Below are positions 1 through 64,000 of a DNA stretch of 64,000 nucleotides, in pieces. Position numbers and translations under genes: made by a program. Every line of letters starts with the position of its first letter. Within the stretch, counting starts at the first letter, position 1. The stretch is from Streptomyces sp. NBC_00820. GTDB taxonomy: Bacteria; Actinomycetota; Actinomycetes; Streptomycetales; Streptomycetaceae. The DNA lies in NCBI RefSeq assembly GCF_036347055.1, contig NZ_CP108882.1, forward strand, positions 310,001-374,000. Reading direction: 5' to 3'. The notes below the pieces were generated by a model. The model was not told the DNA's origin and searched no databases. It saw only the letters and a program-made list of their open reading frames with translations.

Positions 1-236
1 CGGCCATGGCCGCTCAAGGGATCAACGTCAGTGTCTCTCGTACGGCCTCGACCCGGCTCGACATGGACGCCCGGGGCCTCGCGGAGGTCGTCAGGGCGTC
101 CGTGCACTACTACAACACGGAAGAAGAGATCGCCGCCCTGGTCTCTGCCGTGCGGAACTGCTCCTGCTCAGGCCCTGGAACAGCGGCCGGGGCCGGGACC
201 GGCGCTCACGGCGGCAAGCTGGCTTCCGTCCGCTGA
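1..236 (+). CDS. C-terminal end of a class V aminotransferase-fold protein (partial)
   Basis: Only the last ~75 codons are inside the window; the gene begins upstream. The reading frame is open from base 3 and stops with TGA at 234-236. The residues INVSVSRTASTRLDM and RASVHYYNTEEEIAALV match the C-terminal small domain of class V (cysteine-desulfurase/isopenicillin-N-epimerase fold) PLP enzymes, where an Arg near STRLD helps bind the substrate carboxylate. The PLP lysine lies outside the window, so substrate and reaction cannot be stated. The last ~25 residues (CSCSGPGTAAGAG...) are low-complexity and beyond the conserved fold. The methionine at base 6 is internal and is not the start. Confidence 0.8.
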   Translation, partial: AMAAQGINVSVSRTASTRLDMDARGLAEVVRASVHYYNTEEEIAALVSAVRNCSCSGPGTAAGAGTGAHGGKLASVR

Positions 237-268
237 CCGACCGCCCGTGGGCTCGCGGTGGCAGGGGT

Positions 269-1381
269 TCACCGGTTCGGATCGACGGGCAGTTCCAGGC
301 GCAGCTCGTAGCCGCCGTCGGGCATGGGGCGCGATGTGACGCTGCCACCGAGGAGTTCCGCACGTTGCCGCAGGCCGACGAGGCCGTGGTGGGAGCTGGG
401 CAGCACGAGGGCGAGGCGGGTGGGGGCGGTGTTGGTGACGGTGGTGTGCAGGATGCCGGCCCTGTGGTGGATGCGGATGACGGCCGTCGCGCCGGGGGCG
501 TGTTTGCGCACGTTGGTCAGGGCTTCCTGCACCGTTCGGTAGACGGCCCGCTGGACGGTCGGCGGAAGGTCCTCCGGCAGGTCGGTGTGCAGTTTCGCTT
601 CGATACCGCCGGCGTCGACCAGCTGGTGCAGGTCGGCGAGGGAGGGCTGGGGGGTGAGTTCCGTGGGCCGGCTGCCCGAGGCGCGCAGCACGCTGACCAT
701 GTGGCGCAGTTCGTCGAGGGTCTGCACACTGAGTCGCCGGATCGTGGCCGCGGCCTGTCTGGTCTTGGCGTCCGGTCCGGCGACCTGGAGCGCTCCGGCC
801 TGTACGGCGATGAGGCTGACCTGGTGGGAGACGACGTCGTGCATCTCCCGGGCGAGCTGCGCGCGCTCTTTCGCGAGAACGCTCTGGTCGGTCAGCAGCC
901 GTTCGTGCTCGCGGGCCTCGGAGATCTCGGCGAGGCGCAGGGACAGGTCGCGCCGGGCCTGTACCAGCTGGCCGAGGAAGACGGGGGCGGTCGCGGTGGC
1001 CAGCGTGTAGGTGAGGTGGAAGAGGTTGGCGGTCCCGGTGAGTTCGGTGGTCTTCAGCGACGACCAGGGCCACGGCAGGAACGCGCCCACCCCGAAGACC
1101 AGTGCGCACGCGCCCAGCAAAAGGCGATGTCTGCTCAGTGAGGCGAGGGTGTAGAGCGCGGCCGTGGTGGCGAAGGCGGCGTCGGAGATCAGGGCGGTCG
1201 GGAGGGTGAGGACGAAGGTCGTCAGTGGAAGCCGGCGCCGCAGCAGGAGAGCGAAGGCGGCGAGCAGTGCCAGGGCCATGGCCGGCTGGTCGCCGAGGCC
1301 GACGTGCACCGACGCGTCCGCCAGCGCGACGCCGACCAGAGCGACGTCCAGGAGCGGAGCAGGCACCCTTCGGGGCGTCAT
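269..1381 (-). CDS. Two-component sensor histidine kinase, NarL/DesK type
   Basis: Membrane sensor kinase of 370 residues. Residues 1-140 are strongly hydrophobic with about four to five membrane segments. The dimerisation/phosphoacceptor helix follows, with the sequence AREMHDVVSHQ (His181 predicted to be phosphorylated). A HATPase domain ends the protein, with an N-box EALTNVRKHA (about 287-296) and a G-box HGLVGLRQRAELLGG (about 332-346). This is the HisKA_3 architecture that partners NarL/LuxR-type regulators. The start ATG overlaps the stop of the upstream regulator gene by four bases (ATGA), so the two are translationally coupled and form a cognate pair. The stimulus cannot be read from the sequence; there is no extracytoplasmic sensor domain, only loops between helices. 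Confidence 0.93.
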   Translation of the reverse strand: MTPRRVPAPLLDVALVGVALADASVHVGLGDQPAMALALLAAFALLLRRRLPLTTFVLTLPTALISDAAFATTAALYTLASLSRHRLLLGACALVFGVGAFLPWPWSSLKTTELTGTANLFHLTYTLATATAPVFLGQLVQARRDLSLRLAEISEAREHERLLTDQSVLAKERAQLAREMHDVVSHQVSLIAVQAGALQVAGPDAKTRQAAATIRRLSVQTLDELRHMVSVLRASGSRPTELTPQPSLADLHQLVDAGGIEAKLHTDLPEDLPPTVQRAVYRTVQEALTNVRKHAPGATAVIRIHHRAGILHTTVTNTAPTRLALVLPSSHHGLVGLRQRAELLGGSVTSRPMPDGGYELRLELPVDPNR

Positions 1382-2046
1382 CCGGCGTCCTCTTCCTTCG
1401 ACGGCGCCAGCAGCCCCGCCCGCTCGGCGATCAGCACCGCCTGGACGCGGCTGCTGACCTCCAGCTTGTTCAGCACGGCACTCACATGGCCTTTGACGGT
1501 GCCGGTGCTCAGGTGCAGACGGTCGCCGATGTCGGTGTTGGCCAGCCCCTCGGCCACCAGCACGAGGACGTCGCGCTCGCGCTCGGTCAGCCGGGCCGTG
1601 AGCCGGACGGCCGAGGGGTCACGCGCGCCCGCGTCGAGGTAGCCGTCCACCACGGTGCGGGCGACTTTGGACGACAGCACGGGGCCGCCTCGGGCCAGCG
1701 CTCGTACCAGCTGGGGAAGCTGCTCGGGGTCGGTGTCCTTGAGCAGGAATCCGGCGGCTCCGGAGCGCAGTGCGGCCGTGACGTACTCGTCGGTGTCGAA
1801 GGTGGTGAGCATGGCCACCACCGGGGGCTCCTGGAACCGGCGGATGTCGGCCAATACGGTGAGCCCGTCCACGTCGGGCATGCGGATGTCCAGCAGAACG
1901 ATGTCGGGTCGCAGCTCCCGCACCGCCCGTACGGCGTCGGCGCCGGGAACCGCACCCACCACCTTGATGTCGTCCGCCGCGTTGAGAATGTGCGAGAAGC
2001 CCTCGCGGACCAGGGCTTCGTCGTCGACCACCAGGACCTGGATCAC
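1378..2046 (-). CDS. NarL/LuxR-family response regulator
   Basis: DNA-binding response regulator of 222 residues, the usual family length, if translation starts at the GTG at 2046 (VIQVLVVDDE). A longer in-frame extension to 2223 exists but codes for Pro/Gly-rich non-conserved sequence and was rejected. The receiver domain has the acidic pair DD at 8-9, phosphoacceptor Asp53 in LLDIRMPDVDG, and Lys103 in FLLKDTD. The LuxR helix-turn-helix covers about 152-210 (LTERERDVLVLVAEG ... GTVKGHVSAVLNKL). It is first in the operon and overlaps the histidine kinase gene by four bases, so it is the kinase's partner. Direct repeats upstream (2129-2162) may be its own binding site. Confidence 0.93.
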   Translation of the reverse strand: MIQVLVVDDEALVREGFSHILNAADDIKVVGAVPGADAVRAVRELRPDIVLLDIRMPDVDGLTVLADIRRFQEPPVVAMLTTFDTDEYVTAALRSGAAGFLLKDTDPEQLPQLVRALARGGPVLSSKVARTVVDGYLDAGARDPSAVRLTARLTERERDVLVLVAEGLANTDIGDRLHLSTGTVKGHVSAVLNKLEVSSRVQAVLIAERAGLLAPSKEEDAG

Positions 2047-2128
2047 GTGCGCTCCACTCGTCGCGGGTTCGCCGGTGGATCCGTACCACCCCAGAGGCCG
2101 GGCATCGGTCGCCCATCCGTGATTCCCG

Positions 2129-2162
2129 CCGGTTGGCGGGGTGGACCCAGCCGGTTGGCGGG
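2129..2162. repeat. 12-bp direct repeats with 22-bp period
   Basis: The 12-mer CCGGTTGGCGGG occurs at 2129-2140 and again at 2151-2162, 22 bp apart start to start (two helical turns). It lies between the divergent response regulator (start 2046) and the YCII gene (start 2333). Head-to-tail half sites spaced by whole turns suit a regulator binding one face of the DNA. Whether this is an autoregulatory NarL-type site is inference. Confidence 0.4.
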
Positions 2163-2332
2163 TTGGGCCTCGACCGGTACGCGGCGTGGCTTCGGAGGGC
2201 TGCCGGGGTGGGCCGAGGCTCATCCAGGAGAGTCAAAAAAACTTGGACGGCGATGTCGAGAACGCGCGATCGGCTCCGTCCCCGAGGTGAGCGTGACCAC
2301 AATGGGTCGCACCAGCACCGAGGAGAAGCACG

Positions 2333-2740
2333 ATGGCCAAGTACCTGCTGCTCAAGCACTACCGCGGCGCTCCGGCCGCAGTGAACGACGTGCCCATGGA
2401 CCAGTGGACTCCGGAAGAGATCTCGGCCCACATGCAGTACATGCACGACTTCGCCGCCCGGCTCGAGAAGACCGGCGAGTTCGTCGAGGGTCAGGCACTC
2501 GCCCCCGAGGGGACCTGGGTGCGGTACGACGGTGAGGGGCGCCCGCCGGTCACCGACGGCCCGTTCGCCGAGACCAAGGACCTCATCGCCGGCTGGATGG
2601 TGATCGACGTCGACAGCCACGAGCGCGCCGTCGAGCTGGCCGGGGAGCTGTCGGCCGCTCCCGGTGCGGGCGGGAAGCCGATCCACGAGTGGCTCGAAGT
2701 GCGCCCGTTCTTCGGCGCGGCGCCCACCATCACGGAGTGA
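2333..2740 (+). CDS. YCII-related DGPF-domain protein, partner of ECF42 sigma factor
   Basis: Small cytosolic protein of 135 residues with the YCII/DGPF fold (a dimeric ferredoxin-like alpha-beta barrel). The hallmark VTDGPFAETKDLIAGWMVID is present at about residues 78-97. ATG is preceded by GAGGAGAA at good spacing. The gene lies directly upstream of an RNA polymerase sigma factor of the class with a long C-terminal extension. DGPF genes linked to such sigma factors are the recognised signature of the ECF42 group. In that group the DGPF genes are regulon members of unknown biochemical function. No catalytic activity is established for this family. Confidence 0.92.
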   Translation: MAKYLLLKHYRGAPAAVNDVPMDQWTPEEISAHMQYMHDFAARLEKTGEFVEGQALAPEGTWVRYDGEGRPPVTDGPFAETKDLIAGWMVIDVDSHERAVELAGELSAAPGAGGKPIHEWLEVRPFFGAAPTITE

Positions 2741-2749
2741 CTTCTCCGA

Positions 2750-2807
2750 TGAACGAGGCCCTGCTCCGGAGCCTCACGTGAACGCGGCCCTGTTCCGGAG
2801 CCTCACG
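2750..2807 (+). repeat. 29-bp imperfect tandem duplication at the sigma-factor start
   Basis: Bases 2750-2778 and 2779-2807 are two copies of a 29-bp unit differing at two positions (GAGGCC/GCGGCC and CTGCTCC/CTGTTCC). The first copy carries ATG (2749) and encodes MNEALLRSLT followed by TGA. The second copy carries the in-frame GTG (2778) and encodes VNAALFRSLT, continuing into the sigma factor. Because 29 is not a multiple of three, the duplication split the old start from the gene and left a 10-codon mini-ORF. The mini-ORF stop overlaps the new GTG start in the sequence GTGA. Confidence 0.8.
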
Positions 2808-3923
2808 CCGAGCGTGCTCGGGATCCTCGTCCGCCGCGGAGCCGACTTCGCGGCGGCCGAGGACGCCGTGCAGGACGCGCTCGTCGAGGCGGTCCGCGTC
2901 TGGCCGGCCGACCCTCCCCGGGACCCGAAGGGCTGGCTGGTCACCGTGGCCTGGCGCCGGTTCCTCGACGCGACCCGGGCGGACGCCTCCCGTCGCCGGC
3001 GCGAGGACCGCGTCGACGAGGAGCCGGCGCCCGGGCCCGCGCCCGCGACGGACGACACGCTCCAGCTCTACTTCCTGTGCGCCCACCCGTCGCTCACGCC
3101 GTCGTCCGCGGTCGCGCTCACCCTGCGCGCCGTGGGCGGCCTCACCACCCGCCAGATCGCCCAGGCCTGTCTGGTGCCCGAGGCGACCATGGCGCAGCGC
3201 ATCAGCCGGGCCAAGCGCACCGTCTCCGGTGTCCGCTTCGACCAGCCCGGCGACGTCGCCACCGTGCTGCGCGTCCTCTACCTGGTCTTCAACGAGGGCT
3301 ACTCCGGCGACGTCGACCTCGCCGCCGAGGCCATCCGGCTCACCCGGCAGCTCGCGGCCGCGATCGACCACCCCGAAGTGGCGGGGCTGCTCGCCCTCAT
3401 GCTGCTCCACCACGCCCGGGGCGCCTCCCGGACCGGGCCCGACGGCAGGCTGGTGCCGCTCGCCGAGCAGGACCGCGGCCGGTGGGACACCGAGTCGATC
3501 GCCGAGGGCGTCGAGATCCTGCAGGCGGCCCTGGCCCGTGACCGGCTGGGCGAGTTCCAGGCCCAGGCCGCCATCGCGGCCCTCCACGCCGACGCGCCCA
3601 CCGCCGGGGAGACCGACTGGGTGCAGATCGCCGAGTGGTACGACGAACTCGCGCGCCTGACCGACAGCCCGGTCGTGCGGCTCAACCGCGCGGTGGCCGT
3701 CGGCGAGGCCGACGGACCGCGCGCCGGGCTGGCGGCGCTCGCGGCGCTGGACGACTCGCTGCCCCGACACACCGCGGTGGCGGCGTACCTCCACGAGCGC
3801 GACGGCGACCTGGCGACGGCGGCACGGCTGTACGCCGAGGCGGCCCACAAGGCACCCAGTCTCGCCGAGCGCGATCACCTGACGCGCCAGGCCGCCCGGC
3901 TCAACGCCCGCCGGTGCCGCTGA
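2778..3923 (+). CDS. ECF sigma factor, ECF42/SigJ-like with C-terminal extension (DUF6596)
   Basis: Extracytoplasmic-function-type sigma factor of about 381 residues. The N-terminal sigma-2 region (FAAAEDAVQDALVEA ... PKGWLVTVAWRRFLD) is followed by sigma-4 (LTLRAVGGLTTRQIAQA ... TMAQRISRAKRTV). A long C-terminal helical extension of ~220 residues follows (VLYLVFNEGYS ... RLNRAVAVGEADGP). That extension is typical of ECF42, where it is needed for activity and replaces a conventional anti-sigma factor. The start is set at GTG 2778; the earlier ATG at 2749 is out of frame and stops after ten codons because of a 29-bp duplication. The upstream DGPF/YCII gene is the expected partner and probably a target. 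Confidence 0.9.
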   Translation: MNAALFRSLTPSVLGILVRRGADFAAAEDAVQDALVEAVRVWPADPPRDPKGWLVTVAWRRFLDATRADASRRRREDRVDEEPAPGPAPATDDTLQLYFLCAHPSLTPSSAVALTLRAVGGLTTRQIAQACLVPEATMAQRISRAKRTVSGVRFDQPGDVATVLRVLYLVFNEGYSGDVDLAAEAIRLTRQLAAAIDHPEVAGLLALMLLHHARGASRTGPDGRLVPLAEQDRGRWDTESIAEGVEILQAALARDRLGEFQAQAAIAALHADAPTAGETDWVQIAEWYDELARLTDSPVVRLNRAVAVGEADGPRAGLAALAALDDSLPRHTAVAAYLHERDGDLATAARLYAEAAHKAPSLAERDHLTRQAARLNARRCR

Positions 3924-4037
3924 CGGGTCACGCCCGGATCCTCCCGCGGCGGTAGCGGGCAAGGGAAACGCCGGGCGCACCCCTGTTCTCCATGGCGGCC
4001 GTCGCCCGGGGCGCCTTCATGTCTGTCGTTCCCGCCA

Positions 4038-5258
4038 TCAGGCGTCGAGGCCGCCGCGCTTGACGAGCTGGCCCGCGATCACGTTCTTCTGGATCTCGTT
4101 GGTGCCCTCGCCGACGATCATCAACGGGGCGTCGCGGAAGTACCGTTCGACGTCGAACTCGGTCGAGTAGCCGTAACCACCGTGGATGCGGACGGCGTTG
4201 AGAGCGATCTGCATGCCGGTCTCGGAGGCGAACAGCTTGGCCATGCCGGCCTCCATGTCCACCCGCCGGCCGGCCTCGGCCTCCCTGGCGGCGTACAGGG
4301 TGAGCTGGCGGGCGGCGGTCAGCGACGTGGCCATGTCGGCGAGGTAGTGGCCGACCGCCTGGTGCTGCCAGATGGGCTTGCCGAACGACTCGCGCTCCTG
4401 GGCGTAGGCGAGGGAGTCCTCCAGCGCCGCCCGGCCGACGCCGAGCGCACGGGCCGCGACCTGGAGACGGCCGGTCTCCAGACCCTTCATCATCTGCGAG
4501 AAGCCGTTGCCCTCGACGCCGCCGAGCACCGCGTCCGCGGGCACTCGGTAGTCGTCGAAGGCCAGCTCGCAGGTCTCCACGCCCTTGTAGCCCAGCTTGG
4601 GAAGGTCGCGGGAGACGGTGAGCCCCGGTCCGTGTTCGGCGAGGAGGATCGAGATGCCCTTGTGCGCGGGGCTGGCGTCGGGGTCGGTCTTGCACATCAG
4701 CGCGATCAGCCCGGCCCGCCGGGAGTTGGTGATCCAGGTCTTGGAACCGTTGACCACGTAACCGCCCCCACGCTCGGCTTCACCCCCACGCTCGGCTTCA
4801 CCCGCCCGGGAGGTGCCCCCGTCGTCCTTGCGGGCTACGGTGCGCATGGCCTGCAGGTCGGAACCGCCGCCGGGCTCGGTCAGGGCCATGGTGGCCCGCG
4901 TCTCGCCGGTGGCCATCTTCGGCAGGTAGCGGCCCTTCTGCTCCTCGGTGCCGAAGTGCACCAGCAGCTTGGCCACCACGGTGTGGCTTCCCATGGCACC
5001 GGCCAGGCTCATCCAGCCACGGGAGAGTTCCTCGGTGACCAGGACGAAGCAGGGCATGGAGACCGGGCTGCCGCCGTACTCCTCGGGGATCGCCAGCCCG
5101 TAGATGCCGAGCTGCTTCATCTGCTCGATCAGGGCCTCCGGGTAGGTGTCGGAGTGCTCCATTTCCTGGACGACGGGCTTCACCTCCTTGTCGACGAACT
5201 CGCGTACGGTCTTGACGACGAACTGCTCGTCCTCGGAGAGGGCGTCCAGGGTGCTCAC
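4038..5258 (-). CDS. Acyl-CoA dehydrogenase with an in-frame repeat insertion
   Basis: FAD-dependent acyl-CoA dehydrogenase of 406 residues (alpha,beta-desaturation of acyl-CoAs, electrons to ETF). Signatures include MALTEPGGGSDLQAMRT (FAD/substrate loop), KTWITNSRRAGLIALM, QHQAVGHYLADMATSL and VRIHGGYGYSTEFDVERYFRDA near the C-terminus. GTG start at 5258 is preceded by GAGGAG. Between the two middle-domain motifs the protein carries an extra low-complexity loop (GTSRAGEAERGGEAERGG, about residues 147-166) encoded by a Streptomyces-type repeat that keeps the frame. It is downstream of a CoA-transferase gene, 72 bp away on the same strand, so the pair probably activates and then oxidises a carboxylic acid. 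Chain length or branching of the substrate cannot be told. Confidence 0.93.
   Translation of the reverse strand: MSTLDALSEDEQFVVKTVREFVDKEVKPVVQEMEHSDTYPEALIEQMKQLGIYGLAIPEEYGGSPVSMPCFVLVTEELSRGWMSLAGAMGSHTVVAKLLVHFGTEEQKGRYLPKMATGETRATMALTEPGGGSDLQAMRTVARKDDGGTSRAGEAERGGEAERGGGYVVNGSKTWITNSRRAGLIALMCKTDPDASPAHKGISILLAEHGPGLTVSRDLPKLGYKGVETCELAFDDYRVPADAVLGGVEGNGFSQMMKGLETGRLQVAARALGVGRAALEDSLAYAQERESFGKPIWQHQAVGHYLADMATSLTAARQLTLYAAREAEAGRRVDMEAGMAKLFASETGMQIALNAVRIHGGYGYSTEFDVERYFRDAPLMIVGEGTNEIQKNVIAGQLVKRGGLDA
4765..4820. repeat. Streptomyces interspersed repeat inside a coding sequence
   Basis: The stretch holds two tandem 18-bp copies of CCCCACGCTCGGCTTCAC followed by CCCGGGAGGTGCCCCC. 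Read on the minus strand it resembles the common Streptomyces intergenic repeat (GGGGGCACCTCCCG ... GAAGCCGAGNGTGGGGG). Here it sits within the acyl-CoA dehydrogenase gene and adds about 18 codons without a frame change. Identification of the repeat family is from memory of such elements, not from a search. Confidence 0.6.
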
Positions 5259-5330
5259 GGTGTACTCCTCGTGGTTCAGGGCGCTCAGGTCGTTCAGTGC
5301 GCTCAGTGCGCTCAGTGCCGAAGCGTGCTG

Positions 5331-6515
5331 TCAGATGACGCCGTCGGCCCGCAGTCCCTCGATCCGGGCTGCGGAGAGTCCCAGTTCGGTCAGGATCCGC
5401 TCGGTGTGTTCGCCGACGGCGGGCACGGGGTCCATGCGCGGCCCGATGCCGGCCAGGTCCGCAGGCGGCCGGAGTGCCGGCACCACGGCGCCCGGGATGG
5501 CCACTTCGTGCCAGCGGCCGCGCCCGGCGAGCACCGGATGGTCGATGAACTCCCGTACGTCGTTGACCCCGGCGTTCGCGATCCCTGCCGCGTCCAGCAG
5601 CTTCATCACCTCGTCGCCGTCGGACCGCAGGAACCACTCGGCGATGATCACGTTGAGTTCACCCCGGTGGGCGACCCGGTCCGGTCCCGTGGCGAACCGC
5701 AGATCGTCCACCAACTCCGGCCGGGCCAGGACGCGTTCGCACAGCGCCGCCCACTCCCGCTCGTTCTGGACGGAGAACAGCACCTGCTTGCCGTCGCCCG
5801 CCGTGTAGGCGCCGTACGGTGCGATGGTGGCGTGCTGGGTGCCGATGCGCGGGGGCTGCGTGCCACCATGCCGCGTGTAGTAGGCGGGCTGGCCCATCCA
5901 CTCCGCCAGCGCCTCGAAGAGCGAGACCTCCACCGCCCGCGCCACACCCGTGGTCGCCCGCGTGTACAGCGCCGTCAGGATGCCGGAGTAGGCGTACATG
6001 CCCGCGGCGATGTCGGCGACCGACACCCCGACCCGAGCGGTCTCCTCCGGTGTGCCGGTGAGCGAGACCAGGCCGGTCTGGCACTGCACGAGCAGGTCGT
6101 AGGCCTTGCGGTCCGCCCACGGGCCGCTGGTGCCGTACCCGGAGATGGTGCACGGGATCAGCGAGGCGTACCGCTCCGTGAGGGATCCGGCGTCCAGCCC
6201 CAGGCGGGCCGCCGCACCAGGAGCAAGGTTCTGCACGAACACGTCCGCCCCGCCCAGCAGTTCCTCCAGCACCTCCCGGCCGGCCGGGGACTTCAGGTCC
6301 AGCGTCACCGACTCCTTGGACCGGTTCAGCCAGACGAAATAGCTGGACTGGCCGTGCACGGTGGTGTCGTAACGGCGGGCGAAGTCACCGTCTCCCGGCC
6401 GCTCGACCTTGATCACGCGGGCACCGAGGTCCGCGAGCTGGCGAGTGGCGTAGGGTGCGGCCACCGCCTGCTCGACACTCACGACGGTGACGCCAGAGAG
6501 CGGAAGTGCGGTCAT
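5331..6515 (-). CDS. Class III (CaiB/BaiF) CoA-transferase
   Basis: CoA-transferase of 394 residues that moves CoA from a donor thioester to a carboxylic acid. The N-terminus MTALPLSGVTVVSVEQAVAAP and ADLGARVIKVERPGDGDFAR are family hallmarks. LDLKSPAGREVLEELL ... ADVFVQNLAPGAAARLGLD contains the region with the catalytic Asp of the family. GGAGGT seven bases before ATG supports the start. It precedes the acyl-CoA dehydrogenase on the same strand. The 72-bp spacer contains short tandem repeats of GCGCTCAGT. A hydratase gene is divergent, so activation, desaturation and hydration of one acid is a plausible shared pathway. Confidence 0.92.
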   Translation of the reverse strand: MTALPLSGVTVVSVEQAVAAPYATRQLADLGARVIKVERPGDGDFARRYDTTVHGQSSYFVWLNRSKESVTLDLKSPAGREVLEELLGGADVFVQNLAPGAAARLGLDAGSLTERYASLIPCTISGYGTSGPWADRKAYDLLVQCQTGLVSLTGTPEETARVGVSVADIAAGMYAYSGILTALYTRATTGVARAVEVSLFEALAEWMGQPAYYTRHGGTQPPRIGTQHATIAPYGAYTAGDGKQVLFSVQNEREWAALCERVLARPELVDDLRFATGPDRVAHRGELNVIIAEWFLRSDGDEVMKLLDAAGIANAGVNDVREFIDHPVLAGRGRWHEVAIPGAVVPALRPPADLAGIGPRMDPVPAVGEHTERILTELGLSAARIEGLRADGVI

Positions 6516-6868
6516 GTTCGGACCTCCAGGGATCTTCCAGGAGCCTTACGGGGAACGTGCTGCGCGGAGGACCCGTCACCGGCGGATCTCCCGCAGGGTT
6601 CACACGGCAGCTCCGTCGGTGCGGAATAGGGGTGCGATCGCGCCCTCCAGTCGCCCGATGCACCGTCGTGCGGCCGGTGCGTTCCGGGAGCCTCCCTCGT
6701 TCCGGCAGCAGTGCCATCATGGATGCTCATGGCGCCTCAGGTGAAGTACTGATCTTCGACGGCCCCATGCCCGGCAGCCGGTACGGCCCTGGTGGAGCGC
6801 GCCCGGCGTGCCCTGAACGAGCCGCAGTGGCCGACCGCGCCGCCCTCGCCACCTGTTGAGGAGAAGTC
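6516..6868. promoter_or_regulatory. Divergent intergenic region, 353 bp
   Basis: Separates the CoA-transferase (minus) from the hydratase (plus) and must contain both promoters. Short open frames here have no recognisable protein content. I could not assign clear -10/-35 boxes or an operator. Confidence 0.4.
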
Positions 6869-7738
6869 ATGCACATCGTCCGGAACGGGCTCGGTCCCTA
6901 CGTGGAATCGTGGAGTCCCTCAGCGGTCACCGAGGACGACGTCCTCTCCCCCGCCCCGGTCGCCGCGCTGTCGGCGCTCCTGGACCAGCCGAAGCCGGTC
7001 ACGACGGCCGGCGATCCACTGCCCCCGCTGTGGCACTGGCTGTACTTCCTGCGATGGCCGGCGCAGCTGGACCTGGGAGACGACGGACACCCCCGTCACG
7101 GCCACTTCCTGCCGACCGTCCCCGACCGGCAGCGGATGTTCGCCGGCGGACGCTGCGAGGTCGTCGAACCGCTGCGGGTCGGTGAGCCCGCTCAGCGCGT
7201 CAGCGGCGTGAGCACGGTGGCGACCAAGCAGGGCTCCACCGGGGAACTCCTCTTCGTCACCGTGCGCAGCGAATACCTTCAGCACGGCGCCACGTGCGTG
7301 GTCGAGGAACAGGACATCGTCTACCGGTCCGGGCGGAGCGCCGGACGGCATCCGGTGGATCTCGACGTCACCGCCGAGCCGCACTCCGAGGATGCATGGC
7401 GGCTTCCCCTGCGCACCGGCCCCGCGCTGCTGTTCCGGTTCAGCGCCCTCACCGCGAACGCACACCGCATCCACTACGACGCTCCGTACGCCCAGGGCGT
7501 GGAGGGCTATCCCGGCCTCGTCGTCCACGGCCCGCTCCTGGTGCTCACCATGCTCGAACTGGTACGCCGCAACGCTCCCTCCCGCCCTGTGCGGTCGGTG
7601 TCGTACCGGCTACGGCGTCCCGCGTTCGCGCGCGAGCACCTGCTGGCGTCCGGAGCACCGACGGGACGGAACGCCGCCCTGAGCATCGCGACGCATCGTG
7701 AACGGCGCCACGCCACGGCCGAGGTGGCCTTCGCGTGA
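6869..7738 (+). CDS. HTD2/MeaC-like hydroxyacyl-thioester dehydratase (hot-dog fold)
   Basis: Protein of 289 residues with the double hot-dog layout of HTD2-like dehydratases and mesaconyl-C4-CoA hydratases. PLWHWLYFLRWPAQLDLGDDGHPRHGHFLP is split by this family's WxxF and GxxxHGxFLP-like signatures. MFAGGRCEVVEPLRVGE is the FAS1-like N-domain strand. FRFSALTANAHRIHYD followed by VEGYPGLVVHGPL carries the hydratase-2 type catalytic region (Asn/His with the HxxPxxxGxxVHGP motif). GAGGAG precedes ATG. Its position opposite the CoA-transferase/acyl-CoA dehydrogenase pair suggests it hydrates the enoyl-CoA they make. The true substrate is unknown. Confidence 0.85.
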   Translation: MHIVRNGLGPYVESWSPSAVTEDDVLSPAPVAALSALLDQPKPVTTAGDPLPPLWHWLYFLRWPAQLDLGDDGHPRHGHFLPTVPDRQRMFAGGRCEVVEPLRVGEPAQRVSGVSTVATKQGSTGELLFVTVRSEYLQHGATCVVEEQDIVYRSGRSAGRHPVDLDVTAEPHSEDAWRLPLRTGPALLFRFSALTANAHRIHYDAPYAQGVEGYPGLVVHGPLLVLTMLELVRRNAPSRPVRSVSYRLRRPAFAREHLLASGAPTGRNAALSIATHRERRHATAEVAFA

Positions 7739-7796
7739 CTCTCTGCCACGTGGAGCGACGCCGGTCCACGTCAGAGTGATCTCGTCGGCGGCCACA

Positions 7797-7802
7797 TATA
7801 AT
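7797..7802 (+). promoter_or_regulatory. -10 box of the MarR gene, likely leaderless transcript
   Basis: Perfect TATAAT at 7797-7802 with the ATG of the downstream MarR gene starting seven bases after it (7809). Transcription would begin at or next to the start codon, giving a leaderless mRNA, and no ribosome-binding site is present. No good -35 hexamer is visible at 16-18 bp. Confidence 0.6.
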
Positions 7803-7808
7803 CGATCG

Positions 7809-8273
7809 ATGCATAAGCGGGCTACAAGTGCCGACCCTGCGGTGTCCGGGGTGCCGTCGGACGACCTGATGATCGCCGTGGAGCAGTTGGTCCGCTACAT
7901 GCGCCACAGCGCCACCGCCGGCGGCCTGAGCACCGCGGCGTCCACCGCGATCGCCCGGCTGGGCCGGGAAGGTCCCCAGCGGCTGACCGTGCTGGCCCGG
8001 GCCGAGGGAGTCTCTCAGCCGAACATGACCCAGCTCGTCACCCGTATGGAACGTGGCGGGCTGGTGCAGCGGGTCGCCGATCCCAGCGACGGCCGGGTGG
8101 TGCTGGTGGAAGCCACCGAGACCGGTCTCGAGGTCTTCCGGCAGCGCCGCGCAGAGCGCGCCGAGGCCCTGCAGCAGCTCATCGAGGAACTGGCCGAGCC
8201 GGAACAGCGCGCGGTGAAGGTCGCGCTCCCGGCCCTGGCCCGCGCGATCCAGGACCGTCAGTCGCGTTCCTGA
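7809..8273 (+). CDS. MarR-family transcriptional regulator (first of two)
   Basis: Winged-helix regulator of 154 residues. MarR core is seen in LSTAASTAIARLGREGPQRL, the recognition helix region VSQPNMTQLVTRMERGGLVQRV, and the wing DPSDGRVVLVEATETGLEV. C-terminal helices (RAEALQQLIEELAEPEQRAV) form the dimer interface. The start is ATG 7809, directly downstream of TATAAT; an in-frame extension to 7698 overlaps the preceding gene and is not needed. A decayed MFS efflux gene follows on the same strand, so this regulator probably once controlled a drug exporter. The preceding hydratase gene ends 70 bp upstream. Confidence 0.9.
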   Translation: MHKRATSADPAVSGVPSDDLMIAVEQLVRYMRHSATAGGLSTAASTAIARLGREGPQRLTVLARAEGVSQPNMTQLVTRMERGGLVQRVADPSDGRVVLVEATETGLEVFRQRRAERAEALQQLIEELAEPEQRAVKVALPALARAIQDRQSRS

Positions 8274-8344
8274 AGCCCTGTTCGTCCACAGGCGTTCTCC
8301 CTGAAGCCGACGACCGGCTGGACTACGACGGCCCCGGCGACGAG

Positions 8345-8790
8345 AATTTCCGCTTTGCCGGATGGCTGTACGGACTACGCCGATGGCGCGCCTCGCACCC
8401 GGTGCAACTGCTGGCGGCGACCTGTGCGCTGACGCTCGATACCTTGCTCCTGCTCACGGTCGGCTCGCCGTGCGGGCTCGGACTGGCCGTGGCCCTGACC
8501 GGTGCCACGATCCCGCCCCTTCTGGTGCTCTTCTCGGTGCTCACCGTGTCAACTGTCCACCAGACCGTCCTGACCCAGGCGTTCTCCTGGCTCGGCTCCG
8601 CCAACGCGGCGGGCTCGGCCGCTGCGGCGGCAGTCTCCGGCTGGGCGATCGACTCGCTCGGGGCGCACGGTGGGTTCATCGTCACCGCCGCGGGCCGCCA
8701 CCACGATGACGCTCCAGAGCCTCGCCGGCCTACGCCTGTTGCGCACGCCGAGGGAGCGGTCGACGCATACGAAGCCGACGACGAAACGGG
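8345..8790 (+). pseudogene. MFS transporter remnant (C-terminal third, frameshifted)
   Basis: One frame reads LYGLRRWRASHPVQLL, then hydrophobic segments and AFSWLGSANAAGSAAAAA, typical of MFS transmembrane helices 10-12. After ITAAG-like sequence near 8694 the frame is lost. The original C-terminus continues in another frame as MTLQSLAGLRLLRTPRERST (about 8706-8765). The N-terminal two thirds of the transporter are missing. The fragment follows the MarR gene in the usual marR-efflux order, so it is best read as a deleted and frameshifted efflux gene. The remaining bases up to 8993 contain nothing I can support. Confidence 0.7.
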
Positions 8791-8993
8791 ACCACCCGCG
8801 CGGACCATGAAGTCCCCCGCGCATGTGGACTCGGCCCGGCCAGGAGAGAGCCGGCCCGCAAGCGCCCCAATCAGTGTCGGCGCTCTCGGACTGCCGTTCG
8901 TCGTCCGAGTTACCACCACCAACGTCTTCGGCGACGCCGGCGGCATTCACCTGCTGTCGCGCATCACCGAGATCCGATGCCCGTTCCGTCGTT

Positions 8994-9494
8994 TCAGAGC
9001 TGGTAAGGCCACAGTCCGATGCTGTCCCGCCGGACACGGACCTCGACCCAGGTTCCATCGGCCCCGTCCGGCGGCAGCGGGTCGGCGAGGTCGAAGAGGA
9101 TCTGCGAGCCGCCGACCTCGAGGAAGGCCGCTTTGTCGGCGGTCAGGCTCAAGCGCCCTCGCAGGACGATCCAGTCGCCCTCCTCGCCCACCGCGGACGA
9201 AGCAATGGCGGCAGGCATCGTGTTGCCTGCCCAGGTCATGTCCTCGTCGACCGTCCACTCGACATGATGCTCACGCCCCACACCGGCCGGGTCCCCCCGC
9301 CAGGGCACCACGACGGTCCCCAGCGCGGAGCGCACGCGCACCATCCGGGACGGCGTTGAATCCTGCCTCGTCGCCTCTGTCTCAACCAGCACCCCGCAAT
9401 CATCCACAGTGCTGCCCAGGAGCGTCATCCGGCGTACCGGTCGCGCGAGGACCCGCGTTCCCGACACGTTTGACCGGGCTTCCACACCTCTCAT
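8994..9494 (-). CDS. Hypothetical beta-rich protein
   Basis: 166 residues from ATG 9494, or 144 from an internal ATG at 9428; neither has a clear ribosome-binding site. No signal peptide, membrane segment or known catalytic motif is visible. The sequence alternates hydrophobic and polar residues (GDWIVLRGRLSLT, GTWVEVRVRRDSIGLW), suggesting a beta-barrel or small ligand-binding fold. Its upstream region holds a palindromic operator shared with the MarR cluster to the right (9496-9517), and TATAAT lies within it on this strand. It is divergent from a membrane protein gene. I do not recognise the family. Confidence 0.6.
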   Translation of the reverse strand: MRGVEARSNVSGTRVLARPVRRMTLLGSTVDDCGVLVETEATRQDSTPSRMVRVRSALGTVVVPWRGDPAGVGREHHVEWTVDEDMTWAGNTMPAAIASSAVGEEGDWIVLRGRLSLTADKAAFLEVGGSQILFDLADPLPPDGADGTWVEVRVRRDSIGLWPYQL

Positions 9495-9495
9495 A

Positions 9496-9517
9496 TAGTT
9501 CGTTGCGCAACTAATTA
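9496..9517. promoter_or_regulatory. Putative MarR operator, site A
   Basis: TAGTTCGTTGCGCAAC followed by TAATTA forms an imperfect palindrome centred on TTGC/GCAA (9503-9510), extending to TATA on both ends. It overlaps -10-like TATAAT sequences of the divergent genes on either side. It matches three other sites (B, C, D) around the MarR gene at 11102-11626. Confidence 0.65.
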
Positions 9518-9704
9518 TACCTGAGGTGTTCCGGTTCCACGCAGGCCCTTTGGCTGCCGCGAATCAGCGCGTGGAGTCAGCGTCGCCCCTGTCCGCCGGA
9601 ACAGCCCTCCCGGCACCGGGGGTCGGCTGAGGCGGTCTCCCGCCTCGCGGTCACGGCCCTGCGGAATCCGCGCGGTCCCAGACCTCGTCAGCAAGGAACC
9701 AGGC

Positions 9705-10724
9705 ATGCCCGACACTTCAGCCCAGCACGCTCCCGTGGCCTCGCGAGTCCGTTCGCGGCAACCCGTCCGTCCCCGGGGGCCCGCGTGGATGCGGTCGGTG
9801 CTGGTTCCGGTCGCTGTGGCCGTCGCGATCGGGACGATCTTCATCGGTGTGTACCTGTCGGCGTTCCACGCCCCCACCGCCCGCGGTCTGCCGGTCGCCG
9901 TGGTGTCCTCCGACCGAGCCGCAACGGTCGCGGCACGCCTGTCGCGACAGTCCCCGGACACCTTCCGCGTCCAGGCGGTGCCGGACAGGGAAACCGCTCG
10001 TACCGCCGTCGCACGGGGAGAGGTCTACGCCGCCTACGTTCCCGGACACGCCACCGCGGAGCTGCTTTTCGCGGGCGCCCACGGACCTGGGGTCAAGACC
10101 TTGGTGGTCAGGGCCTTCGGTGCGGCCGCCCATGCGGGTGGGGAGCGGCTGACGGCTGTCGACGTCGTCCCGGCGTCACCGAGGGACGCCAACGGACTCG
10201 TCGTCTTCTACACGACTTTCGGACTGGTCCTCGCCGGTTACCTGTTCGGCATCATGACGTTCCAGTTCGGCCCCGGACTGACCACGGGACGACGCCTGCT
10301 CTCGCTCGCCGCGTTCGGCGGTGCGGGCGGCCTGACGGTGGCCGCCGTCGTAGCGGCGTTCGATGTGCTGCCCGCACCGTTCTTCGGGGTCGCGGGCCTG
10401 GTGGCCCTCGTCGCCATGGCCGTGGGCGCGTCCACGATGCTGCTCGTACGGACGCTGGGGGCTCTGGGCTCCAGTGCCGCAGCCGTGGTGTTCATGACGG
10501 TCGGCAACGCGACCAGCGGCGGCAGCCTTCCCCCCGATTTCCTGCCCGTCTGGCTGAAGCCGTTCTCCGCCGTCCTCCCGGTCGGGGTGGGCGTACGCGC
10601 CGTCAACGGCCTCGCCTACTTCCACGGCGACGGAATCATCAGCGGCATCGCCGTACTGACCGCCTGGACGGGCTTCGGCATCGGCGGGCTGATACTCCGG
10701 CAGCGCGTCTCGCGGCGCGCCTGA
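9705..10724 (+). CDS. Multispanning membrane protein, YhgE/DUF3533 or ABC-2 permease-like
   Basis: 339 residues. A single N-terminal membrane helix (about 30-52) is followed by an extracytoplasmic domain of ~115 residues (VAVVSSDRAATVAARL ... TAVDVVPASPRDANG). Five membrane helices then fill residues ~165-330. The one-plus-five topology with a large first loop resembles DUF3533/YhgE-Pip proteins and ABC-2 type permeases used in export. No ATP-binding partner is adjacent. The promoter region carries MarR site A, so the gene is probably part of the adjacent MarR regulon, perhaps exporting the inducing compound. That function is inferred from context only. Confidence 0.6.
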   Translation: MPDTSAQHAPVASRVRSRQPVRPRGPAWMRSVLVPVAVAVAIGTIFIGVYLSAFHAPTARGLPVAVVSSDRAATVAARLSRQSPDTFRVQAVPDRETARTAVARGEVYAAYVPGHATAELLFAGAHGPGVKTLVVRAFGAAAHAGGERLTAVDVVPASPRDANGLVVFYTTFGLVLAGYLFGIMTFQFGPGLTTGRRLLSLAAFGGAGGLTVAAVVAAFDVLPAPFFGVAGLVALVAMAVGASTMLLVRTLGALGSSAAAVVFMTVGNATSGGSLPPDFLPVWLKPFSAVLPVGVGVRAVNGLAYFHGDGIISGIAVLTAWTGFGIGGLILRQRVSRRA

Positions 10725-10928
10725 CCGACTCGGGCCGCCCACGGGGAGTGGGCGGCCGCATGGTTCATGTGCCGGTTCACGGACGGGCAGAGCCCCAGGC
10801 CGCGCGACACCGCTCCTTCACGTGAGAACGTGGCCACCGTCAGGCGCTTGCGGCGGGGCCGTCGAACGCGCCTGGCCCTGTCTGGACGGTTCAGGTCCGG
10901 ACAGGGCCGAGTGTGAGGTGTGCGGGTG

Positions 10929-11096
10929 CTAGGGGGTGTCGTTTGGATCAGGTCGGATCAGGCCGCGGCGTCCGGTGCGGTGCCTCGCAAGGCGGAGGAT
11001 CTGCCGCGTACCGGACGTACTCGGCTGATCCGACAACGCGGCGAGGTGCCGTGCCGGGCGTCGCGGACCCGAGCTGATCCAAACGACACCCCCTAG
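10929..11096. mobile_element. MITE-like element with perfect 22-bp terminal inverted repeats
   Basis: The ends CTAGGGGGTGTCGTTTGGAT... (10929-10950) and their exact reverse complement (11075-11096) are 22 bp long and bound a 168-bp element. CTAG at both tips would be the target duplication, leaving 18-bp inverted repeats beginning GGGGTGTCGTTTGG. The interior is partly self-complementary and has no transposase. It lies in the tail-to-tail gap between the membrane protein and MarR genes, six bases beyond the MarR stop. The termini look like those of IS5-family (IS427-type) elements. As a hairpin it may also terminate both transcripts. Confidence 0.75.
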
Positions 11097-11101
11097 GGAG
11101 G

Positions 11102-11626
11102 TCAGCAGGTTTCGGCTTTTTCGTCGAAGCCGACCGTGGACCAGATCCCGGCGAGCTTGGTGAGCTCCTCGTCGGAGAGCTTGTCGAGGAACTTCTCGCG
11201 GAGGCTGGTCCGGTGCACCTTGCCGGCACGGCGGTAGGCCTTGCGGCCCTCGGCGGTGAGGACGGCGTCGAGGCCCCGGGCATCCGTGGGGCACTTCTCG
11301 CGTACGACGAGGCCCTGGCGCTCCAGGTCGTCCACGATGCGGGTGAGTCCGCTGCGGCTGATCAGCAGGGAGGCGGCTATGTCCTTCATCCGCACGCGGC
11401 CCTCGGGGGCCTCGGCGATCGTGAGCAGTACCTCGAAGGAGGACAGCGACATGCGCTCGGTGGCCATCAGCTCCGCGTCCAGGGTGCGCAGCAGCTTCAG
11501 ATGGGTGGCGAGGAAGCCGAGCCAGACCGAGCGCTCGTCGTCGTTCAGCGGACGGGACGGCGAACCCTGCCGATCCGAGGTCCTGCCTCGGTCCTCGCTC
11601 GCGCGGTTCTCGGCAGTGTGGCTCAC
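11102..11626 (-). CDS. MarR-family regulator of the adjacent dehydrogenase cluster
   Basis: Winged-helix regulator of 174 residues from the GTG at 11626, preceded by GGAGGG; the longer frame to 11686 would run through the operator. Features are LATHLKLLRTLDAELMATERM (dimer helix), SLSSFEVLLTIAEAPEGRVRM, the recognition helix LLISRSGLTRIVDDLERQGL and the wing KCPTDARGLDAVLTAEGRKA. The C-terminus has TLREKF-like dimer helices. Palindrome B lies 14-35 bp upstream of the start, implying autoregulation. Copies of the same palindrome lie upstream of the alcohol and aldehyde dehydrogenases and the membrane protein. It follows the MBL-fold gene on the same strand. Confidence 0.92.
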   Translation of the reverse strand: MSHTAENRASEDRGRTSDRQGSPSRPLNDDERSVWLGFLATHLKLLRTLDAELMATERMSLSSFEVLLTIAEAPEGRVRMKDIAASLLISRSGLTRIVDDLERQGLVVREKCPTDARGLDAVLTAEGRKAYRRAGKVHRTSLREKFLDKLSDEELTKLAGIWSTVGFDEKAETC

Positions 11627-11639
11627 GAATGCCCTCCAG

Positions 11640-11661
11640 AAGTTTGTTTCACAACGAATTA
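11640..11661. promoter_or_regulatory. Putative MarR operator, site B
   Basis: AAGTTTGTTTCACAACGAAT plus TA, centred between 11650 and 11651, is the weakest-symmetry member of the four-site family. It stands between the MBL-fold gene stop and the MarR start, where it would control marR itself. Confidence 0.6.
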
Positions 11662-11716
11662 TATCGGGCTCCGGGGGACGAAGCACGTCCCCCGGAGCCC
11701 GGCACCGCGGCGGAGG

Positions 11717-12787
11717 TTACTCGCCGGGCTGCGGGATGATCAGCTTCTCGAAGCCGGAGACCATGCCGTACTCCAGGCGCAGGGCCTCCAGGACCGAGTA
11801 CGCGTGGTACTTGGTCATGACGTCGGCGCCGGCCAGGCGCTGGGCCCAGGTCTGGCCGTTGTCGGTGACCTTCTCGAGGGTCTTCTTGGTGACGTAGTTG
11901 GTCATCTCGTTGAAGTAGTTCTCCCACAGGACCCAGGCGTTGCTGAAGCCGATGCGCTCGATGTACTCGAACTCCTGGCCGTGGTCGAGGGCTTCCTTGG
12001 AGAACTCGATGATGTCGTTGGTGTAGTCGCGGGAGGCCCTGGCGTCCTCGGGGGTGCCGTAGCGGTTGACGTGACCGGAGACGACGCCCTTGAAGTCGTA
12101 GCCGAGGATCCAGTCGTGGGCCTCGGCCCAGCCGCGGATGTTCTCGGAGGCGTCGCAGTGCTTGAAGGCGCTCCATCCGGGGCTGATGATGTCGATCGCC
12201 GCGAGCGCCTTCTGCTGCGGGGCGTAGATGAAGATGTTGCCCGGGGTGTGGTTGACGCCGTGGTAGTCGAGATTGAACCGGACGCCGTTGACGTCGAGGG
12301 TGTCGCTCTCGGTGATCGTGTCGGTCGGTACCGGGAGTCCGCGCTTGCCACCGAGGTCGGGCCAGCGCTGGATCATCTCGCGGGTGTAGTCGTGGGATAT
12401 GACCTTCACGTGGTCGTTGGCGAAGATGCCGGCCGCGCCGATGTGGTCGGAGTGCCAGTGGCTGTAGATGAGGTGCGTGACGGGCTCGTCGGTGACCTCG
12501 GCGACGGCACGCTTCAGGTTCTCGCCCAGCAGCGGCGGGGCGTCCACGACGACGACGCCGTTGCCGGTGCGGACGAACATGGTGTCGTACGCGCCGGAGG
12601 TGACGTAGTACGCGCCGTCGTGGATCTCCTCGACGTGGTAGCCCTTGGCGATCCGCTCCGGCAGGAACAGCGCGCCGTAGCCGTCCGCGGGGATGGGGCG
12701 GTAGTCGGCGAGCGTGTTGAGCGGCATGCCCGCGGCGCCGAGCTGGTGACGGTCGGTGGGCGTGCCGGGATTTGCGAAGTCGGTCAT
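11717..12787 (-). CDS. Metallo-beta-lactamase-fold hydrolase
   Basis: 356-residue MBL-fold protein, cytosolic, with no signal peptide. The metal-binding signature THLIYSHWHSDHIGAAG gives His110, His112, Asp114 and His115. Further ligands are likely in GVNHTPGNIFIY (His) and VVSGHVNRYGTP (His), with an Asp in AIDIISPGW. AGGA precedes ATG 12787. The gene is followed by the MarR gene and preceded 73 bp away by the alcohol dehydrogenase, all on one strand. In this context it may hydrolyse a lactone or thioester formed during alcohol/aldehyde oxidation. The substrate is not evident from sequence. Confidence 0.9.
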   Translation of the reverse strand: MTDFANPGTPTDRHQLGAAGMPLNTLADYRPIPADGYGALFLPERIAKGYHVEEIHDGAYYVTSGAYDTMFVRTGNGVVVVDAPPLLGENLKRAVAEVTDEPVTHLIYSHWHSDHIGAAGIFANDHVKVISHDYTREMIQRWPDLGGKRGLPVPTDTITESDTLDVNGVRFNLDYHGVNHTPGNIFIYAPQQKALAAIDIISPGWSAFKHCDASENIRGWAEAHDWILGYDFKGVVSGHVNRYGTPEDARASRDYTNDIIEFSKEALDHGQEFEYIERIGFSNAWVLWENYFNEMTNYVTKKTLEKVTDNGQTWAQRLAGADVMTKYHAYSVLEALRLEYGMVSGFEKLIIPQPGE

Positions 12788-12860
12788 GATCCTTTTTCCT
12801 CTTGCCTTTTGCCTTTTGACTGTTGGACGGTGGGGATGCGGCGGCTCGGGGTCCGTGCCG

Positions 12861-14024
12861 CTACTCCCCGATGCGCAGCACGGGCTTGATCACAGCTCCG
12901 GTCCGCGTGTCGGTGACGGCCTCGTTGATCCGGTCGAAGCCGTAGAAGGTGATGAGCCGGTCGAAGGGGAACCGTCCGGCCTTGTAAAGGTCGATGAGCT
13001 GGGGGATGAACAGCTGCGGGACGGAGTCGCCCTGGGCGACGCCTCGCACGGTGCGCCCGCCGAGCAGTGCGTTCATGTTCACCGGGGCGTGGGTCCCGGC
13101 CGGGGCTCCACCGATCAGCGTGGCCGTCCCGAGGGGAGCCAGGGCGTCGACGGCGAGGGTGAGCATCTCGGGCCGCGCGGTGATCTCCAGGACGTAGTCC
13201 GCTCCGGTCCCGGTGATCTCCGCGATCCGTGCGCCGGTGTCCTCCTCCTTGCCGTTGACCGTGTGCGTGGCGCCCAGCTCGCGGGCGAGTTCCAGGCGTT
13301 CGTCGACGATGTCCACGGCGATGACCGAGCCGGCTCCGGCCACCTTGGCCGCCATGACCGCGGCCAGGCCCACGGTGCCGGTGCCGATGACGACGACAGA
13401 CGAACCGGCCGCCACCTTCAACGTGTTGAGCACCGCTCCGGCGCCGGTCTGCAGACCGCAGCCCAGCGGGCCGAGCAGCTCCAGCGGGATGTCCTCGTCA
13501 TCGATCCTGACCACGTTGCGTTCGGTCGCGAGAGCGTGCGTGGCGAAGGACGACTGCCCGAAGAAGTGGCCGTGGATCTCCTCGTCCCCGGCGCGGAGCG
13601 CGTTGGTGCCGTCCAGGCGGGAGCCGCCGAAGTTGGCGGGGAACGACAGGGCGCAGTACGCCGGGTTCCCGGTGAGGCACGGGGTGCAGTGGCCGCAGGC
13701 CTGGTAGGACAGGACCACGCGGTCGCCGGGGCTCACGGTGCTGACCGCGTCGCCCACCCGCTCCACGATGCCCGCCCCCTCGTGCCCCAGGACCGCGGGC
13801 AGCGGGGTGGGCAGATGCTGGTCACGGACGTGGATGTCGGTCTGGCACAGGCCGGAGGCCACCACCTTGACCAGAACCTCGTCGGGCCTGAGGACCGTAC
13901 TGAGGGTGAGGTCCTCGAGAGCGAACGGACCGCCCTTCTCACGCACCACCGCCGCTGTGACGGAGACGGCGGGACCCGGGTCCCCGCCTGTCCGCGGTGA
14001 GGGCGAACCCTGCGCTGTCACCAT
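12861..14024 (-). CDS. Zinc-dependent NAD(P) alcohol dehydrogenase, aryl-alcohol/class III-like
   Basis: Medium-chain dehydrogenase/reductase of 387 residues. Catalytic zinc ligands are the Cys in SGLCQTDIH, His-Glu in LGHEGAG, and a later Cys (GPLGCGLQTGAG). Structural zinc Cys are in CGHCTPCLTGNPAYC. The Rossmann fingerprint is VIGTGTVGLAAVMAA. Layout and the GLQTGAGAVLN motif match benzyl-alcohol/formaldehyde-type dehydrogenases (AdhC/XylB group). ATG 14024 has GGGAG eight bases upstream; the TTG at 14039 is a weaker alternative. Operators C and D upstream place it under the local MarR. With the aldehyde dehydrogenase it would turn an alcohol into an acid. Confidence 0.9.
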   Translation of the reverse strand: MVTAQGSPSPRTGGDPGPAVSVTAAVVREKGGPFALEDLTLSTVLRPDEVLVKVVASGLCQTDIHVRDQHLPTPLPAVLGHEGAGIVERVGDAVSTVSPGDRVVLSYQACGHCTPCLTGNPAYCALSFPANFGGSRLDGTNALRAGDEEIHGHFFGQSSFATHALATERNVVRIDDEDIPLELLGPLGCGLQTGAGAVLNTLKVAAGSSVVVIGTGTVGLAAVMAAKVAGAGSVIAVDIVDERLELARELGATHTVNGKEEDTGARIAEITGTGADYVLEITARPEMLTLAVDALAPLGTATLIGGAPAGTHAPVNMNALLGGRTVRGVAQGDSVPQLFIPQLIDLYKAGRFPFDRLITFYGFDRINEAVTDTRTGAVIKPVLRIGE

Positions 14025-14179
14025 GATTGTTTCTCCCAACCGGACGCACGCCCCGTGAGACGGACCCGACGGTCACGTGGGGCGTGGCAGTCCTTCGGCC
14101 GCCCCTGTGGGGGCGTGCTGCGAAATACGGAGGCGAACCTGCGGCGACCGGGCGTCGGCGTGACACCCCGAGGCGCATT

Positions 14180-14201
14180 TAGTTCGTTCTGCAACGAACC
14201 A
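14180..14201. promoter_or_regulatory. Putative MarR operator, site C
   Basis: TAGTTCGTTCTGCAACGAAC plus CA, an inverted repeat GTTCGTT/AACGAAC centred between 14190 and 14191. It is 156 bp upstream of the alcohol dehydrogenase start, on the divergent side. Confidence 0.65.
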
Positions 14202-14290
14202 TAGGTCGCATCGGAATCGCGGTCAAGCGAGGGTGACGTCACACTCCCCCGAGCGAAAACACCTCTCCACGGGCCACACGACGACTGCTA

Positions 14291-14312
14291 CGCTTCGTTG
14301 CGCAACGAACCA
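14291..14312. promoter_or_regulatory. Putative MarR operator, site D (perfect palindrome)
   Basis: Contains the perfect 16-bp palindrome TTCGTTGCGCAACGAA at 14294-14309. It is the strongest member of the four-site family and the only exact palindrome. It faces the aldehyde dehydrogenase gene, whose start is ~500 bp away. Confidence 0.7.
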
Positions 14313-14818
14313 TGTGGTTGGATTCGCGGCATGTCCGGACCAGCCGCGGCGCCTCCGGCGACCGAGGCTCGGCGTCCGGCGGACCGCTCCTGGGCGACCT
14401 GCCCGGACCCCGCCGAGGACGGCCGGGAACGGGCTGCGGATGAGCTCCGGACCGGCTGCAGATCGGCTCCGGACCGGCCTGCGGACCGGCCTGCGGTCCA
14501 GCCGCGGATGGGCCGCGGATGGGCTGGAAGCCGCGGCACGACCGTCGGGTCGAACCGCTCAGGGCGTGCTCCGTGCGCGCCGAGGCGACCCGTCCGTCGT
14601 CGGAACGGCAGCCCGGGCCGCGGCTCCGCGTCCAGGGGTACCGGCATGGCCGGCTGCCCCCTGGCATCCGCTTCACCTGCCCCGGCGCCCACGGCGACGG
14701 CCCACACACCGCCGCTCGCCGGGACAGCCCGTCCAAGCGCGCCAGGACGCGTCCCCAGCCTTCCCCTCCCCGATTCATCGATCGCGAAGAATCCCGAACC
14801 ACCGAGGAAGCAGCTCTC
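14313..14818. other. Long leader of the aldehyde dehydrogenase gene, no protein gene seen
   Basis: About 500 bp between operator D and the aldehyde dehydrogenase start. Open frames exist on both strands but are Pro/Arg/Ala-rich without recognisable domains. Around 14440-14530 there are short tandem repeats built on CTCCGGACCGG, CTGCGGACCGGC and CGCGGATGGGC. It is either a long 5' leader or an eroded gene. Confidence 0.5.
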
Positions 14819-16273
14819 ATGACCACGACACCCCACGCCCGCAACCACATCGACGGGCTCTGGACCGACTCCGCCACGATCGGGCGATCGACCGACCCGG
14901 CAACCGGTGAAGTGCTCGGCACCTTCGCCGACGGCGGCGCGGCCGAGGCACGTGCGTCGATCGACGCGGCGCGGCGCGCCTTCGAGACCGGTGACTGGGC
15001 CCGGGACCGCGATCTGCGCGCCAGGGCCCTGTTCGAGATGTCCGACCGGATGGCGGCCCGCCGCGACGAACTGGTCGCCCTGCTCTCCCGCGAAAACGGC
15101 AAGATCCCCGCGGAGGCGGCTCTGGAGGTCGATCTGACGATCTCCAAGATCCGCTACTACGGCGCCCTCGCCCTCACCGAGAGCGGGCGCGCCTCCGAGG
15201 TCAAGCCGGGCCTGTACTCGATGACCCTGCGCCAGCCCGTCGGTGTCGCCGGAGTGATCGCCCCGTGGAACTCGCCGGTCATCCTCTCCGTGCGGAGCTT
15301 CGCCCCGGCGCTGGCGGCCGGTGCGACCGTGGCGCTGAAACTGCCGGCACAGACCGCGCTGACCAACAGCATGCTGTTCGAGATCGTCGCCGCTGTGAAG
15401 AGCCTGCCGAAGGGGGTCTTCAACGCCTTCACCGAGTCCGGCAGCGCCGGCGCCCGGCTGATCGTGGCCGACCCCGAGGTCGACGTCGTCAGCTACACCG
15501 GCAGCACACATGTGGGCCGTACGATCATGGCCGGCGCGTCCCCGACGCTGAAGGGCATGTCCCTGGAACTGGGTGGCAAGACCCCGATGATCGTCTTCGA
15601 CGACGCCGACCTGGACGCCGCCGTCCCGGTGCTCACCAAGGCCATCACCACCTTCACCGGGCAGTTCTGCATGGCGGGCAGCCGCGTCCTCGTCCAGCGG
15701 GGCATCGCGGACACGCTGCGCACCCGGCTGTCGGCGGCCCTGGAAGCAGTACGCGTCGGCCCCGGCAGCGACCCCAGCAGCGAGATGGGGCCGCTCATCG
15801 ACCAGGCCAACGCCGACCGCGTGGACAACGAAATCGCCGACGCCGCCGAGTACGCCAAAATCCTGGTCAGGGGCGGCCGGATCACAGACGGCCCGCTCGC
15901 GCGCGGCGCCTTCGTCCGCCCCGCCCTGATCGAAGTCGACGACGTCGACCGGCCGATCGTCCAGGAGGAGATGTTCGGCCCGGTCGCCACCTTCGAGATA
16001 TTCGACACCGAAACCGACGCCATCACCCGCGCCAACGCCACCGAATTCGGCCTCGCCGCCGCCATCTGGACCCGTGACGCGGACCGCCCCCTGCGCGTAG
16101 GCCGAGAACTAGACGCCGGCACCGTCTGGACCAACACCTGGGCCGTCGTCGTCGACCAAATGGAAGAAGGCGGTTTCAAGCAAAGCGGTGTCGGTCGGCT
16201 CAACGGCGAACGTGCCCTGGAGGAATTCCAGGAAATCAAGCACATCGTCCATCTCGCTCCGCGCATAGCCTGA
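14819..16273 (+). CDS. NAD(P)-dependent aldehyde dehydrogenase
   Basis: 484-residue aldehyde dehydrogenase. The fold is clear from VGVAGVIAPWNSPVI (Asn of the oxyanion hole), VVSYTGSTHVGRTIM (cofactor loop), LELGGKTPMIVFDDADLD (general base Glu) and TFTGQFCMAGSRVLV (catalytic Cys). EEMFGPVATFEIF is the C-terminal signature. GAGGAAG precedes ATG 14819; a long upstream extension to 14519 is not conserved. Likely role: oxidise the aldehyde produced by the divergent alcohol dehydrogenase. Both are flanked by MarR sites C and D. Substrate (aromatic or aliphatic) cannot be decided. Confidence 0.93.
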   Translation: MTTTPHARNHIDGLWTDSATIGRSTDPATGEVLGTFADGGAAEARASIDAARRAFETGDWARDRDLRARALFEMSDRMAARRDELVALLSRENGKIPAEAALEVDLTISKIRYYGALALTESGRASEVKPGLYSMTLRQPVGVAGVIAPWNSPVILSVRSFAPALAAGATVALKLPAQTALTNSMLFEIVAAVKSLPKGVFNAFTESGSAGARLIVADPEVDVVSYTGSTHVGRTIMAGASPTLKGMSLELGGKTPMIVFDDADLDAAVPVLTKAITTFTGQFCMAGSRVLVQRGIADTLRTRLSAALEAVRVGPGSDPSSEMGPLIDQANADRVDNEIADAAEYAKILVRGGRITDGPLARGAFVRPALIEVDDVDRPIVQEEMFGPVATFEIFDTETDAITRANATEFGLAAAIWTRDADRPLRVGRELDAGTVWTNTWAVVVDQMEEGGFKQSGVGRLNGERALEEFQEIKHIVHLAPRIA

Positions 16274-16385
16274 CCTACCAGCTGCCGAACCGCCGCCCCG
16301 GCATCGGCACCGACCCCAGCCCCGGCCTCGCGCACCAAGTGAGGTGCGCTGCGGCACGGGCGGTGGACGGTGGGGCCGTATGGCA

Positions 16386-16452
16386 GTGGGGCCGTGGGGC
16401 GGTGGGGCCGTGGGGCGGTGGGGCGGTGGGGCCGTGGGGCGGTGGGGCCGTA
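16386..16452 (+). repeat. Octamer tandem repeat with G-quadruplex potential
   Basis: Eight consecutive copies of the octamer GTGGGGCC or GTGGGGCG, giving GGGG every eight bases on the plus strand with 4-base spacers. Degenerate flanks extend to about 16500. The pattern fits a parallel G-quadruplex with four-nucleotide loops. It lies in the ~535-bp gap before the P450 gene. Short open frames over it (repeating GGGAVGRW on one strand, PTAPRPHR on the other) are by-products of the repeat. I see no gene elsewhere in 16274-16808. Confidence 0.75.
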
Positions 16453-16808
16453 GGACGGTGGTGGGGGCTGATGCCGGGGTGGCGGTGGGGCCGTGGGTGG
16501 TGAGGGTGCGCGGGCGGCCAGGGTCGCTGGAACGTGGGTGCGATTCCGGGAGCCTGGTCCTCGCCTCTTTCGCATGCGGGCCGGCCGTGAGTTCCGGAGG
16601 GGCGGTTGTACGGCTATCGAATGCGCATTTGCGGCCCTGCGGCGCGGCGGCTTCGAGGTCGCCGAAGCGCACGGTCACAATCTGACCGACGAACCCTGTC
16701 TACTCTTCGTCCACCACCGGGCCGTCGGTGACACCGCATGTACCGCCGACGATTGCGTCGCGCTGTGGACACCACCGATCTCGTACCCTTCCCCGGAGGA
16801 ACTGGCTT

Positions 16809-18014
16809 ATGCCCAGCGACAAAAACGCAGTCACCTGTCCGTTTGATTTCAGCGATGCCCTCGAATTCGATCCCGTGCTCGCCGAACTGATGCAACAGGA
16901 TTCTCCTGCCCGCATCAAGCTTCCCTACGGCGATGCCGACGCGTGGCTGATCACCGGCTTCGACGCGGTGAAGCGGGTGACCACGGACCAGCGGCTGAGC
17001 CGGGCGGGGATCATCGAGCACGACTACCCCCGGCTCACGCCGGAGCCGATCGTCTCACCCGAGTCGATCAACGTCATGGACCCGCCGCACAGCAGCCGTG
17101 TCCGCCAGCTGGCCTCGCAGGCGTTCACCCAGCAGCAGGCCGACGGCATGCGGCACCGGATCGTCCGGCTCACGGACCACCTCCTGGACGAGATGGAGAA
17201 GCAGGGGCCGCCGGCCGACCTGGTGGAGCACCTGTCCAACACGCTTCCCCAGCAGACCGTGATGGACCTTCTCGGCGTCCCCCGCGAGGACTGGCCGCGC
17301 ATGCAGGAGTACGTGCGCCGGCTGCTGATCGTCGGTGCCGGCAGCAAGGCGGCCGCCGCGAAAGCCAAGGCAGACCTCACGGCCTACTTCGCCGAACTCG
17401 TCGAAGAGCGCCGGCACACGCCGGGACCGGACCTCATCAGCCTCATGGCCGAAGCCCGGGACGGCGACGACTGCCTCAACGACAGGGAACTCGCGGTCAT
17501 GGCGCTGACGCTGGCGCTCAGCGGCCAGGACACCGCGACCTGCCAGATCAGCAACATCGTCTATCTCCTCCTCACGCGTCCCGAGCTCGCGGACTACCTC
17601 AGGAGCCGCACCGACGACCTGACCGACGTCCTGAGCGAGATGCTTCGCTACATCCCGTTCCGTAAGGGAGTCGGAATCCCCCGGGTGGCCCTTGAGGACG
17701 TGGAGCTGGACGGCGCGGACATCCGGGCGGGGGACTTCGTCCACGTGTCGTACCTCGCGGCCAACCGTGACCCGGAGCACTACCCGAACCCGAACGTCAT
17801 CGACGTCGACCGGCCGAACCGTCCTCACATGACGTTCGGCTGGGGCGGGCACCGGTGCATCGCGGTGCCTCTGGCCATGGCTGAACTCGAAGTGGCCATC
17901 GGGCGACTCCTGGAGCGCTTCCCCGAGCTGCAGCTGGCCGTGCCGCCGGAGAAGGTGCTCTGGGACACGGAGACGATCCGGCGTTTCCCCTTGCGGCTGC
18001 CCGTCACTTGGTGA
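16809..18014 (+). CDS. Cytochrome P450
   Basis: Soluble class I P450 of 401 residues. I-helix oxygen-activation motif LALSGQDTATC (acid-Thr pair present), ExxR in LSEMLRYIPF, ANRDPEHYPNP meander, and heme loop FGWGGHRCIAVPLA with the axial Cys. The residue two after the Cys is Ala instead of the usual Gly. PPHSSRVRQLASQAF is the C-helix region. GGAGGAA lies before ATG 16809. No ferredoxin or reductase is adjacent, so electrons must come from elsewhere. It stands alone between the dehydrogenase cluster and a strong terminator hairpin. The substrate is unknown. Confidence 0.93.
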   Translation: MPSDKNAVTCPFDFSDALEFDPVLAELMQQDSPARIKLPYGDADAWLITGFDAVKRVTTDQRLSRAGIIEHDYPRLTPEPIVSPESINVMDPPHSSRVRQLASQAFTQQQADGMRHRIVRLTDHLLDEMEKQGPPADLVEHLSNTLPQQTVMDLLGVPREDWPRMQEYVRRLLIVGAGSKAAAAKAKADLTAYFAELVEERRHTPGPDLISLMAEARDGDDCLNDRELAVMALTLALSGQDTATCQISNIVYLLLTRPELADYLRSRTDDLTDVLSEMLRYIPFRKGVGIPRVALEDVELDGADIRAGDFVHVSYLAANRDPEHYPNPNVIDVDRPNRPHMTFGWGGHRCIAVPLAMAELEVAIGRLLERFPELQLAVPPEKVLWDTETIRRFPLRLPVTW

Positions 18015-18045
18015 CACGGGCTGACGGCCTTCTCGGGCCTCGCTC

Positions 18046-18083
18046 ACCCACGTTCCACCGGACGCGGCCGGTGGAACGTGGGT
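18046..18083. terminator. Strong hairpin between convergent genes
   Basis: Perfect 16-bp stem ACCCACGTTCCACCGG / CCGGTGGAACGTGGGT with a six-base loop, 32 bp after the P450 stop. The next gene ends at 18189 on the other strand, so this probably serves both. No T-tract follows, as is common in Streptomyces. Confidence 0.8.
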
Positions 18084-18188
18084 CAGTGGAATGTGGCCGA
18101 GGTCCATGGCGGGCGGGACAGTGTGAGGCTGGGGCGCCGACGAGGCCGGGCTGGTCATGTCCGCGGTGGTGAGCGCCGGAGCGGGCGG

Positions 18189-19181
18189 TCACGGGCGGGT
18201 GGTGGCGGAGGCGACTGCCTTGGTGGCGCAGACGGTGCCGCGGCCGTCGACGATGGCGCAGGCGCGGAAACCGGCGAGGTCGGCGCGGTCGTCCACGTGC
18301 GCCATGCGGGTGTGAGCGTCCTGTCCGCGCTGTTGCCGGTATTCCTGGGAGTTCTCTTCGTCGTGCCCGACCGTGAGGGTGACGCGGTCGCCCAGGGAGG
18401 TGCCGCTCATCTTGGCCCAGGCGGCACGGCAGCGCGGGCTGTAGCGCAGCTCGACGAGAATTCCGTAGCCGCGGCCGGAGTACGCCGTGGTGGCGTCCTG
18501 GGCGCACACCGTGGTGGTCGGCTCTACGGACGTACAGGAAGCGCCGCCGCAGGTGGCAGGGGGCGCGGAGCGGGCCGAGGCCCCCGACGTCGTCCGGTGC
18601 GGTGCCCCTCCGGCCTGGGTGGAGCCGGCGAAATACCAGGTCAGGAACGCGATCGCGAGGACGACGGCCGCCCCTGCGGCTGCCAGGATCGTGAGTGCGG
18701 TCCTCTTTTTCGGCGCCTGGCCCGGTTGTTGTGCGTGCCCTGGTTGTGACTGGCCCGGTTGTGACTGGCCCAGTTGTGACTGCCCCGGTCCGGCTTCCGC
18801 GTGTGCCGGTAAAGGCGTCGTCGGTGCGGTGGGTTCGGGCGGGGGCGCAGGTGTGGAAGTCGGCCTGAGGCCGCGGCCGCGTTCCGCCATCGCTTGCTGG
18901 TGCAGTTCCAGGGCGCGTGCGAGTTCGTTGTCGTTCGCCGGCGCGTCGGTGGGCCGCGTGTGGATCCGGTGGAGCTCCCGGATCACCTCGACGGTGGGGA
19001 GTGTGGTCCCCGACTCCCACCGTGAGACCGTCGGTTGCCTGGTTCCCAACTTCCTGGCGACGGCGCTCTGGCTCCGGTTGCTCTCCTCACGCCAGCGTTT
19101 GAGCGTCTGCCCCAGCTCGACTCCTGCGGGTGTCGGCGGCTCCTGGCCGCCGCCGGTGTCGTTCGGAGGCTGGGTGTCCAC
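18189..19181 (-). CDS. XRE helix-turn-helix membrane protein with DUF2690 domain
   Basis: 330 residues from GTG 19181, placed seven bases after AGGGAG. The N-terminal HTH is seen in TLKRWREESNRSQSAVARKLGTRQPTVSRWESG. A Pro/Gln-rich linker (repeats of GQSQPGQSQ) follows. One membrane helix LTILAAAGAAVVLAIAFLTW sits at roughly residues 165-190. The extracellular C-terminal domain has CGGASC, TVCAQDATTAYS and VELRYSPRCRAAWAK, the DUF2690 signature with paired cysteines. The design suggests a one-component regulator linking an outside domain to DNA. This class is common in Streptomyces but poorly characterised. Confidence 0.88.
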   Translation of the reverse strand: MDTQPPNDTGGGQEPPTPAGVELGQTLKRWREESNRSQSAVARKLGTRQPTVSRWESGTTLPTVEVIRELHRIHTRPTDAPANDNELARALELHQQAMAERGRGLRPTSTPAPPPEPTAPTTPLPAHAEAGPGQSQLGQSQPGQSQPGHAQQPGQAPKKRTALTILAAAGAAVVLAIAFLTWYFAGSTQAGGAPHRTTSGASARSAPPATCGGASCTSVEPTTTVCAQDATTAYSGRGYGILVELRYSPRCRAAWAKMSGTSLGDRVTLTVGHDEENSQEYRQQRGQDAHTRMAHVDDRADLAGFRACAIVDGRGTVCATKAVASATTRP

Positions 19182-19418
19182 TCGCACGCTCCCTCTGTCC
19201 AGTCCATAACGCCAGGTCAAACCCCATACGCGCGACGGCGTATATGCAGGTATGGCCGATACGCGGCATAGCGTAGAACCCGGTCGGAACTTGGTCCAAG
19301 GTTGTCGTCAGCCGGTGAGAACGTCCCGGCCACTCCTCTCCTCCGCGGTCCCTGGCCGTGCCATGCCCTGGCGCGTCACGGACATGCGCGGAGACGTGAC
19401 ACGAAAGGACTAACCCAC

Positions 19419-20480
19419 ATGAACGCGAAGTACCGTACGAGCCTGCGGATCGCCGCCGGAACAGCCGCCTCCGCCGGACTCCTCGCCGCGATCGGCGTGG
19501 CCACACCCGTCGGCACCGCCGCCGCCCGCGACGCCGGCACCACCGCTCCGGCGCGCCTGGCCCAGCCGCTCGGCTCCGTCCACGCCGGCGCGAAGGCGGT
19601 GGGCGCCTCGCACGCCCGGCGTTGGCCCACGCTGCGCTCCGGCAGCCGCGGACCGGCGGTCCGCGCGGTCCAGCACCTGCTGACCGCGCGGGGGAACGCG
19701 GCGAAGGCGGACGGCGTGTTCGGCTCCCGTACCAAGGCCGCGGTGAAGGCCTTCCAGAACCGGCACCACCTGCGCGCGGACGGTGCCGTGGGTTCCGGCA
19801 CCTGGAACGCGCTGGTCGTCACCGTGCGCTCCGGCAGCCGCGGGCACGCGGTCATCGCGGCCCAGCAGCTCCTGACCGCTCGGGGGCATGCCGCGAAGGC
19901 GGACGGCGTGTTCGGTTCCCGCACCACGACCGCGGTGAAGGCCTTCCAGAACCGGCACCACCTGCGCGCGGACGGCGTCGTCGGACCCGACACCTGGAGC
20001 GCGCTGGTCAGCGCCCCCGCCGGCGCGACGCCCGTGCCCCGCGGGTACGTGCTGAAGTTCAGCAAGAACTGGGACCGTACGGACGATTCGAGGCTCGCCC
20101 TGTACCGCGACGGGCGGCTGGTGAAGAGCTACCGTGCCGGATCCGGCATGGGCAGCACGGACGAGTGCGCCAAGAAGCGCGGCTGGCTGCCGAGCGGCAC
20201 CTACAAGGTCCTCGGGCACCAGACCGACCGCAACAGCGCGATCAAGGGGTACGCGATCCACCTCGCGGACAAGGCCTGCCACCCCAAGCGTGGGCAGAAG
20301 CCCGTCAGGCGCGGTGATCTGTTCATCCACAGCAACATGACCCCGGGTGGTGCCAGTCGCTGGCGCGGCAACTACAAGTCCTACGGGTGCGTCAAGCTCG
20401 CTCCCGCCGACATCAAGAACCTGTTCGCCCACCTGAACCAGGCTCACTGGCCCAAGAACCTGACCCTCCAGGTCGGCTGA
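19419..20480 (+). CDS. Secreted L,D-transpeptidase with two peptidoglycan-binding repeats
   Basis: 353-residue exported enzyme. Signal peptide at 1-36 (Arg/Lys start, hydrophobic AAGTAASAGLLAAIGVA, Ala-rich cleavage region). Two PG_binding_1 repeats follow at about 72-195 (LRSGSRGPAVRAVQHLL ... KAFQNRHHLRADG), copied at DNA level with a 192-bp period. The C-terminal YkuD domain contains SGTYKVLGHQ, DLFIHSN and the catalytic SYGCVKL (Cys nucleophile). It should form or edit 3-3 cross-links or anchor proteins to peptidoglycan outside the cell. GAAAGG precedes ATG 19419. A terminator hairpin follows. Confidence 0.9.
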   Translation: MNAKYRTSLRIAAGTAASAGLLAAIGVATPVGTAAARDAGTTAPARLAQPLGSVHAGAKAVGASHARRWPTLRSGSRGPAVRAVQHLLTARGNAAKADGVFGSRTKAAVKAFQNRHHLRADGAVGSGTWNALVVTVRSGSRGHAVIAAQQLLTARGHAAKADGVFGSRTTTAVKAFQNRHHLRADGVVGPDTWSALVSAPAGATPVPRGYVLKFSKNWDRTDDSRLALYRDGRLVKSYRAGSGMGSTDECAKKRGWLPSGTYKVLGHQTDRNSAIKGYAIHLADKACHPKRGQKPVRRGDLFIHSNMTPGGASRWRGNYKSYGCVKLAPADIKNLFAHLNQAHWPKNLTLQVG

Positions 20481-20560
20481 CACCACCGCTCCGTCGGCGA
20501 AGGAATCCAGGAAGGGATCGGAGAAGGGATCCGGGAAGGCATCGGGGAACGTGCTGGGAA

Positions 20561-20594
20561 GGGGCTTGCCGGGCAGCACTGCCCGGCAAGCCCC
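20561..20594 (+). terminator. Terminator of the L,D-transpeptidase gene
   Basis: Perfect 15-bp stem GGGGCTTGCCGGGCA / TGCCCGGCAAGCCCC with a GCAC tetraloop, 80 bp after the stop codon. Upstream of it are short direct repeats of GGAAGG(G/C)ATC. Confidence 0.85.
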
Positions 20595-20696
20595 TCCAGA
20601 TGCGGGAGGAAGAGATCCGCCCCATGTCCGCTTCCGGGTGCATGCCATGATTGCTACCGCCCAGTAGGTTCATGTGTGCTGATCGGAGGTCACGGC

Positions 20697-21203
20697 ATGG
20701 CCCGTGTATTCACTGTGAGCGGCGACATCGTCATCGACGTCTCGCCCGACGCCGCCTACGAGGCCGTGAGCCGCCCCGCTGACATGGGCCGTTGGAGCCC
20801 CGAGAACCTGGGGACGGCGGGAGGAGCGGCGGACGGACCCGTCGAGCTGGGCACGACCTTCGTCGGGCGCAACAAGCGCGGAAGGTTCCGCTGGGTGACA
20901 CGGTGCACGGTCACGGCGGCCGATCCGGGCCGTCGCTTCGCGTTCCGGGTCCACTCCATCGGGCTCAGCCGCCCGCGGCTGCGCGGCCCGATCGCCACCT
21001 GGGAGTACCGCTTCGAGCCGGCCGACGGCGGTACGCGGGTCACGGAGACGTGGACCGATGACCGGCGGGCGTGGCCCGCATTCGTGGCGAACACCTTCGA
21101 CCGGATAGCCACCGCGGGCAGCACGTTCGCCGACTTCCAGACCCGCAACATCCACATGACGCTGCGGAACCTCAAGCGGGCACTGGAGACCCCAGAGGGC
21201 TGA
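20697..21203 (+). CDS. SRPBCC-family lipid/polyketide-cyclase-like protein
   Basis: 168 residues with the START/SRPBCC helix-grip fold: VSGDIVIDVSPDAAYEAVSRPADMGRWSPE at the N-terminus, split by a beta strand and helix. TTFVGRNKRGRFRWVTRCTV and TWEYRFEPADGGTRVTETWTD are the strands of the barrel. The C-terminal helix ends NIHMTLRNLKRALE. Such proteins bind hydrophobic ligands or act as polyketide cyclases. There is no biosynthetic neighbour here, so a general ligand-binding role is more likely. GGAGGT is seven bases before ATG 20697. The gene stands alone between the transpeptidase terminator and the MscS gene. Confidence 0.88.
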   Translation: MARVFTVSGDIVIDVSPDAAYEAVSRPADMGRWSPENLGTAGGAADGPVELGTTFVGRNKRGRFRWVTRCTVTAADPGRRFAFRVHSIGLSRPRLRGPIATWEYRFEPADGGTRVTETWTDDRRAWPAFVANTFDRIATAGSTFADFQTRNIHMTLRNLKRALETPEG

Positions 21204-21361
21204 TCACGCCGACGTCCCGCCGAGCTCCCGCGCAGTTCCCGCCGTCGCGCGTGAACGTCGTGTGCAGGCAGGGACGTCCAGGGGTGTGGATGATCATGAT
21301 CTTCGCAAGTCGGGGTAGGCGCGTCTGTCGAGCGTGAAAGCTTTCCGACATTGGAGTTCCC

Positions 21362-22366
21362 ATGCCTGCAGAGCCCCTGCCCGCCCCGCCCGGCGCGTCA
21401 GCGGCCGTTCAACTGGCGGCCGCCTGGCCGGGCTGGGTGGAGGACCACACCGCCGCCCTGGTCGAGGTACCGCTGCGCATCGCCCTGATCGTCCTCGCGC
21501 TGGCGTTGGTCCGCTGGGTCGCGAAGCGGGCCATCACCCGCGTCGTCCAGCACATCCTGGAACCCTCGGGCGGTGATCGCGAACCCAGGCAGCGGCGCTC
21601 GAACCAGCGCGCCGCCGTCCTGCACCGCGACCGGTCCCGTGCCTCGCAGCGACGCGAGCAGCGAGCGCGCACCATCGGTTCGGTCCTCAGCAGCGCCGTG
21701 ACGATCGTGCTGTTCCTGATCGGTACGGCCATGATCCTCGACCAGGTCGGCATCGCCCTGGGCCCCTTGCTGGCGAGCGCCGGCGTGGTCGGCCTGGCGA
21801 TCGGATTCGGCGCGCAGAGCCTGGTCGCCGACTATCTCTCCGGCCTCCTCATCATGCTGGAGGACCAGTACGGCGTCGGCGACACGGTCGACCTGGGTGA
21901 GGCCGTGGGGGAGGTCGAGCACGTCGGACTGCGCCTGACTCACGTGCGCGACCTCAACGGCGGCCTGTGGCACATCCGTAACGGCGAGATCCTGCGCGTC
22001 CGCAACGACAGCCAGGACTGGGCCCGCGCCGTCCTGGACGTCGCCGTCGCCTACGACGCCAACCTGGACGCCGTCTACCAGGTGCTGGAGAGCACCGGGC
22101 ACTCCCTGCGCGAGGATCCGGAGTTCGCCGACGTCCTGCTGGAAGACCCCAGCGTGTGGGGCGTGCAGTCGCTGGACGCCGACGGCGTCGTCGTCCGTAT
22201 CGCCGTACGGACCTCCCCTCTCAAGCAGTGGGCCGTCACACGCGAACTGCGCCGTCGCGTGAAGGAGGCCCTCGACGCCGCCGGCATCGACATCCCCTTC
22301 CCGCAGCGCACCATCTGGCTGCGCACCGACGACCCGGCGACCGAACTCGCCTCGCAGGCACGCTGA
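21362..22366 (+). CDS. MscS-family mechanosensitive ion channel
   Basis: 334-residue small-conductance mechanosensitive channel. Membrane helices lie at about 35-55, 105-125 and 128-150. The third is the pore helix, with the Gly/Ala pattern ASAGVVGLAIGFGAQSLVADYLSG typical of MscS TM3. The cytoplasmic beta domain begins DQYGVGDTVDLGEAVGEVEHVGLRLTHV, and an alpha-beta vestibule ends FPQRTIWLR. A charged loop (REPRQRRSNQRAA ... RRREQRAR) separates helix 1 from helix 2. It would release solutes during hypo-osmotic shock. GGAG is five bases before ATG. Confidence 0.92.
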   Translation: MPAEPLPAPPGASAAVQLAAAWPGWVEDHTAALVEVPLRIALIVLALALVRWVAKRAITRVVQHILEPSGGDREPRQRRSNQRAAVLHRDRSRASQRREQRARTIGSVLSSAVTIVLFLIGTAMILDQVGIALGPLLASAGVVGLAIGFGAQSLVADYLSGLLIMLEDQYGVGDTVDLGEAVGEVEHVGLRLTHVRDLNGGLWHIRNGEILRVRNDSQDWARAVLDVAVAYDANLDAVYQVLESTGHSLREDPEFADVLLEDPSVWGVQSLDADGVVVRIAVRTSPLKQWAVTRELRRRVKEALDAAGIDIPFPQRTIWLRTDDPATELASQAR

Positions 22367-22390
22367 TCCGGACCCGCGTCACTACGCGGG

Positions 22391-22427
22391 CGGCGGTGCC
22401 GGGGGAAGGCTCCCCCCGGCACCGCCG
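22391..22427. terminator. Hairpin after the MscS gene
   Basis: CGGCGGTGCCGGGGGA, loop AGGC, then TCCCCCCGGCACCGCCG; a 16-bp stem with one bulged C. Located between convergent genes (MscS on plus, DUF4419 on minus), so it can serve both. Confidence 0.75.
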
Positions 22428-22537
22428 ACGCACGTCGGCAGCACCGTTGCCTTCCGAACGCGCGAGAGTTCTGGGCCGGATCCGGCGCTGCCGAGGTCGG
22501 GGTCGCGGGTGTCCCGGCACGGGATGTCGGCCGTGGT

Positions 22538-23650
22538 TCACGGCTCGGGCGGACGCTCGGCGTGCGGTTCGGTGGCGGGGAGCGGTTCGACCACGGCGTG
22601 GCCGAGGCGCGGCCGGATCCACTCACCGTCGCGTTCGATGCCGAGCACGCCGCCGAGGAAGGTCATCTCGACGGTGCCCCCGGGTGTCTCCCAGTGGAAG
22701 GGCACGCGGGAGACGTGCGAGGGGAAGTTCTCTTCGCCGGTGCTTCCGGGGCCGAACGACCGTTTGGGAGCAGGCCCCTCGTCGGGGTAGTCGTGGGCGA
22801 GGAAGGCGGTGATCCAGCCCGTGACGCGATCACCGCCGGACGCCGATTCCCATTTGTAGAGCGAACGCCAGAAGCTCTGGTCGACACCCCAACCCGAGGC
22901 CGTCGCACTGATCGCGTCCAGCACGGGATGCAGGGCGGCGAACCACGGACTCAGGCCTTCGAACCACCCCTCCAGCTCCCGCACTCGTGCCGCCAGCATG
23001 CGCCAGTCCCGGTCGGTGCCCTCCAGGCGGATCCTGGGGATGCCGCAGAGCGAGATCCACTTGAAACGGTAGTACGGGCTGACCACGTCCATCAGCGCCA
23101 CCAGCGCGGCCGTGGCGTCGGCGGGGGTGGTGGTCGAGAACGCGGGCTGGAACAGGTCGGCCACCTCATCGCCGATGCGGGCGCGCAAGGGCTGTTGGAC
23201 GAGGTTGATCGAGCGCTCCCAGTCCAGCGAGGCCAGATCGTCGCGGATCGTGATCGTCTGCCGGCGCCCGGGCGATTCGGTGAAGACTCCCGCGTACGTA
23301 TCGGAGTTGAGGCCTACGTGGACGGCCACCTCGTGCACGACGGCGTACCAGAGCAGATCCGGTGAGAGGCTCAGTGGCAAGTGGGCCGTGAAGCACAGGT
23401 GGAGAGCGCGCAGGAGGAGGCTGGAGGCGGGCTCCGTGCCGTCCGGAGTGTCGGAGGACCAGCCGACGAGGCGTTCGGTGCTGCGGTGGTGGCAGCGCGC
23501 TCGGGTGCGAAGTACCGCGCGCAGGAAGCGCTCGTTGCCAAGTTCGGTGAGTGCGGAGGCGAGTCGGGCGGCTTCGGCGGCATGGGCGGCTTCGACGACG
23601 CCGTCAGCTTCGTCGACTTCGCCCAGCGGCAGGTCTATCTCGAGTGCCAT
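22538..23650 (-). CDS. DUF4419-domain protein
   Basis: 370 residues, cytosolic, no signal peptide. The central part matches DUF4419: LSPDLLWYAVVHEVAVHVGLN, TIRDDLASLDWE, then YYRFKWISLCGIPRIRLEGTDRDWRML (the CGIP...LEGT.DW block) and VDQSFWRSLYKW with GWITAFLAHDYPD. The family has no established biochemical function; members occur in fungi and actinobacteria. The ATG at 23650 has GAAGGAAC upstream; longer frames reach 23893 only through tandem repeats and are rejected. The promoter region contains five copies of an 18-bp repeat. Next to it, divergently, is the sugar ABC operon, with no obvious functional link. Confidence 0.82.
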   Translation of the reverse strand: MALEIDLPLGEVDEADGVVEAAHAAEAARLASALTELGNERFLRAVLRTRARCHHRSTERLVGWSSDTPDGTEPASSLLLRALHLCFTAHLPLSLSPDLLWYAVVHEVAVHVGLNSDTYAGVFTESPGRRQTITIRDDLASLDWERSINLVQQPLRARIGDEVADLFQPAFSTTTPADATAALVALMDVVSPYYRFKWISLCGIPRIRLEGTDRDWRMLAARVRELEGWFEGLSPWFAALHPVLDAISATASGWGVDQSFWRSLYKWESASGGDRVTGWITAFLAHDYPDEGPAPKRSFGPGSTGEENFPSHVSRVPFHWETPGGTVEMTFLGGVLGIERDGEWIRPRLGHAVVEPLPATEPHAERPPEP

Positions 23651-23705
23651 CCCTGTTCCTTCGACACGGTGATCGGCCCCGATCCTAGAAGACCTGCGCG
23701 ATCCC

Positions 23706-23792
23706 GGGTTCCCGCAGGGTCCTGGGTTCCCGCAGGGTCCTGGGTTCCCGCAGGGTTCCGGGTTCCGGCAGGGGTTCCCGCAGGGTCCTGGG
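23706..23792. repeat. 18-bp tandem repeat, about five copies
   Basis: Three near-perfect copies of GGGTTCCCGCAGGGTCCT (23706-23759) are followed by two degenerate ones. They sit ~55 bp upstream of the DUF4419 start. Read as protein on the minus strand they give GPCGNP repeats, explaining the spurious long frame there. Confidence 0.8.
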
Positions 23793-23875
23793 CGGCGGCC
23801 TGGAATCACCAACAAGGTCTGAAATAGCGTCACTTGCAGGAGAGTTCCGACTTCCGCCGGCCCCTGGAATCCGGC

Positions 23876-23891
23876 GCGCAAAGCTTTGCGC
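23876..23891. promoter_or_regulatory. Putative LacI-type operator of the sugar ABC operon
   Basis: Perfect 16-bp palindrome GCGCAAAGCTTTGCGC, followed 30 bp later by a -10-like TAGCTT (23921-23926) in the promoter of the ABC operon. A LacI regulator is the last gene of that operon and is the obvious candidate to bind here. Confidence 0.65.
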
Positions 23892-23988
23892 AATGGCTAT
23901 GCGCGGGCGCCTCGGGCCGCTAGCTTGTGGGCACCTGGGCAGGTCGACGGCGACCTGTACCGAGGAAAGCCGAGGAAAGGGGCGGATC

Positions 23989-24999
23989 GTGGGACGTCTG
24001 CGTTTCCCTGTCAGGGCCTCCGTCGTCACCATGGCGGGCATGGCCCTGCTGGTGACCGGGTGCACGTCGACCAAGAGTGGCGGAGCGGACAAGGGCGACC
24101 AGGCAGGCGGCGAGATCACCGTCGGGCTGGTCACCAAGACGAACAGCAACCCGTACTTCGTCAAACTGCGCGACTCGGCGAAGGCCGAGGCAGGCAAGCG
24201 GGGTGCCCGGCTGATAGCCCTCGCGGGCAAGTTCGACGGCGACAACGAGGGGCAGGTCGACGCGATCAACAACCTGGTCGCGCAGCACGTCAAGGGCATC
24301 CTGATCACCCCGAGCAACTCCAGCGGCATCCTCGGCGCCATCAAGGCGGCCCGCGCCAAGGGCATCGTGGTGATCGCCCTGGACACCGCGACGGACCCGG
24401 CCGACGCCGTGGACGCGACGATCGCCACCGACAACAAGGCGGCCGGCGTCGCGCAGGGCTCGTACGTCAAGGCCGCGCTCGGGCACCGGAAGCCCGATGT
24501 CGTCCTGCTGGACGGCACGCCCGGCTCGACCGTCGACGAGCTGCGGCACGCCGGATTCCTGCAGGGGATGGGGCTCAGCAAGGGTTCCCCGGAGATCAAG
24601 GGCACCGCCGTCACCAACGGCGACCAGACCAAGGCCCAGACCGCGATGGAGAACCTCTACCAGCGCGACCGGAACGTGAACGCCGTCTACACGCTCAACG
24701 AGCCGGCCGCCGCCGGTGCCTCCGAGGCCCTGGGCGGCAAGAAGGACGTGGTCATCGGCTCGATCGACGGTTCCTGCTCGGGCGTACGCAACGTGCGTGA
24801 CGGGAAGTTCGCCGCGACGGTCATGCAGTTCCCGCGGAAGATGGCCGAGTTGGGCGTGGACGCCGTGGTCGACTACGCCAAGAGCGGGAAGAAGCCCTCG
24901 GGCTTCAACGACACCGGCTCCCAGCTGATCACCGACAAGCCGCTGGCGGGACTCGCGTCCAAGGACACCGCCTGGGGCCTGAAGAACTGCTGGGGCTGA
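23989..24999 (+). CDS. Sugar ABC transporter substrate-binding lipoprotein (ribose/fructose type)
   Basis: 336-residue type I periplasmic binding protein. Signal peptide ends in lipobox LLVTGC; translation from GTG 23989 after GAGGAAAGG. The mature protein has VGLVTKTNSNPYFVKLRDSAK, GILITPSNSSGI, VIALDTATDPADAVDATIATDN and VVIGSIDGSCSGVRNVRDG, all typical of the RbsB/FrcB family. It captures a monosaccharide outside the membrane and delivers it to the permease encoded three bases downstream. The gene order binding protein-permease-ATPase-kinase is that of the FrcBCAK fructose system. It is first in a five-gene operon under the palindrome at 23876. Confidence 0.9.
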   Translation: MGRLRFPVRASVVTMAGMALLVTGCTSTKSGGADKGDQAGGEITVGLVTKTNSNPYFVKLRDSAKAEAGKRGARLIALAGKFDGDNEGQVDAINNLVAQHVKGILITPSNSSGILGAIKAARAKGIVVIALDTATDPADAVDATIATDNKAAGVAQGSYVKAALGHRKPDVVLLDGTPGSTVDELRHAGFLQGMGLSKGSPEIKGTAVTNGDQTKAQTAMENLYQRDRNVNAVYTLNEPAAAGASEALGGKKDVVIGSIDGSCSGVRNVRDGKFAATVMQFPRKMAELGVDAVVDYAKSGKKPSGFNDTGSQLITDKPLAGLASKDTAWGLKNCWG

Positions 25000-25002
25000 T
25001 CC

Positions 25003-26022
25003 GTGACCGCCACGCACACTCCCTCCCCCGCGGCGGCGGAGAGCACCGCCGCCGCGTCGCCCCTGAAGGACGCCGCCGTGCGCGCTCTCGGCAACACGGC
25101 GGCGGGCCCGCTGGCCGCGCTGATCGTCGCCGTGGCCGTGTTCGCGCTCAGCACCGACACGTTCTTCACCCTCGACAACGGCTCGCTCATCGTCGAGCAG
25201 TTCCTCGTGGTCGGCACCCTCGCGCTGGGGCAGACCCTCGTGATCCTGACGGCCGGCATCGACCTGGCCAACGCGGCCGTCATGGTGCTGGGCACCCTGG
25301 TCGTCGCACGCCTCGGGCAGCACGCGCTGCCCGGGGGCCTGGCCCTCGTCGCCGGCATCCTGCTGTGTACGGCCGCGGGCTGCGTGGCGGGCGCCTTGGT
25401 GACGCGTCTGAAGCTGCCGCCGTTCATCGTCACCCTCGGCGTCCTCAGCGTGCTGACCGCGACCGGCCAACTGTTCGCGGGCGGCGAGAGCTTCGCCGTC
25501 CCCTCCGGCATCCTCACCATTCTGGGCGAGCGTTCCTACCTGTTCGGCCAGATCGAGGTCACGTACGGCATGGGGGTCATGCTGGTCCTGGCGGCCGGCC
25601 TGTGGTTCCTGCTGACCCAGACCTCCTGGGGACGCAACGTGTACGCCGTCGGCGACGACGTGGAGGCGGCCCGGCTGACCGGCGTCAGCACCCGGCGCAT
25701 CCTGCTGAGCGTGTACGCGCTGGCCGGGTTCGTCTACGCGATGGCGGCCTGGCAGGCGCTGGGCCGTATCCCCAACGCCGACCCCAACGCCTTCCAGACC
25801 GGCAACCTCGACAGCATCACCGCCGTCGTGATCGGCGGGACCAGCCTGTTCGGCGGCCGGGGCGGGATCCCGGGCACGGTGCTCGGCGCCCTCGTCGTGA
25901 CGGTCCTGGCCAACGGGCTCACCCAGGCCGGCATCGACAGCCTCTACCAGCAGGTCGCCACCGGCATCCTCGTGATCGCCGCCGTCGCCGTCGACCGTGT
26001 CGTCCGCGGGAGGGCCGCATGA
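25003..26022 (+). CDS. Sugar ABC transporter permease (RbsC/FrcC family)
   Basis: 339-residue membrane permease with about eight to ten helices (LAALIVAVAVFALST, GLALVAGILLCTAAGCVAGAL, MGVMLVLAAGLWFLL). The family signature for coupling to the ATPase lies around NVYAVGDDVEAARLTGVSTRRI, followed by VVIGGTSLFGGRGGIPGTVLGAL. GTG start at 25003, three bases after the previous stop. Its stop overlaps the next gene's ATG (ATGA), so it is coupled to the ATPase. It forms the membrane channel of the same importer. Confidence 0.93.
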   Translation: MTATHTPSPAAAESTAAASPLKDAAVRALGNTAAGPLAALIVAVAVFALSTDTFFTLDNGSLIVEQFLVVGTLALGQTLVILTAGIDLANAAVMVLGTLVVARLGQHALPGGLALVAGILLCTAAGCVAGALVTRLKLPPFIVTLGVLSVLTATGQLFAGGESFAVPSGILTILGERSYLFGQIEVTYGMGVMLVLAAGLWFLLTQTSWGRNVYAVGDDVEAARLTGVSTRRILLSVYALAGFVYAMAAWQALGRIPNADPNAFQTGNLDSITAVVIGGTSLFGGRGGIPGTVLGALVVTVLANGLTQAGIDSLYQQVATGILVIAAVAVDRVVRGRAA

Positions 26023-26921
26023 ACGTGCAGCGAACCGCCGCCCCGGCGGCCGGCACCGACGAACCGGGCGCGGGTGCCGTCGAGGTGGTGATGCGGGCGA
26101 CGGGACTCGTGAAGCGGTACGGCAACGTCGTGGCCATCCGCGAGTCCGACTTCGAGATCCGCGCCGGCGAGGTCCTCGCGGTCGTCGGTGACAACGGCGC
26201 GGGCAAGTCCAGCCTGATCAAGGCCCTCACCGGGGCGCTCGTACCGGACGCGGGATCCATCGAGCTGAACGGCCGCCCGGTCCATTTCCGCGGGCCTCGC
26301 GACGCGCGCGCCGCGGGGATCGAGACGGTCTACCAGACCCTCGCCGTCGCACCGCAGATGGACATAGCCGCCAACCTCTTCCTGGGCCGCCCCCTGCGCC
26401 GCCCCGGGGTCCTGGGGTCGACGCTGCGCATGCTCGACCACAAGGCGATGCGGGCCCGCGCGGCCGAGCAGCTGGACCGGCTCGGCATCGCCACCGTCCA
26501 GGACATCACCCAGCTCGTCGGCACCCTGTCCGGCGGTCAGCGGCAGGCCGTGGCCGTGGCACGCGCCGCGATGTTCGGCACCAGCCTGATCATCCTGGAC
26601 GAGCCGACCGCCGCGCTGGGCGTGCGGGAGTCGCGCCAGGTGCTGAACCTGATCGCCCGTATCCGCGACCGCGGCGTGCCCGTCGTCCTCATCAGCCACG
26701 ACATGCCGCAGGTCTTCGAGATCGCCGACCGCATCCACGTGCACCGCCTCGGCAGGCGGACCGCCCTGGTCACCCCGCGGACCTGCACGATGACCGAGGT
26801 GGTGGGCCTCATGACCGGCGCGCTGCGGACGGGCTCCGACGGCACCCTGCTGGAGAACACCGCACAGCCCATGCCCCCGGACGAGGCTCCGCACCCGCGC
26901 GCCTCGGAGTCCGCCGAATGA
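26019..26921 (+). CDS. Sugar ABC transporter ATP-binding protein (single nucleotide-binding domain)
   Basis: 300-residue ATPase. Walker A GDNGAGKSS, Q-loop in YQTLAVAPQMD, signature LSGGQRQAVAVARA, Walker B SLIILDEPTAALG, and switch His in VVLISHDMPQV. Only one ATPase domain is present, unlike the fused double domain of RbsA/XylG. This fits FrcA-type systems, where two copies assemble. An ATGA overlap with the permease sets the start; the open frame running further upstream lies inside the permease gene. The C-terminal ~45 residues (GSDGTLLENTAQ ... ASESAE) are unstructured. Confidence 0.93.
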   Translation: MNVQRTAAPAAGTDEPGAGAVEVVMRATGLVKRYGNVVAIRESDFEIRAGEVLAVVGDNGAGKSSLIKALTGALVPDAGSIELNGRPVHFRGPRDARAAGIETVYQTLAVAPQMDIAANLFLGRPLRRPGVLGSTLRMLDHKAMRARAAEQLDRLGIATVQDITQLVGTLSGGQRQAVAVARAAMFGTSLIILDEPTAALGVRESRQVLNLIARIRDRGVPVVLISHDMPQVFEIADRIHVHRLGRRTALVTPRTCTMTEVVGLMTGALRTGSDGTLLENTAQPMPPDEAPHPRASESAE

Positions 26922-27613
26922 CGGTCACGGGCGCCGACCGCGCGCCCTCGACCGGCACTTCGGGGCGTGACCCGCTCTACGGACATCCGTCCCTGGACGG
27001 TCTCGTGGAGCGGGCCCACGCCCTGGCGGCCACGCGCCGGACACTGCTCGGCATCGTCGGCGAGCCCGGTGCCGGCAAGTCCACGCTCGCCGCGCAGCTG
27101 TGGGAACGTCTGGAGGCCGACCGGCCCGGTCTCGCCGTCCCGGTGTCCATGGACGGCTTCCACCTGGCGCAGAAGGTCATCGACGCGCGGGGGCAGTCGG
27201 CCGTCAAGGGCACGATCGACACCTTCGACGCGGACGGCTTCCTCGCGCTGCTGCGCCGTACCCGGACCGAGACCGGGAACAGCGTGTGGTGGCCGGAGTT
27301 CACGCGCGAACTCGAGGATCCCGTGGCCGGCTCGATCGAGGTCAGCCCGCGCCACCGCCTGGTCATCGTGGACGGCAACTTCCTTCTCTCGGACCGCGAT
27401 CCGTGGCACCGGGTGAAGGGCGAGCTGGACGAGACCTGGTTCCTGGACGCGGAGCCACGGGCACGCCGCGAGCGGCTGGCGCGCCGTTACATGCGGTACG
27501 GCTTCACTCCCGAAGCCGCGTACGCGAAGGCCGGCGGCGTCGACGAGGACACCAGCGCGCTCATCCGGAGCACCGTCTCACGTGCCGATCTGGTGCTCGG
27601 CGAGGTCGGATAG
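26918..27613 (+). CDS. P-loop sugar/nucleoside kinase, FrcK/PanK-like
   Basis: 231-residue P-loop kinase (phosphoribulokinase/uridine kinase/PanK fold). Walker A GEPGAGKSTLAAQL at about 47-60, substrate Asp in VPVSMDGFHLAQKVI, and VIVDGNFLLSDRDPW after ELEDPVAGSIEV. RARRERLARRYMRYG is the Arg-rich lid. The start overlaps the ATPase stop (ATGA). Its place in the transporter operon matches FrcK, thought to phosphorylate the imported sugar or a related metabolite. Specificity is not shown by sequence. Confidence 0.87.
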   Translation: MTVTGADRAPSTGTSGRDPLYGHPSLDGLVERAHALAATRRTLLGIVGEPGAGKSTLAAQLWERLEADRPGLAVPVSMDGFHLAQKVIDARGQSAVKGTIDTFDADGFLALLRRTRTETGNSVWWPEFTRELEDPVAGSIEVSPRHRLVIVDGNFLLSDRDPWHRVKGELDETWFLDAEPRARRERLARRYMRYGFTPEAAYAKAGGVDEDTSALIRSTVSRADLVLGEVG

Positions 27614-27623
27614 GCTCCCCGGC

Positions 27624-28658
27624 ATGCCAGGCAGAGCACCGCGACAGAGACCGACGATGGCGGACGTGGCACGCCGTGCGGGTGTCTCCGTCTCGACGGT
27701 CTCCCATGTGCTCAACAAGACCCGGCCCGTGGCCCCGGCGACGGCACGCGGTGTCCTGGAGGCCGTGGCCGATACCGGCTACGTACCCGACCCGGTCGCC
27801 CGTGCCCTCGACAGCACCGGTTACGGCACCATCGGTCTGGCCATGTCCGCCCTCTCCAACCCGTACTTCAGCAACGTCGTGCACGGGATCGACCGCCACG
27901 CCTCGGCCGCGGGCTACTCCCTGGTCCTGGCGGACACCCGTGACGAGCGGGACACGGAGATCAAGGCCGTGGGCGAGCTGCTGCGCCGCAGGGTGAGCGC
28001 GGTCCTGCTCGCGCCGTCCGGCGACGGGGCACAGGCCCTCAGCTACGCCGACCGGGTCGACGTCCCCGTCGTCGTCATCGACCGGTTCGTTCCGGCGGGC
28101 GTCGACCAGGTGGCTGTCGACAACGCCGAGCCCACCGCCGCGCTTGTCGACCATCTCGCGTCCATCGGGCACACCCGCATCGCCATGATCACCGGACGGG
28201 AGGGCATCACCACCACGGACGAGCGCCGGGACGGCTACCGGACAGGCCTGCGGCGCAACGGCATCGACACCGAGCCCCGGTACGAGGCCGGCGGTGACTC
28301 CAGTGAGGAGGGCGCCGCGGCGGCGGTCGGCCGGCTGCTGGCGCTCCCCGAACCGCCCACGGCGCTGGTCGTGGGCAACAACCGCATGACCATCGGCGCG
28401 ATGCGTGCCCTGCGCGACGCCGGTCTGCGTGTTCCCGCGGACATGGCGCTGGTCTCCTTCGACGACTTCGAGTGGGCCGACCTCTTCCACCCCCGGCTCA
28501 CCGCGATCGCCCAGCCCGCGCTGTCCATCGGCGAGCAGGCCGTGTCCATGGCCCTGTCCCGCATCGCCACGCCGTCGCTCCCGCCGCGCAGGGTCACCAT
28601 CAACCCGTCCTTCGTGCACCGTGAGTCGTGCGGCTGCCCGGCGCCCCGGGCGGACTGA
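27624..28658 (+). CDS. LacI-family transcriptional repressor
   Basis: 344 residues. The N-terminal LacI helix-turn-helix is exact: TMADVARRAGVSVSTVSHVLN followed by hinge VPDPVARALDS. The effector domain is a periplasmic-binding-protein fold (IGLAMSALSNPYFSNVVHGI, VVVIDRFVPAGVDQVAVDN, ALVSFDDFEWADLFHPRLT). ATG 27624 is 11 bases after the kinase stop, so it is the last gene of the operon. It most likely senses the transported sugar and represses through the palindrome GCGCAAAGCTTTGCGC upstream of the first gene. Confidence 0.92.
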   Translation: MPGRAPRQRPTMADVARRAGVSVSTVSHVLNKTRPVAPATARGVLEAVADTGYVPDPVARALDSTGYGTIGLAMSALSNPYFSNVVHGIDRHASAAGYSLVLADTRDERDTEIKAVGELLRRRVSAVLLAPSGDGAQALSYADRVDVPVVVIDRFVPAGVDQVAVDNAEPTAALVDHLASIGHTRIAMITGREGITTTDERRDGYRTGLRRNGIDTEPRYEAGGDSSEEGAAAAVGRLLALPEPPTALVVGNNRMTIGAMRALRDAGLRVPADMALVSFDDFEWADLFHPRLTAIAQPALSIGEQAVSMALSRIATPSLPPRRVTINPSFVHRESCGCPAPRAD

Positions 28659-28826
28659 CGGCAGCGGCGCCGAGACCGGACTCGACCCGGATCACCGGCC
28701 GGGGTTCGCGTCGGCGCGGGCCGGCACGCCGTGGGTCAACTCCCTTGGGCCAGCTGTCCGTCCAGGAACACGGTGTCAAGGGACAGCGTGCCCAACGTCG
28801 CTGAGGCCTTGGTGAGCGCAGCACGG

Positions 28827-29345
28827 TCAGTTCAGGTCGAGTGGGATCACTTCGCCGATGACGGGCATGAGGCATCTGTTCTCGCTGCACGCCCCGTAGC
28901 TGACGACGACTTCGGCGTGGCGCGGGCTGGTTGTCTGCCGGACCGGCAGCGTGAACGTCACGGGGCCGTCCGGATAGACGGGGATCTCGGTCGGCAGACC
29001 GGCCGGCCGCAGCAGCCGGGTGGCGGCGTTCACCTTCGGCCTGCCCGCTGCGGTGAGGTCACCGCGGACGGCGAGCCTGGTGGGGATGCCCAGTCCGTCG
29101 ACTCCGTGTGCGGGCAGATCGATGCTGTAGATGTGGAAGCCGCGCTGTCGGGGGCTGAAAGTGGTGCGCAGCTCGCGCCGGCCGTCGGCCGAACTCAGCA
29201 GGGTGGCGGTGACCTTGACTCCGTTGGCCGTGATGTGCCCCGTGGGTTCGGGGACTTGCTGCCGGCCGCAGCCGCCGACGGTGAGGACGAGGACGGCCGC
29301 TACGGCCGCGCCGCCCGCGACGTGGTGCCGACGTGCCGCGGTCAC
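28827..29345 (-). CDS. Lipoprotein with DsbD-alpha-like (thiol-interchange) domain
   Basis: 172-residue exported lipoprotein. GTG 29345 overlaps the stop of the upstream thioredoxin gene (GTGA). Signal peptide AAVAAVLVLTVGGC ends in a lipobox Cys. The body is beta-rich and ends VVVSYGACSENRCLMPV. This paired-Cys, C-terminal YxAC...C..P pattern is that of the DsbD N-terminal (alpha) domain/DsbC corrector family, which passes electrons in the periplasm. Together with the thioredoxin it would form an extracytoplasmic reductase pair. The membrane DsbD/CcdA partner is not in the window. Confidence 0.72.
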   Translation of the reverse strand: MTAARRHHVAGGAAVAAVLVLTVGGCGRQQVPEPTGHITANGVKVTATLLSSADGRRELRTTFSPRQRGFHIYSIDLPAHGVDGLGIPTRLAVRGDLTAAGRPKVNAATRLLRPAGLPTEIPVYPDGPVTFTLPVRQTTSPRHAEVVVSYGACSENRCLMPVIGEVIPLDLN

Positions 29346-29944
29346 CGGTTTCCTCTGGGTGCCCAGTGGGTCAGGAACGCTTTGATCTGGGCGGGGCTCA
29401 TGGTCCGGGCGTCGGCGAAGGAGCCGTCGTTGGTGGCGGTGCGCAGGGTGCCGTCCGGCTTCAGGACGACCAGGGCCGGGATGCCGCTGGTCCGCAGGTT
29501 GACGTAGTCGTCGGCGACGTCGAGGTTGTGGTCGAACTGGCCGACGTCGACGGCGACCACGACGTAGTCCTTGCGCAGCACCGGCTCGACCTGGGCCGAG
29601 CGGAACATCCCGCCCAGGACCCTGCAGTCCGGGCACCAGTCGGCGCCGAAGTCGATCAGTACTTCCCGGTGTTCCCTGGCCGCGGTGGCAAGAGCGGCCT
29701 TGATGTCGGCCTTCGCGTTCCGGGTGGCGTCGTACCCCTCGGGGAGAGCCGGAGCGGACGTCCGCGGCGCCGCGGAAGTGGGCACGTCGCTGGGAGAGTT
29801 CGGCGCGGTGGGCACGGAACTCGCGGTCGGCTTCCTCGCCTTGCCGGCCGAGGACGCCGCGTCGGTGGTGCCGCCCGCAGCACACCCCGCGGTGAGCGCG
29901 GCGGCGCATATCGCGGCCGCCAGACCAAAGCGCCTTCTGCGCAT
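29342..29944 (-). CDS. Extracytoplasmic thioredoxin-fold lipoprotein
   Basis: 200 residues. Signal peptide MRRRRFGLAAAICAAALTAGC with lipobox LTAGC. A Ser/Thr/Pro linker (PNSPSDVPTSAAPRTS) follows, then a thioredoxin fold: VLIDFGADWCPDCRVLGGMF carries the active-site CPDC, with VVVAVDVGQFDHN and the cis-Pro loop TSGIPALVVLKPDG. CPDC resembles DsbD-gamma/TlpA-type redox sites. GGAGGGGA precedes ATG 29944. The gene overlaps the DsbD-alpha-like lipoprotein gene, so the two are co-translated and probably co-function. Confidence 0.87.
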   Translation of the reverse strand: MRRRRFGLAAAICAAALTAGCAAGGTTDAASSAGKARKPTASSVPTAPNSPSDVPTSAAPRTSAPALPEGYDATRNAKADIKAALATAAREHREVLIDFGADWCPDCRVLGGMFRSAQVEPVLRKDYVVVAVDVGQFDHNLDVADDYVNLRTSGIPALVVLKPDGTLRTATNDGSFADARTMSPAQIKAFLTHWAPRGNR

Positions 29945-30187
29945 GATGGTTCCCCTCCCGTTGATGATCGGCCGGAGGAGGATAACGCCATTCGGACGCC
30001 CCACTCGCACCGGCCTTGACCGTGCACCGCGGCCGACGGGTCGCTGTCGCCGACGCGGCTGTCCGCGCGGGTGTGCCGTGGCCGGCCCGGATCGATTCCC
30101 GGGCATCACGGCTCCGGACGGTTTCCCTCACGGGCGCCCCGAAACCCGGCGCACCCCGAGGCTCCCGGACTCGGCATGATGATCCGC

Positions 30188-30943
30188 ATGACTTCGATCG
30201 CCCAGACACCGATCACCAGCCTGGATCTCACCGGATTCACCGAACTCGAGCCCGGCGTGTGGAGCGACACGGCGGGACTCATCCTGTCGGTCCACTTCTT
30301 CCCCCTCGTCCCGGACCTGTCGGCCCCGCTGCACGAGCTGGAGCGGCTGCGGTTCGGGAGCGCGCAGGGCACGGCAGGGTCCGGGGGCGGCCTCATCGAG
30401 GCGGTGGTGGGGACCGTGGACGGGGTCCCGGCGTTGCGCCAGCTGGTCAAGATGCCGTTGCAGAGCAGGCGGGGGCAGGCGTTCATAGGCAGCTGGACGC
30501 TGCCGAAGGACCGGTGCAGCACCGTGGTGAAGGTACAGGCCGCGGAGGGCGGGACGACCGGTCTACGGGAGGCCGTGGTGCTCGGTCAGGTGGGGCCGGC
30601 CGACTTCTTCCAGCCCCATCCGTACGCCGGCGGCGGGCAGTTCGGCGGGCTGCCGTACCACGTGGGCGACCTGGAGCAGTGGGATCCCCAGTTCCCGGAC
30701 CACCCGCTCACCCTGGTACGCGCCGCGCTGAACCGCATCACGCCGACCCTCACTCTCCACGATCAGTTCAAGACGCTGCCCGACTTCGCCGGGCCGACGC
30801 CACCCCAGGCCCATCCGGGCCCGCCCGCGTCCTCGTACGGACCGCCCCCGGCTGCGTACCCGGGCCCCACTCCCCCGCCGTTCCCGGGCCCGGCGGCCCC
30901 GTCCGCGCCCCGACGCGGTTGGTTCCGCCGCAAGGGTGTCTAG
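30188..30943 (+). CDS. Hypothetical protein with Pro-rich tail
   Basis: 251 residues from ATG 30188; ATGs at 30176 and 30179 are alternatives and no ribosome-binding site is evident. The N-terminal ~190 residues form a compact domain (GVWSDTAGLILSVHFFPLVPDLSAPLHELERL; VVGTVDGVPALRQLVKMP; FIGSWTLPKDRCSTVVKVQA). The C-terminal ~55 residues are a Pro/Gly/Tyr tail (PPASSYGPPPAAYPGP) ending RRGWFRRKGV. There is no signal peptide. The fold resembles small accessory domains of actinobacterial secretion or stress proteins, but I do not recognise the family and assign no function. Confidence 0.6.
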   Translation: MTSIAQTPITSLDLTGFTELEPGVWSDTAGLILSVHFFPLVPDLSAPLHELERLRFGSAQGTAGSGGGLIEAVVGTVDGVPALRQLVKMPLQSRRGQAFIGSWTLPKDRCSTVVKVQAAEGGTTGLREAVVLGQVGPADFFQPHPYAGGGQFGGLPYHVGDLEQWDPQFPDHPLTLVRAALNRITPTLTLHDQFKTLPDFAGPTPPQAHPGPPASSYGPPPAAYPGPTPPPFPGPAAPSAPRRGWFRRKGV

Positions 30944-31047
30944 CCCGCGAACCCGCAGGTCAAAGCCTCCGGCCGGACGATCCGCCGTACGAGAGCGACC
31001 GTCGGCACGATGAGGACCTCTTTCCCGCCGACCGCTGGAGGACGAGG

Positions 31048-31251
31048 ATGCCGTCCGAATCCCTGCCCGTCCGCCCGCAGTGCGGGGAGCCCTTGACGGC
31101 GGGCGGCCTCGTCCTGTGCCGGCGTGAGGACGACGAGCGCGCCTGCCGATCGGTCTGGAGCTGTTCGAGCCGACACGTCTGGTGGAGATGGGCCGACCGC
31201 CCGTCGGCCCCGCTGGAGCACTGCCCGCACCCTGGTCTGTTCGCCAGGTGA
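31048..31251 (+). CDS. Small Cys/Trp-rich protein, zinc-ribbon-like
   Basis: 67 residues from ATG 31048, preceded by GGAGGACGAG. Cysteines lie in RPQCGEP, LVLCRRED, ERACRSVWSCSSRHVWWRWAD and LEHCPHPGLF. The pattern of a small metal-binding protein with HVWWRWADR resembles short conserved Streptomyces proteins of unknown function. Length and Cys/His content suit one zinc site. Function unknown. Confidence 0.6.
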   Translation: MPSESLPVRPQCGEPLTAGGLVLCRREDDERACRSVWSCSSRHVWWRWADRPSAPLEHCPHPGLFAR

Positions 31252-31329
31252 GGGGCGGTGGTCCGCCGGGCCGGGACACGGCGGCGGAGGGGACCTGACG
31301 CGTCGGCGCGGGAACCCTCCACGGATGCG

Positions 31330-31704
31330 TCAGCGGGGAACGCAGCCGAACCAGTTCACCGCGCCGGGGTCGGACGTGTAGCCCATGCATCTGATGGTTC
31401 TGTCGTGCAGGGTCTCGGTCCGGTCGGCCTTTCCGTTCGCATACTCCGTCTTGTAGTGGGGCTGTACGAGGGTGTCGATCCTGACGATGTACCAGGGGCG
31501 CTTGCTGGCCGGGATGCTGCATCCGTGGCTGGTCATGTTGCGGCTGGGGTCGCCCCTCCAGACGGGCCGTTCGGCGCGGTCGCAGTGCGCTCTGACGTTG
31601 CGGCCGGAGGCGTCCGCGGTGCCGGTACCGGTACCGAGCAGGGCCGTGGCGCCCGTGGCCACCGCCGCGGTGACGCCGAGCAGTCGTTTCAGGGTGAGGT
31701 TCAT
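31330..31704 (-). CDS. Small secreted cysteine-containing protein
   Basis: 124 residues. Signal peptide MNLTLKRLLGVTAAVATGATALL with an Ala-rich cleavage region (TADASG). The mature part of ~95 residues has four Cys (AHCDRAE, HGCSIP, IRCMGYT, FGCVPR), probably two disulfides. GGAGGA lies before ATG 31704. No known domain is visible. Upstream is TCACCTTGAAGTGATAGTCA (about 31751-31770), an imperfect inverted repeat that may belong to its promoter. Confidence 0.7.
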   Translation of the reverse strand: MNLTLKRLLGVTAAVATGATALLGTGTGTADASGRNVRAHCDRAERPVWRGDPSRNMTSHGCSIPASKRPWYIVRIDTLVQPHYKTEYANGKADRTETLHDRTIRCMGYTSDPGAVNWFGCVPR

Positions 31705-32430
31705 CGATGGGTCCTCCTGCCAGCTGTGGTGACGGCCGGGAGTCGCCATGTCACCTTGAAGTGATAGTCACACTTATCCGGGATGTCCGGCTCGGCAGCC
31801 GACGGCTCAGTCCTCCGACCCGGTGACGTCGGTCCTGCCAATGCAGCAGGCCCGGTCACACCCCGGCGGCGGGGAGAGTCCGCCGCTTCCGCCGGACGAC
31901 ACCCTCCCCGCACTGTGGCTCGCCGACGAGTATGGAGGAGGAAAGGTGGGAAAACGACGCATCAACGACGCGGCTGGCACCCGCCCGCATCCTGGTCGCA
32001 CGATGTCGACTGGGCGCAGTTGTGGCGAGTGGCCCTGCTCGGCCGCGGTCGTGTACTCACGTACGGCTGCTGCCGGGCCCGCGTGCCGCCGCCGTCCCCC
32101 TGCTGGTGAGGGGCATGTCGGCGCTGCGCCTTCCGGGTACCGGTGAGTGATTGGGGGAAGGGTGACTGCCGACCGATGCTCACGCCCACGGGCGCCGTTC
32201 GTCGTGTGCGGCGTGCCCGTGGCCGTGTCCGTGATGGGGCTGTCCACTGTCCCGATCCCGGGGCCGTGACCATGTCGCGCCGAAGGCCGGGCCGACGCCT
32301 CGCGGCCGGCGGTCGCTCAGGTTCCGTACCACCCGGCGGTCGTCCGGATTCCGCACTGCTGAGTGCCCGGGAAGGCCTTGATCGGCCGCCGATTCCGGCA
32401 GGTGATCCGGATGGCGGTGTCGCCGGGCGC
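31705..32430. other. About 725 bp without a supportable gene
   Basis: Holds the promoter side of the small secreted protein and the leader of the MpaB-like gene. Open frames on both strands are Arg/Pro/Gly-rich with no recognisable motif. If the MpaB-like gene starts at GTG 32143, half of this stretch would code for a non-conserved N-terminal extension. Confidence 0.5.
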
Positions 32431-33324
32431 GTGGGCACCGCCCGTTCCGGGGTACGCGGGCGGCTCGGCGACGCTCTGTTCCGTGGGGTCGCCGGGCCCG
32501 GGGGACCCGAGAACCGGCAGCGTGTTCATGGCACGCCGGGGCCTCGCTGGTTCGCGGCGGACCGGCCGATCCGCGTGGTCCACGGCGACGCGGCCATGTT
32601 CGCCGGCGGGCTGTCCGCCCTGCTCCTGCAGTCCCTGCATCCACTGGCGATGACAGCGGTCGCCACCCATTCCGGCTACCGGTCCGACCCGTGGGGCCGG
32701 CTCGCCAGAACCAGTACGTTTCTGGCGTACACCGCCTACGGCACCGCGGACGACGCCCAGCGGGCCGTCGACCGGGTGCGAACCGTGCACGAGAGGATCC
32801 GGGGCCGTACTGCCCGTGGTGAGCCCTACCACGCCTCGGACTCGCACCTGTTGGCGTGGGTGCACGTAGCGGAGGTGTACTGCTTCCTCAAGGCCCACCA
32901 GCGCTATGGGGCACGGCCACTGGACGCCGCGGGCCGGGAGGGCTACGTGGCCGACATGGCAACGGTCGGTGCGGCACTGGGCGTGGAACGGCCGCCCACG
33001 ACGCTAGCGGAACTCATCGAGCGGATCGACGCCTACCGTCCCGAACTGCACGCCACCGAGCAGGCGCGCGAGGCGATGGGGTACGTCCTGCTGCACCCGC
33101 CGCTGCCGAGGCCCTTGCTGCCCGCGTACCTCCTGCTCGGCGCGGCGGCCGTCACCCTGCTGCCCGCCTGGGCACGTGACCAGCTGGGGCTGCCTGTGCT
33201 GCCCCGTGCCGAGCGCTGGTGCGTGCGCCCGGCCGGAGCCGCGGTGACCGGGCTGATCCGGTGGGTGCTGCCACCGCCTCCCCCGACCCCGCGTGGGCCC
33301 GGGCCGAGTACCGACCACCGATGA
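32431..33324 (+). CDS. MpaB-like oxygenase (DUF2236, latex-clearing-protein superfamily)
   Basis: About 297 residues from GTG 32431; the frame is open to GTG 32143, so the true start is uncertain. DUF2236 hallmarks: RVVHGDAAMFAGGLSALLLQSLHPLAM (His near the heme-binding site), RTSTFLAYTAYGTADDAQRA, then LLAWVHVAEVYCFLKAHQRYG. The C-terminal half is helical with HPPLPRPLLPAYLLLGAAAV. Family members are heme proteins such as rubber oxygenase Lcp and the fungal MpaB oxygenase. The substrate here is unknown. Its stop overlaps the ATG of the DUF427 gene, so the two are coupled. Confidence 0.8.
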   Translation: MGTARSGVRGRLGDALFRGVAGPGGPENRQRVHGTPGPRWFAADRPIRVVHGDAAMFAGGLSALLLQSLHPLAMTAVATHSGYRSDPWGRLARTSTFLAYTAYGTADDAQRAVDRVRTVHERIRGRTARGEPYHASDSHLLAWVHVAEVYCFLKAHQRYGARPLDAAGREGYVADMATVGAALGVERPPTTLAELIERIDAYRPELHATEQAREAMGYVLLHPPLPRPLLPAYLLLGAAAVTLLPAWARDQLGLPVLPRAERWCVRPAGAAVTGLIRWVLPPPPPTPRGPGPSTDHR

Positions 33325-33818
33325 GGCCCGTCATGTCCGATCACCCGGCGCGAACGACGGAATCCGTCTGGGACTATCCCCGCCCGCCTGCCCTGAGAGC
33401 CGACGGCCGGCGTGTCCGTGTCACCTGCGCGGGCACGCCGGTGGCCGACACGCGACGGGCTGTCCGCGTGCTGGAGACGTCTCACCCGCCGGTCTTCTAC
33501 ATCCCGCCCCAGGACGTCCGCACCGATCTGCTGACGCCCGCGCCTGGAAGCACCTGGTGCGAATGGAAGGGGCGGGCCGTCTACTGGGACCTGGCCGTGG
33601 GCGATGACGTCCGCGGACGGGCGGCCTGGAGCTACCCTCACCCATCGAGCGGGTACGACCGGCTCACCGGCCACTTCGCCTTCTACCCCTCCCGAGTCGA
33701 CCTCTGCACGGTGGACGGCGAGGTCGCCACCGCACAGGAGGGCGACTTCTACGGCGGATGGGTCACCGTCGAGATCGAGGGCCCGTTCAAGGGAGGCCCG
33801 GGTACGGCTGGATGGTGA
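33321..33818 (+). CDS. DUF427-domain protein (single domain)
   Basis: 165 residues starting at ATG 33321, overlapping the previous stop (ATGA); ATG 33333 is an alternative. DUF427 signature: RRVRVTCAGTPVADTRRAVRVLE, PVFYIPPQDV, STWCEWKGRAVYWDL and AAWSYPHPSSGYDRL with HFAFYPSRVD. The fold is a small beta-tent, with no established activity. Coupling to the MpaB-like oxygenase suggests the two act in one pathway. A two-domain DUF427 relative occurs at 52011-52826. Confidence 0.9.
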   Translation: MRPVMSDHPARTTESVWDYPRPPALRADGRRVRVTCAGTPVADTRRAVRVLETSHPPVFYIPPQDVRTDLLTPAPGSTWCEWKGRAVYWDLAVGDDVRGRAAWSYPHPSSGYDRLTGHFAFYPSRVDLCTVDGEVATAQEGDFYGGWVTVEIEGPFKGGPGTAGW

Positions 33819-33843
33819 CCCGGCCCGGGCGTCTGCCGCGCTG

Positions 33844-33865
33844 GTGAGCGGCCGACACCGCTCAC
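33844..33865. terminator. Hairpin between convergent genes
   Basis: GTGAGCGG, loop CCGACA, CCGCTCAC; eight perfect pairs. The sequence GTGAGCGGCCGACACC is repeated directly afterwards. It lies between the DUF427 gene (plus) and the zinc-finger gene (minus). Confidence 0.55.
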
Positions 33866-33906
33866 GCGCGGGTGAGCGGCCGACACCTCTCAGGGGATCA
33901 CGGCTT

Positions 33907-34212
33907 CTATCGTGGCCGCAGGAAGACCTCGTCCACGTAGCACCACGCCCACTCCTCGCCGGCCTCGGCCGAGACGGCCACGGGGTGTCCGCTCTCCTCG
34001 TGGTGCGCGGTCGCGTGGGCACCGGGAGAACTGTCGCAACATCCGACATGCCCGCACGTCAGGCACATGCGCAGATGGATCCACCGCTGGTTCCCGGCCG
34101 TGCACTCCTGGCAGCCGCCGCAGGGCGGCGGGAACGGGGCGGGCTGGTCGAGATGCGCGCAGTGCCGGCCCTCCGGCCGCCCGCCGTCCGGTCGTAGCAC
34201 CCACGTGCTCAT
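33907..34212 (-). CDS. UBP-type (ZnF-UBP) zinc-finger protein
   Basis: 101 residues consisting of a single ZnF-UBP domain. Metal ligands appear in HCAHLDQ, CGGCQECTAG, RMCLTCGHVGCCDSS and HATAHHEESGHPV, the classical Cys/His order of the fold. It ends WAWCYVDEVF. Bacterial stand-alone forms are common in actinobacteria; their partner is unknown because bacteria lack canonical ubiquitin. The start codon at 34212 has only a weak ribosome site. Confidence 0.88.
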   Translation of the reverse strand: MSTWVLRPDGGRPEGRHCAHLDQPAPFPPPCGGCQECTAGNQRWIHLRMCLTCGHVGCCDSSPGAHATAHHEESGHPVAVSAEAGEEWAWCYVDEVFLRPR

Positions 34213-34451
34213 GGCTCACGTCCGTTCTCGCGGTCTGCCCTGTCCGGCGTACCGTGCGGATCCCCCGAGGACTCTTCCGGGGAACCCGCACGCGCGGTTG
34301 CACCAACCGCGTCCGCGGTGGCGCGCTCCAGCCGACAGGCCGCACAGTGTGCCTTTGCGCACATTGTCCGGCGGACCGCGCCTCCGTGCCGTGGCCGGCG
34401 GACGGACGCACGGACGCACGGACCAGCGGAGCGGTCACAGCCGCCCCACGG

Positions 34452-34985
34452 TCATACCTTGCAGAAGCCGCTGGTCTTCAGGGCCCGGTTGATCTGCTTG
34501 CCCTGTGCCTGCGTGGTCGTGACGTCCTTGTACGAGAAGCGCTGCGAGGCCGACCGGTCCAGCTTGACGGCGCCGCCGTTGATCGCGGTGCACTGATTGC
34601 GGGCCGCGTCGACGGCCTTGTCCTCGTACTTCACGATGTTGGGGCTGACGGCGGAGAGGTCGTGCAGCAGCTGAGCGCGCTTGGCGCCGGTCGGCTCGGG
34701 CGGCAGGCCGATGGCCTTCGCGGCGGCGCCCTGGCCGGTGGCCGGCGTCGTGGCGCCCTTCGGCTTGCCGTTCTTGCCGGTCTCACCGGACGTGCTGGAC
34801 TTGCCGGCCTCGCTGGACTTGCTCGTCTCGCCGGACTTGCCGGCCTCGGCGGTCTCGCTCTTCTTGCCGGTCGTCGAGGCATGCTCACCGCTGCCCGGAC
34901 CGTCGGCGTGGCCAGGGCCGGAGCAGGCGGTGAGTGCGAGGGTGGCGGCGGCCGCGAGGAGCGCGGCGGCAGTGCGGGTGTTCAA
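34452..34985 (-). CDS. Lipoprotein of unknown function
   Basis: 177 residues. TTG start at 34985 behind a GGGGGG purine block. Signal peptide ALLAAAATLALTAC is a good lipobox. A Gly/Ser/Lys/Glu-rich low-complexity linker follows (KSGETSKSSEAGKSS), encoded by near-repeats of the TCGCCGGACTTGCCGGCC kind. The C-terminal domain of ~85 residues has paired Cys in RNQCTAI and SGFCKV. It is presumably anchored outside the membrane. No family recognised. Confidence 0.7.
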   Translation of the reverse strand: MNTRTAAALLAAAATLALTACSGPGHADGPGSGEHASTTGKKSETAEAGKSGETSKSSEAGKSSTSGETGKNGKPKGATTPATGQGAAAKAIGLPPEPTGAKRAQLLHDLSAVSPNIVKYEDKAVDAARNQCTAINGGAVKLDRSASQRFSYKDVTTTQAQGKQINRALKTSGFCKV

Positions 34986-35218
34986 GGTCCCCCCTTGGAC
35001 GTTGTACTGGAGGGGCCATCATGACGCCTGTGATGCCGCTATGAGGAATCTATGGTCAGATCGGGTGGAATTTCCGTCTGTCGTACAGAATCAGGTCGCC
35101 GGTCCTGTCATTGACGACGTGGTGAGCCCCTTGGAGTGCCGAGGTGGGGTCACAGCCGCCGGGCGGACCGGCCGGCCCCCGTGTCCCGACAGGGCGGATG
35201 CTGCCAACTTCCTTACAG

Positions 35219-35230
35219 AACAACGTTGTT
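35219..35230. promoter_or_regulatory. 12-bp palindrome upstream of the LysR gene
   Basis: AACAACGTTGTT is a perfect 12-bp palindrome, 35 bp before the LysR start. LysR proteins normally autoregulate from such a position. The ~280 bp between the divergent lipoprotein gene and the LysR gene contain no other clear element. Confidence 0.4.
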
Positions 35231-35264
35231 GCCCGTCCGGGATCCGCCGTGATAGCCGATGGTC

Positions 35265-36164
35265 ATGGATGTTCACGGACGGGACCTGAGGTACTTCGCC
35301 GCTGTGGCCGAGGAGTTGCACTTCACGCGCGCTGCCGAGCGCCTGTACGTCTCGCAGCCTGCGCTGAGCAAACAGATCCGGGCACTGGAGAGACAGGTGG
35401 GGGCCAGACTGTTCGATCGCGACCGGCGCGACGTGCACCTGAGCGAGGTCGGCGCCGCGCTGTTGCCGCACGCTCAGCGGATTCTCGCCGAGTGGGAGGC
35501 AGCCCAGGAAGCGGTCGCCCGGGTGGTGGCCGACCGGGAGGCCGTACTCGTCGTGGGGATGAGCACCAGCCCGGGGCGCGGGGGTGTGCTGCCGGCGATC
35601 CGCTCCCGCTTCACCGCCGCGCGTCCCGACGCCCGCATCAGACTTCGCCAGGTCCCCTGGGACGACCCGACCGCCGGGCTCGCCGACGGCACGTGCGACA
35701 CGGCGTTCGTGTGGCTGCCGCTGCCCGATCCGGACCGCTACCGGTGGGTGGTGGTCGCCGAGGAGCCCCGCCTGGTCGCCATGCCCGACACCCACCCGCT
35801 CGCCGTGCGGGAGATCGTCGACTTCACCGACCTGATGGACGAACCGTTCCTCGCTCTGCCCGACAGCGCCGGGCCGCTCCGGGACCACTGGCTCGCCGAC
35901 GACGCCCGCGACGGGAAGCCGGCGCTCATCGGCGCGGAGGTGGCGAGCGCCGAGGAGACGTACGAGGCGCTCGTCGCGGGTCTCGGCGTGGTGCTGCTGG
36001 CCACCGGGAACGCCCCGCTGATCTCCCTTGGCGGAGTCGTCACCCGTGCGGTGAAGGGCATCTCACCCAGCCGCTTCGTCCTGGCCTGGCGCGCCGACGA
36101 CCGCCGTCCGCTGGTGCGCGACTACATACGCGCGTGCGAGCAGGCAGCCGGGGCGACGGGCTGA
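35265..36164 (+). CDS. LysR-family transcriptional regulator
   Basis: 299 residues. The winged helix-turn-helix is classical: DLRYFAAVAEELHFTRAAERLYVSQPALSKQIRALERQVG split over residues 6-45, followed by RDVHLSEVGAALLPHAQRIL. The C-terminal effector domain is a PBP2 fold (VVGMSTSPGRGGVLPAIRS; GLADGTCDTAFVWLPLP; GLGVVLLATGNAPLI). ATG 35265 follows a second ATG at 35259. No metabolic gene is divergent except a lipoprotein, so the target is unclear. It is close to the CynR/BenM-type sequence group without further resolution. Confidence 0.92.
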   Translation: MDVHGRDLRYFAAVAEELHFTRAAERLYVSQPALSKQIRALERQVGARLFDRDRRDVHLSEVGAALLPHAQRILAEWEAAQEAVARVVADREAVLVVGMSTSPGRGGVLPAIRSRFTAARPDARIRLRQVPWDDPTAGLADGTCDTAFVWLPLPDPDRYRWVVVAEEPRLVAMPDTHPLAVREIVDFTDLMDEPFLALPDSAGPLRDHWLADDARDGKPALIGAEVASAEETYEALVAGLGVVLLATGNAPLISLGGVVTRAVKGISPSRFVLAWRADDRRPLVRDYIRACEQAAGATG

Positions 36165-36391
36165 GACGCGGCGCAGCCACGCGATGCGGCGCGGTATTCC
36201 CAAGGGTTCGAACGGAAGCCGTCTCGTGCCCGGCGCTTCCGCCTCGCCCGCATCGTCACAGGCCGCCGGGATCGAGTTCCGCGTGCGCACGGCACATCGC
36301 GGTGATGCGCAAGACATGCGCGCCTGCGGCCAGGGGGGGTCGGCACGCGCATGCTCGCCGTGCTCCGTGCGGTTTGGTGTGACGGGCCGTG

Positions 36392-36412
36392 CGGAACATC
36401 AGACCTGTTCCG
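36392..36412. promoter_or_regulatory. Inverted repeat upstream of the large receptor gene
   Basis: CGGAACA - seven bases - TGTTCCG, a perfect 7-bp inverted repeat 103 bp ahead of the receptor-like gene. The spacing suits a dimeric regulator. The 350 bp between the LysR gene and the receptor gene contain no protein gene I can support. Confidence 0.45.
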
Positions 36413-36514
36413 TCACGGTCGGATGGTCAGTAAGTTGGCTCAGAGGTCGGGGGGTTGGGCGTGCGCGACAGAAATCGTGGCAGATTGCCGGGCTGCTCTG
36501 TGGATCATCCTGGG

Positions 36515-39385
36515 ATGTCGACCGAGGGCGGTATCGACGTCCAGCAGCAACTAGAGTCACTCATCCGGGACTTCCGCACCAGTGATCCACCGATGCCGGT
36601 CGTCGTGCTGCACGCCGAGGAAGCCGACGACGACGAGCGGGTCGTCGGATCCGTCGAGGAACTCTGCGCCGGCCAGAACGCCCACGGCACACGTTGCGCG
36701 GTCGCGTCGCCCGATCAGGAGGGCAGCACGGAGGTGCGGCGGGCGGCCGCACTGGTACGGGACCTCGGTGACCCGAAGCGCTGGGGTACGCGCGCTTCCC
36801 TCTACCGTCGGTACGCGTTCCCGCGCCTGCGACTGGTGCACGCGATCGAGGACGCGGTGCGTGAACTGGGGCCCGACTGGCCCGCACCGCCTGCCGGCGC
36901 CTCCCCCGCCGCGAGCGCGTACGACCCCGCACAACGCCTTCTCAACCAACTGGCGAAGCAGCGCTGGCGGCCGAAGAGCGCCGCACGCTGGCACTCCGGA
37001 GTGCCGCTGTTCGACATGGCGCACATCCTGCCCGCCAGTCTGGTCGCGGTACTGACCGCGCTCCTGGCCCGCACCGACTGGTACACGGCCGTCATCCTGG
37101 GAGTGGGCTTTCTGCTTCTCCTGGCGGTGCTCAGCTCCGTCCTGCCGGGCCGCGCGCCGATCTTCCTGTGGCTCCGCAGGGAGAGCAAGTGGTTCATGAC
37201 CACCACGTTCCTCAGGGCGGCCGCACGGGGCCGGGTCACCGAGGTCTCGCTGCTCCGACCCGTGCGCTCGTGGCAGGCGATCGCGGCACGCGCCTTCGAC
37301 GTGGCAGAAGCGCTGAATGAAGGCGACGAGTTCCAGCTCCAGTTGTACGTACTCGCACTCTTCGAGGACCTGCGCGACAACCACCGCCGCTGGAGCTGGG
37401 ATCTGCGCGGATTCAAACGTCCCCGGCCGCCCATGCTGTTCCTGCCTCACGTGGGAACGGGCAACGGTGGGATCGAGTTGATCAAAGCCGTCAGCGACGT
37501 GCGCAGCCGGCGCAGCGAACTGGATCCGCTGTTGTGTGTGGCCGCCGTACCGGCGGCGGACATACAGCGGCTGGAACGCAGCGTCGTCGGTGAGCCGCAG
37601 CCCGGCCGGACGGCGCGGCCGTTCCAGGACCGGCTGCGGGACTGGTACGAGGAGTGGGCGCGCAGCCTCCGGTCCGGGCAGTCCCCCAGCCGCGAGCGGG
37701 CGGTGGTGCCCTGGGTGCTGAAGATCCCGCTGCCCTCGTCCGAGCTGGCGCCGCTGCGGGATCGCCGGCGGCACTGTGTGAAGGCCTCCACGAGGCCCAC
37801 CCTCGCGCGCGTGGCGTGGGCGCTGCACACCTTGGTCGTGGTGGCCGTCGTGGTCGCGGCCACCGTCGCCGTGCGCGCTGAACAGCTCTCCCGCGAGTAC
37901 TGCTCCGCGACGGTGCTGACGGCCAACCGGGACACCCGGCGCGAGGCCACGTCGGGCGGGAGCACGGAGTGCATAGGCATCGCCACCGGGGACGTGCGCT
38001 TCGCCGACTGGCTGCCGAAGAGCGAGCCCGGCGGCCACGACGCCAAGGCGTCCACCGGCGTGAGCCACGCGCCGTGGACGTTGGCCGAGCTGGAGGGCCG
38101 CATCGGCCAGGAGAACGACAAGGTCCTCGACACGCATCCGGGCCATTACGTCAGCGTGGTCTACGCGGGTCCACTCAGTGTCGATCCCCATGACGGCTCG
38201 GCACCGGTGAAGGGGGTGGAGGAACTGGCGGGCGTGTATCTGGCGCAGGCCGTCATCAACGACACCTTCACCGTGAAACTGCGCGTCCTGATCGCCAACG
38301 GGGGCGTGGACCTGGACCACCAGACCGACATGGCCAAGGCCATCGCCTCCTACGCGGCGACGGATCCGACGTTGGTCGGGGTCGTCGGCACCGGGCGCGA
38401 CCTGAAGTCCAGCGAGGCGACGACGCGCACGCTCCGGGACGCGGGGCTGCCCGTGGTCTCCGGTACGAACTCCGCCACGTATCTGCCCCGTGAGTTCGCC
38501 AACTGGTTCAGCCTGGCCGCCACGGACGAGTGGCAGGTCTCTCAACTCGGCCTCATAGCACGCCAGCTGCGGACGCCGGGTTCCACGCAGTTCGCGTTGA
38601 CGCTGGCCCGGGACACCGCCCGGACCGACGACCGCTACACCGATGAACAGGCACGCTACGGCGGGCAGATGCTCAGCAGGTACGGATTCACCCCACTCCC
38701 CCAGCGCCGCTACACCCTCACCGGCGGCAAGCCCGAGTTCCGGCTGCCCGCCGAGGAGTTCTGCGGCGGGGACCGCGTACCGTCGGTGATCTACTTCGCG
38801 GGACGGGTGGAGGACGTCGATCCCCTGATGACCCAGTTGGGCACGGAACCCGGCTGCGCCGACAAGAAGATCTCCATCATCACCGGCGACGACCTGTCCA
38901 AGGCCGACTTCGCCCAGGGCAGGGACGCGGTGGCTCCGAGGGTCACGCTCTATCACGCCTCGCTGGCCGAACTGCGCAAGCCCGCCAGGGGGACGACGTT
39001 CTACCAGGACGCCGGCAGATACCTGCCGGGGCTCGACAAGCAGTCCACCCGCTACGACACCGCCACTTTCGCGAGCGGCCAGACAGCCCTGGCGCACGAC
39101 GCGACCCGCGCCCTGTACTGGGCGGCCACCCGCAACGGCATCCCGCAGAGCCGCGCCGCGACCTGGGTGAACCTCAGGACCGTCAATCTGGAGGGGATGG
39201 CGACGGGCACCATCGATTTCACCCACGCCCCGCTCTACGGCGACCGCAGCGGGCACAGCATCGTCCTGATGGAGGTCTGGCACGCTGCCGACGGAAGTCT
39301 CGAATCACGCGAGGTGTGCAGCAGAGTGGCCGGGGACGTGCGTCCGCTGACCGGGAAGGAGTGTTCCATCAGCCACCACGGCTGA
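36515..39385 (+). CDS. Membrane receptor: Walker-A-less cytoplasmic region plus extracellular PBP1-type domain
   Basis: 956 residues. The N-terminal ~165 residues look like the start of a P-loop NTPase: VQQQLESLIRDFRTSDPPMPVVVLH leads where a GxxGxGKS loop should come, but the sequence reads HAEEADDDERVVGS, so no Walker A is present. A hydrophobic hairpin lies at about 168-212. A second cytoplasmic region (213-430) includes RPPMLFLPHVG and ELDPLLCVAAVPA, AAA-like helices. A third membrane helix (432-457, WALHTLVVVAVVVAATVAV) is followed by ~500 extracytoplasmic residues. These read like a branched-chain amino-acid-type binding protein (VYLAQAVINDTFTVKLRVLIANG; VVGVVGTGRDLKSSEATTRTL; SVIYFAGRVEDVDPLM). 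It is probably a ligand-sensing receptor; no transporter genes are nearby. Confidence 0.75.
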   Translation: MSTEGGIDVQQQLESLIRDFRTSDPPMPVVVLHAEEADDDERVVGSVEELCAGQNAHGTRCAVASPDQEGSTEVRRAAALVRDLGDPKRWGTRASLYRRYAFPRLRLVHAIEDAVRELGPDWPAPPAGASPAASAYDPAQRLLNQLAKQRWRPKSAARWHSGVPLFDMAHILPASLVAVLTALLARTDWYTAVILGVGFLLLLAVLSSVLPGRAPIFLWLRRESKWFMTTTFLRAAARGRVTEVSLLRPVRSWQAIAARAFDVAEALNEGDEFQLQLYVLALFEDLRDNHRRWSWDLRGFKRPRPPMLFLPHVGTGNGGIELIKAVSDVRSRRSELDPLLCVAAVPAADIQRLERSVVGEPQPGRTARPFQDRLRDWYEEWARSLRSGQSPSRERAVVPWVLKIPLPSSELAPLRDRRRHCVKASTRPTLARVAWALHTLVVVAVVVAATVAVRAEQLSREYCSATVLTANRDTRREATSGGSTECIGIATGDVRFADWLPKSEPGGHDAKASTGVSHAPWTLAELEGRIGQENDKVLDTHPGHYVSVVYAGPLSVDPHDGSAPVKGVEELAGVYLAQAVINDTFTVKLRVLIANGGVDLDHQTDMAKAIASYAATDPTLVGVVGTGRDLKSSEATTRTLRDAGLPVVSGTNSATYLPREFANWFSLAATDEWQVSQLGLIARQLRTPGSTQFALTLARDTARTDDRYTDEQARYGGQMLSRYGFTPLPQRRYTLTGGKPEFRLPAEEFCGGDRVPSVIYFAGRVEDVDPLMTQLGTEPGCADKKISIITGDDLSKADFAQGRDAVAPRVTLYHASLAELRKPARGTTFYQDAGRYLPGLDKQSTRYDTATFASGQTALAHDATRALYWAATRNGIPQSRAATWVNLRTVNLEGMATGTIDFTHAPLYGDRSGHSIVLMEVWHAADGSLESREVCSRVAGDVRPLTGKECSISHHG

Positions 39386-39597
39386 CGTCGGCGCGCCGGC
39401 ATCGGCGCGCTCGCCCGGGACGGGGTCGGGTCTCCGTCGTCCCCGCACTGTCTTCGGTCCCAGGCGCCGATGACGGCCTGCTCGCGCAGAACAACGCGCC
39501 GCTCGTTCACGTGGTGTCGAGCTGCCCCGTCGGCAGGTTCGTTCCGACGGCGCCGTTGACGGTTTCCGAGTCGAAGTGTGCTGCCGTGCTGGGGAGT

Positions 39598-40440
39598 TCA
39601 GCCCAGTCCGCAGCGGTCGAGTGCGGCACGAACCCGGGTGAGCCCCTCCGCTCTCCAGTGGTCCCGGTCGGGCATCTGGTCGTCTCGGCGCCAGCGCCAG
39701 GCCGAGAACATCGCCCAGTTCAGGGCGCGGCACCGGTGGATCAGGCCGTGGTCAGCCCCCGCGTAGTGTGCTCCCACTTCTTCGGGCGCATGGGCGAGGT
39801 CGAACTCGATCGGCCCACGGCAGCACGTGGCGAGGTCCACGAGAAGCGGCCCTCTCCTGGTGTTGAGGAGGTTGCCCGGATGCGGCTCGCCGTGCAGCAA
39901 CTGGTCGCCGGCCTTCTCGGCGCTGATCGCGGCGCTCAGTCCGCTGAGTGTGTCGCTGAGGAGTTCCCGGCCCGGATCGGGCAGCTCGGGAGACCGCTCC
40001 CGGTCGTTCACCTCTCTCAGCGCCCCGGCGACTCGATCAGTGAAATGCGGTGCGTCCAGATCGATCTGGCGCAGGGCCGCATGGTGCCGCAGGAGCACGT
40101 CCGCGTAGTCCGCCGGCGCGATCTCCGATTCCACGGGTCCGTAGTAGGTCCAGAGCGAGATGGCGAAGGCATCACGCACATACACTCGCGGGTCGACCCG
40201 CGGCTCGAGTTCAGCCACCGGAGCGTCGACGTCGGCGAGACGTCGAGCGACCTCCACCTCGAACTCTGAATCAGCCAGCTGCCCCAAAGGCGCGACCCGA
40301 GCCAGAACACCGCAGGGGACCAGGCTCAGCGCGACGCGGTCCGAGTCGTGGATGACGACCACATCGTCGACCCGAAGCCCCAGCTCCGAGGCGGTCACCC
40401 GTCCCGCCGCAACCGCGCGACGGAGTTCCAACGGCTCCAT
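39598..40440 (-). CDS. Phosphotransferase-like protein (APH/choline kinase fold)
   Basis: 280 residues. N-lobe strand VVVIHDSDRVALSLVPCGVLARV, helix SEFEVEVARRLADVDAPVAEL and hinge ISLWTYYGPVES. The C-lobe carries LLHGEPHPGNLLNTRRGPLLVDLATC. This is the Brenner motif HGxPHPGN with Glu in place of the usual catalytic Asp, followed by a metal-binding Asp. RGPIEFDLAHAPEEV is characteristic of this APH subgroup. GAGGAGGG precedes ATG 40440. It could phosphorylate a small alcohol or be catalytically divergent. Resistance cannot be inferred. Confidence 0.82.
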   Translation of the reverse strand: MEPLELRRAVAAGRVTASELGLRVDDVVVIHDSDRVALSLVPCGVLARVAPLGQLADSEFEVEVARRLADVDAPVAELEPRVDPRVYVRDAFAISLWTYYGPVESEIAPADYADVLLRHHAALRQIDLDAPHFTDRVAGALREVNDRERSPELPDPGRELLSDTLSGLSAAISAEKAGDQLLHGEPHPGNLLNTRRGPLLVDLATCCRGPIEFDLAHAPEEVGAHYAGADHGLIHRCRALNWAMFSAWRWRRDDQMPDRDHWRAEGLTRVRAALDRCGLG

Positions 40441-40721
40441 GCCGCCCTCCTCGTTGTTGAGTGCACTGGACCGCCCAGCGCAGCACACGGCTGGGGCCAA
40501 CAGCGACGCCCCCGATGCCTTCGCGGACATCATTCGATACCCAGACCCGGGTTGTGTGGTCTTGTTCACGGCACGTCGGCGATGCTCCGAACCGTCCGTC
40601 CTCCCTGACGGTCCGAGGCGATCAGCAGCGGCGCACCGTACGAGCTCCGGGTCCGCGTCACCGGCTCCTGACACCGGAACCCTGGTGCGCCGCTTCGGCC
40701 CAGCCCGTACGATGCCGTACA

Positions 40722-40803
40722 TCCCTCGTCGTCCAGCGGCCAAGGACACCGGTCTCAGGTTCGCCTGGAATCGGAAACCCGGGTTCGAATCCCGGCGAGG
40801 CAA
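40722..40803 (+). tRNA. tRNA-like gene with the anticodon loop replaced by a UUCG-capped stem
   Basis: Acceptor stem TCCCTCG (40722-40728) pairs with CGAGGCA (40796-40802), six of seven pairs. T8 and C9 follow, then D-arm GTCC-AGCGGCCAA-GGAC (G18G19 and A21 present). T-arm is CCGGG-TTCGAAT-CCCGG with all invariant bases. The anticodon stem CCGGT (40749-40753) pairs with ATCGG (40770-40774). Instead of a 7-base loop there are 16 bases folding as a second stem TCAGG/CCTGG capped by TTCG. Hence there is no anticodon. The D-arm resembles Gln/Glu tRNAs. A -10-like TACGAT (40708-40713) lies just upstream. No CCA is encoded. It may be a pseudo-tRNA or a functional tRNA-shaped RNA. Confidence 0.7.
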
Positions 40804-40842
40804 CCCGCCCGCGCCATCGAGCGGACCGCGTATCCGCGGTTC

Positions 40843-41022
40843 ATGCGCCTGATCATCACGCGTGAGCCGCACGTGTCCTTCACCCCGGGCGAGGATGAGC
40901 GGGTCCGGGCCGAGGAAGTCACGCCCTGGAAGCGGCGGTTCGTCACGGGCAGCTGTCGCGCCCTCCCCCGGCACAGGGGAGCAGGACCGTCCGCGCACGT
41001 CACCTCACACGAAGGGTGGTGA
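40843..41022 (+). CDS. Possible small protein just after the tRNA-like gene
   Basis: 59 codons from ATG 40843. The first ~45 residues (MRLIITREPHVSFTPGEDER, then VRAEEVTPWKRRF) have balanced composition, unlike nearby shadows, but there is no ribosome-binding site and no known domain. It may be a remnant of an inserted element or chance. Low confidence. Confidence 0.25.
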   Translation: MRLIITREPHVSFTPGEDERVRAEEVTPWKRRFVTGSCRALPRHRGAGPSAHVTSHEGW

Positions 41023-41097
41023 CCTTGTCCGCGAGCGACTCGCACGCAAGGGCGACGGCCACCCGCTGCGGTAAATCGATGGCGCACGCGAACCACT

Positions 41098-41265
41098 GTG
41101 TCCACCCTGGTCCCCGTGGCAGAACCCAATTATCAGATCCGCGCCTTATACGCGGATTCCGCGGTCACCGTCTACCAGGCGTACGGGCCGGAGATCGGTC
41201 TGCCGACGGCCCGGGAGGGCCGTTTCCCCGCCGTGTGGCAGCGGGTCCGGATGACATGGGTCATC
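41098..41265 (+). pseudogene. DUF4291 gene fragment (N-terminal ~55 residues only)
   Basis: The frame from GTG 41098 reads VPVAEPNYQIRALYADSAVT, then VYQAYGPEIGLPTAREGRF and RVRMTW. This matches the start of DUF4291 proteins (NYxIRA ... VYQAYSPEIA ... GRF ... RMTWIKPSF). After MTW the conserved sequence stops and the frame continues into unrelated DNA leading to the terminator at 41354. About 140 C-terminal residues are missing. It lies ~300 bp from the tRNA-like gene, so it may mark the edge of an old insertion or deletion. Confidence 0.65.
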
Positions 41266-41353
41266 AAGGCGCGTTCACGGCCTTTTCCCTCTGTCGGAAG
41301 TGGCCGGCCCCTGCAAGGGAAAGGCCTCTCCGCTGATCCAGTGCTCGAGGCAG

Positions 41354-41396
41354 GATCCGCAGAGGACCCGGCTCGACGCCGGGTCCTCTGCGGATC
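41354..41396. terminator. Very strong terminator hairpin
   Basis: Perfect 19-bp stem GATCCGCAGAGGACCCGGC / GCCGGGTCCTCTGCGGATC with a five-base loop TCGAC, seven bases beyond the stop of the minus-strand haloperoxidase-like gene. Confidence 0.85.
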
Positions 41397-41402
41397 TGTG
41401 GT

Positions 41403-42797
41403 TCAGTCGGTGTCGTCGCCGCACTCCGGCTCGGCGAGGCTGCCCTGCCGAGCCGCTCGCGTCGGCAGGGACGGCTGGGTGCCGTCCTTGGCGACCGGCT
41501 GGAAGTAGTGGTCCAGCGCCCAGGCGGCCACGCGGGTGCCGGCCCGGCAGCCGGCCACGTCCGCCGTGCGGGAGTGGACGCCGCCCCACACACGCGCGTC
41601 GACGACGTCCCGGTTGAGGTCGTCGGCGGACCCGTAGAACCGCGTGGTGCCGGTGACCTCGGAGGGGACGTAGAGGTCGATGTGCGAGGTGCGGAGGACG
41701 CCGGTCAGCGCGCGTGCCACGGCGGCGGCGACGGTCGTATGGCCGGCGATGTAGTCCGGGTGTGGTGGGGTGAGGAGCAGCGGCTCCCAGGCCGGGTCCG
41801 CCGTCGTCGCGGGGTTGCCGTCGGTGTCGGCGAGGCGGATGGCGGTGATCGGCCGCCAGGTGCCGTAGTGGAGCTTGGCGTCCCATGCCGTGACGACGGC
41901 GTCGGTCGCCGACGCGTTCACCGCGGCGAACAGCCGGGCCGTCTCGGCGATGCCGAGCCGGTGCCGGGCGGCGTGGTCCCGTACGGCGATCTGGACCTGT
42001 TCGACCAGGTTGCCGCTGAAGAAGAGGGCGGTCTCGGTCTGCTGCGCGCTCCTGCCCGAGCCGGTCTTCACGCCCATGGTCTTCAGCTCCTGGACATCCT
42101 CGGCGTAGGCGGCCGAGGAGAGGGCGGGTGGTCCGCCGGGCCGGAACTGCTGCGGGGAGGCGAGCAGGAGGGGGCGGAGCCTGGCGAGCCAGGTGTCGAT
42201 GAAGGGCTGGAACGCGGGCGGGGTGGGCCGCCAGACCCCCGGTGCCGGGGATGCAGTGAACGGAACGTCCGCGAACCTTCCGTCCCCTTCCCGGAGTTCG
42301 ATGATGCGGGCGGCGGCGCGCTTTCCGTAGTCCACGCCCTGGTCTCTGGTGTGACCGGCCGGAAGAGCGGCGAGCGAGTCCGCGTAGGCGGTGTCGAGCC
42401 GCTCCTTGAAGGCGGGGAAGTAGGTGAGCAGCACGTCGTGGGCCGCGGTGGCGGCGGCCGCCGCGGAGGATGCCTTGGCCGGACCGCGCTCGTGCCATTT
42501 GTACAGGGCGTAGCCGCCTTCGATCCCCACCACGGCGTTGTACACGGCGGCGGAGACGAATCCCTCCCAGATCGCTGCCTGCCCGGAGGGGCGTGGGCCG
42601 AGGCTGGTCTTGATCGTGTCGGTGGCGATGGCGTTCCACTCGCGGACCACGGCTGCCGGGTCCGCCGCGGTCCGGGTGTGCGCGTCGGGGGGACTTGTCG
42701 CGGCGGTGAGCGTCACGAGGGCGATCGCCGCGACGGCGCAGATGAATCCCCGGGCATGTGAACGCGGAGGAGTGGGAAGAGGGGGCTCTTGATGCAC
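41403..42797 (-). CDS. Secreted vanadium-dependent haloperoxidase/PAP2-like protein
   Basis: 464 residues from GTG 42797 (AGGGAG six bases upstream). Signal peptide around residues 15-40 (FICAVAAIALVTLTAATS). The C-terminal half carries the vanadate/phosphate-binding set: KLHYGTWRPITAIR (Lys, Arg-Pro), PPHPDYIAGHTTVAAAV (GH with the catalytic His) and ARVWGGVHSRTADVAG (Arg and His). These match the PAP2/vanadium-haloperoxidase superfamily. The N-terminal helical region (WEGFVSAAVYNAVVGIEGGY) is also family-typical. It acts outside the cell as either a haloperoxidase or an acid phosphatase; sequence alone does not separate these. Confidence 0.85.
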   Translation of the reverse strand: MHQEPPLPTPPRSHARGFICAVAAIALVTLTAATSPPDAHTRTAADPAAVVREWNAIATDTIKTSLGPRPSGQAAIWEGFVSAAVYNAVVGIEGGYALYKWHERGPAKASSAAAAATAAHDVLLTYFPAFKERLDTAYADSLAALPAGHTRDQGVDYGKRAAARIIELREGDGRFADVPFTASPAPGVWRPTPPAFQPFIDTWLARLRPLLLASPQQFRPGGPPALSSAAYAEDVQELKTMGVKTGSGRSAQQTETALFFSGNLVEQVQIAVRDHAARHRLGIAETARLFAAVNASATDAVVTAWDAKLHYGTWRPITAIRLADTDGNPATTADPAWEPLLLTPPHPDYIAGHTTVAAAVARALTGVLRTSHIDLYVPSEVTGTTRFYGSADDLNRDVVDARVWGGVHSRTADVAGCRAGTRVAAWALDHYFQPVAKDGTQPSLPTRAARQGSLAEPECGDDTD

Positions 42798-43291
42798 AGC
42801 GTGCTCCCTAGAGTCGAGTGCCCAAGGCATAGCAACGGCCCACTGGGTGAGCAAGACAACTCGCCGCGAACCGGGCAGGTTCAAGGCGCCCTCGAACGCC
42901 TCACCGCCCGCTGTGCGGAGATCACCGCCGGACAGCCCCCGCACCCGCCCCGGGCCCCGGCGAACCGCGCTGCCCTTGTTCCCCGAGAGCTCCCCATCGC
43001 AGCCTGTTGACCTGCTCTGTGACCGTCCGTCGAATCCTCGCCACGTTCTCGGTTCGCGCCCGACGACGGCCAACACCCGATCGCAACCTTCGACCGCATC
43101 CACACCGCCCTGCGCACCCGCGTGAAGCTGTTTCCTCCAGGTGCTTCGGCTGTCTCGATCGCGAGCGCGACCACGCGCGGGACCGCGCGATCCGGGCAGG
43201 CTGCCCACCGATTCGATCACTTGGACGCGGTGCGACAGAATCTTCCTGGTAAGAGGCCTGCGGGCCGTTCGATCCCACCAGAGAAGCGTGC
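42798..43291. other. Intergenic region, 494 bp, no gene seen
   Basis: Divergent spacer between the haloperoxidase-like gene and the 58-residue gene. Open frames on both strands are Arg/Pro-rich with no motif. No clear promoter boxes or repeats. Confidence 0.45.
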
Positions 43292-43468
43292 ATGTTTCAG
43301 GAGACACCGATCTACACCCGCCTCATCACCGAGCGCGGAGATGTTCCCGCCATGGTGCGTGGCGAAGCGGACCGCATCCATCGTGACCTGGAACGGGTCA
43401 CCGGTTATTCACCCGTCCTGGCACCGCATCACAGCTTTCGCTCCATCGCTCCCGCCCCCAACCACTGA
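43292..43468 (+). CDS. Small conserved-type protein, 58 residues
   Basis: ATG 43292 preceded by AGAGAAG. The sequence begins MFQETPIYTRLITERGDVPA and continues VRGEADRIHRDLERVTG, a soluble alpha-helical protein. It resembles a group of 50-60-residue Streptomyces proteins starting MFQxTPIYxxLxxERGDVPA; this is from memory. No function is known. Codon use has strong G/C third positions over its whole length. Confidence 0.6.
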   Translation: MFQETPIYTRLITERGDVPAMVRGEADRIHRDLERVTGYSPVLAPHHSFRSIAPAPNH

Positions 43469-43958
43469 TCCCTTGGGCTGAGATCGGCGAGCCGTGGGCC
43501 GGGGTGTGCCGTTGGCTGACGCCCAGTAGGCGTGGATCGGGCCTCTCCCGCCCGACCGGGCGCCGAGGCGAGGTGTTCGGTGGCGGGGGTCAGGAAGCGT
43601 GCGGCCGCCCGCCCCCGTCACCGGAGCGGGCCCGCGTACCCGCGTGTCCGCGTTCACTTCTCGGCGGACGCCGGTCCGTTTCGCCGGCACGGAACGCGCG
43701 GTGGCCGGTGTCCACGGGCGGCCGTCGTGTTCCCGCGCGGGTGGGGTGACCGCGGCGGCCCACCAGGGTGCGCGTGCCGTACCGGTACGGATGGCCGGTG
43801 GCCGGGCGTGCGGGTGGGTCCGAAGGCCGGTGCGCGGTGCGGCGGTTTTCAGGATGTGGCTTCCGAAGGGTTGCCGTCCGATTGACTCACCCCTTAAATC
43901 AAAACATGAACTAAGCAGTGGGACAGGTGACTTGAACCCCCAGTCGAGGAGCCGCCGC
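43469..43958. other. Leader of the secreted glycan-binding gene, 490 bp
   Basis: Contains an A/T-rich island CCCCTTAAATCAAAACATGAAC (split near 43889-43911), likely part of the promoter of the downstream gene. The long frame crossing it has Arg/Gly/Pro-rich content and is not coding. Confidence 0.4.
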
Positions 43959-46499
43959 ATGAGACTGAGATCCCTGGGTACCGCGCTCGCCGCCCTCGCG
44001 GCGTTGATCGCTCTGCCCGCAACCCATCCGTCGGCCGTCGCGGCCGAGACCCCCTTGTCGCAAGGAAGGACGGTCGTCGCGTCGTCCGAGGAGACCGCAG
44101 CAACCACCGCCGCCAAGGCCGTCGACGGCGACACCGGGACCCGTTGGTCCTCCGCCGCCGGTGACGACCAGTGGCTCCAGGTCGACCTGGGCGCCGTCGC
44201 CACCGTCACGCAGGTGGTCCTGAACTGGGAGGCCGCCTACGGCAAGGATTACAAGGTCCAGATTTCCGGGGACGGGAGCACCTGGACCGATCTGAGATCC
44301 GTCACCGGCTCCGACGGCGGCGTCGACACGCTCGACGTCTCCGGCCAGGGCCGCTACGTGCGCATGCTCGGCGTGCACCGCGCCACCCAATGGGGCTACT
44401 CCCTCTGGGAGTTCCAGGTCTTCGGGACGGCGAGCGGCGCCCAGCCCGCCTGCGGCACGTCGAACGCCGCCCAGGGCAGGAGCGCCACCGCCTCCTCCAC
44501 CGAGAACGCAGGCACCCCCGCCTCCGCCGCCTTCGACGGCAACGCCGGGACCCGCTGGTCCAGCCAGGCCTCGGACCCGCAGTGGGTCCAGGTGGACCTC
44601 GGTTCCGTCCAGGACCTCTGCAAGGTCGATCTGACCTGGGAGGCGGCGTACGGCAAGGACTTCCAGATCCAGACGTCCTCCGACGGCCAGGGCTGGAGCA
44701 CCCTCAAGAGCGTGACCGGCGCGAGCGGCGGCACCGCCTCCTACGACGTCAGCGGATCGGGCCGTTACGTCCGCGTCTACGGCACCGCACGTGGCACGGT
44801 CTACGGCTACTCCCTGTGGGAGGTCGCCGTGCACACCGGCTCCACCGGCGTCCCGCCGGTCCAGGGCGGTGGCGACCTCGGCCCCAACGTCATCGTCGTC
44901 GACCCCTCCACCCCGAACCTGCAGCAGAAGTTCGACTCCGTCTTCGCCCAGCAGGAGTCGAACCAGTTCGGCACCGGCCGCTACCAGTTCCTGCTCAAGC
45001 CGGGGACCTACAACGGCATCAACGCCCAACTCGGCTTCTACACCTCCATCTCCGGCCTGGGCATGAACCCCGACGACACCCAGATCAACGGTGACATCAC
45101 GGTGGACGCGGGCTGGTTCAACGGCAACGCCACGCAGAACTTCTGGCGTTCGGCCGAGAACCTCGCGATCAGGCCCTCCAACGGCACCGACCGGTGGGCC
45201 GTGGCCCAGGCCGCCCCGTTCCGCCGCATCCATGTCCAGGGCGGCCTCAACCTCGCGCCCAACGGCTACGGCTGGGCCTCCGGCGGCTACATCGCCGACT
45301 CGAAGATCGACGGTACGGTCGGCCCGTACTCCCAGCAGCAGTGGTACACCCGCGACAGTTCGATCGGCGGCTGGACCAACGGCGTCTGGAACATGACCTT
45401 CACGGGCGTACAGGGCGCACCCGCGACGGACTTCGACAGCGGGTCGTACACCACGCTGGACACCACTCCGGTCTCCCGGGAGAAGCCGTTCCTCTATCTG
45501 GACGGCTCCGCCTACAAGGTGTTCGTGCCCGCCAAGCGCACCAACGCCCGCGGGGTGTCCTGGCCGGCCAACGCGGGCACCTCACTCCCGATCGACCAGT
45601 TCTACGTCGTGAAGCCGGGCGCGACCGCGGCCACCATCAACACCGCGCTCGCCCAGGGGCTCAACCTCCTCTTCACTCCCGGCGTCTACCACCTGGACCG
45701 CCCGATCGAGGTGACCCGGGCCAACACGGTGGTTCTCGGCCTCGGCCTCGCCACCCTCGTGCCGGACAACGGCGTCGACGCCGTGCACGTCGCCGACGTG
45801 GACGGGGTCAGGCTCGCGGGATTCCTGATCGACGCGGGCTCCGCGAACTCCGACACGCTCCTGCGCATCGGCCCCACCGGCTCCTCCGCCGACCACTCCG
45901 CCAACCCCACGACCATGCAGGACGTGTTCGTCCGCATCGGCGGTGCCGGTCCCGGCCTCGCCACCAACTCGGTCGTGGTGAACAGCAACAACGTCGTCAT
46001 CGACCACACCTGGCTCTGGCGCGCCGACCACGGCAGCGGCGTCGGCTGGGACACCAACCGCGCCGACTACGGTCTGCGGGTCAACGGCAACGACGTACTC
46101 GCCACAGGCCTGTTCGTCGAACACTTCAACAAGTACGACGTGTTCTGGAGCGGCGAGCGAGGCCGCACGATCTTCTTCCAGAACGAGAAGGCCTACGACG
46201 TGCCGAACTCCGCCGCCATCACGCACGACGGCATCGTCGGCTACGCCGCCTACAAGGTCGCCGACTCGGTCACCTCGCACGAGGCGTGGGGCCTGGGCAG
46301 CTACTGCAACTTCACGTCCGATCCCTCGATCGTCCAGGCCCACGGCTTCCAGGTCCCGACGACATCGGGCATCAGGATGCACGATCTGCTGGTGATCTCC
46401 CTCGGCGGCAAGGGGCAGTACGCCCACGTCGTCAACAACACGGGCTCCCCCACCTCCGGGACGAGCACCATTCCCTCCAAGGTGACCCAGTTCCCGTAG
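43959..46499 (+). CDS. Secreted protein: two F5/8-type C (discoidin/CBM32) domains plus parallel beta-helix, GH55-like
   Basis: 846 residues. Signal peptide MRLRSLGTALAALAALIALP ending near AVAAE. Two tandem discoidin domains lie at about 30-155 and 165-290, each with VDGDTGTRWSS / DGNAGTRWSS, QVDLG and YGYSLWEFQVFG / YGYSLWEVAVH. A beta-helix catalytic-type domain of ~540 residues follows (NVIVVDPSTPNLQQKF, GTYNGINAQLGFYTSISGLG, INGDITVDAGWFNGNATQNF). The protein ends without a membrane or sortase signal. The architecture matches actinobacterial 'coagulation factor 5/8 type' proteins, related to GH55-type glucanases. It probably binds and acts on an extracellular polysaccharide. Substrate unknown. 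Confidence 0.85.
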   Translation: MRLRSLGTALAALAALIALPATHPSAVAAETPLSQGRTVVASSEETAATTAAKAVDGDTGTRWSSAAGDDQWLQVDLGAVATVTQVVLNWEAAYGKDYKVQISGDGSTWTDLRSVTGSDGGVDTLDVSGQGRYVRMLGVHRATQWGYSLWEFQVFGTASGAQPACGTSNAAQGRSATASSTENAGTPASAAFDGNAGTRWSSQASDPQWVQVDLGSVQDLCKVDLTWEAAYGKDFQIQTSSDGQGWSTLKSVTGASGGTASYDVSGSGRYVRVYGTARGTVYGYSLWEVAVHTGSTGVPPVQGGGDLGPNVIVVDPSTPNLQQKFDSVFAQQESNQFGTGRYQFLLKPGTYNGINAQLGFYTSISGLGMNPDDTQINGDITVDAGWFNGNATQNFWRSAENLAIRPSNGTDRWAVAQAAPFRRIHVQGGLNLAPNGYGWASGGYIADSKIDGTVGPYSQQQWYTRDSSIGGWTNGVWNMTFTGVQGAPATDFDSGSYTTLDTTPVSREKPFLYLDGSAYKVFVPAKRTNARGVSWPANAGTSLPIDQFYVVKPGATAATINTALAQGLNLLFTPGVYHLDRPIEVTRANTVVLGLGLATLVPDNGVDAVHVADVDGVRLAGFLIDAGSANSDTLLRIGPTGSSADHSANPTTMQDVFVRIGGAGPGLATNSVVVNSNNVVIDHTWLWRADHGSGVGWDTNRADYGLRVNGNDVLATGLFVEHFNKYDVFWSGERGRTIFFQNEKAYDVPNSAAITHDGIVGYAAYKVADSVTSHEAWGLGSYCNFTSDPSIVQAHGFQVPTTSGIRMHDLLVISLGGKGQYAHVVNNTGSPTSGTSTIPSKVTQFP

Positions 46500-46512
46500 G
46501 AACGGGCGCGCG

Positions 46513-46553
46513 ACGGTGCCCCGGGACGCGACGGCCGCGGCCCGGGGCACCGT
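46513..46553. terminator. Bidirectional terminator hairpin
   Basis: 13-bp perfect stem ACGGTGCCCCGGG / CCCGGGGCACCGT with a 15-base loop, between the convergent glycan-binding and flavoenzyme genes. Confidence 0.8.
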
Positions 46554-46592
46554 GCGAGGGGCCGTCGGCCGCCGGGACGTTTCCGGGACGCG

Positions 46593-47945
46593 CTACGCCG
46601 GGTCCTGACGGCGGTGGGCACGTGTGTCGTGCAGGAAGTGGTCGCCGATGGCGCGCAGCGTGGGGGCGGCGAGCGCGCGGCCCATCAGGACTCTGACGTT
46701 GCGCCAGAACCGGTCGAGTCCTTCGGCTTCGGCGAGTTCCAGCACGCGCTCCCCGGTGAGGAGTGCGGTCCTGAAGGTGGCGGCCTCGGCGGCTGCGACG
46801 AGTGCGGCCACGTCGGCACGCTGCCCGGCGTCGAGTTCCGGTCCGGCGCGCAGCGCGCGTGCCATCGCCGCCGTCGCCCGCTCGACGACCGCGGACGCGG
46901 TACAGGAGGCCAGCGCGAGTTCTCCGAAGGCCAGCAACAGATCGGCGTCCGTGGCGGGCATGGGCGCGAGCGGGCCGGTGCCGTGGGCCGCCCATCGGGC
47001 GTGGGTCTCGGCGAGGCTGAGGTCCCTCGCCTCCGCCAGCGCCCCCTCGGCGATGCCCAGGGCGACGTGCGCGAGCATCAGCCGCAGGGCGAGCGGGGCG
47101 ACGGTGGCGTACGGCGCGCTGCTGTCCTCGTCGTGGGCCGCGGGTCCGAGCACCTGATCCGCGGGGACCGGCACGTCGTCGAAGAGGACGGTGCCCGCGT
47201 CGGCGAGCCGCTGGCCGAGCCGCTCGGGCGACGGAGTGCGGGTGACACCCGGGTGACGCGGATCCACGAGGACGACGAGGGCCTCGCCGGTGGACGTGCA
47301 CACCGCGTCGAGCACGAACCGGTCGGCCACGTTGGCCGCGGTGGCCAGGACCCGGTGCCCGCTGAGCAGAAAGCCTCCGGCGGCCGGGGTGAGCACGGGT
47401 GAGGCTCCCCCGCCGCCGGGGCGACCGGCCTCGCCCGGGCCCGGGAGGCCGAAGTCCCCCGCCCACAGCCACTGTTCCGCCGCCGCGCGGGATTCCAGGT
47501 CCGCGGCGTGCTCGGGTGCGGCGAAAAACCGGGGGCTCCAGGACAGCACATAGTGGCGGCCCAGCAGTTCGCCCATCGAGCCGTCGGCGGCCGCGATCCG
47601 GCGGACGATGGCGCAGGCGTCCTCCCACGCCGTCCCCGTCGCCGTCTCCGTCGCCGTCTCCGCGCCTGCCCCCGCCTCCGCCCCCGTTCTCGTCGCTGCC
47701 CCTGTCCCCGCGACCGCCGTTCCGGGCGGCGCGAGAACGGTCTGCAGGCCGGATTCACGCAGGCGTGCCACCTCGTCGTACGGCGGCTTGCCGGCCCTGT
47801 CGCGGTCGGGCGCGTCCACCGCCAGGTCCTCACCGAACTCGTGGGCGACGCGCTGCCAGAAATCCCCGGGAGGGGCACCGGCCTCCGCCGCGGCCTCACT
47901 CGTCGTCGCACCCCGCACTTGCCCGGAACCCGCGCTCACAGCCAC
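46593..47945 (-). CDS. Acyl-CoA-dehydrogenase-fold flavoenzyme, SfnB/DszC-like
   Basis: 450 residues from GTG 47945 (GTG 47939 is possible). The fold is acyl-CoA dehydrogenase: VRRIAAADGSMGELLGRHYV, AAGGFLLSGHRVLATAANVADRFVL split by family loops, HVALGIAEGALAEA, and C-terminal VLELAEAEGLDRFWRNVRVL followed by DPTLRAIGDH-like sequence. This C-terminus is typical of the SfnB/DszC branch, flavin-dependent monooxygenases or desulfurisation oxidoreductases. Residues ~82-115 form a low-complexity Thr/Ala/Gly/Glu insert encoded by a simple repeat. Next to an Rrf2 regulator and met genes, a role in using organic sulfur is likely. Confidence 0.82.
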   Translation of the reverse strand: MAVSAGSGQVRGATTSEAAAEAGAPPGDFWQRVAHEFGEDLAVDAPDRDRAGKPPYDEVARLRESGLQTVLAPPGTAVAGTGAATRTGAEAGAGAETATETATGTAWEDACAIVRRIAAADGSMGELLGRHYVLSWSPRFFAAPEHAADLESRAAAEQWLWAGDFGLPGPGEAGRPGGGGASPVLTPAAGGFLLSGHRVLATAANVADRFVLDAVCTSTGEALVVLVDPRHPGVTRTPSPERLGQRLADAGTVLFDDVPVPADQVLGPAAHDEDSSAPYATVAPLALRLMLAHVALGIAEGALAEARDLSLAETHARWAAHGTGPLAPMPATDADLLLAFGELALASCTASAVVERATAAMARALRAGPELDAGQRADVAALVAAAEAATFRTALLTGERVLELAEAEGLDRFWRNVRVLMGRALAAPTLRAIGDHFLHDTRAHRRQDPA

Positions 47946-47963
47946 CTCGGACCATTCCCTAGT

Positions 47964-47986
47964 ATTCCTAGTGCCTTAGTAGGAAT
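47964..47986. promoter_or_regulatory. Inverted repeat upstream of the flavoenzyme gene, candidate Rrf2/CymR-type site
   Basis: ATTCCTA - nine bases - TAGGAAT, perfect arms in an unusually A/T-rich patch (47955-47991), 19 bp upstream of the GTG. GGAATTA on one arm recalls CymR/IscR-family sites. The Rrf2 gene is adjacent. Confidence 0.55.
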
Positions 47987-48066
47987 TAATCCTGCGGGCC
48001 GGGAGATGCCGCGAGCAAGGGAGCATCCAGCACCTGGACACGAGCGTCTCGCCCACCGGAACAGGG

Positions 48067-48525
48067 TTACGGATTCAGCCAGGCGTCCGGCGTCTCGGAG
48101 AGCGCCACGACCTCGGCGGGAAGCTGCGCCGACACCACGTGGGCGAGGGAGGTCCCGTCGAGGATCTGCCGGACGTTGACGCGCAGCGCGATCCACAGGG
48201 GAAGCAGCGACGTGGCGGGCCCCGAGTACGACAGGTCCGGTGGGCGTACGTCCTGCACGGACACCAGTGGCCCGTCCACGACGCGGATGACGTCCGCGAT
48301 GCTGATGGACGCGGCGGGCTTGGCCAGGCGGTAGCCGCCGCCCGCGCCGCGCTGGCTCAGTACGAGCCCGCCGCGGCGCATGTCGTTGAGGATGCCCTCG
48401 AGGAACTTGTGCGGAATCGCCTGGGCTTCCGCGATCACCTCCGCCTTGAGGGGCCCGGCGTCGCCGGCCGCGGCGAGTTGGAGCGCGGCCCGCACCGCGT
48501 AGTCTGCTTTGGCCGAAATCCGCAT
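48067..48525 (-). CDS. Rrf2-family transcriptional regulator
   Basis: 152 residues from ATG 48525: MRISAKADYAVRAALQLA, winged helix with AIPHKFLEGILNDMRRGGLV and wing SQRGAGGGYRLAKP, the Rrf2 hallmark. The [2Fe-2S]-type three Cys of IscR are absent; the protein has no Cys in the usual positions 90-110. It therefore resembles the CymR branch, which senses cysteine metabolism, rather than IscR. The transcript is probably leaderless. Neighbours are the SfnB/DszC-like gene downstream on the same strand and the divergent leader peptide with metY-metX. It is the likely regulator of this sulfur block. Confidence 0.88.
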   Translation of the reverse strand: MRISAKADYAVRAALQLAAAGDAGPLKAEVIAEAQAIPHKFLEGILNDMRRGGLVLSQRGAGGGYRLAKPAASISIADVIRVVDGPLVSVQDVRPPDLSYSGPATSLLPLWIALRVNVRQILDGTSLAHVVSAQLPAEVVALSETPDAWLNP

Positions 48526-48531
48526 GACAGC

Positions 48532-48537
48532 ATTATC
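48532..48537 (-). promoter_or_regulatory. -10 box of the Rrf2 gene
   Basis: GATAAT on the minus strand, six bases ahead of the ATG, with no ribosome site; implies a leaderless mRNA. Confidence 0.55.
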
Positions 48538-48769
48538 CTGCACGGCGCCGCCCCGATGGCTGCGGGGCGCTGCGACTCACGCCGAACCGGGCACGCGGCG
48601 TCACGCGTGCCCCGGCAGGTACTCTGGCCGGCGCCCTGTCCGGCCGGACCGGGGGACGGGGGCGCACGCGGGTGCGCGCTCCGCCCGTCCGGCCGGGTGG
48701 GCGCATACCCGTGCTTCAACTCCGCACGTCATGCTGGTACTTCGTGACCGCCTGTGGTTACCTGACTGC

Positions 48770-48844
48770 ATGACCGTGCTCGTGATCCGCCGCCACGTCG
48801 ACTACGTGCGCGTCACCACCACGGCGTGTCCCGCCGTGAGCTGA
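48770..48844 (+). CDS. Cys-containing leader peptide ahead of metY
   Basis: 24 residues: MTVLVIRRHVDYVRV then TTTACPAVS, stop TGA. It matches the actinobacterial 'putative leader peptide' family with RRHVDxxRV...CPA, found upstream of sulfur-assimilation genes. In that family, ribosome progress at the Cys codon is thought to report cysteine supply. It ends 165 bp before metY. The region between contains CCGTGC...GCACGG (about 48907-48932), a possible attenuator stem. No ribosome site precedes the ATG, so the leader may itself be leaderless. Confidence 0.8.
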   Translation: MTVLVIRRHVDYVRVTTTACPAVS

Positions 48845-49009
48845 CGCTCCCCTCCGGCACGCGATCGTCTCCCCCCTCCTTCTCCGCCCTCTCCACTCTC
48901 CGAGCACCCGTGCTGTCCGCTGCCCGGGCACGGCGCACGGCCTCTCGGTGCCTGCCTCCACCCTCCTCCTGCGCACCCGCGCTCCCGCACGCCAGCACAA
49001 GGGAGAACC

Positions 49010-50371
49010 ATGAGCCAGCCCCTCGACTCCGTCGCCGCCGGCCACACGCCCGAGGACGAGCCCGTCGGCCCCGACACCTCCGCCTGGTCGTTCGAGACCA
49101 GGCAGATCCACGCCGGCGCCGTGCCGGACCCGGCGACCGGGGCGCGGGCCGTGCCGATCTACCAGACCAGCTCGTTCGTCTTCCGCGACACCCAGCACGC
49201 CGCGGACCTGTTCTCGCTGGCCGAGCCCGGCAACATCTACACCCGGATCCACAACCCCACCCAGGACGTCTTCGAGCAGCGCGTCGCCGCCCTGGAGGGC
49301 GGGGTCGGCGCGGTGGCGGTCGCCTCCGGGCAGGCCGCGGAGACCCTCGCCGTGCTGACCCTGGCGTCCGCCGGCGACCACCTCGTCTCCAGCACGTCCC
49401 TGTACGGCGGCACCTACAACCTCTTCCGCCACACGCTGCCCAAGTTCGGCATCGAGGTGTCCTTCGTCGACGACCCCGACGACCTCGACGCCTGGCGGGC
49501 CGCGATCCGGCCGGACACCAAGGCGCTGTTCGCCGAGACGCTCGGCAACCCGCGCGGCAACGTGCTCGACGTGCGCGGGGTGGCGGACGTCGCCCACGAG
49601 GCGGGGGTCCCGCTGATCGTGGACAACACGGTGCCGACCCCGTATCTGCTGCGGCCCATCGAGCACGGGGCCGACATCGTCGTCCACTCCGCGACCAAGT
49701 TCCTCGGCGGCCACGGCACCACCATCGCCGGTGTCGTCGTCGACGGCGGTACCTTCGACTTCGGCGCGCACCCAGGCCGCTTCCCCGACTTCAGCGAGCC
49801 GGACCCCAGTTACCACGGTCTTCGGTACTGGCCCGCGCTCGGACCGGGCGCCTTCGCGGTCAAACTGCGGGTGCAGTTGCTGCGCGACCTCGGTCCCGCC
49901 CTCTCTCCGCACTCCGCGTTCCTGCTCCTGCAGGGCGTGGAGACCCTCAGTCTGCGCCTCGAACGGCACTCCGCCAACGCCCAGGCCCTCGCCGAGTGGC
50001 TGGAGCAGCGCGACGAGGTCGCCGCCGTCCACTACCCGGGACTCGAATCCAACCGGTGGTACGCGGCCGGGCAGCGCTATCTCCCGCGCGGTGCCGGGGC
50101 GGTGCTGGCCTTCGAACTGCGCGACGGGGTCGAGGCCGGGAAGCGGTTCGTGGACGCGGTCGAGCTGTTCAGCCATCTCGCCAACATCGGGGACGTACGC
50201 AGTCTCATCATCCACCCGGCGTCCACGACCCACAGCCAGCTGGACGAGGCGCAGTTGGCCGCGACCGGCACCTCGCCCGGTCTGGTGCGGCTGTCGGTCG
50301 GCATCGAGAACCTCGCCGACCTCAAGGCGGACCTGGAGGCCGGCTTCCGCGCGGCGAAGGCCGCGTCCTGA
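49010..50371 (+). CDS. metY: O-acetylhomoserine sulfhydrylase (MetY)
   Basis: 453-residue PLP enzyme of the Cys/Met metabolism family. It makes homocysteine from O-acetylhomoserine and sulfide. SFETRQIHAGAVPDPATGARAVPIYQTSSF is the family start. IYTRIHNPTQDVFEQRVAALEGG and VDNTVPTPYLLRPIEHGADIVVHSATKFLGGHGT split around the PLP Lys (SATKF). IHPASTTHSQLDEAQLAATG and VRLSVGIENLADLKADLEAG end the protein; the 'LSVGIEN' and extended C-domain mark MetY. GGGAGAA precedes ATG. It is two bases from metX, an operon under the Cys-type leader peptide. Confidence 0.95.
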   Translation: MSQPLDSVAAGHTPEDEPVGPDTSAWSFETRQIHAGAVPDPATGARAVPIYQTSSFVFRDTQHAADLFSLAEPGNIYTRIHNPTQDVFEQRVAALEGGVGAVAVASGQAAETLAVLTLASAGDHLVSSTSLYGGTYNLFRHTLPKFGIEVSFVDDPDDLDAWRAAIRPDTKALFAETLGNPRGNVLDVRGVADVAHEAGVPLIVDNTVPTPYLLRPIEHGADIVVHSATKFLGGHGTTIAGVVVDGGTFDFGAHPGRFPDFSEPDPSYHGLRYWPALGPGAFAVKLRVQLLRDLGPALSPHSAFLLLQGVETLSLRLERHSANAQALAEWLEQRDEVAAVHYPGLESNRWYAAGQRYLPRGAGAVLAFELRDGVEAGKRFVDAVELFSHLANIGDVRSLIIHPASTTHSQLDEAQLAATGTSPGLVRLSVGIENLADLKADLEAGFRAAKAAS

Positions 50372-50373
50372 AC

Positions 50374-51519
50374 ATGGTGCGCACGCCGTCCGCGGTCCCT
50401 CTTCCGCCGGCCTCCGGGGCCTGGCGGGAGGGGGACCCGCCCGGCCGCCGCCGATGGCATCTGCGGGAGAAGCCGCTGCCCCTGGAGGCGGGCGGCGAAC
50501 TGCCGGGTGTACGGCTGGCGTTCGAGACCTGGGGACGGCTCGCACCGGACCGCTCCAACGCCGTGCTGGTGCTGCACGCGCTCACCGGCGACAGCCATGC
50601 CGCCGGACCCGCCGGACCCGGGCACCCCTCCCCCGGCTGGTGGGACGCGCTCATCGGTGCCGGGCTGGCCCTGGACACGGACCGCTGGTTCGTCGTCGCC
50701 CCCAACGTGCTGGGCGGCTGCCAGGGCAGCACCGGACCGTCCTCGCACCGCCCCGACGGGCGGCGCTGGGGCGGGGACTTCCCGTTCCTGACCCAGCGCG
50801 ACCAGGTCGCGGTGGAAACCGGTCTGGCCGACGACCTGGGCATCGAGCGCTGGGCACTGGTGATCGGGGGCTCGATGGGCGGGATGCGCGCCCTGGAATG
50901 GGCGGTGACGTATCCGGAGCGGACGGACGCGCTCCTGCTGCTCGCCACGACCGCGGCGGCGACCGCCGAGCAGATCGCCTGGGCGAACATCCAACTGCAC
51001 GCCGTCCGCGCCGATCCGCACTGGCGTGGCGGCGACTACCACGACGCCGCTCCCGGCCGCGGACCGCACGCGGGACTCGGCCTGGCCCGCCGCCTCGCCC
51101 ATGTCACCTACCGCAGCGAGCCGGAGCTCGCGGCCCGCTTCGGCCGGACGCCACAGGGCGCGGAGGACCCCTGGCGCGGCGGCCGCTACCAGGTCGAGTC
51201 CTACCTCGACCACCACGCGGCCAAGCTGGTCCGCCGTTTCGACGCGGGCAGTTACGTGACGCTGGTGGAGGCCATGAACAGCCACGACGTCGGCCGTGAC
51301 CGCGGTGGCACGCGCACCGCCCTGCGCCGGGTGACCGCTCGGACCCTCGTCGCCGGAGTCGGCTCCGATCGCCTCTATCCGCTCTCCCAGCAGGCGGAGT
51401 TGGCCGCCGGGATCCCTGCCGCGGACCGTCTCCGCGTGATCGAATCCCACTACGGCCACGACGGCTTCCTGATCGAGGCCGAGCAGGTCGCCGCACTCGT
51501 CCGTGAACTCGTCGGTTAG
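50374..51519 (+). CDS. metX: Homoserine O-acetyltransferase (MetX)
   Basis: 381-residue alpha/beta-hydrolase-fold acetyltransferase. Catalytic Ser in VIGGSMGGMRALEW, Asp in GVGSDRLYPLSQQ and His in ESHYGHDGFLIE. FAPNVLGGCQGSTGPSS-like sequence (VVAPNVLGGCQGSTGPSS) and ALTGDSHAAGP are MetX signatures. It supplies O-acetylhomoserine to the MetY encoded immediately upstream, two bases away. Together they form the direct sulfhydrylation route to homocysteine. Confidence 0.94.
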   Translation: MVRTPSAVPLPPASGAWREGDPPGRRRWHLREKPLPLEAGGELPGVRLAFETWGRLAPDRSNAVLVLHALTGDSHAAGPAGPGHPSPGWWDALIGAGLALDTDRWFVVAPNVLGGCQGSTGPSSHRPDGRRWGGDFPFLTQRDQVAVETGLADDLGIERWALVIGGSMGGMRALEWAVTYPERTDALLLLATTAAATAEQIAWANIQLHAVRADPHWRGGDYHDAAPGRGPHAGLGLARRLAHVTYRSEPELAARFGRTPQGAEDPWRGGRYQVESYLDHHAAKLVRRFDAGSYVTLVEAMNSHDVGRDRGGTRTALRRVTARTLVAGVGSDRLYPLSQQAELAAGIPAADRLRVIESHYGHDGFLIEAEQVAALVRELVG

Positions 51520-51555
51520 CCAGCCGACAGGACCTGCGGCCGGTCGCTCGGGACC

Positions 51556-51900
51556 GTGACCCATCACTCCTACCGTTCGGCGTATCCGACGGGCGACGGG
51601 ACACGGCATATCTCCGACATCTCGGTGTCCGACTCCGGCCGGATCATCGTCAGTTCGGCGGCGGACGCCGGCGACGACGGTCCGTTCGACTCCGCGGTCA
51701 GCGACGCCGGCCGGGTGATCCTGTCGCAGGACGGCCGGGTCAAGGTCACGCTCACGCCGTCTCCGGTCGTCCTCGGCGCGTTCCCCCAGTACAAGATCGA
51801 GGCGGTGGAGTGCCTTCCGGGGTCCACCGACGCTCTCCTCGGCACCGACGACGAGAACCATGGCGGATACGTGCGGACCATGCCGTTCTGCCGGGGCTGA
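51556..51900 (+). CDS. Hypothetical protein
   Basis: 114 residues from GTG 51556. It has a Ser/Asp-rich N-terminal part (RHISDISVSDSGRIIVSSAAD, split near 30) and a beta-type C-terminal part (VKVTLTPSPVVLGAFPQYKI). One Cys in VECLPG and one in MPFCRG. There is no signal peptide or membrane segment. The gene follows metX by 36 bp on the same strand and might be co-transcribed. Family not recognised. Confidence 0.5.
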   Translation: MTHHSYRSAYPTGDGTRHISDISVSDSGRIIVSSAADAGDDGPFDSAVSDAGRVILSQDGRVKVTLTPSPVVLGAFPQYKIEAVECLPGSTDALLGTDDENHGGYVRTMPFCRG

Positions 51901-52010
51901 CGCTTCGGGGAAGGCCTGGCTCGGCATTGCTCGTCGGCCCCTTCTCGGGCCTTGCCGGCGCACACGGGGGACAGCCTCGGCGGTGTTCGTGACCACCGCC
52001 GCCGGTGGCG

Positions 52011-52826
52011 TCAGGTCGGCGGCGGCTCCGTGAGCGTTCTGGTGAACGGGGTGACCGGGCGCTCCAGGCGTTCGCCGTCCACGGTGATGGTGACCGCCTC
52101 GTTGTAGAAGGCGAGGAGGTCTTTGACGGCGCCCACCGCGGGCAGCGGATCCGGATAGCTCCAGACGACGTTCGACGGGACGTCGGCCTCGCCCCGCCAC
52201 GACCAGTACGCGGCGGTGCCCTTGTAGGGGCAACCGGTGCTGTGGTCGCTCGGTTCGAACAGATCCAGGCGGACGTCCTCGCGCGGAATGTAGTACCGGG
52301 TCGGCAGGCCGGTCTCGAAGACCAGGACGGGGCGGTGGGTGTCGGCGACGACGGTGCCGTCGATCTCGACCTGGACGTGGCGGCTGCTGGCGATGGCGTC
52401 CACCCGTTTGTGCGGGTCGCGGGGGTGGACGAAGATCTCTTCCTCCTCCTCGTACCAGTGGTCCAGGCCCCGGCCGGCACGCCGGAACCACTCGAAGGCG
52501 ATGTGCCCGGCCAGGTCCTCGGCCGGGAACGTCCAGGCCGCGTTCTCCATCAGCTCGCCGCCGGCTTCGAGGTCGTAGAAGGTCCGCGATCCGGTGTGCG
52601 TGTCCTTCGGGGGGTTCCTGGCCGGGTGGAGCAGGTCCTCGCGGACGTCCCCGCGCGGGAAGGCGTACAACGGCACCGGCACGCCGGGCTCCCACACGAG
52701 GACGGGGTGCCTGCTGTCGACGACGGTGACGTCACCCTTGCGGCCTCGCACCCAGCGTTCGCAGGGCTCCCACAGCAGGCCTTCCGGGGTGGTCCTGACG
52801 GCTCGCGCGGTGGGGAACGTGGTCAT
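52011..52826 (-). CDS. Two-domain DUF427 protein
   Basis: 271 residues with two DUF427 beta-tent domains. Domain 1: DSRHPVLVWEPGVPVPLYAFPRGDV and DLEAGGELMENAAWTFP, roughly residues 10-125. Domain 2: DTHRPVLVFETGLPTRYYIPREDV, STGCPYKGTAAYWSW and VVWSYPDPLPAVGAVKDLLAFYNE, roughly 145-255. GAAGGAGAG precedes ATG 52826. The second domain is closest to single-domain DUF427 proteins, including the one at 33321-33818. No enzymatic role is established. It stands next to a YunG-type gene on the same strand. Confidence 0.9.
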   Translation of the reverse strand: MTTFPTARAVRTTPEGLLWEPCERWVRGRKGDVTVVDSRHPVLVWEPGVPVPLYAFPRGDVREDLLHPARNPPKDTHTGSRTFYDLEAGGELMENAAWTFPAEDLAGHIAFEWFRRAGRGLDHWYEEEEEIFVHPRDPHKRVDAIASSRHVQVEIDGTVVADTHRPVLVFETGLPTRYYIPREDVRLDLFEPSDHSTGCPYKGTAAYWSWRGEADVPSNVVWSYPDPLPAVGAVKDLLAFYNEAVTITVDGERLERPVTPFTRTLTEPPPT

Positions 52827-53027
52827 GACCGGCTCTCCTTCGGCTGGCTCGCGCGGTGACTCCGGCGGGGCGGGCGCGCGGTTCCCGCGCCGAGTACCGC
52901 GCCGGGTCCCGGCCTCGTTCGGGCGACCTCGCATCCGCGGGTACCTGTCGACGGTACTGCCGGCCCTCGGCCGCTGCGATCCGGGAGGGTCGCGGTACCA
53001 GTGCCGCCGCGCCTGCGCCGAGCAGGC

Positions 53028-53459
53028 TCAGGACAGCTGACGGGACGTGCTCGCGGTGGGCGTCGGCGTCTGCGGCCGGCCCAGCTTCTCCATGACGCGG
53101 TCGCGCAGCAGCTCGTACTCCTCGCGGAGTCTGCGCCACTCGGTCACGGGCGGGCGGGGTATGACGACGCCCTCGGTCACGATCTCCTCCGGCCCGAACT
53201 GCTCGCGGGTGAGGTCGATCTCGATGCCCATGCCCAGGCGGTTCCACCAGTGGTAGTCCACGCGCTCTCCGCCGACGAGGACCTCTCCCCTGAGCAGTTC
53301 GCCTCCCAGCAGGTCATGGAGCACCATGGCGGTCACCCCGCACTGGTCGCGGGCCGGATTCTCCTCGCTCCAGCGCGACCGGTACTCGGGCGTGCACGTC
53401 CGCGCGCTCCAACTCCCGCGCACGGCTTGTTCGATGTCGGTGAGAAGCAAAGGTGTCAT
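53028..53459 (-). CDS. YunG-family protein
   Basis: 143 residues. The family pattern is present: IEQAVRGSWSARTCTPEYRS, WSEENPARDQCGVTAMVLHDLLGGELLRG split around the invariant Cys, HWWNRLGMGIEIDLTREQFGPEE. A Cys plus downstream His-Trp-Asn and Asp suggests a papain-like or transglutaminase-like fold, but activity is unproven. ATG 53459 chosen over the longer frame from 53489. It precedes the two-domain DUF427 gene by 200 bp on the same strand. Confidence 0.8.
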   Translation of the reverse strand: MTPLLLTDIEQAVRGSWSARTCTPEYRSRWSEENPARDQCGVTAMVLHDLLGGELLRGEVLVGGERVDYHWWNRLGMGIEIDLTREQFGPEEIVTEGVVIPRPPVTEWRRLREEYELLRDRVMEKLGRPQTPTPTASTSRQLS

Positions 53460-53586
53460 GCCGGTGATCCTGCCAGTCGGCACCGACAACGGCCGGGCCG
53501 ACGGACCCGGCCCCGTTTCCTGCGCGCCCGTGCGACTCGAACTGAACCGCCTTACGGTCCAAGGGTGTTATCACTTGAACGAACCG

Positions 53587-54131
53587 ATGACCCTGTGGGA
53601 GTCCCGCACGCTGGTGCGCGGGAACGCGTCGACGTGGGAGGACCGGGCGCTCACCGCTGTCGGCCGGGCGGGCCCGGGCTGGAGCTTCGCCCTGGAGCCG
53701 CGTCCGGGCGCGACCTTCGCCGGGCAGCGGTTCGTCAACCCCGGCATCGCCGCTTCCCGGGGCACCCGCGGTGACGGTGTGGCGCGAGCCCGCCGGGGGG
53801 GCGCGGGCCCGGTGTCTTCCATCTGTCCGTCGCGGTGGACGGGGCGGAGCAGTACGCGTTCACCGTGACGGGGACCTCGGTCGTCACCCGCGGTCCCGTG
53901 CCAAACGTGCTGGACCCGGACCGGCTCTTCCGGCAGGACGACGACCCGCATGCCGAGTGGCTGGGCGAGCGGGGGGCCCTCGAAGCGCTGGCCGTCGAGT
54001 TCGGGGTGCGGTTGCCGCGGTTCGCGCTCCGGCACGGACGGCTGCATACGTTCCGGACCCAGCCGTGGAACCGGGCACCGCGCGCCGGGGAGGGCTATGT
54101 GACCGTGCGCGTGACGAGCATCGGACTGTGA
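53587..54131 (+). pseudogene. Disrupted gene of unknown function (two frame changes)
   Basis: The coding signal passes through three frames. Frame 1 from ATG 53587 reads MTLWESRTLVRGNASTWEDR and ends near RFVNPGIAASRGT. Frame 2 reads VTVWREPAGGA (53772-53804). Frame 3 reads GVFHLSVAVDGAEQYAFTV through VTVRVTSIGL to TGA 54131. The second shift coincides with a run of seven G (around 53799-53805). Joined, it would be ~180 residues of beta-rich sequence without known domain. Either a pseudogene or a sequence error in the G-run; two changes within 45 bp favour decay. Confidence 0.6.
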
Positions 54132-54260
54132 CGGCGTACGGCATCGGCTGAGACGGGGGCGGGGAGCGCCCCGGCCGATTGAGCGGTGGCACCGGTTGGG
54201 GGGGCGCCCCCGGTGGACCGGTGGTCGCCGGGGGCGGTTCGGCGCTCGGGGCGCCGGCGG

Positions 54261-56063
54261 TCAGGCGGCCGGCCCCTCTCCCTCGCGGACCAGTCGCCAG
54301 GCTTCGGTGAAGAGTTCGGGGAGCGTGCCGGGGAGCAGTTCGAAGGACCTCACCTCGCTGCCGTCGCCGCTCAGCTCCGCGCCGAGCAGGGACGCCTTCC
54401 ACGACTCCATCGGCGGCAGCGGCTTCTTGGCGTGGGCCCAGGGGCCGGGCAGGAAGAGCGTGCGTCCCGCGCGGGCACGGCGGTCCTCCAGCACCAGGCC
54501 GCGCGCCACCAGCTGCGCCGCGGCCGCCTTGTGACGGGCCGGTGTCCAGGCGTTCCAGCGCCGCACGTTGCGGTCCGACGGCATGGGGAGCAGCAGGAGC
54601 TGGAGGTAGAGGGCGGCGGCGTCCTCCGGCAGGCCGAGGGTGGCGGCGACGTCGGCGACCAGGTCGGGGACGCAGGCACGCGGGTCGGACTCGTAGCTGC
54701 CCGGAGGCAGGTCGTCGGCGGTGATACGGGCCATGACCCGGTCGCAGGTGCCGTGCGCCAGCCACTCCCGGCGCCGGCTGCCGCGGCTGCCACGGATCAG
54801 GCCCGAGTGCAGGACCCTGGCCGGTGAGTCGTGGCCGGCCAGCACCTTGCGCAGGTGGCGGACGGCCTCCGGCGCTCCGGCGCGTACGGGGTCGCCTGCG
54901 GGGAGGTCCGCGTACGCCCACGCCAGGCCGGTGAAGAGGGCGTCCGCGACGGCCGTGGCGTCGTAGTCGCTCATGACGTCCCATGCGGTGCGCAGGTGAC
55001 GGTGTTCGGGCGGGCAGGACCGGAATCGGAGGTAGAAGCCCGGCGGCAGGGTCGCGTTCACCGGGTCGAGGAGCAGGTGGCACAGGTGGGTGGCCGGCAT
55101 CCCGGTCTCCAGGGCGACCGCGGCCTGCCAGGTGCTCCACGGCGCGTGCGGACGGGCTCCGTGCTGCTCGTCCCAGGCCGCGGCGGTGCGCTCCGCGACA
55201 CGGGCGAGGCCGTCCGGCAGCCAGAGGTCCGCGGGGTCCGCGGGCATCACGTCGGCGAGCAGGGCGAGCCGCTCGTCGTCGCACAGCATCCCCAACTCGG
55301 CGTGTGCCGATTCGAGTTCGCCGGCCTTGAAGCCGAGGGCGGCGCGCTCGTGTGTGTCGAGGAAGGGCGGGTGGTAGCTTCCCGCACCGGGGTTGCCGGC
55401 AAGGACGAGGGCCGCGGCGGGGCGGCTCAGACCGGTCGCCTCGCTCAGGGCGACGACCGCTTCGGCGTCCCGGGCGACCGGGCCGCGCTCCCGGACGAGT
55501 TCCACCAGGCGCAGCAGTTGTCCGGGGGTGCCCCAGCCCCGGTGGCAGTCCACGACGTGGAGCGGGTCTTCGGGGCGCGGCGCGGTCCCGCCGCCCGGGA
55601 GGACGGCCTCGAAGTAGCGGGTCTCACGCGCGGCGGGCAGGTGCAGTCCGAACGAGGCGCCCTGGTGGTCGCGGACGGTGAACGAGGTGGTTCCGGCGAG
55701 CCGGCCGAGACGGAAGCGGTAGGCCGGGTCGGCGAACGGTGTCTGTGCCCACATCTCCAGGAAGTCGAGCAGCACCTCGCGGCGCACCGGCCTGGTCTCG
55801 GGAGCGGCCGCGCGCAGCGCGATCGCCCCCACGCGGCCTATGAACGCCGTCCAGCTGCCCGCCGCGGGGAGACGGACCTCCCTTTCACCGGGGCCGGGCG
55901 CCCAACTGCCCTCGATGTAGCGGCCGACGCGTCGGATGTCGGCGAAGGTGTCGTCGTTCCAGCAGCCCCCGGCCCCGACGAGACCCTGCAGGGCGGCGGT
56001 TGCCGCGTATCCGTTCCACGTGCGGACGGGGGTCCCGGGGGCGACCGTGTCGATCTCGTTCAT
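54261..56063 (-). CDS. DUF4132/MolR-like protein
   Basis: 600 residues from ATG 56063, cytosolic, mostly alpha-helical. The C-terminal part (WTPARHKAAAAQLVARGLVL, RAGRTLFLPGPWAHAKKPLP, MESWKASLLGAE) resembles the DUF4132/MolR C-terminal region found in MoxR-WGR-type gene neighbourhoods. The rest (LALLADVMPADPADLWLPDG; LRTAWDVMSDYDATAVADALF) shows no other recognised domain. No MoxR ATPase or WGR gene is adjacent in this window. Function unknown; the family assignment is moderate. Confidence 0.55.
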   Translation of the reverse strand: MNEIDTVAPGTPVRTWNGYAATAALQGLVGAGGCWNDDTFADIRRVGRYIEGSWAPGPGEREVRLPAAGSWTAFIGRVGAIALRAAAPETRPVRREVLLDFLEMWAQTPFADPAYRFRLGRLAGTTSFTVRDHQGASFGLHLPAARETRYFEAVLPGGGTAPRPEDPLHVVDCHRGWGTPGQLLRLVELVRERGPVARDAEAVVALSEATGLSRPAAALVLAGNPGAGSYHPPFLDTHERAALGFKAGELESAHAELGMLCDDERLALLADVMPADPADLWLPDGLARVAERTAAAWDEQHGARPHAPWSTWQAAVALETGMPATHLCHLLLDPVNATLPPGFYLRFRSCPPEHRHLRTAWDVMSDYDATAVADALFTGLAWAYADLPAGDPVRAGAPEAVRHLRKVLAGHDSPARVLHSGLIRGSRGSRRREWLAHGTCDRVMARITADDLPPGSYESDPRACVPDLVADVAATLGLPEDAAALYLQLLLLPMPSDRNVRRWNAWTPARHKAAAAQLVARGLVLEDRRARAGRTLFLPGPWAHAKKPLPPMESWKASLLGAELSGDGSEVRSFELLPGTLPELFTEAWRLVREGEGPAA

Positions 56064-56253
56064 GCGTCCGATGATGGCGTACGGCACTGACAACGGACCG
56101 CGCCGGTCCACGACACCGCACCCCGCTGCCGCCGCGTCCCGCCGGAACTCCGGGACGCGGCGGCAGAGGTGACGGCTCATCGGCCACGGCGAGGAACGGG
56201 CATACCGGCGGCGCGGAAGTCCCACGGCATCGGACGGTCCGCCACGTGGGCCG

Positions 56254-57522
56254 CTAGTGCGCGAGGGACGCCGGCCCGGCGGACCGGCCGAGGTGGACGG
56301 GAACGCTCTGGTGACCGTTGGAGATGAAGCTGGGGAGCGGCTCGAGTTCGCCGGGTTCGACGGCGAGGCGCAGGTCGGGGAAGCGGGCGAAGAGGGCGGA
56401 GAGCGCGATGCGTGCCTCGATGCGGGCGAGTTCGGCGCCGAGGCACAGGTGCACGCCGTGGCCGAAGGCGAGGTGCTCGCGGGCGGTGTCGCGCGTGCTG
56501 TCGAAGTCGTCGGCGTCGGGGCCGTGGACGCCCGGGTCGCGGCCGGCGGCGGCGTAGTTGATGACCAGGCCGTCGCCCTGGGCGAAGGTGATCCCGGTGG
56601 CTTCGTCGGTCACGTCGCGTACGGCGAAGCGCATGATGATCGTCGCGATGGGGGCCTCCAGCCGCAGGGCCTCCTCGACGACCTGTTCCCAGGCGGTCTT
56701 GCCCGAGGTGACGAGGGCGAGCTGGTCGGGATGGGTGAGCAGGAGGACCGTGGCGTGGTCGAGCAGGTTGACGGTCGTCTCGTGGCCGGCGCCGATGAGC
56801 AGCATCATGCTGTCGGCCAGTTCCTGCTGGGTGATCTCGCCGTCGGCGTGGGCGCGGACGAGCTGGGACGTCACGTCGTTCTCGGGGTGCCGCTGCTTGT
56901 GTTCGATCAGCCGGCCGATGAGCCCGTACACGGCGGTGGCGGCGGCGACGGCTTCCTCGGGGGTGGTGCTGGTGCCGAAGAGCCGGCCGATGCTGTCCCG
57001 GAACGCGTCGTGCAGGTCGTCGGGAACGCCCAGGATCGCGTTGACGACGAGGAGGGGCAGGCGCCAGGCGAAGCGGGCGCGCAGGTCGACGGTCTCGTCC
57101 GGGCCCGCGTCCTGGAGTTCGTCCAGCAGCCCGTCGGTGATCTCCTCGATCCGCGGGACGAGGGCGCGTACCCGGCGTGCGGTGAAGGCGGTGGAGAGGG
57201 CGCGGCGCAGCCGGCGGTGCTCGGTGCCGTATGCGGACAGGGCGTTGCGGACGTCGACCCAGATGCGCAGGGGCCAGTCGGCGGGGACCTCCCCGTCGAT
57301 GTAGGCGGGCCAGTGCTGGGAGGCGTCCTTGGAGATGTCGGGGTGGACGAGCAGGCGGCGTATGAGGGCGGGGTCGGTGACCGACCAGGCGTTGATGCCG
57401 CCGGGGAGGACCACCGGGGCCGCCGGTCCGAGGGCGCGCAGCGCGGTGGCTTCGGCGTGGATGTCCGCGCCGGCTGCGTCGAGGGCATAGGGGCAGCCGG
57501 TGACGGGGGTCAGGGAGGTCAT
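56254..57522 (-). CDS. Cytochrome P450 of the conservon (last gene)
   Basis: 422-residue P450 with all canonical motifs: I-helix LIGAGHETTVNLL, ExxR EALRLEAPIATI, and heme loop FGHGVHLCLGAELARIE. It follows the other P450 by four bases and is the last gene of the conservon operon. Conservons with a P450 pair usually carry a CYP157-type and a CYP154-type gene; this one would be the CYP154-type, catalytically normal member. Substrate unknown. Catalysis needs ferredoxin/reductase from elsewhere. Confidence 0.93.
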   Translation of the reverse strand: MTSLTPVTGCPYALDAAGADIHAEATALRALGPAAPVVLPGGINAWSVTDPALIRRLLVHPDISKDASQHWPAYIDGEVPADWPLRIWVDVRNALSAYGTEHRRLRRALSTAFTARRVRALVPRIEEITDGLLDELQDAGPDETVDLRARFAWRLPLLVVNAILGVPDDLHDAFRDSIGRLFGTSTTPEEAVAAATAVYGLIGRLIEHKQRHPENDVTSQLVRAHADGEITQQELADSMMLLIGAGHETTVNLLDHATVLLLTHPDQLALVTSGKTAWEQVVEEALRLEAPIATIIMRFAVRDVTDEATGITFAQGDGLVINYAAAGRDPGVHGPDADDFDSTRDTAREHLAFGHGVHLCLGAELARIEARIALSALFARFPDLRLAVEPGELEPLPSFISNGHQSVPVHLGRSAGPASLAH

Positions 57523-57526
57523 GGCA

Positions 57527-58795
57527 TCACTTTCCGGCGGGGGCGAGTGGGGCGTGGGGCTGGAAGCGGACGGGGAGGGCGGCGGGGCCGGCGAGGAAGG
57601 TGCCGGGCAGGGGCGGGATCCGGTCCGCGTCGATGGCGAGGCTCAGTCCGGTGAGCCGGTCCAGGAGGCGTTCGACGGCGGTCTCGGAGATGACGCGGGC
57701 CAGTCCGGGGGCCGGACAGGCATGGGGGCCGGCCGAGAAGGCGAGGTGGGCCCGGTTGCCGACGCGCTCGTCCGGTGCGACGGCCAGCTCGGGGTCCCGG
57801 TTGGCCGCGGCGAAGCTGCACAGGATCGGGTAGCCGGGTTCCACGAGCACGTGGTCGATCCGCTGGGTGCCCTGCGCGTACAGCGGGCAGTAGTTGGCGA
57901 CGGGCGGGTCGTCCCACAGGACCTCTTCGAGGGCGGCGGCGACGGGCCGGATGCCGGTGTGGACGCTGCCGGAGAACCGTTCGTCGGTGAGGTAGCGCTG
58001 CACGCCGCGTGCGATGTGCTTTCCGGCCGGGGGCGCGGCCGCGCCGAAGACGAGGAGCAGGGTCTGGACCAGCTCCTCGTCGCCGAGGCCGGTCTGGACG
58101 AGGTAGGTGACGATGTCGCGGCCCGGCCGGTCGCGCTTGAGCCGTACGAGGTCCAGGCAGGCGGATTCGAGGTCGGCGTTGGCGTCGGCGGCGTCGGGGC
58201 CGGCGGCGAAGAGCCGGGTGACGGCGTGGACGATCCGTTCGCCCAGTTCGGGCGGGCAGCTGAAGAGGTCGATGACGGTGAGCATCGACAGCGGGTCCGC
58301 GTACTGGCCGACCAGGTCGGCTTCGCCGGCCGCGGAGAACGTGTCGACCAACTGGTCCGCGATGCGGGCGACGGCGTCGGTCACGGCGTAGGTGTCGACG
58401 CGCGCGAGGGCGGAGGTGATGGCGCCGCGCAGCCGCAGGTGCTCCTCGCCGTCCTTCCACAGGGCGTTGTCCCGCGGCTGCATCATCATCCGGGCCGGGC
58501 TGTCGGCCGGTACCCGCCCGTCGCGCAGGGCCTCCCAGTTGGTCGTGGGGTCCTTCGCGAACAGTTTCGGGCTGTTGCGCAGGAGGTGGACGACGGCACG
58601 GTAGGTGACGGCCAGGTAGCCGTAGACGCCGGGGGCGATCTCGACGGGGGCGATGGGGCCCTGCAGGCGGAGCCGCCGGTAGGTGGCGTGGGGGTCGGCG
58701 TCGAACTCCGGGCCGTGGATCGGCAGCGGAGCCTCGGACGGTGAGGTGTGCGCACCCGGTGGACACTGCGCGGCGGGCGGGGAATGCGGGTTCAT
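57527..58795 (-). CDS. Cytochrome P450 without ExxR arginine (CYP157-like)
   Basis: 422 residues. The heme loop FSAGPHACPAPGLARV keeps the axial Cys. The ExxR position reads LEEVLWDDPP, with Trp in place of the invariant Arg. The I-helix segment LLLVFGAAAPPAGKH lacks the usual acid-Thr pair. These deviations are those described for conservon CYP157 enzymes (an EQSLW-type motif in S. coelicolor CYP157C1). The start shares one base with the GTPase stop (TGATG), so it is translationally coupled. It may be a regulatory or heme-sensing protein, or a P450 with altered chemistry. Confidence 0.9.
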   Translation of the reverse strand: MNPHSPPAAQCPPGAHTSPSEAPLPIHGPEFDADPHATYRRLRLQGPIAPVEIAPGVYGYLAVTYRAVVHLLRNSPKLFAKDPTTNWEALRDGRVPADSPARMMMQPRDNALWKDGEEHLRLRGAITSALARVDTYAVTDAVARIADQLVDTFSAAGEADLVGQYADPLSMLTVIDLFSCPPELGERIVHAVTRLFAAGPDAADANADLESACLDLVRLKRDRPGRDIVTYLVQTGLGDEELVQTLLLVFGAAAPPAGKHIARGVQRYLTDERFSGSVHTGIRPVAAALEEVLWDDPPVANYCPLYAQGTQRIDHVLVEPGYPILCSFAAANRDPELAVAPDERVGNRAHLAFSAGPHACPAPGLARVISETAVERLLDRLTGLSLAIDADRIPPLPGTFLAGPAALPVRFQPHAPLAPAGK

Positions 58796-59385
58796 CAGGG
58801 GGACTCCGGCATGAGGGCGAGCAGATGGCGGATCAGAACGGTCAGCGCGGTCCGCGAGCTGCCCGGATCGCGTGCGTCGCAGATGACGAGGGCGGTGGGA
58901 CCGTCGAGGTCCATCACCTCGCGCAGGCGCTCCGGAGGGTGGACGGGCGCGCCGTCGAAGGCGTTGACGGCCACGGTGTACGGCAGCCCGAGCTTCTCGA
59001 TCAGTTCGAGGATCGGATAGGTCTCCCGCAGGCGCCGGGTGTCGACGAGGACGAGTGCGCCGAGCGCGCCCGCCGCGAGGTCCTGGAGGATGGGGAAGAA
59101 CCGTTCCTGGCCGGGCGCGCCGAAGAGGTACAGGACGAGGTCGTCGGCCAGGTGCAGCCGGCCGAAGTCCATCGCCACGGTCGTGGTGGACTTGTCCGGC
59201 AGATCGGTGTGGTCGGTTGCGGTGCCCGCTTCCGTCATCACCTCTTCGGTGCTGACGGGCCGGATCTGGGAGAGCCCGTGGACCAGCGTGGTCTTCCCGG
59301 CCCCGACGTGCCCGGCGATCAGGATCTTCACGGTCCGTTCGGTCCCGCGCAGTGCGGGCGGCTCAGAGGCTTTGAAGCCCGGCAA
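58795..59385 (-). CDS. cvnD: CvnD Ras-like GTPase of the conservon
   Basis: Small GTP-binding protein (196 residues from TTG 59385 with GGAGG seven bases before it; GTG 59331 is an alternative). P-loop LIAGHVGAGKTTLV, switch with Thr in TTTVAMDFG, and LYLFGAPGQERFFPI (the PGQE variant of DxxG, lacking the Asp). Base-recognition region AVNAFDG in place of NKxD. These features match CvnD proteins, the bacterial equivalent of a G protein in the conservon signalling unit. It overlaps the DUF742 gene and is coupled to the P450 gene. Confidence 0.9.
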   Translation of the reverse strand: MPGFKASEPPALRGTERTVKILIAGHVGAGKTTLVHGLSQIRPVSTEEVMTEAGTATDHTDLPDKSTTTVAMDFGRLHLADDLVLYLFGAPGQERFFPILQDLAAGALGALVLVDTRRLRETYPILELIEKLGLPYTVAVNAFDGAPVHPPERLREVMDLDGPTALVICDARDPGSSRTALTVLIRHLLALMPESP

Positions 59386-59731
59386 GAACGTCCTCCAGCA
59401 GTTCGCGGGTCTTGGCGGTGGCGGGGGCGGTGATGCGTTGCCGTGTGGTGATGTGCCCGCTCTCCATGAGGTCGGCGAGCAGGATGCGCAGCACGCTCAC
59501 CGGCAGTTCCAGGAGTGCTCCGAGTTCGGCCACCGACTGGGATCCGCCGGCGAGCCCCGCGAGGATCCGGAGCTGTTCGGGGTTGAGTCGGGCGTGGGAG
59601 AGGGTGCCGGACGACGGGGACAGGGTGACCAGGGTGATGTGGTCGAGGGTGTTGCGGCAGGCGTGCGACCGCCCTCCGGTGATCACATAGGTCCGCACCA
59701 GCCGGTCGTCACCATGTCCTGCCGGGCTCAT
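59363..59731 (-). CDS. cvnC: CvnC DUF742 protein of the conservon
   Basis: 122-residue DUF742 protein, predicted winged-helix-like. Signature: RLVRTYVITGGRS, DHITLVTLS, LNPEQLRILAGLAGGSQSVAELGALLELPVSVLRILLADL split over residues 50-95, and ETGHITTRQ-like end (ESGHITTRQRI). ATG 59731 overlaps the roadblock gene stop (ATGA). Third component of the CvnA-D complex on the inner face of the membrane. Confidence 0.92.
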   Translation of the reverse strand: MSPAGHGDDRLVRTYVITGGRSHACRNTLDHITLVTLSPSSGTLSHARLNPEQLRILAGLAGGSQSVAELGALLELPVSVLRILLADLMESGHITTRQRITAPATAKTRELLEDVLAGLQSL

Positions 59732-60141
59732 CCGTGTTCGGCGCGGAGCTGCCTCGGCCCGACACTGAGTTCGGTGCCCAGGCGTTTGACCACGTCGGTC
59801 ATCTGATAGGAGAAGGCGGCGATGTCGACGTCGCTGTCGGCGGACGCGACGAGGAAGCAGCCGTTGCCGGCGGCGATGATGAACAGGAACCCGCCGCGGT
59901 AGCTGACCATGGTCTGCTGCCAGGGCGTCGTCTCGTCGCCGACGAACCGCGCGGCGTTGCGGCTGAGCGACTGGAGCCCCGAGGCGGTCGCGGAGATCTG
60001 GTCGGCCAGGTCCTGCTCGACGTCCTGGGAAGCCACCATCGGCAGTCCGTCGGAGGACAGGACGACCGCGTGACGGGCGTGCGGGAACTGGACGAGGTTG
60101 TCGACGATCCAGCTGAGGTCGGGTCGGACGCTGCTGGTCAC
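59728..60141 (-). CDS. cvnB: CvnB roadblock/LC7-domain protein of the conservon
   Basis: 137 residues, one roadblock/LC7 domain: LSWIVDNLVQFPHARHAVVLSSDGLPMVAS split by a turn, QDVEQDLADQISATASGLQSL, MVSYRGGFLFIIAAGNGCFL and SDSDVDIAAFSYQM. Such domains act as GTPase-activating or scaffold proteins for the adjacent small GTPase. The start overlaps the histidine-kinase stop (ATGA). Second gene of the conservon operon. Confidence 0.94.
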   Translation of the reverse strand: MTSSVRPDLSWIVDNLVQFPHARHAVVLSSDGLPMVASQDVEQDLADQISATASGLQSLSRNAARFVGDETTPWQQTMVSYRGGFLFIIAAGNGCFLVASADSDVDIAAFSYQMTDVVKRLGTELSVGPRQLRAEHG

Positions 60142-61421
60142 GAGGTCGGCTCCTTGGGTGCGGAGGGCTGGGCGGGGGCGTGGGCGCGGGTGATGCGGGC
60201 GAACGCGGCCAGGGCCTGGCCGGCGTCACGCGGCGGGGGTTCGGTCGTGGGCAGGGTGCTCTCCGCCCGCTGCGGCGCGACCCGGCGGCGCATCGGCAGT
60301 CCGTCCTCCGCCACGGGGTACGAGCGCGCCGGCTCGGCGGCGTTCCCGGCGTCCGTGCCGGCGGGAGCGGGCGTGCTCCGCGTGGCGGGCTCCGGGGCGG
60401 GGGTGGCCGGTGCGTCGACGAGGAGGTCGCGGGGTACGAAGACCACGGCCCGGGTTCCGCCGTGGCGGGAGTACTCCTCGTCGATGCTGACGTGGAAGCC
60501 GTACCGGGAGGCCAGGTCGCCGACGCCCGCGTGTCCGAAGGCGGCCGGGTTGTCGATCTCGGTGAACCGGAAGGGTTCGCGGCCGGACAGCCGCCGGTCG
60601 GCCTTGTGCCGCACCTCGACGGCCATGCCCGGTCCGGCGTCGTGGATCTGGATGCTCACTCCGCGGTGCGCCTCCAGGATGGTCACCTCGACCGGTGTCG
60701 TCGGCGCGCTCTGGCGGGCCGCGTTGTCCATCAGCTCGGCCAGCACCAGCACCAGGGCCTCGACGATCCGGCCCGAGACGTGGAACTCGCAGGTGGCGGG
60801 GACCTGGACCCGGCGGAAGTCGCGGATGCGCGACATGCCTCCGCGTACCGCGTCCAGCAGCGCCGTGTCGTCACGGCGGCGGCCGGGCCAGCTTCCGGTC
60901 AGCACACTCAAGAGCTGCAGGCGGCGCAGCAGTTGGCTGGTTGCGTGGTCGATGGGCTGGATCAGTTCCAGGAGCCTGTCGTCGTGCCGGGTGTCCAGCA
61001 ACTGGGTGATGGCCACCTGGAGTTCGTAGCCCAGGGACTGCACCGAGCGCGTGGCCGCGCGTACGGCGACCCGTGCCGCGCCCTCCGACCGCTCGGTCTG
61101 CTCCGCGATCAGCCTGCTCATCTGCTCCAGGACCGACAGGTACGCCGTGTCGGTGGCGGTGCCGCCCAGTTCGGCGTGCAGCGGTCCCTCGGACGGTGTG
61201 GCGGCGTCCGCTCGGCTCTCCTGCGCGAGCAGGTGCCGGGGCAACCGGGTCGCGGCCAGGTGTGCGGCCTCCGCCTCGAGAACGGCGGCTCGGCGGTCGG
61301 CCTCGGCGGCGGCTCTGGCGGAGCGGCTCGCCTTGACGCGGTACCGGATCGCGACGCTTCCCGCGGCGGCAGCGGCGACGGACGGAGCCCACAGCAGCAC
61401 GTCCTGCATGAGCGGGTTCAT
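60138..61421 (-). CDS. cvnA: CvnA nitrate/sulfonate-type histidine-kinase-like sensor of the conservon
   Basis: 427 residues from ATG 61421. One N-terminal membrane helix (VLLWAPSVAAAAAGSVAIRY). A coiled-coil region rich in Ala/Glu/Arg follows (ARAAAEADRRAAVLEAEAAHLA). The HATPase-like domain has LVLAELMDNAARQSAP (N-box) and IHDAGPGM plus FGHAGVGDLASRYGF (G-boxes). No clear phosphoacceptor His motif is present, as is usual in CvnA. A Pro/Ala-rich C-terminal tail of ~80 residues is cytosolic. It heads the operon cvnA-B-C-D-P450-P450. Confidence 0.93.
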   Translation of the reverse strand: MNPLMQDVLLWAPSVAAAAAGSVAIRYRVKASRSARAAAEADRRAAVLEAEAAHLAATRLPRHLLAQESRADAATPSEGPLHAELGGTATDTAYLSVLEQMSRLIAEQTERSEGAARVAVRAATRSVQSLGYELQVAITQLLDTRHDDRLLELIQPIDHATSQLLRRLQLLSVLTGSWPGRRRDDTALLDAVRGGMSRIRDFRRVQVPATCEFHVSGRIVEALVLVLAELMDNAARQSAPTTPVEVTILEAHRGVSIQIHDAGPGMAVEVRHKADRRLSGREPFRFTEIDNPAAFGHAGVGDLASRYGFHVSIDEEYSRHGGTRAVVFVPRDLLVDAPATPAPEPATRSTPAPAGTDAGNAAEPARSYPVAEDGLPMRRRVAPQRAESTLPTTEPPPRDAGQALAAFARITRAHAPAQPSAPKEPTS

Positions 61422-61780
61422 GGCAACCTCTTGGCTTGGGGGTGGCGTGCGGGCCGGGGGCCGCCACCGCGCGGCCGGACGAACGGTCCGGCTCCGGGCG
61501 GCACCCGGGACGGGTGCCGCCGTTGCCCGAGGCGCGGGTCCCGTAAGTGACGCCGGCGCACCCGGACACCGGCGTGCGGCTCCCTGCCGCCGGGGAGGGG
61601 CGGTAAGGCACTCACACTTCCCCCTGGCGGGCAACTCGGTGAACGTCTGCGTATGACCGTCAACTCGGCCTGAAAACAACCCGGTTGGAGAACGGAAGGT
61701 GACACGGCCGAACCGGATCGTGATCCTCCCCCGAGCGTCGCCGCACTGTCAACCGAAGTGGACGGCTCCCGCTTCGACGG
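61422..61780. other. Promoter side of the conservon, 359 bp
   Basis: Upstream region of cvnA; no gene supported. G/C-rich with short inverted repeats but no assignable -10/-35. It ends at the multicopper-oxidase pseudogene. Confidence 0.4.
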
Positions 61781-62250
61781 CTACTTCTCGATCTGGAGGA
61801 CCGCCATCATGCCCGCGTCCTCGTGGTCGAGTACGTGGCAGTGCACGACCGTGCGGCCCGGATACGGATGACCATGTCTCCGCGTGGGGGGGGACGTCGA
61901 CGGTGTCCCGCAGCCCGTAGTTCGTCTGCGGCTTGCCGTCGACGCTCATCACCTGGAAGTCGTTGGTGTGGACGTGGAACGAGTGGACCTCGTCGCTGTG
62001 GTTCTTGATCGTCCACTCCTCGACGGTGTCGAGCCTGGACGCGTGCCCGCCTTGTTCTCCGTGAAGACGATCGACTTGCGCTGGGCGACGGCCGCCGTCC
62101 CCAGGTCGTCCACCGGGGCGACACGACGCGAGGGGCCGGCGCCGCTGTCACCTCGATCAGCGGACCGTACGTTCCCGGGAGCCCGACGAGCCCGGCACGC
62201 GACCGCGCCGCCTCCCGCACCCGCGTCGGGCTCCCGGTACGCCGGCCTGT
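61781..62250 (-). pseudogene. Multicopper oxidase remnant (C-terminal cupredoxin, several frameshifts)
   Basis: Pieces of one protein are spread over different frames: VTAAPAPRVVSP, RKSIVFTENKAG, DTVEEWTIKNHSDEVHSFHV, VMSVDGKPQTNYGLRDTVDV, and GRTVVHCHVLDHEDAGMMAV ending LQIEK-stop (61783). The HCHVLDHEDAGMM block is the type 1/type 3 copper ligand motif of multicopper oxidases. One shift coincides with an eight-G run near 61886-61893. The N-terminal two domains are missing. gcvH begins its coding end directly after, on the same strand. A dead gene; remnants of a laccase-like secreted or cytosolic oxidase. Confidence 0.75.
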
Positions 62251-62268
62251 TGGCCCGGCGATGCCGCC

Positions 62269-62664
62269 TTACCCGGCGGCCTCCGCCTCGCAGTAGGCCT
62301 GGTACTTCTTGGCGTCGAGCAGACCGTCGAGCTGGGCCCTGTCGGCCACCTTGACCTCGATCAACCATCCGTCGCCGTACGCGTCGGTGTTGACGTCCTC
62401 CGGCGAATCGTTCAGCATCTCGTTCACGGCGGTCACCGTGCCGGTCACCGGCATGTAGAGCTCGGTCACCGCCTTCACCGACTCCACGCTGCCGAACGGT
62501 TCCGTCGCCTCGAACCTGTCGCCCTTCTTCGGCAGCTCGACGTACACGATGTCGCCGAGCTGCTTCTGGGCGTAGTCGGTGATACCGATACGCACGGTGT
62601 CACTCGCGGTCCGTGCCCACTCGTGGTCCTCGGTGTAGCGGAGATCTGTCGGGACGTTCGCCAT
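62269..62664 (-). CDS. gcvH: Glycine cleavage system H protein
   Basis: 131 residues, the usual length. MANVPTDLRYTEDHEWAR is the classic start. The lipoylated Lys sits in FGSVESVKAVTELYMPVTG. YVELPKKGDRFEA and EDVNTDAYGDGWLIEVKV are conserved strands. It carries the aminomethyl group between the P, T and L proteins of glycine cleavage. The gcvP/gcvT genes are not in the window; a glycine riboswitch is not evident in the ~190-bp upstream gap. GCCCCTGA-type ribosome region (AAGGAGCC) precedes ATG. Confidence 0.95.
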   Translation of the reverse strand: MANVPTDLRYTEDHEWARTASDTVRIGITDYAQKQLGDIVYVELPKKGDRFEATEPFGSVESVKAVTELYMPVTGTVTAVNEMLNDSPEDVNTDAYGDGWLIEVKVADRAQLDGLLDAKKYQAYCEAEAAG

Positions 62665-62852
62665 CAGGGGCTCCTTGAGGGTTGATCAGCGGGATCAGCC
62701 TGCCGCCTGCGGGGCCACGGCGAACGCAATGTCACCCGGACGAGTGGGGGCGGGCGGCGGTCCCGCCGCGGGCCGCCCGACGTTCCCGGGGGCGGAAACG
62801 GCGGTCCCGGGACGGTCGGAGAGCCGCGCGTCCGGGCGACGGTCGTAGCCGG

Positions 62853-64000
62853 TCAGTCACCCACCACGAAGCCGACCGCCTCGTGGGCGGCCTCCGCCCG
62901 CTCGGCGGCCTCCCGGCCGTCGGCTCCGGTCGCCAGCACGTACCCCTGTCGGCTGCCGGAACCCTCGAGCCGGCCGAGCTTCTGGCCCTCGTGCGCGGTG
63001 ATCCGCACGCTCACCACTCCCGGCAGCGCGCGGGCCGCCTCCACTGCGCCGACGGCGCGGACGACGGTGTTCTCGTGGGCGAAGAAGCGGATCGCGGCGG
63101 CAGGGGCCCGGGGGTGCGACTTGGTGGGGCCCGAGGCACCCAGCATCGCGGCGGCCGTGGCCGCCGCGAGACGCACGCCCGTCACCAGCTCCACCATCTG
63201 CCAGATCTGGTCGCCGCCGAAGCGGGTCTGGGTCTCGATGACGACCGGGGTGCCGTCCTCACGGATTCTGAACTCGGTGTGCGCGGGCCCCCACCGCTGG
63301 CCCAGGGCGTCGAGCACGGCCGTGGTCGCCGACGTCACCGCCTCGTGGACGGCAGGGCCGAGCGGCGCCGGCAGCCGGTGACCGGTTTCGACGAACGCGG
63401 GCGATCCGGTGGTGGCCTTCTCGGTGACCGCCAGGACCTCGTGCCTGCCGTCGAGAGTGAGCGTCTCGACGCTGACCTCCTGCCCGGGCACGTACTCCTC
63501 GGCGATGACCGCGCCGCCCCCGGCCGAGGCGTGCTCCCAGGCGGCGGCCAGCCCGTCGGGTCCCTCGGCCAGGCGGACACCGCGGCTGCCGGAGCCGGCC
63601 GCGGGCTTGAGCACGACCGGGGCGCCCGACCCGGCCTGGAAGCGCACCGCATCCGCCAGAGAGCCGCAGGCGCGGTACGGGACGCTGCGCAGCCCGTGCT
63701 CGTCCAGCAGGGCACGCATGCGAAGTTTGTCGCGGCTGTCACGCACCGCGGGCAACGGGTTGTGCGCGAGCCCGAGCCGCTCACCGATGCGGGCCGCGGT
63801 GAGCAGATGCTGTTCCGCGAAGGACAGCACCCCGTCGAAGGGAGCCTCCCCGTGCTCGTGGAGGAAGACCGCCGTGGACTCCGCCAGAGCGGGGCCGAGC
63901 CGGTCGTGAACGATCAGGGTGTCGGCCCGTTCGGTCTGGAGCGGGGTGAGCCCGGCGCGCTCCTGCACGAGGGTGATGCGGATGTCCAGCTCGGCCAGGG
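62853..64000 (-). CDS. ATP-grasp enzyme (partial, start beyond window)
   Basis: The frame remains open to base 64000 (the last residues read LAELDIRITLVQERAG), so the start lies outside. At least 380 residues. ATP-grasp features: RMRALLDEHGLRSVPYRAC (pre-grasp), PVVLKPAAGSGSRGVRLAEG (ATP-binding Lys and Gly-rich loop), IAEEYVPGQEVSVETLTLDG, FRIREDGTPVVIETQTRFGGDQ (metal ligands Glu/Asn equivalents) and IRFFAHENTVVR. It is a carboxylate-amine ligase-type enzyme (carbamoyl-phosphate-synthase-like or biotin-carboxylase-like). The amine and acid partners are unknown. Confidence 0.9.
   Translation of the reverse strand, partial: LAELDIRITLVQERAGLTPLQTERADTLIVHDRLGPALAESTAVFLHEHGEAPFDGVLSFAEQHLLTAARIGERLGLAHNPLPAVRDSRDKLRMRALLDEHGLRSVPYRACGSLADAVRFQAGSGAPVVLKPAAGSGSRGVRLAEGPDGLAAAWEHASAGGGAVIAEEYVPGQEVSVETLTLDGRHEVLAVTEKATTGSPAFVETGHRLPAPLGPAVHEAVTSATTAVLDALGQRWGPAHTEFRIREDGTPVVIETQTRFGGDQIWQMVELVTGVRLAAATAAAMLGASGPTKSHPRAPAAAIRFFAHENTVVRAVGAVEAARALPGVVSVRITAHEGQKLGRLEGSGSRQGYVLATGADGREAAERAEAAHEAVGFVVGD

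Follow-up and report, generated by a model that had tools for sequence, protein, structure and literature searches.

A putative tRNA-Glu-like RNA family of Streptomyces with a helix in place of the anticodon loop

Introduction

Can a gene that has the shape of a tRNA but no anticodon loop encode a working RNA, and what would such an RNA be for? The question is raised by a locus of Streptomyces sp. NBC_00820, within a stretch of 64,000 nucleotides (contig NZ_CP108882.1, positions 310,001 to 374,000), here called the window, to which all coordinates refer. The initial annotation, made from the letters of the sequence, described a tRNA-shaped gene with an additional hairpin in place of the anticodon loop. 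Here we ask whether this shape is real, how far it is conserved, where the gene is found and which functions are compatible with it.

A tRNA-shaped gene with a lengthened anticodon arm

The tRNA shape is confirmed: ARAGORN calls a tRNA-??? at 40722-40805, and the tRNA model RF00005, run on the segment in a permissive Rfam scan of 501 bases, matches 40722-40803 on the plus strand with 42.2 bits (E = 1.1e-7; the gathering score is 29). The window copy thus shows a cloverleaf that tRNA models recognise, as a canonical tRNA-Glu would. A Rfam scan of the full 64 kb at default settings lists nothing; that it misses a 42-bit tRNA match shows how such genes stay hidden, and tRNA-like genes of this kind may be under-annotated.

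What differs from a canonical tRNA-Glu is the anticodon arm: instead of a 7-nt loop on a 5-pair stem, the window copy has, as initially described, an insert of 16 nt (40754-40769) that can fold as a hairpin, and all 33 copies that were aligned share this architecture (Table 1). The further claim that all stems pair holds for the D-arm, the basal anticodon stem and the T-arm, but not for the acceptor, where pair 2-71 (40723/40801) is C-C. The fold initially proposed for the insert, UCAGG/CCUGG closed by UUCG, fits the window copy, but the comparison of 31 distinct relatives favours a register shifted by one, with a bulged C, five pairs and a 5-nt loop YUCGC (97.4% of cells paired versus 77.1% in the former register). 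The window copy can also form an alternative fold of the insert with a U40755-A40769 pair and a bulged G40767. Folded alone, the window sequence yields no cloverleaf and its stability is not unusual (z = -1.56; 15 of 200 shuffles are at least as stable); the extra hairpin is present in both the MFE and the centroid fold. The case against chance is a comparative one.

Table 1. Parts of the tRNA-Glu-like gene in the window and its upstream element
Feature	Position	Strand	Basis or remark
-10-like box TACGAT	40708..40713	+	TANNNT conserved across loci
tRNA-Glu-like RNA, acceptor to discriminator	40722..40803	+	ARAGORN; RF00005, 42.2 bits; family model R1, 91.7 bits (copy belongs to the R1 training set)
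Acceptor, 5' strand	40722..40728	+	five contiguous pairs plus U1-A72; C-C mismatch at 2-71; sequence, duplex fold
D-arm	40731..40747	+	RF00005 match; 99.2% of cells paired in the alignment
Lengthened anticodon arm	40749..40774	+	basal plus extra stem, 96.1% of cells paired
Basal anticodon stem	40749-40753/40770-40774	+	alignment pairing
Unpaired C	40754	+	between basal stem and extra stem
Extra stem and loop	40755-40769	+	comparative register
Tip loop UUCGC (UUCG in the initial register)	40760..40764	+	contains UUC, a Glu anticodon triplet; identity 0.974
Variable loop AAAC	40775..40778	+	identical in 33/33 aligned copies
T-arm, loop UUCGAAU	40779..40795	+	RF00005 match; 100% of cells paired
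Acceptor, 3' strand, and discriminator A	40796..40803	+	next bases CCC, not CCA

Compared with the tRNA-Glu(UUC) of the same host (L108), the D-arm is very similar, the T-loop identical and the variable loop equal in length. The differences are the loop (16 versus 7 nt), the C-C at 2-71 and the bases that follow the discriminator (CCC versus CCA). The host tRNA-Glu(UUC) scores 59.3 bits with a covariance model of the family (R1, see below), and in our preferred reading the family descends from tRNA-Glu.

Relatives in the genus Streptomyces

In the genus, 392 genomes were searched, and BLASTN (E <= 1e-4) finds the gene in 24 of them. The covariance model R1, built from 22 copies, matches 391 of the 392 genomes at E <= 0.01 because it also picks up tRNA-Glu; the scores are separated by a wide gap, as 24 genomes reach at least 85.7 bits and no further score exceeds 62.1 bits. 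All seven lower-scoring loci that were inspected (L056-L061 and L108) are tRNA-Glu(UUC). BLASTN and R1 together give 26 carriers among the 392 genomes, including two copies that are found by BLASTN only, reach just 43 and 46 bits with R1 and look eroded (G341 and G351); these two were excluded from the alignments. The window copy is therefore no one-off mutant but has full-scoring relatives in Streptomyces, and a homologue with a normal 7-base loop, from which it might have been derived by mutation, was looked for and not found in the 392 genomes, given the score gap and the seven loci checked.

Among 394 genomes of the class, representing 137 genera, there are four matches at E <= 1e-13, none of them outside the home genus. 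An exact pattern, strict enough to miss some known copies, identifies 18 stretches in 84,980 species genomes, every one of them titled Streptomyces. There is no copy in 50,697 phage records and no match to the exact pattern in IMG/VR, and we have dropped a phage origin. By these searches, the RNA family is so far known only from Streptomyces.

Conservation and covariation

The alignment (A3) holds 33 copies, 31 of them distinct: 24 come from the full-scoring carriers, two from plasmids and seven from further named genomes. Standard pairs make up 92.8% of the cells over its 26 pairs, of which 14 have changed on both sides; slid controls are 31-56% paired. The covariation score of the 31 distinct copies is 0.312 versus 0.148 in shuffles and is reached by none of 500. 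The extra stem taken alone has two-sided changes at four of its five pairs, again a level reached by none of 500 shuffles. These shuffles take no account of the relatedness among the copies, and the covariation mainly follows the split between two clades, so that independent events are fewer than the counts. The initial argument that the extra stem is not a product of random decay is nonetheless strengthened by homologous loci in which this stem covaries, and for the family as a whole the decay reading can be set aside for that reason. RNAalifold also chose the register with the bulged C, but placed an alternative hairpin in the D-region and formed neither the acceptor nor the D-stem.

G-U cells outnumber A-C cells 41 to 4 outside the acceptor, and 66 to 17 if the acceptor is included. 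As G-U and A-C swap on the opposite strand, this excess indicates a constraint that fits an RNA of the plus strand.

The arms differ in how well they are kept. Mean pairwise identity is 100% in the variable loop, 97% in the tip loop, 93% in the T-arm, 87% in the D-arm and 82% and 83% in the two strands of the extra stem; it is 63% and 74% in the basal anticodon stem, 61% and 58% in the acceptor strands, figures somewhat lowered by a one-base difference in register between the clades, and 49% at the single position 26. In one register, 79.2% of acceptor cells are paired. Clade 1 has 10 aligned copies, among them those of the window and of the S. venezuelae plasmid, and five contiguous acceptor pairs in seven of the 10. 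The acceptor of clade 2 (GGCCAUG.../...GGCC) pairs well, with a bulge or small internal loop; the letters CCA occur in this clade, but in the alignment register they share bases with the paired end. The discriminator varies among copies. The tip contains UUC in 32 of the 33 copies; the one exception, with CUC, is the copy on the S. venezuelae plasmid. Either triplet is a Glu anticodon, yet the tips also fit stable YNMG tetraloops, and a kept anticodon is therefore only a suggestion.

Putative expression signals

In 23 of the 26 loci, a TANNNT motif, with a background frequency of 0.00076 per position, lies 12 or 13 nt ahead of the first column of the alignment, and in two more it is at -15 and -18; only the eroded copy of G341 lacks it. 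With the usual spacing, the window RNA would start at about 40720, some 7 nt past the box; in clade 2, the same spacing would put the RNA start at the first acceptor base. At the level of sequence, this conserved -10-like box is the only sign of transcription. No consensus -35 element was found for the window copy, there is no consensus terminator site in 40400-41200, and the folds downstream of the RNA differ among copies. Soon after the window RNA, 40825-40840 (plus strand) forms a perfect 6-bp hairpin (ACCGCG-TATC-CGCGGT) without a U run, which may aid 3' end formation in this one copy.

Genomic sites and neighbours

The window copy is flanked by a gene of the APH family and a truncated DUF4291 gene. 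The latter lies downstream of the RNA at about 41134-41262 (plus strand; PF14124, E = 8e-11) and covers positions 1-44 of the 180 of the profile; many other genomes of the genus have matches to this part. The DNA just downstream of the RNA (40816-40923) has matches in five of 246 other genomes, at 81-87%, and belongs to no Pfam family; a transposase fragment considered at 40816-40926 was dropped for want of Pfam support. When 40380-41300 was searched for empty sites in 246 genomes, none had both flanks without the RNA; most of the 76 matching genomes match the DUF4291 stretch.

DNA similarity between loci often ends near the RNA and its promoter. Three genomes (G132, G206, G258) have the gene at one common site beside tRNA-Gly(TCC), tRNA-Pro(TGG) and the trigger factor gene (tig), and another copy adjoins tRNA-Arg. 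Two copies are on linear plasmids: in S. venezuelae NRRL B-65442 (158,122 bp) the RNA precedes a Ku gene by about 90 bp, and in Streptomyces sp. NBC_00963 (280,887 bp) the record ends 734 bp from it. This second plasmid copy (L107; NZ_CP108746.1, 734-833), less than 0.8 kb from the end, has a gene with a helicase-associated domain nearby. Together, the plasmids and the tRNA-Gly/tRNA-Pro/tig site associate the gene with foreign DNA.

No protein cluster is found in more than three of the 26 loci (14-20 kb each), as judged with a home-made gene caller, which overlooks genes whose third-position GC is low. A divergent zinc-ribbon (DUF6083) gene lies upstream of the RNA in six of the 26 loci (G132, G206, G258, G249, G315 and G164); the one copy that was run, from G249, matches DUF6083 in Pfam with 32.9 bits (cut-off 27.1). 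These loci (L109, L111, L112, L114, L115 and L116) are from six genomes and represent more than one site. Close DUF6083 homologues (at least 70% identity, nearly full length) are present in eight of the 26 carriers and in one of 26 non-carriers picked among their closest relatives; one carrier and two non-carriers have weaker ones. The gene and the RNA may move together. DUF6083 was rejected as an obligate partner, since two of the eight carriers have it apart from the RNA and the non-carrier G033 has it alone. In G399 (L110), the DUF6083 gene is kept beside tRNA-Gly/tRNA-Pro, together with upstream DNA that ends 8 nt short of where the RNA would begin; the RNA is absent from this site and sits 188 kb away, so that this genome has the promoter region at two sites and the RNA at one. 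The vacant site has an integrase-like piece instead (PF00589, 19.4 bits, below the cut-off of 27.1).

Possible functions

Comparison of the copies establishes an architecture, its covariation, a -10-like box and differing neighbours at differing sites. As the shape is kept across species and plasmids, the gene probably encodes a working RNA with a role other than codon reading: known tRNA geometry leads us to infer that about five extra pairs should bar it from the decoding site, the arm being too long for the ribosome. Our preferred reading, to which we give a probability of roughly 0.45 and which is thus tentative, is that of a mobile, non-decoding RNA derived from tRNA-Glu whose role is that of a structural mimic or decoy and not of an amino-acid donor. 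A gene with its own putative promoter would have spread over many sites, linear plasmids among them. Its RNA, presumably transcribed and L-shaped, would keep the tRNA core (D-arm, T-arm and variable loop) on an anticodon arm lengthened by the bulged C and five pairs, which would keep the elbow and the conserved YUCGC tip nearly the same distance apart in all copies; working uncharged, it could bind a tRNA-handling protein through elbow and tip, as a decoy or a regulator. That core and tip are best kept, while the amino-acid end is the most variable, fits a shape-recognised mimic better than a charged RNA, and the patchy presence in mobile surroundings suggests a service to mobile DNA or to host conflicts rather than housekeeping. 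Against this reading stand covariation counts that mainly reflect the clade split, the failure of RNAalifold to form acceptor and D-stem, an acceptor with only 79.2% of its cells paired in one register, and the well-paired acceptor of clade 2; with the register shift between the clades and a basal stem that is almost as variable, the weak conservation of the acceptor is not strong evidence against charging. A more specific proposal, which we consider improbable, is a decoy tRNA of mobile DNA whose Glu triplet YUC, presented on an over-long arm, sequesters or blocks a protein, such as an anticodon nuclease, by which tRNA-Glu is attacked or handled; if true, this would be a decoy tRNA unusable by the ribosome in conflicts of plasmids or islands with their Streptomyces hosts.

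An amino-acyl donor outside translation had been among the roles initially suggested; the RNA would be charged, Glu being one possibility, and would serve a tRNA-dependent ligase or transferase. Pseudo-tRNAs for cell-wall synthesis are described in PMC3399842. Such a donor would account for the preserved tRNA-Glu core with its 4-nt variable loop, for a tip that is still UUC or CUC and for the good acceptor pairing of clade 2. The idea loses ground, and we regard it as rather unlikely, because the acceptor is the most variable arm, the discriminator varies, the window copy has the 2-71 mismatch and, unlike the host tRNA-Glu, encodes no CCA, and none of the protein clusters beside the RNA offers an enzyme common to the loci; moreover, Glu-tRNA synthetase reads the anticodon. 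If instead the tRNA body were a stable scaffold and the tip loop of a small regulatory RNA acted on an mRNA or another RNA, the high conservation of the tip would be expected, but the loop is only 4-5 nt long and there would be no need to keep the tRNA-specific core so well, which makes this reading quite doubtful.

The gene could also matter as DNA, as a site of attachment or recombination, or an element tied to replication, that islands and linear plasmids have drawn from a tRNA gene. The island-type site beside tRNA-Gly/tRNA-Pro, the site beside tRNA-Arg, the linear plasmids and the doubled promoter region of G399 are in line with this; DNA recombination needs neither the preference for G-U over A-C nor a conserved -10-like box, and a duplicated 3' part of the gene was not seen in G000, G004 and G013, which gave a single match each (E <= 1e-3, 14 candidates per genome; in the other carriers, two candidates per genome were scored). 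The last result also weakens the initial idea of an att-site scar, and we judge a role at the DNA level to be improbable. A decaying or mutated tRNA-Glu without function is very improbable indeed: erosion is seen in two of the 26 copies, of which one also lacks the box, and the window copy, with its acceptor mismatch, lies beside a truncated gene, but covariation and a constant geometry over 31 distinct copies argue against it, as does the lack of a normal-loop intermediate. Covariation leads us to reject decay or chance for the family, though not for every copy, given the two eroded ones. The mimic or decoy remains our preferred reading, and the tRNA-derived RNAs of these several species would form a family that has exchanged its decoding loop for a conserved helix, has kept the core and travels with mobile DNA. 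As the plasmid of S. venezuelae NRRL B-65442 carries a copy, a non-translational role of the tRNA shape is directly testable in a laboratory strain.

Comparison with known systems

Among the matches listed for the open-licence PMC literature, no description of this Streptomyces RNA was recognised from title and start of abstract, and the passages of PMC8007984 that were examined contain nothing on it. Tampering with anticodon loops on foreign DNA has a parallel in phage tRNAs that resist tRNA-cutting host defences; as presented in PMC10264068 and PMC11555353, these are proposed replacements for cut tRNAs. Like the Streptomyces RNA, they are tRNA genes carried by foreign DNA and altered at the anticodon loop, but they are proposed still to decode, which the Streptomyces RNA should not, and the 50,697 phage records hold no copy of it. 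Naturally lengthened anticodon stems are found in tRNA-Pyl (6 pairs) and Sec-like tRNAs (PMC7609411). They share with the Streptomyces RNA an anticodon arm beyond the usual 5 pairs; in contrast to it, they retain an anticodon loop and translate, whereas the Streptomyces arm has five further pairs and a tip of 4-5 nt.

The nearest precedent is tRNA-Other of Bacillus cereus, a pseudo-tRNA that stands outside translation and is thought to be regulatory (PMC3399842). Compared by description only, both RNAs are tRNA-shaped and linked to foreign DNA, and tRNA-Other is described there as poorly or not chargeable, as well as regulatory in its presumed role (PMC3399842). In contrast to the Streptomyces RNA, tRNA-Other has a normal-looking Trp anticodon, whereas the former has a helix at this place, a tRNA-Glu-like body and many genomic sites (PMC3399842).
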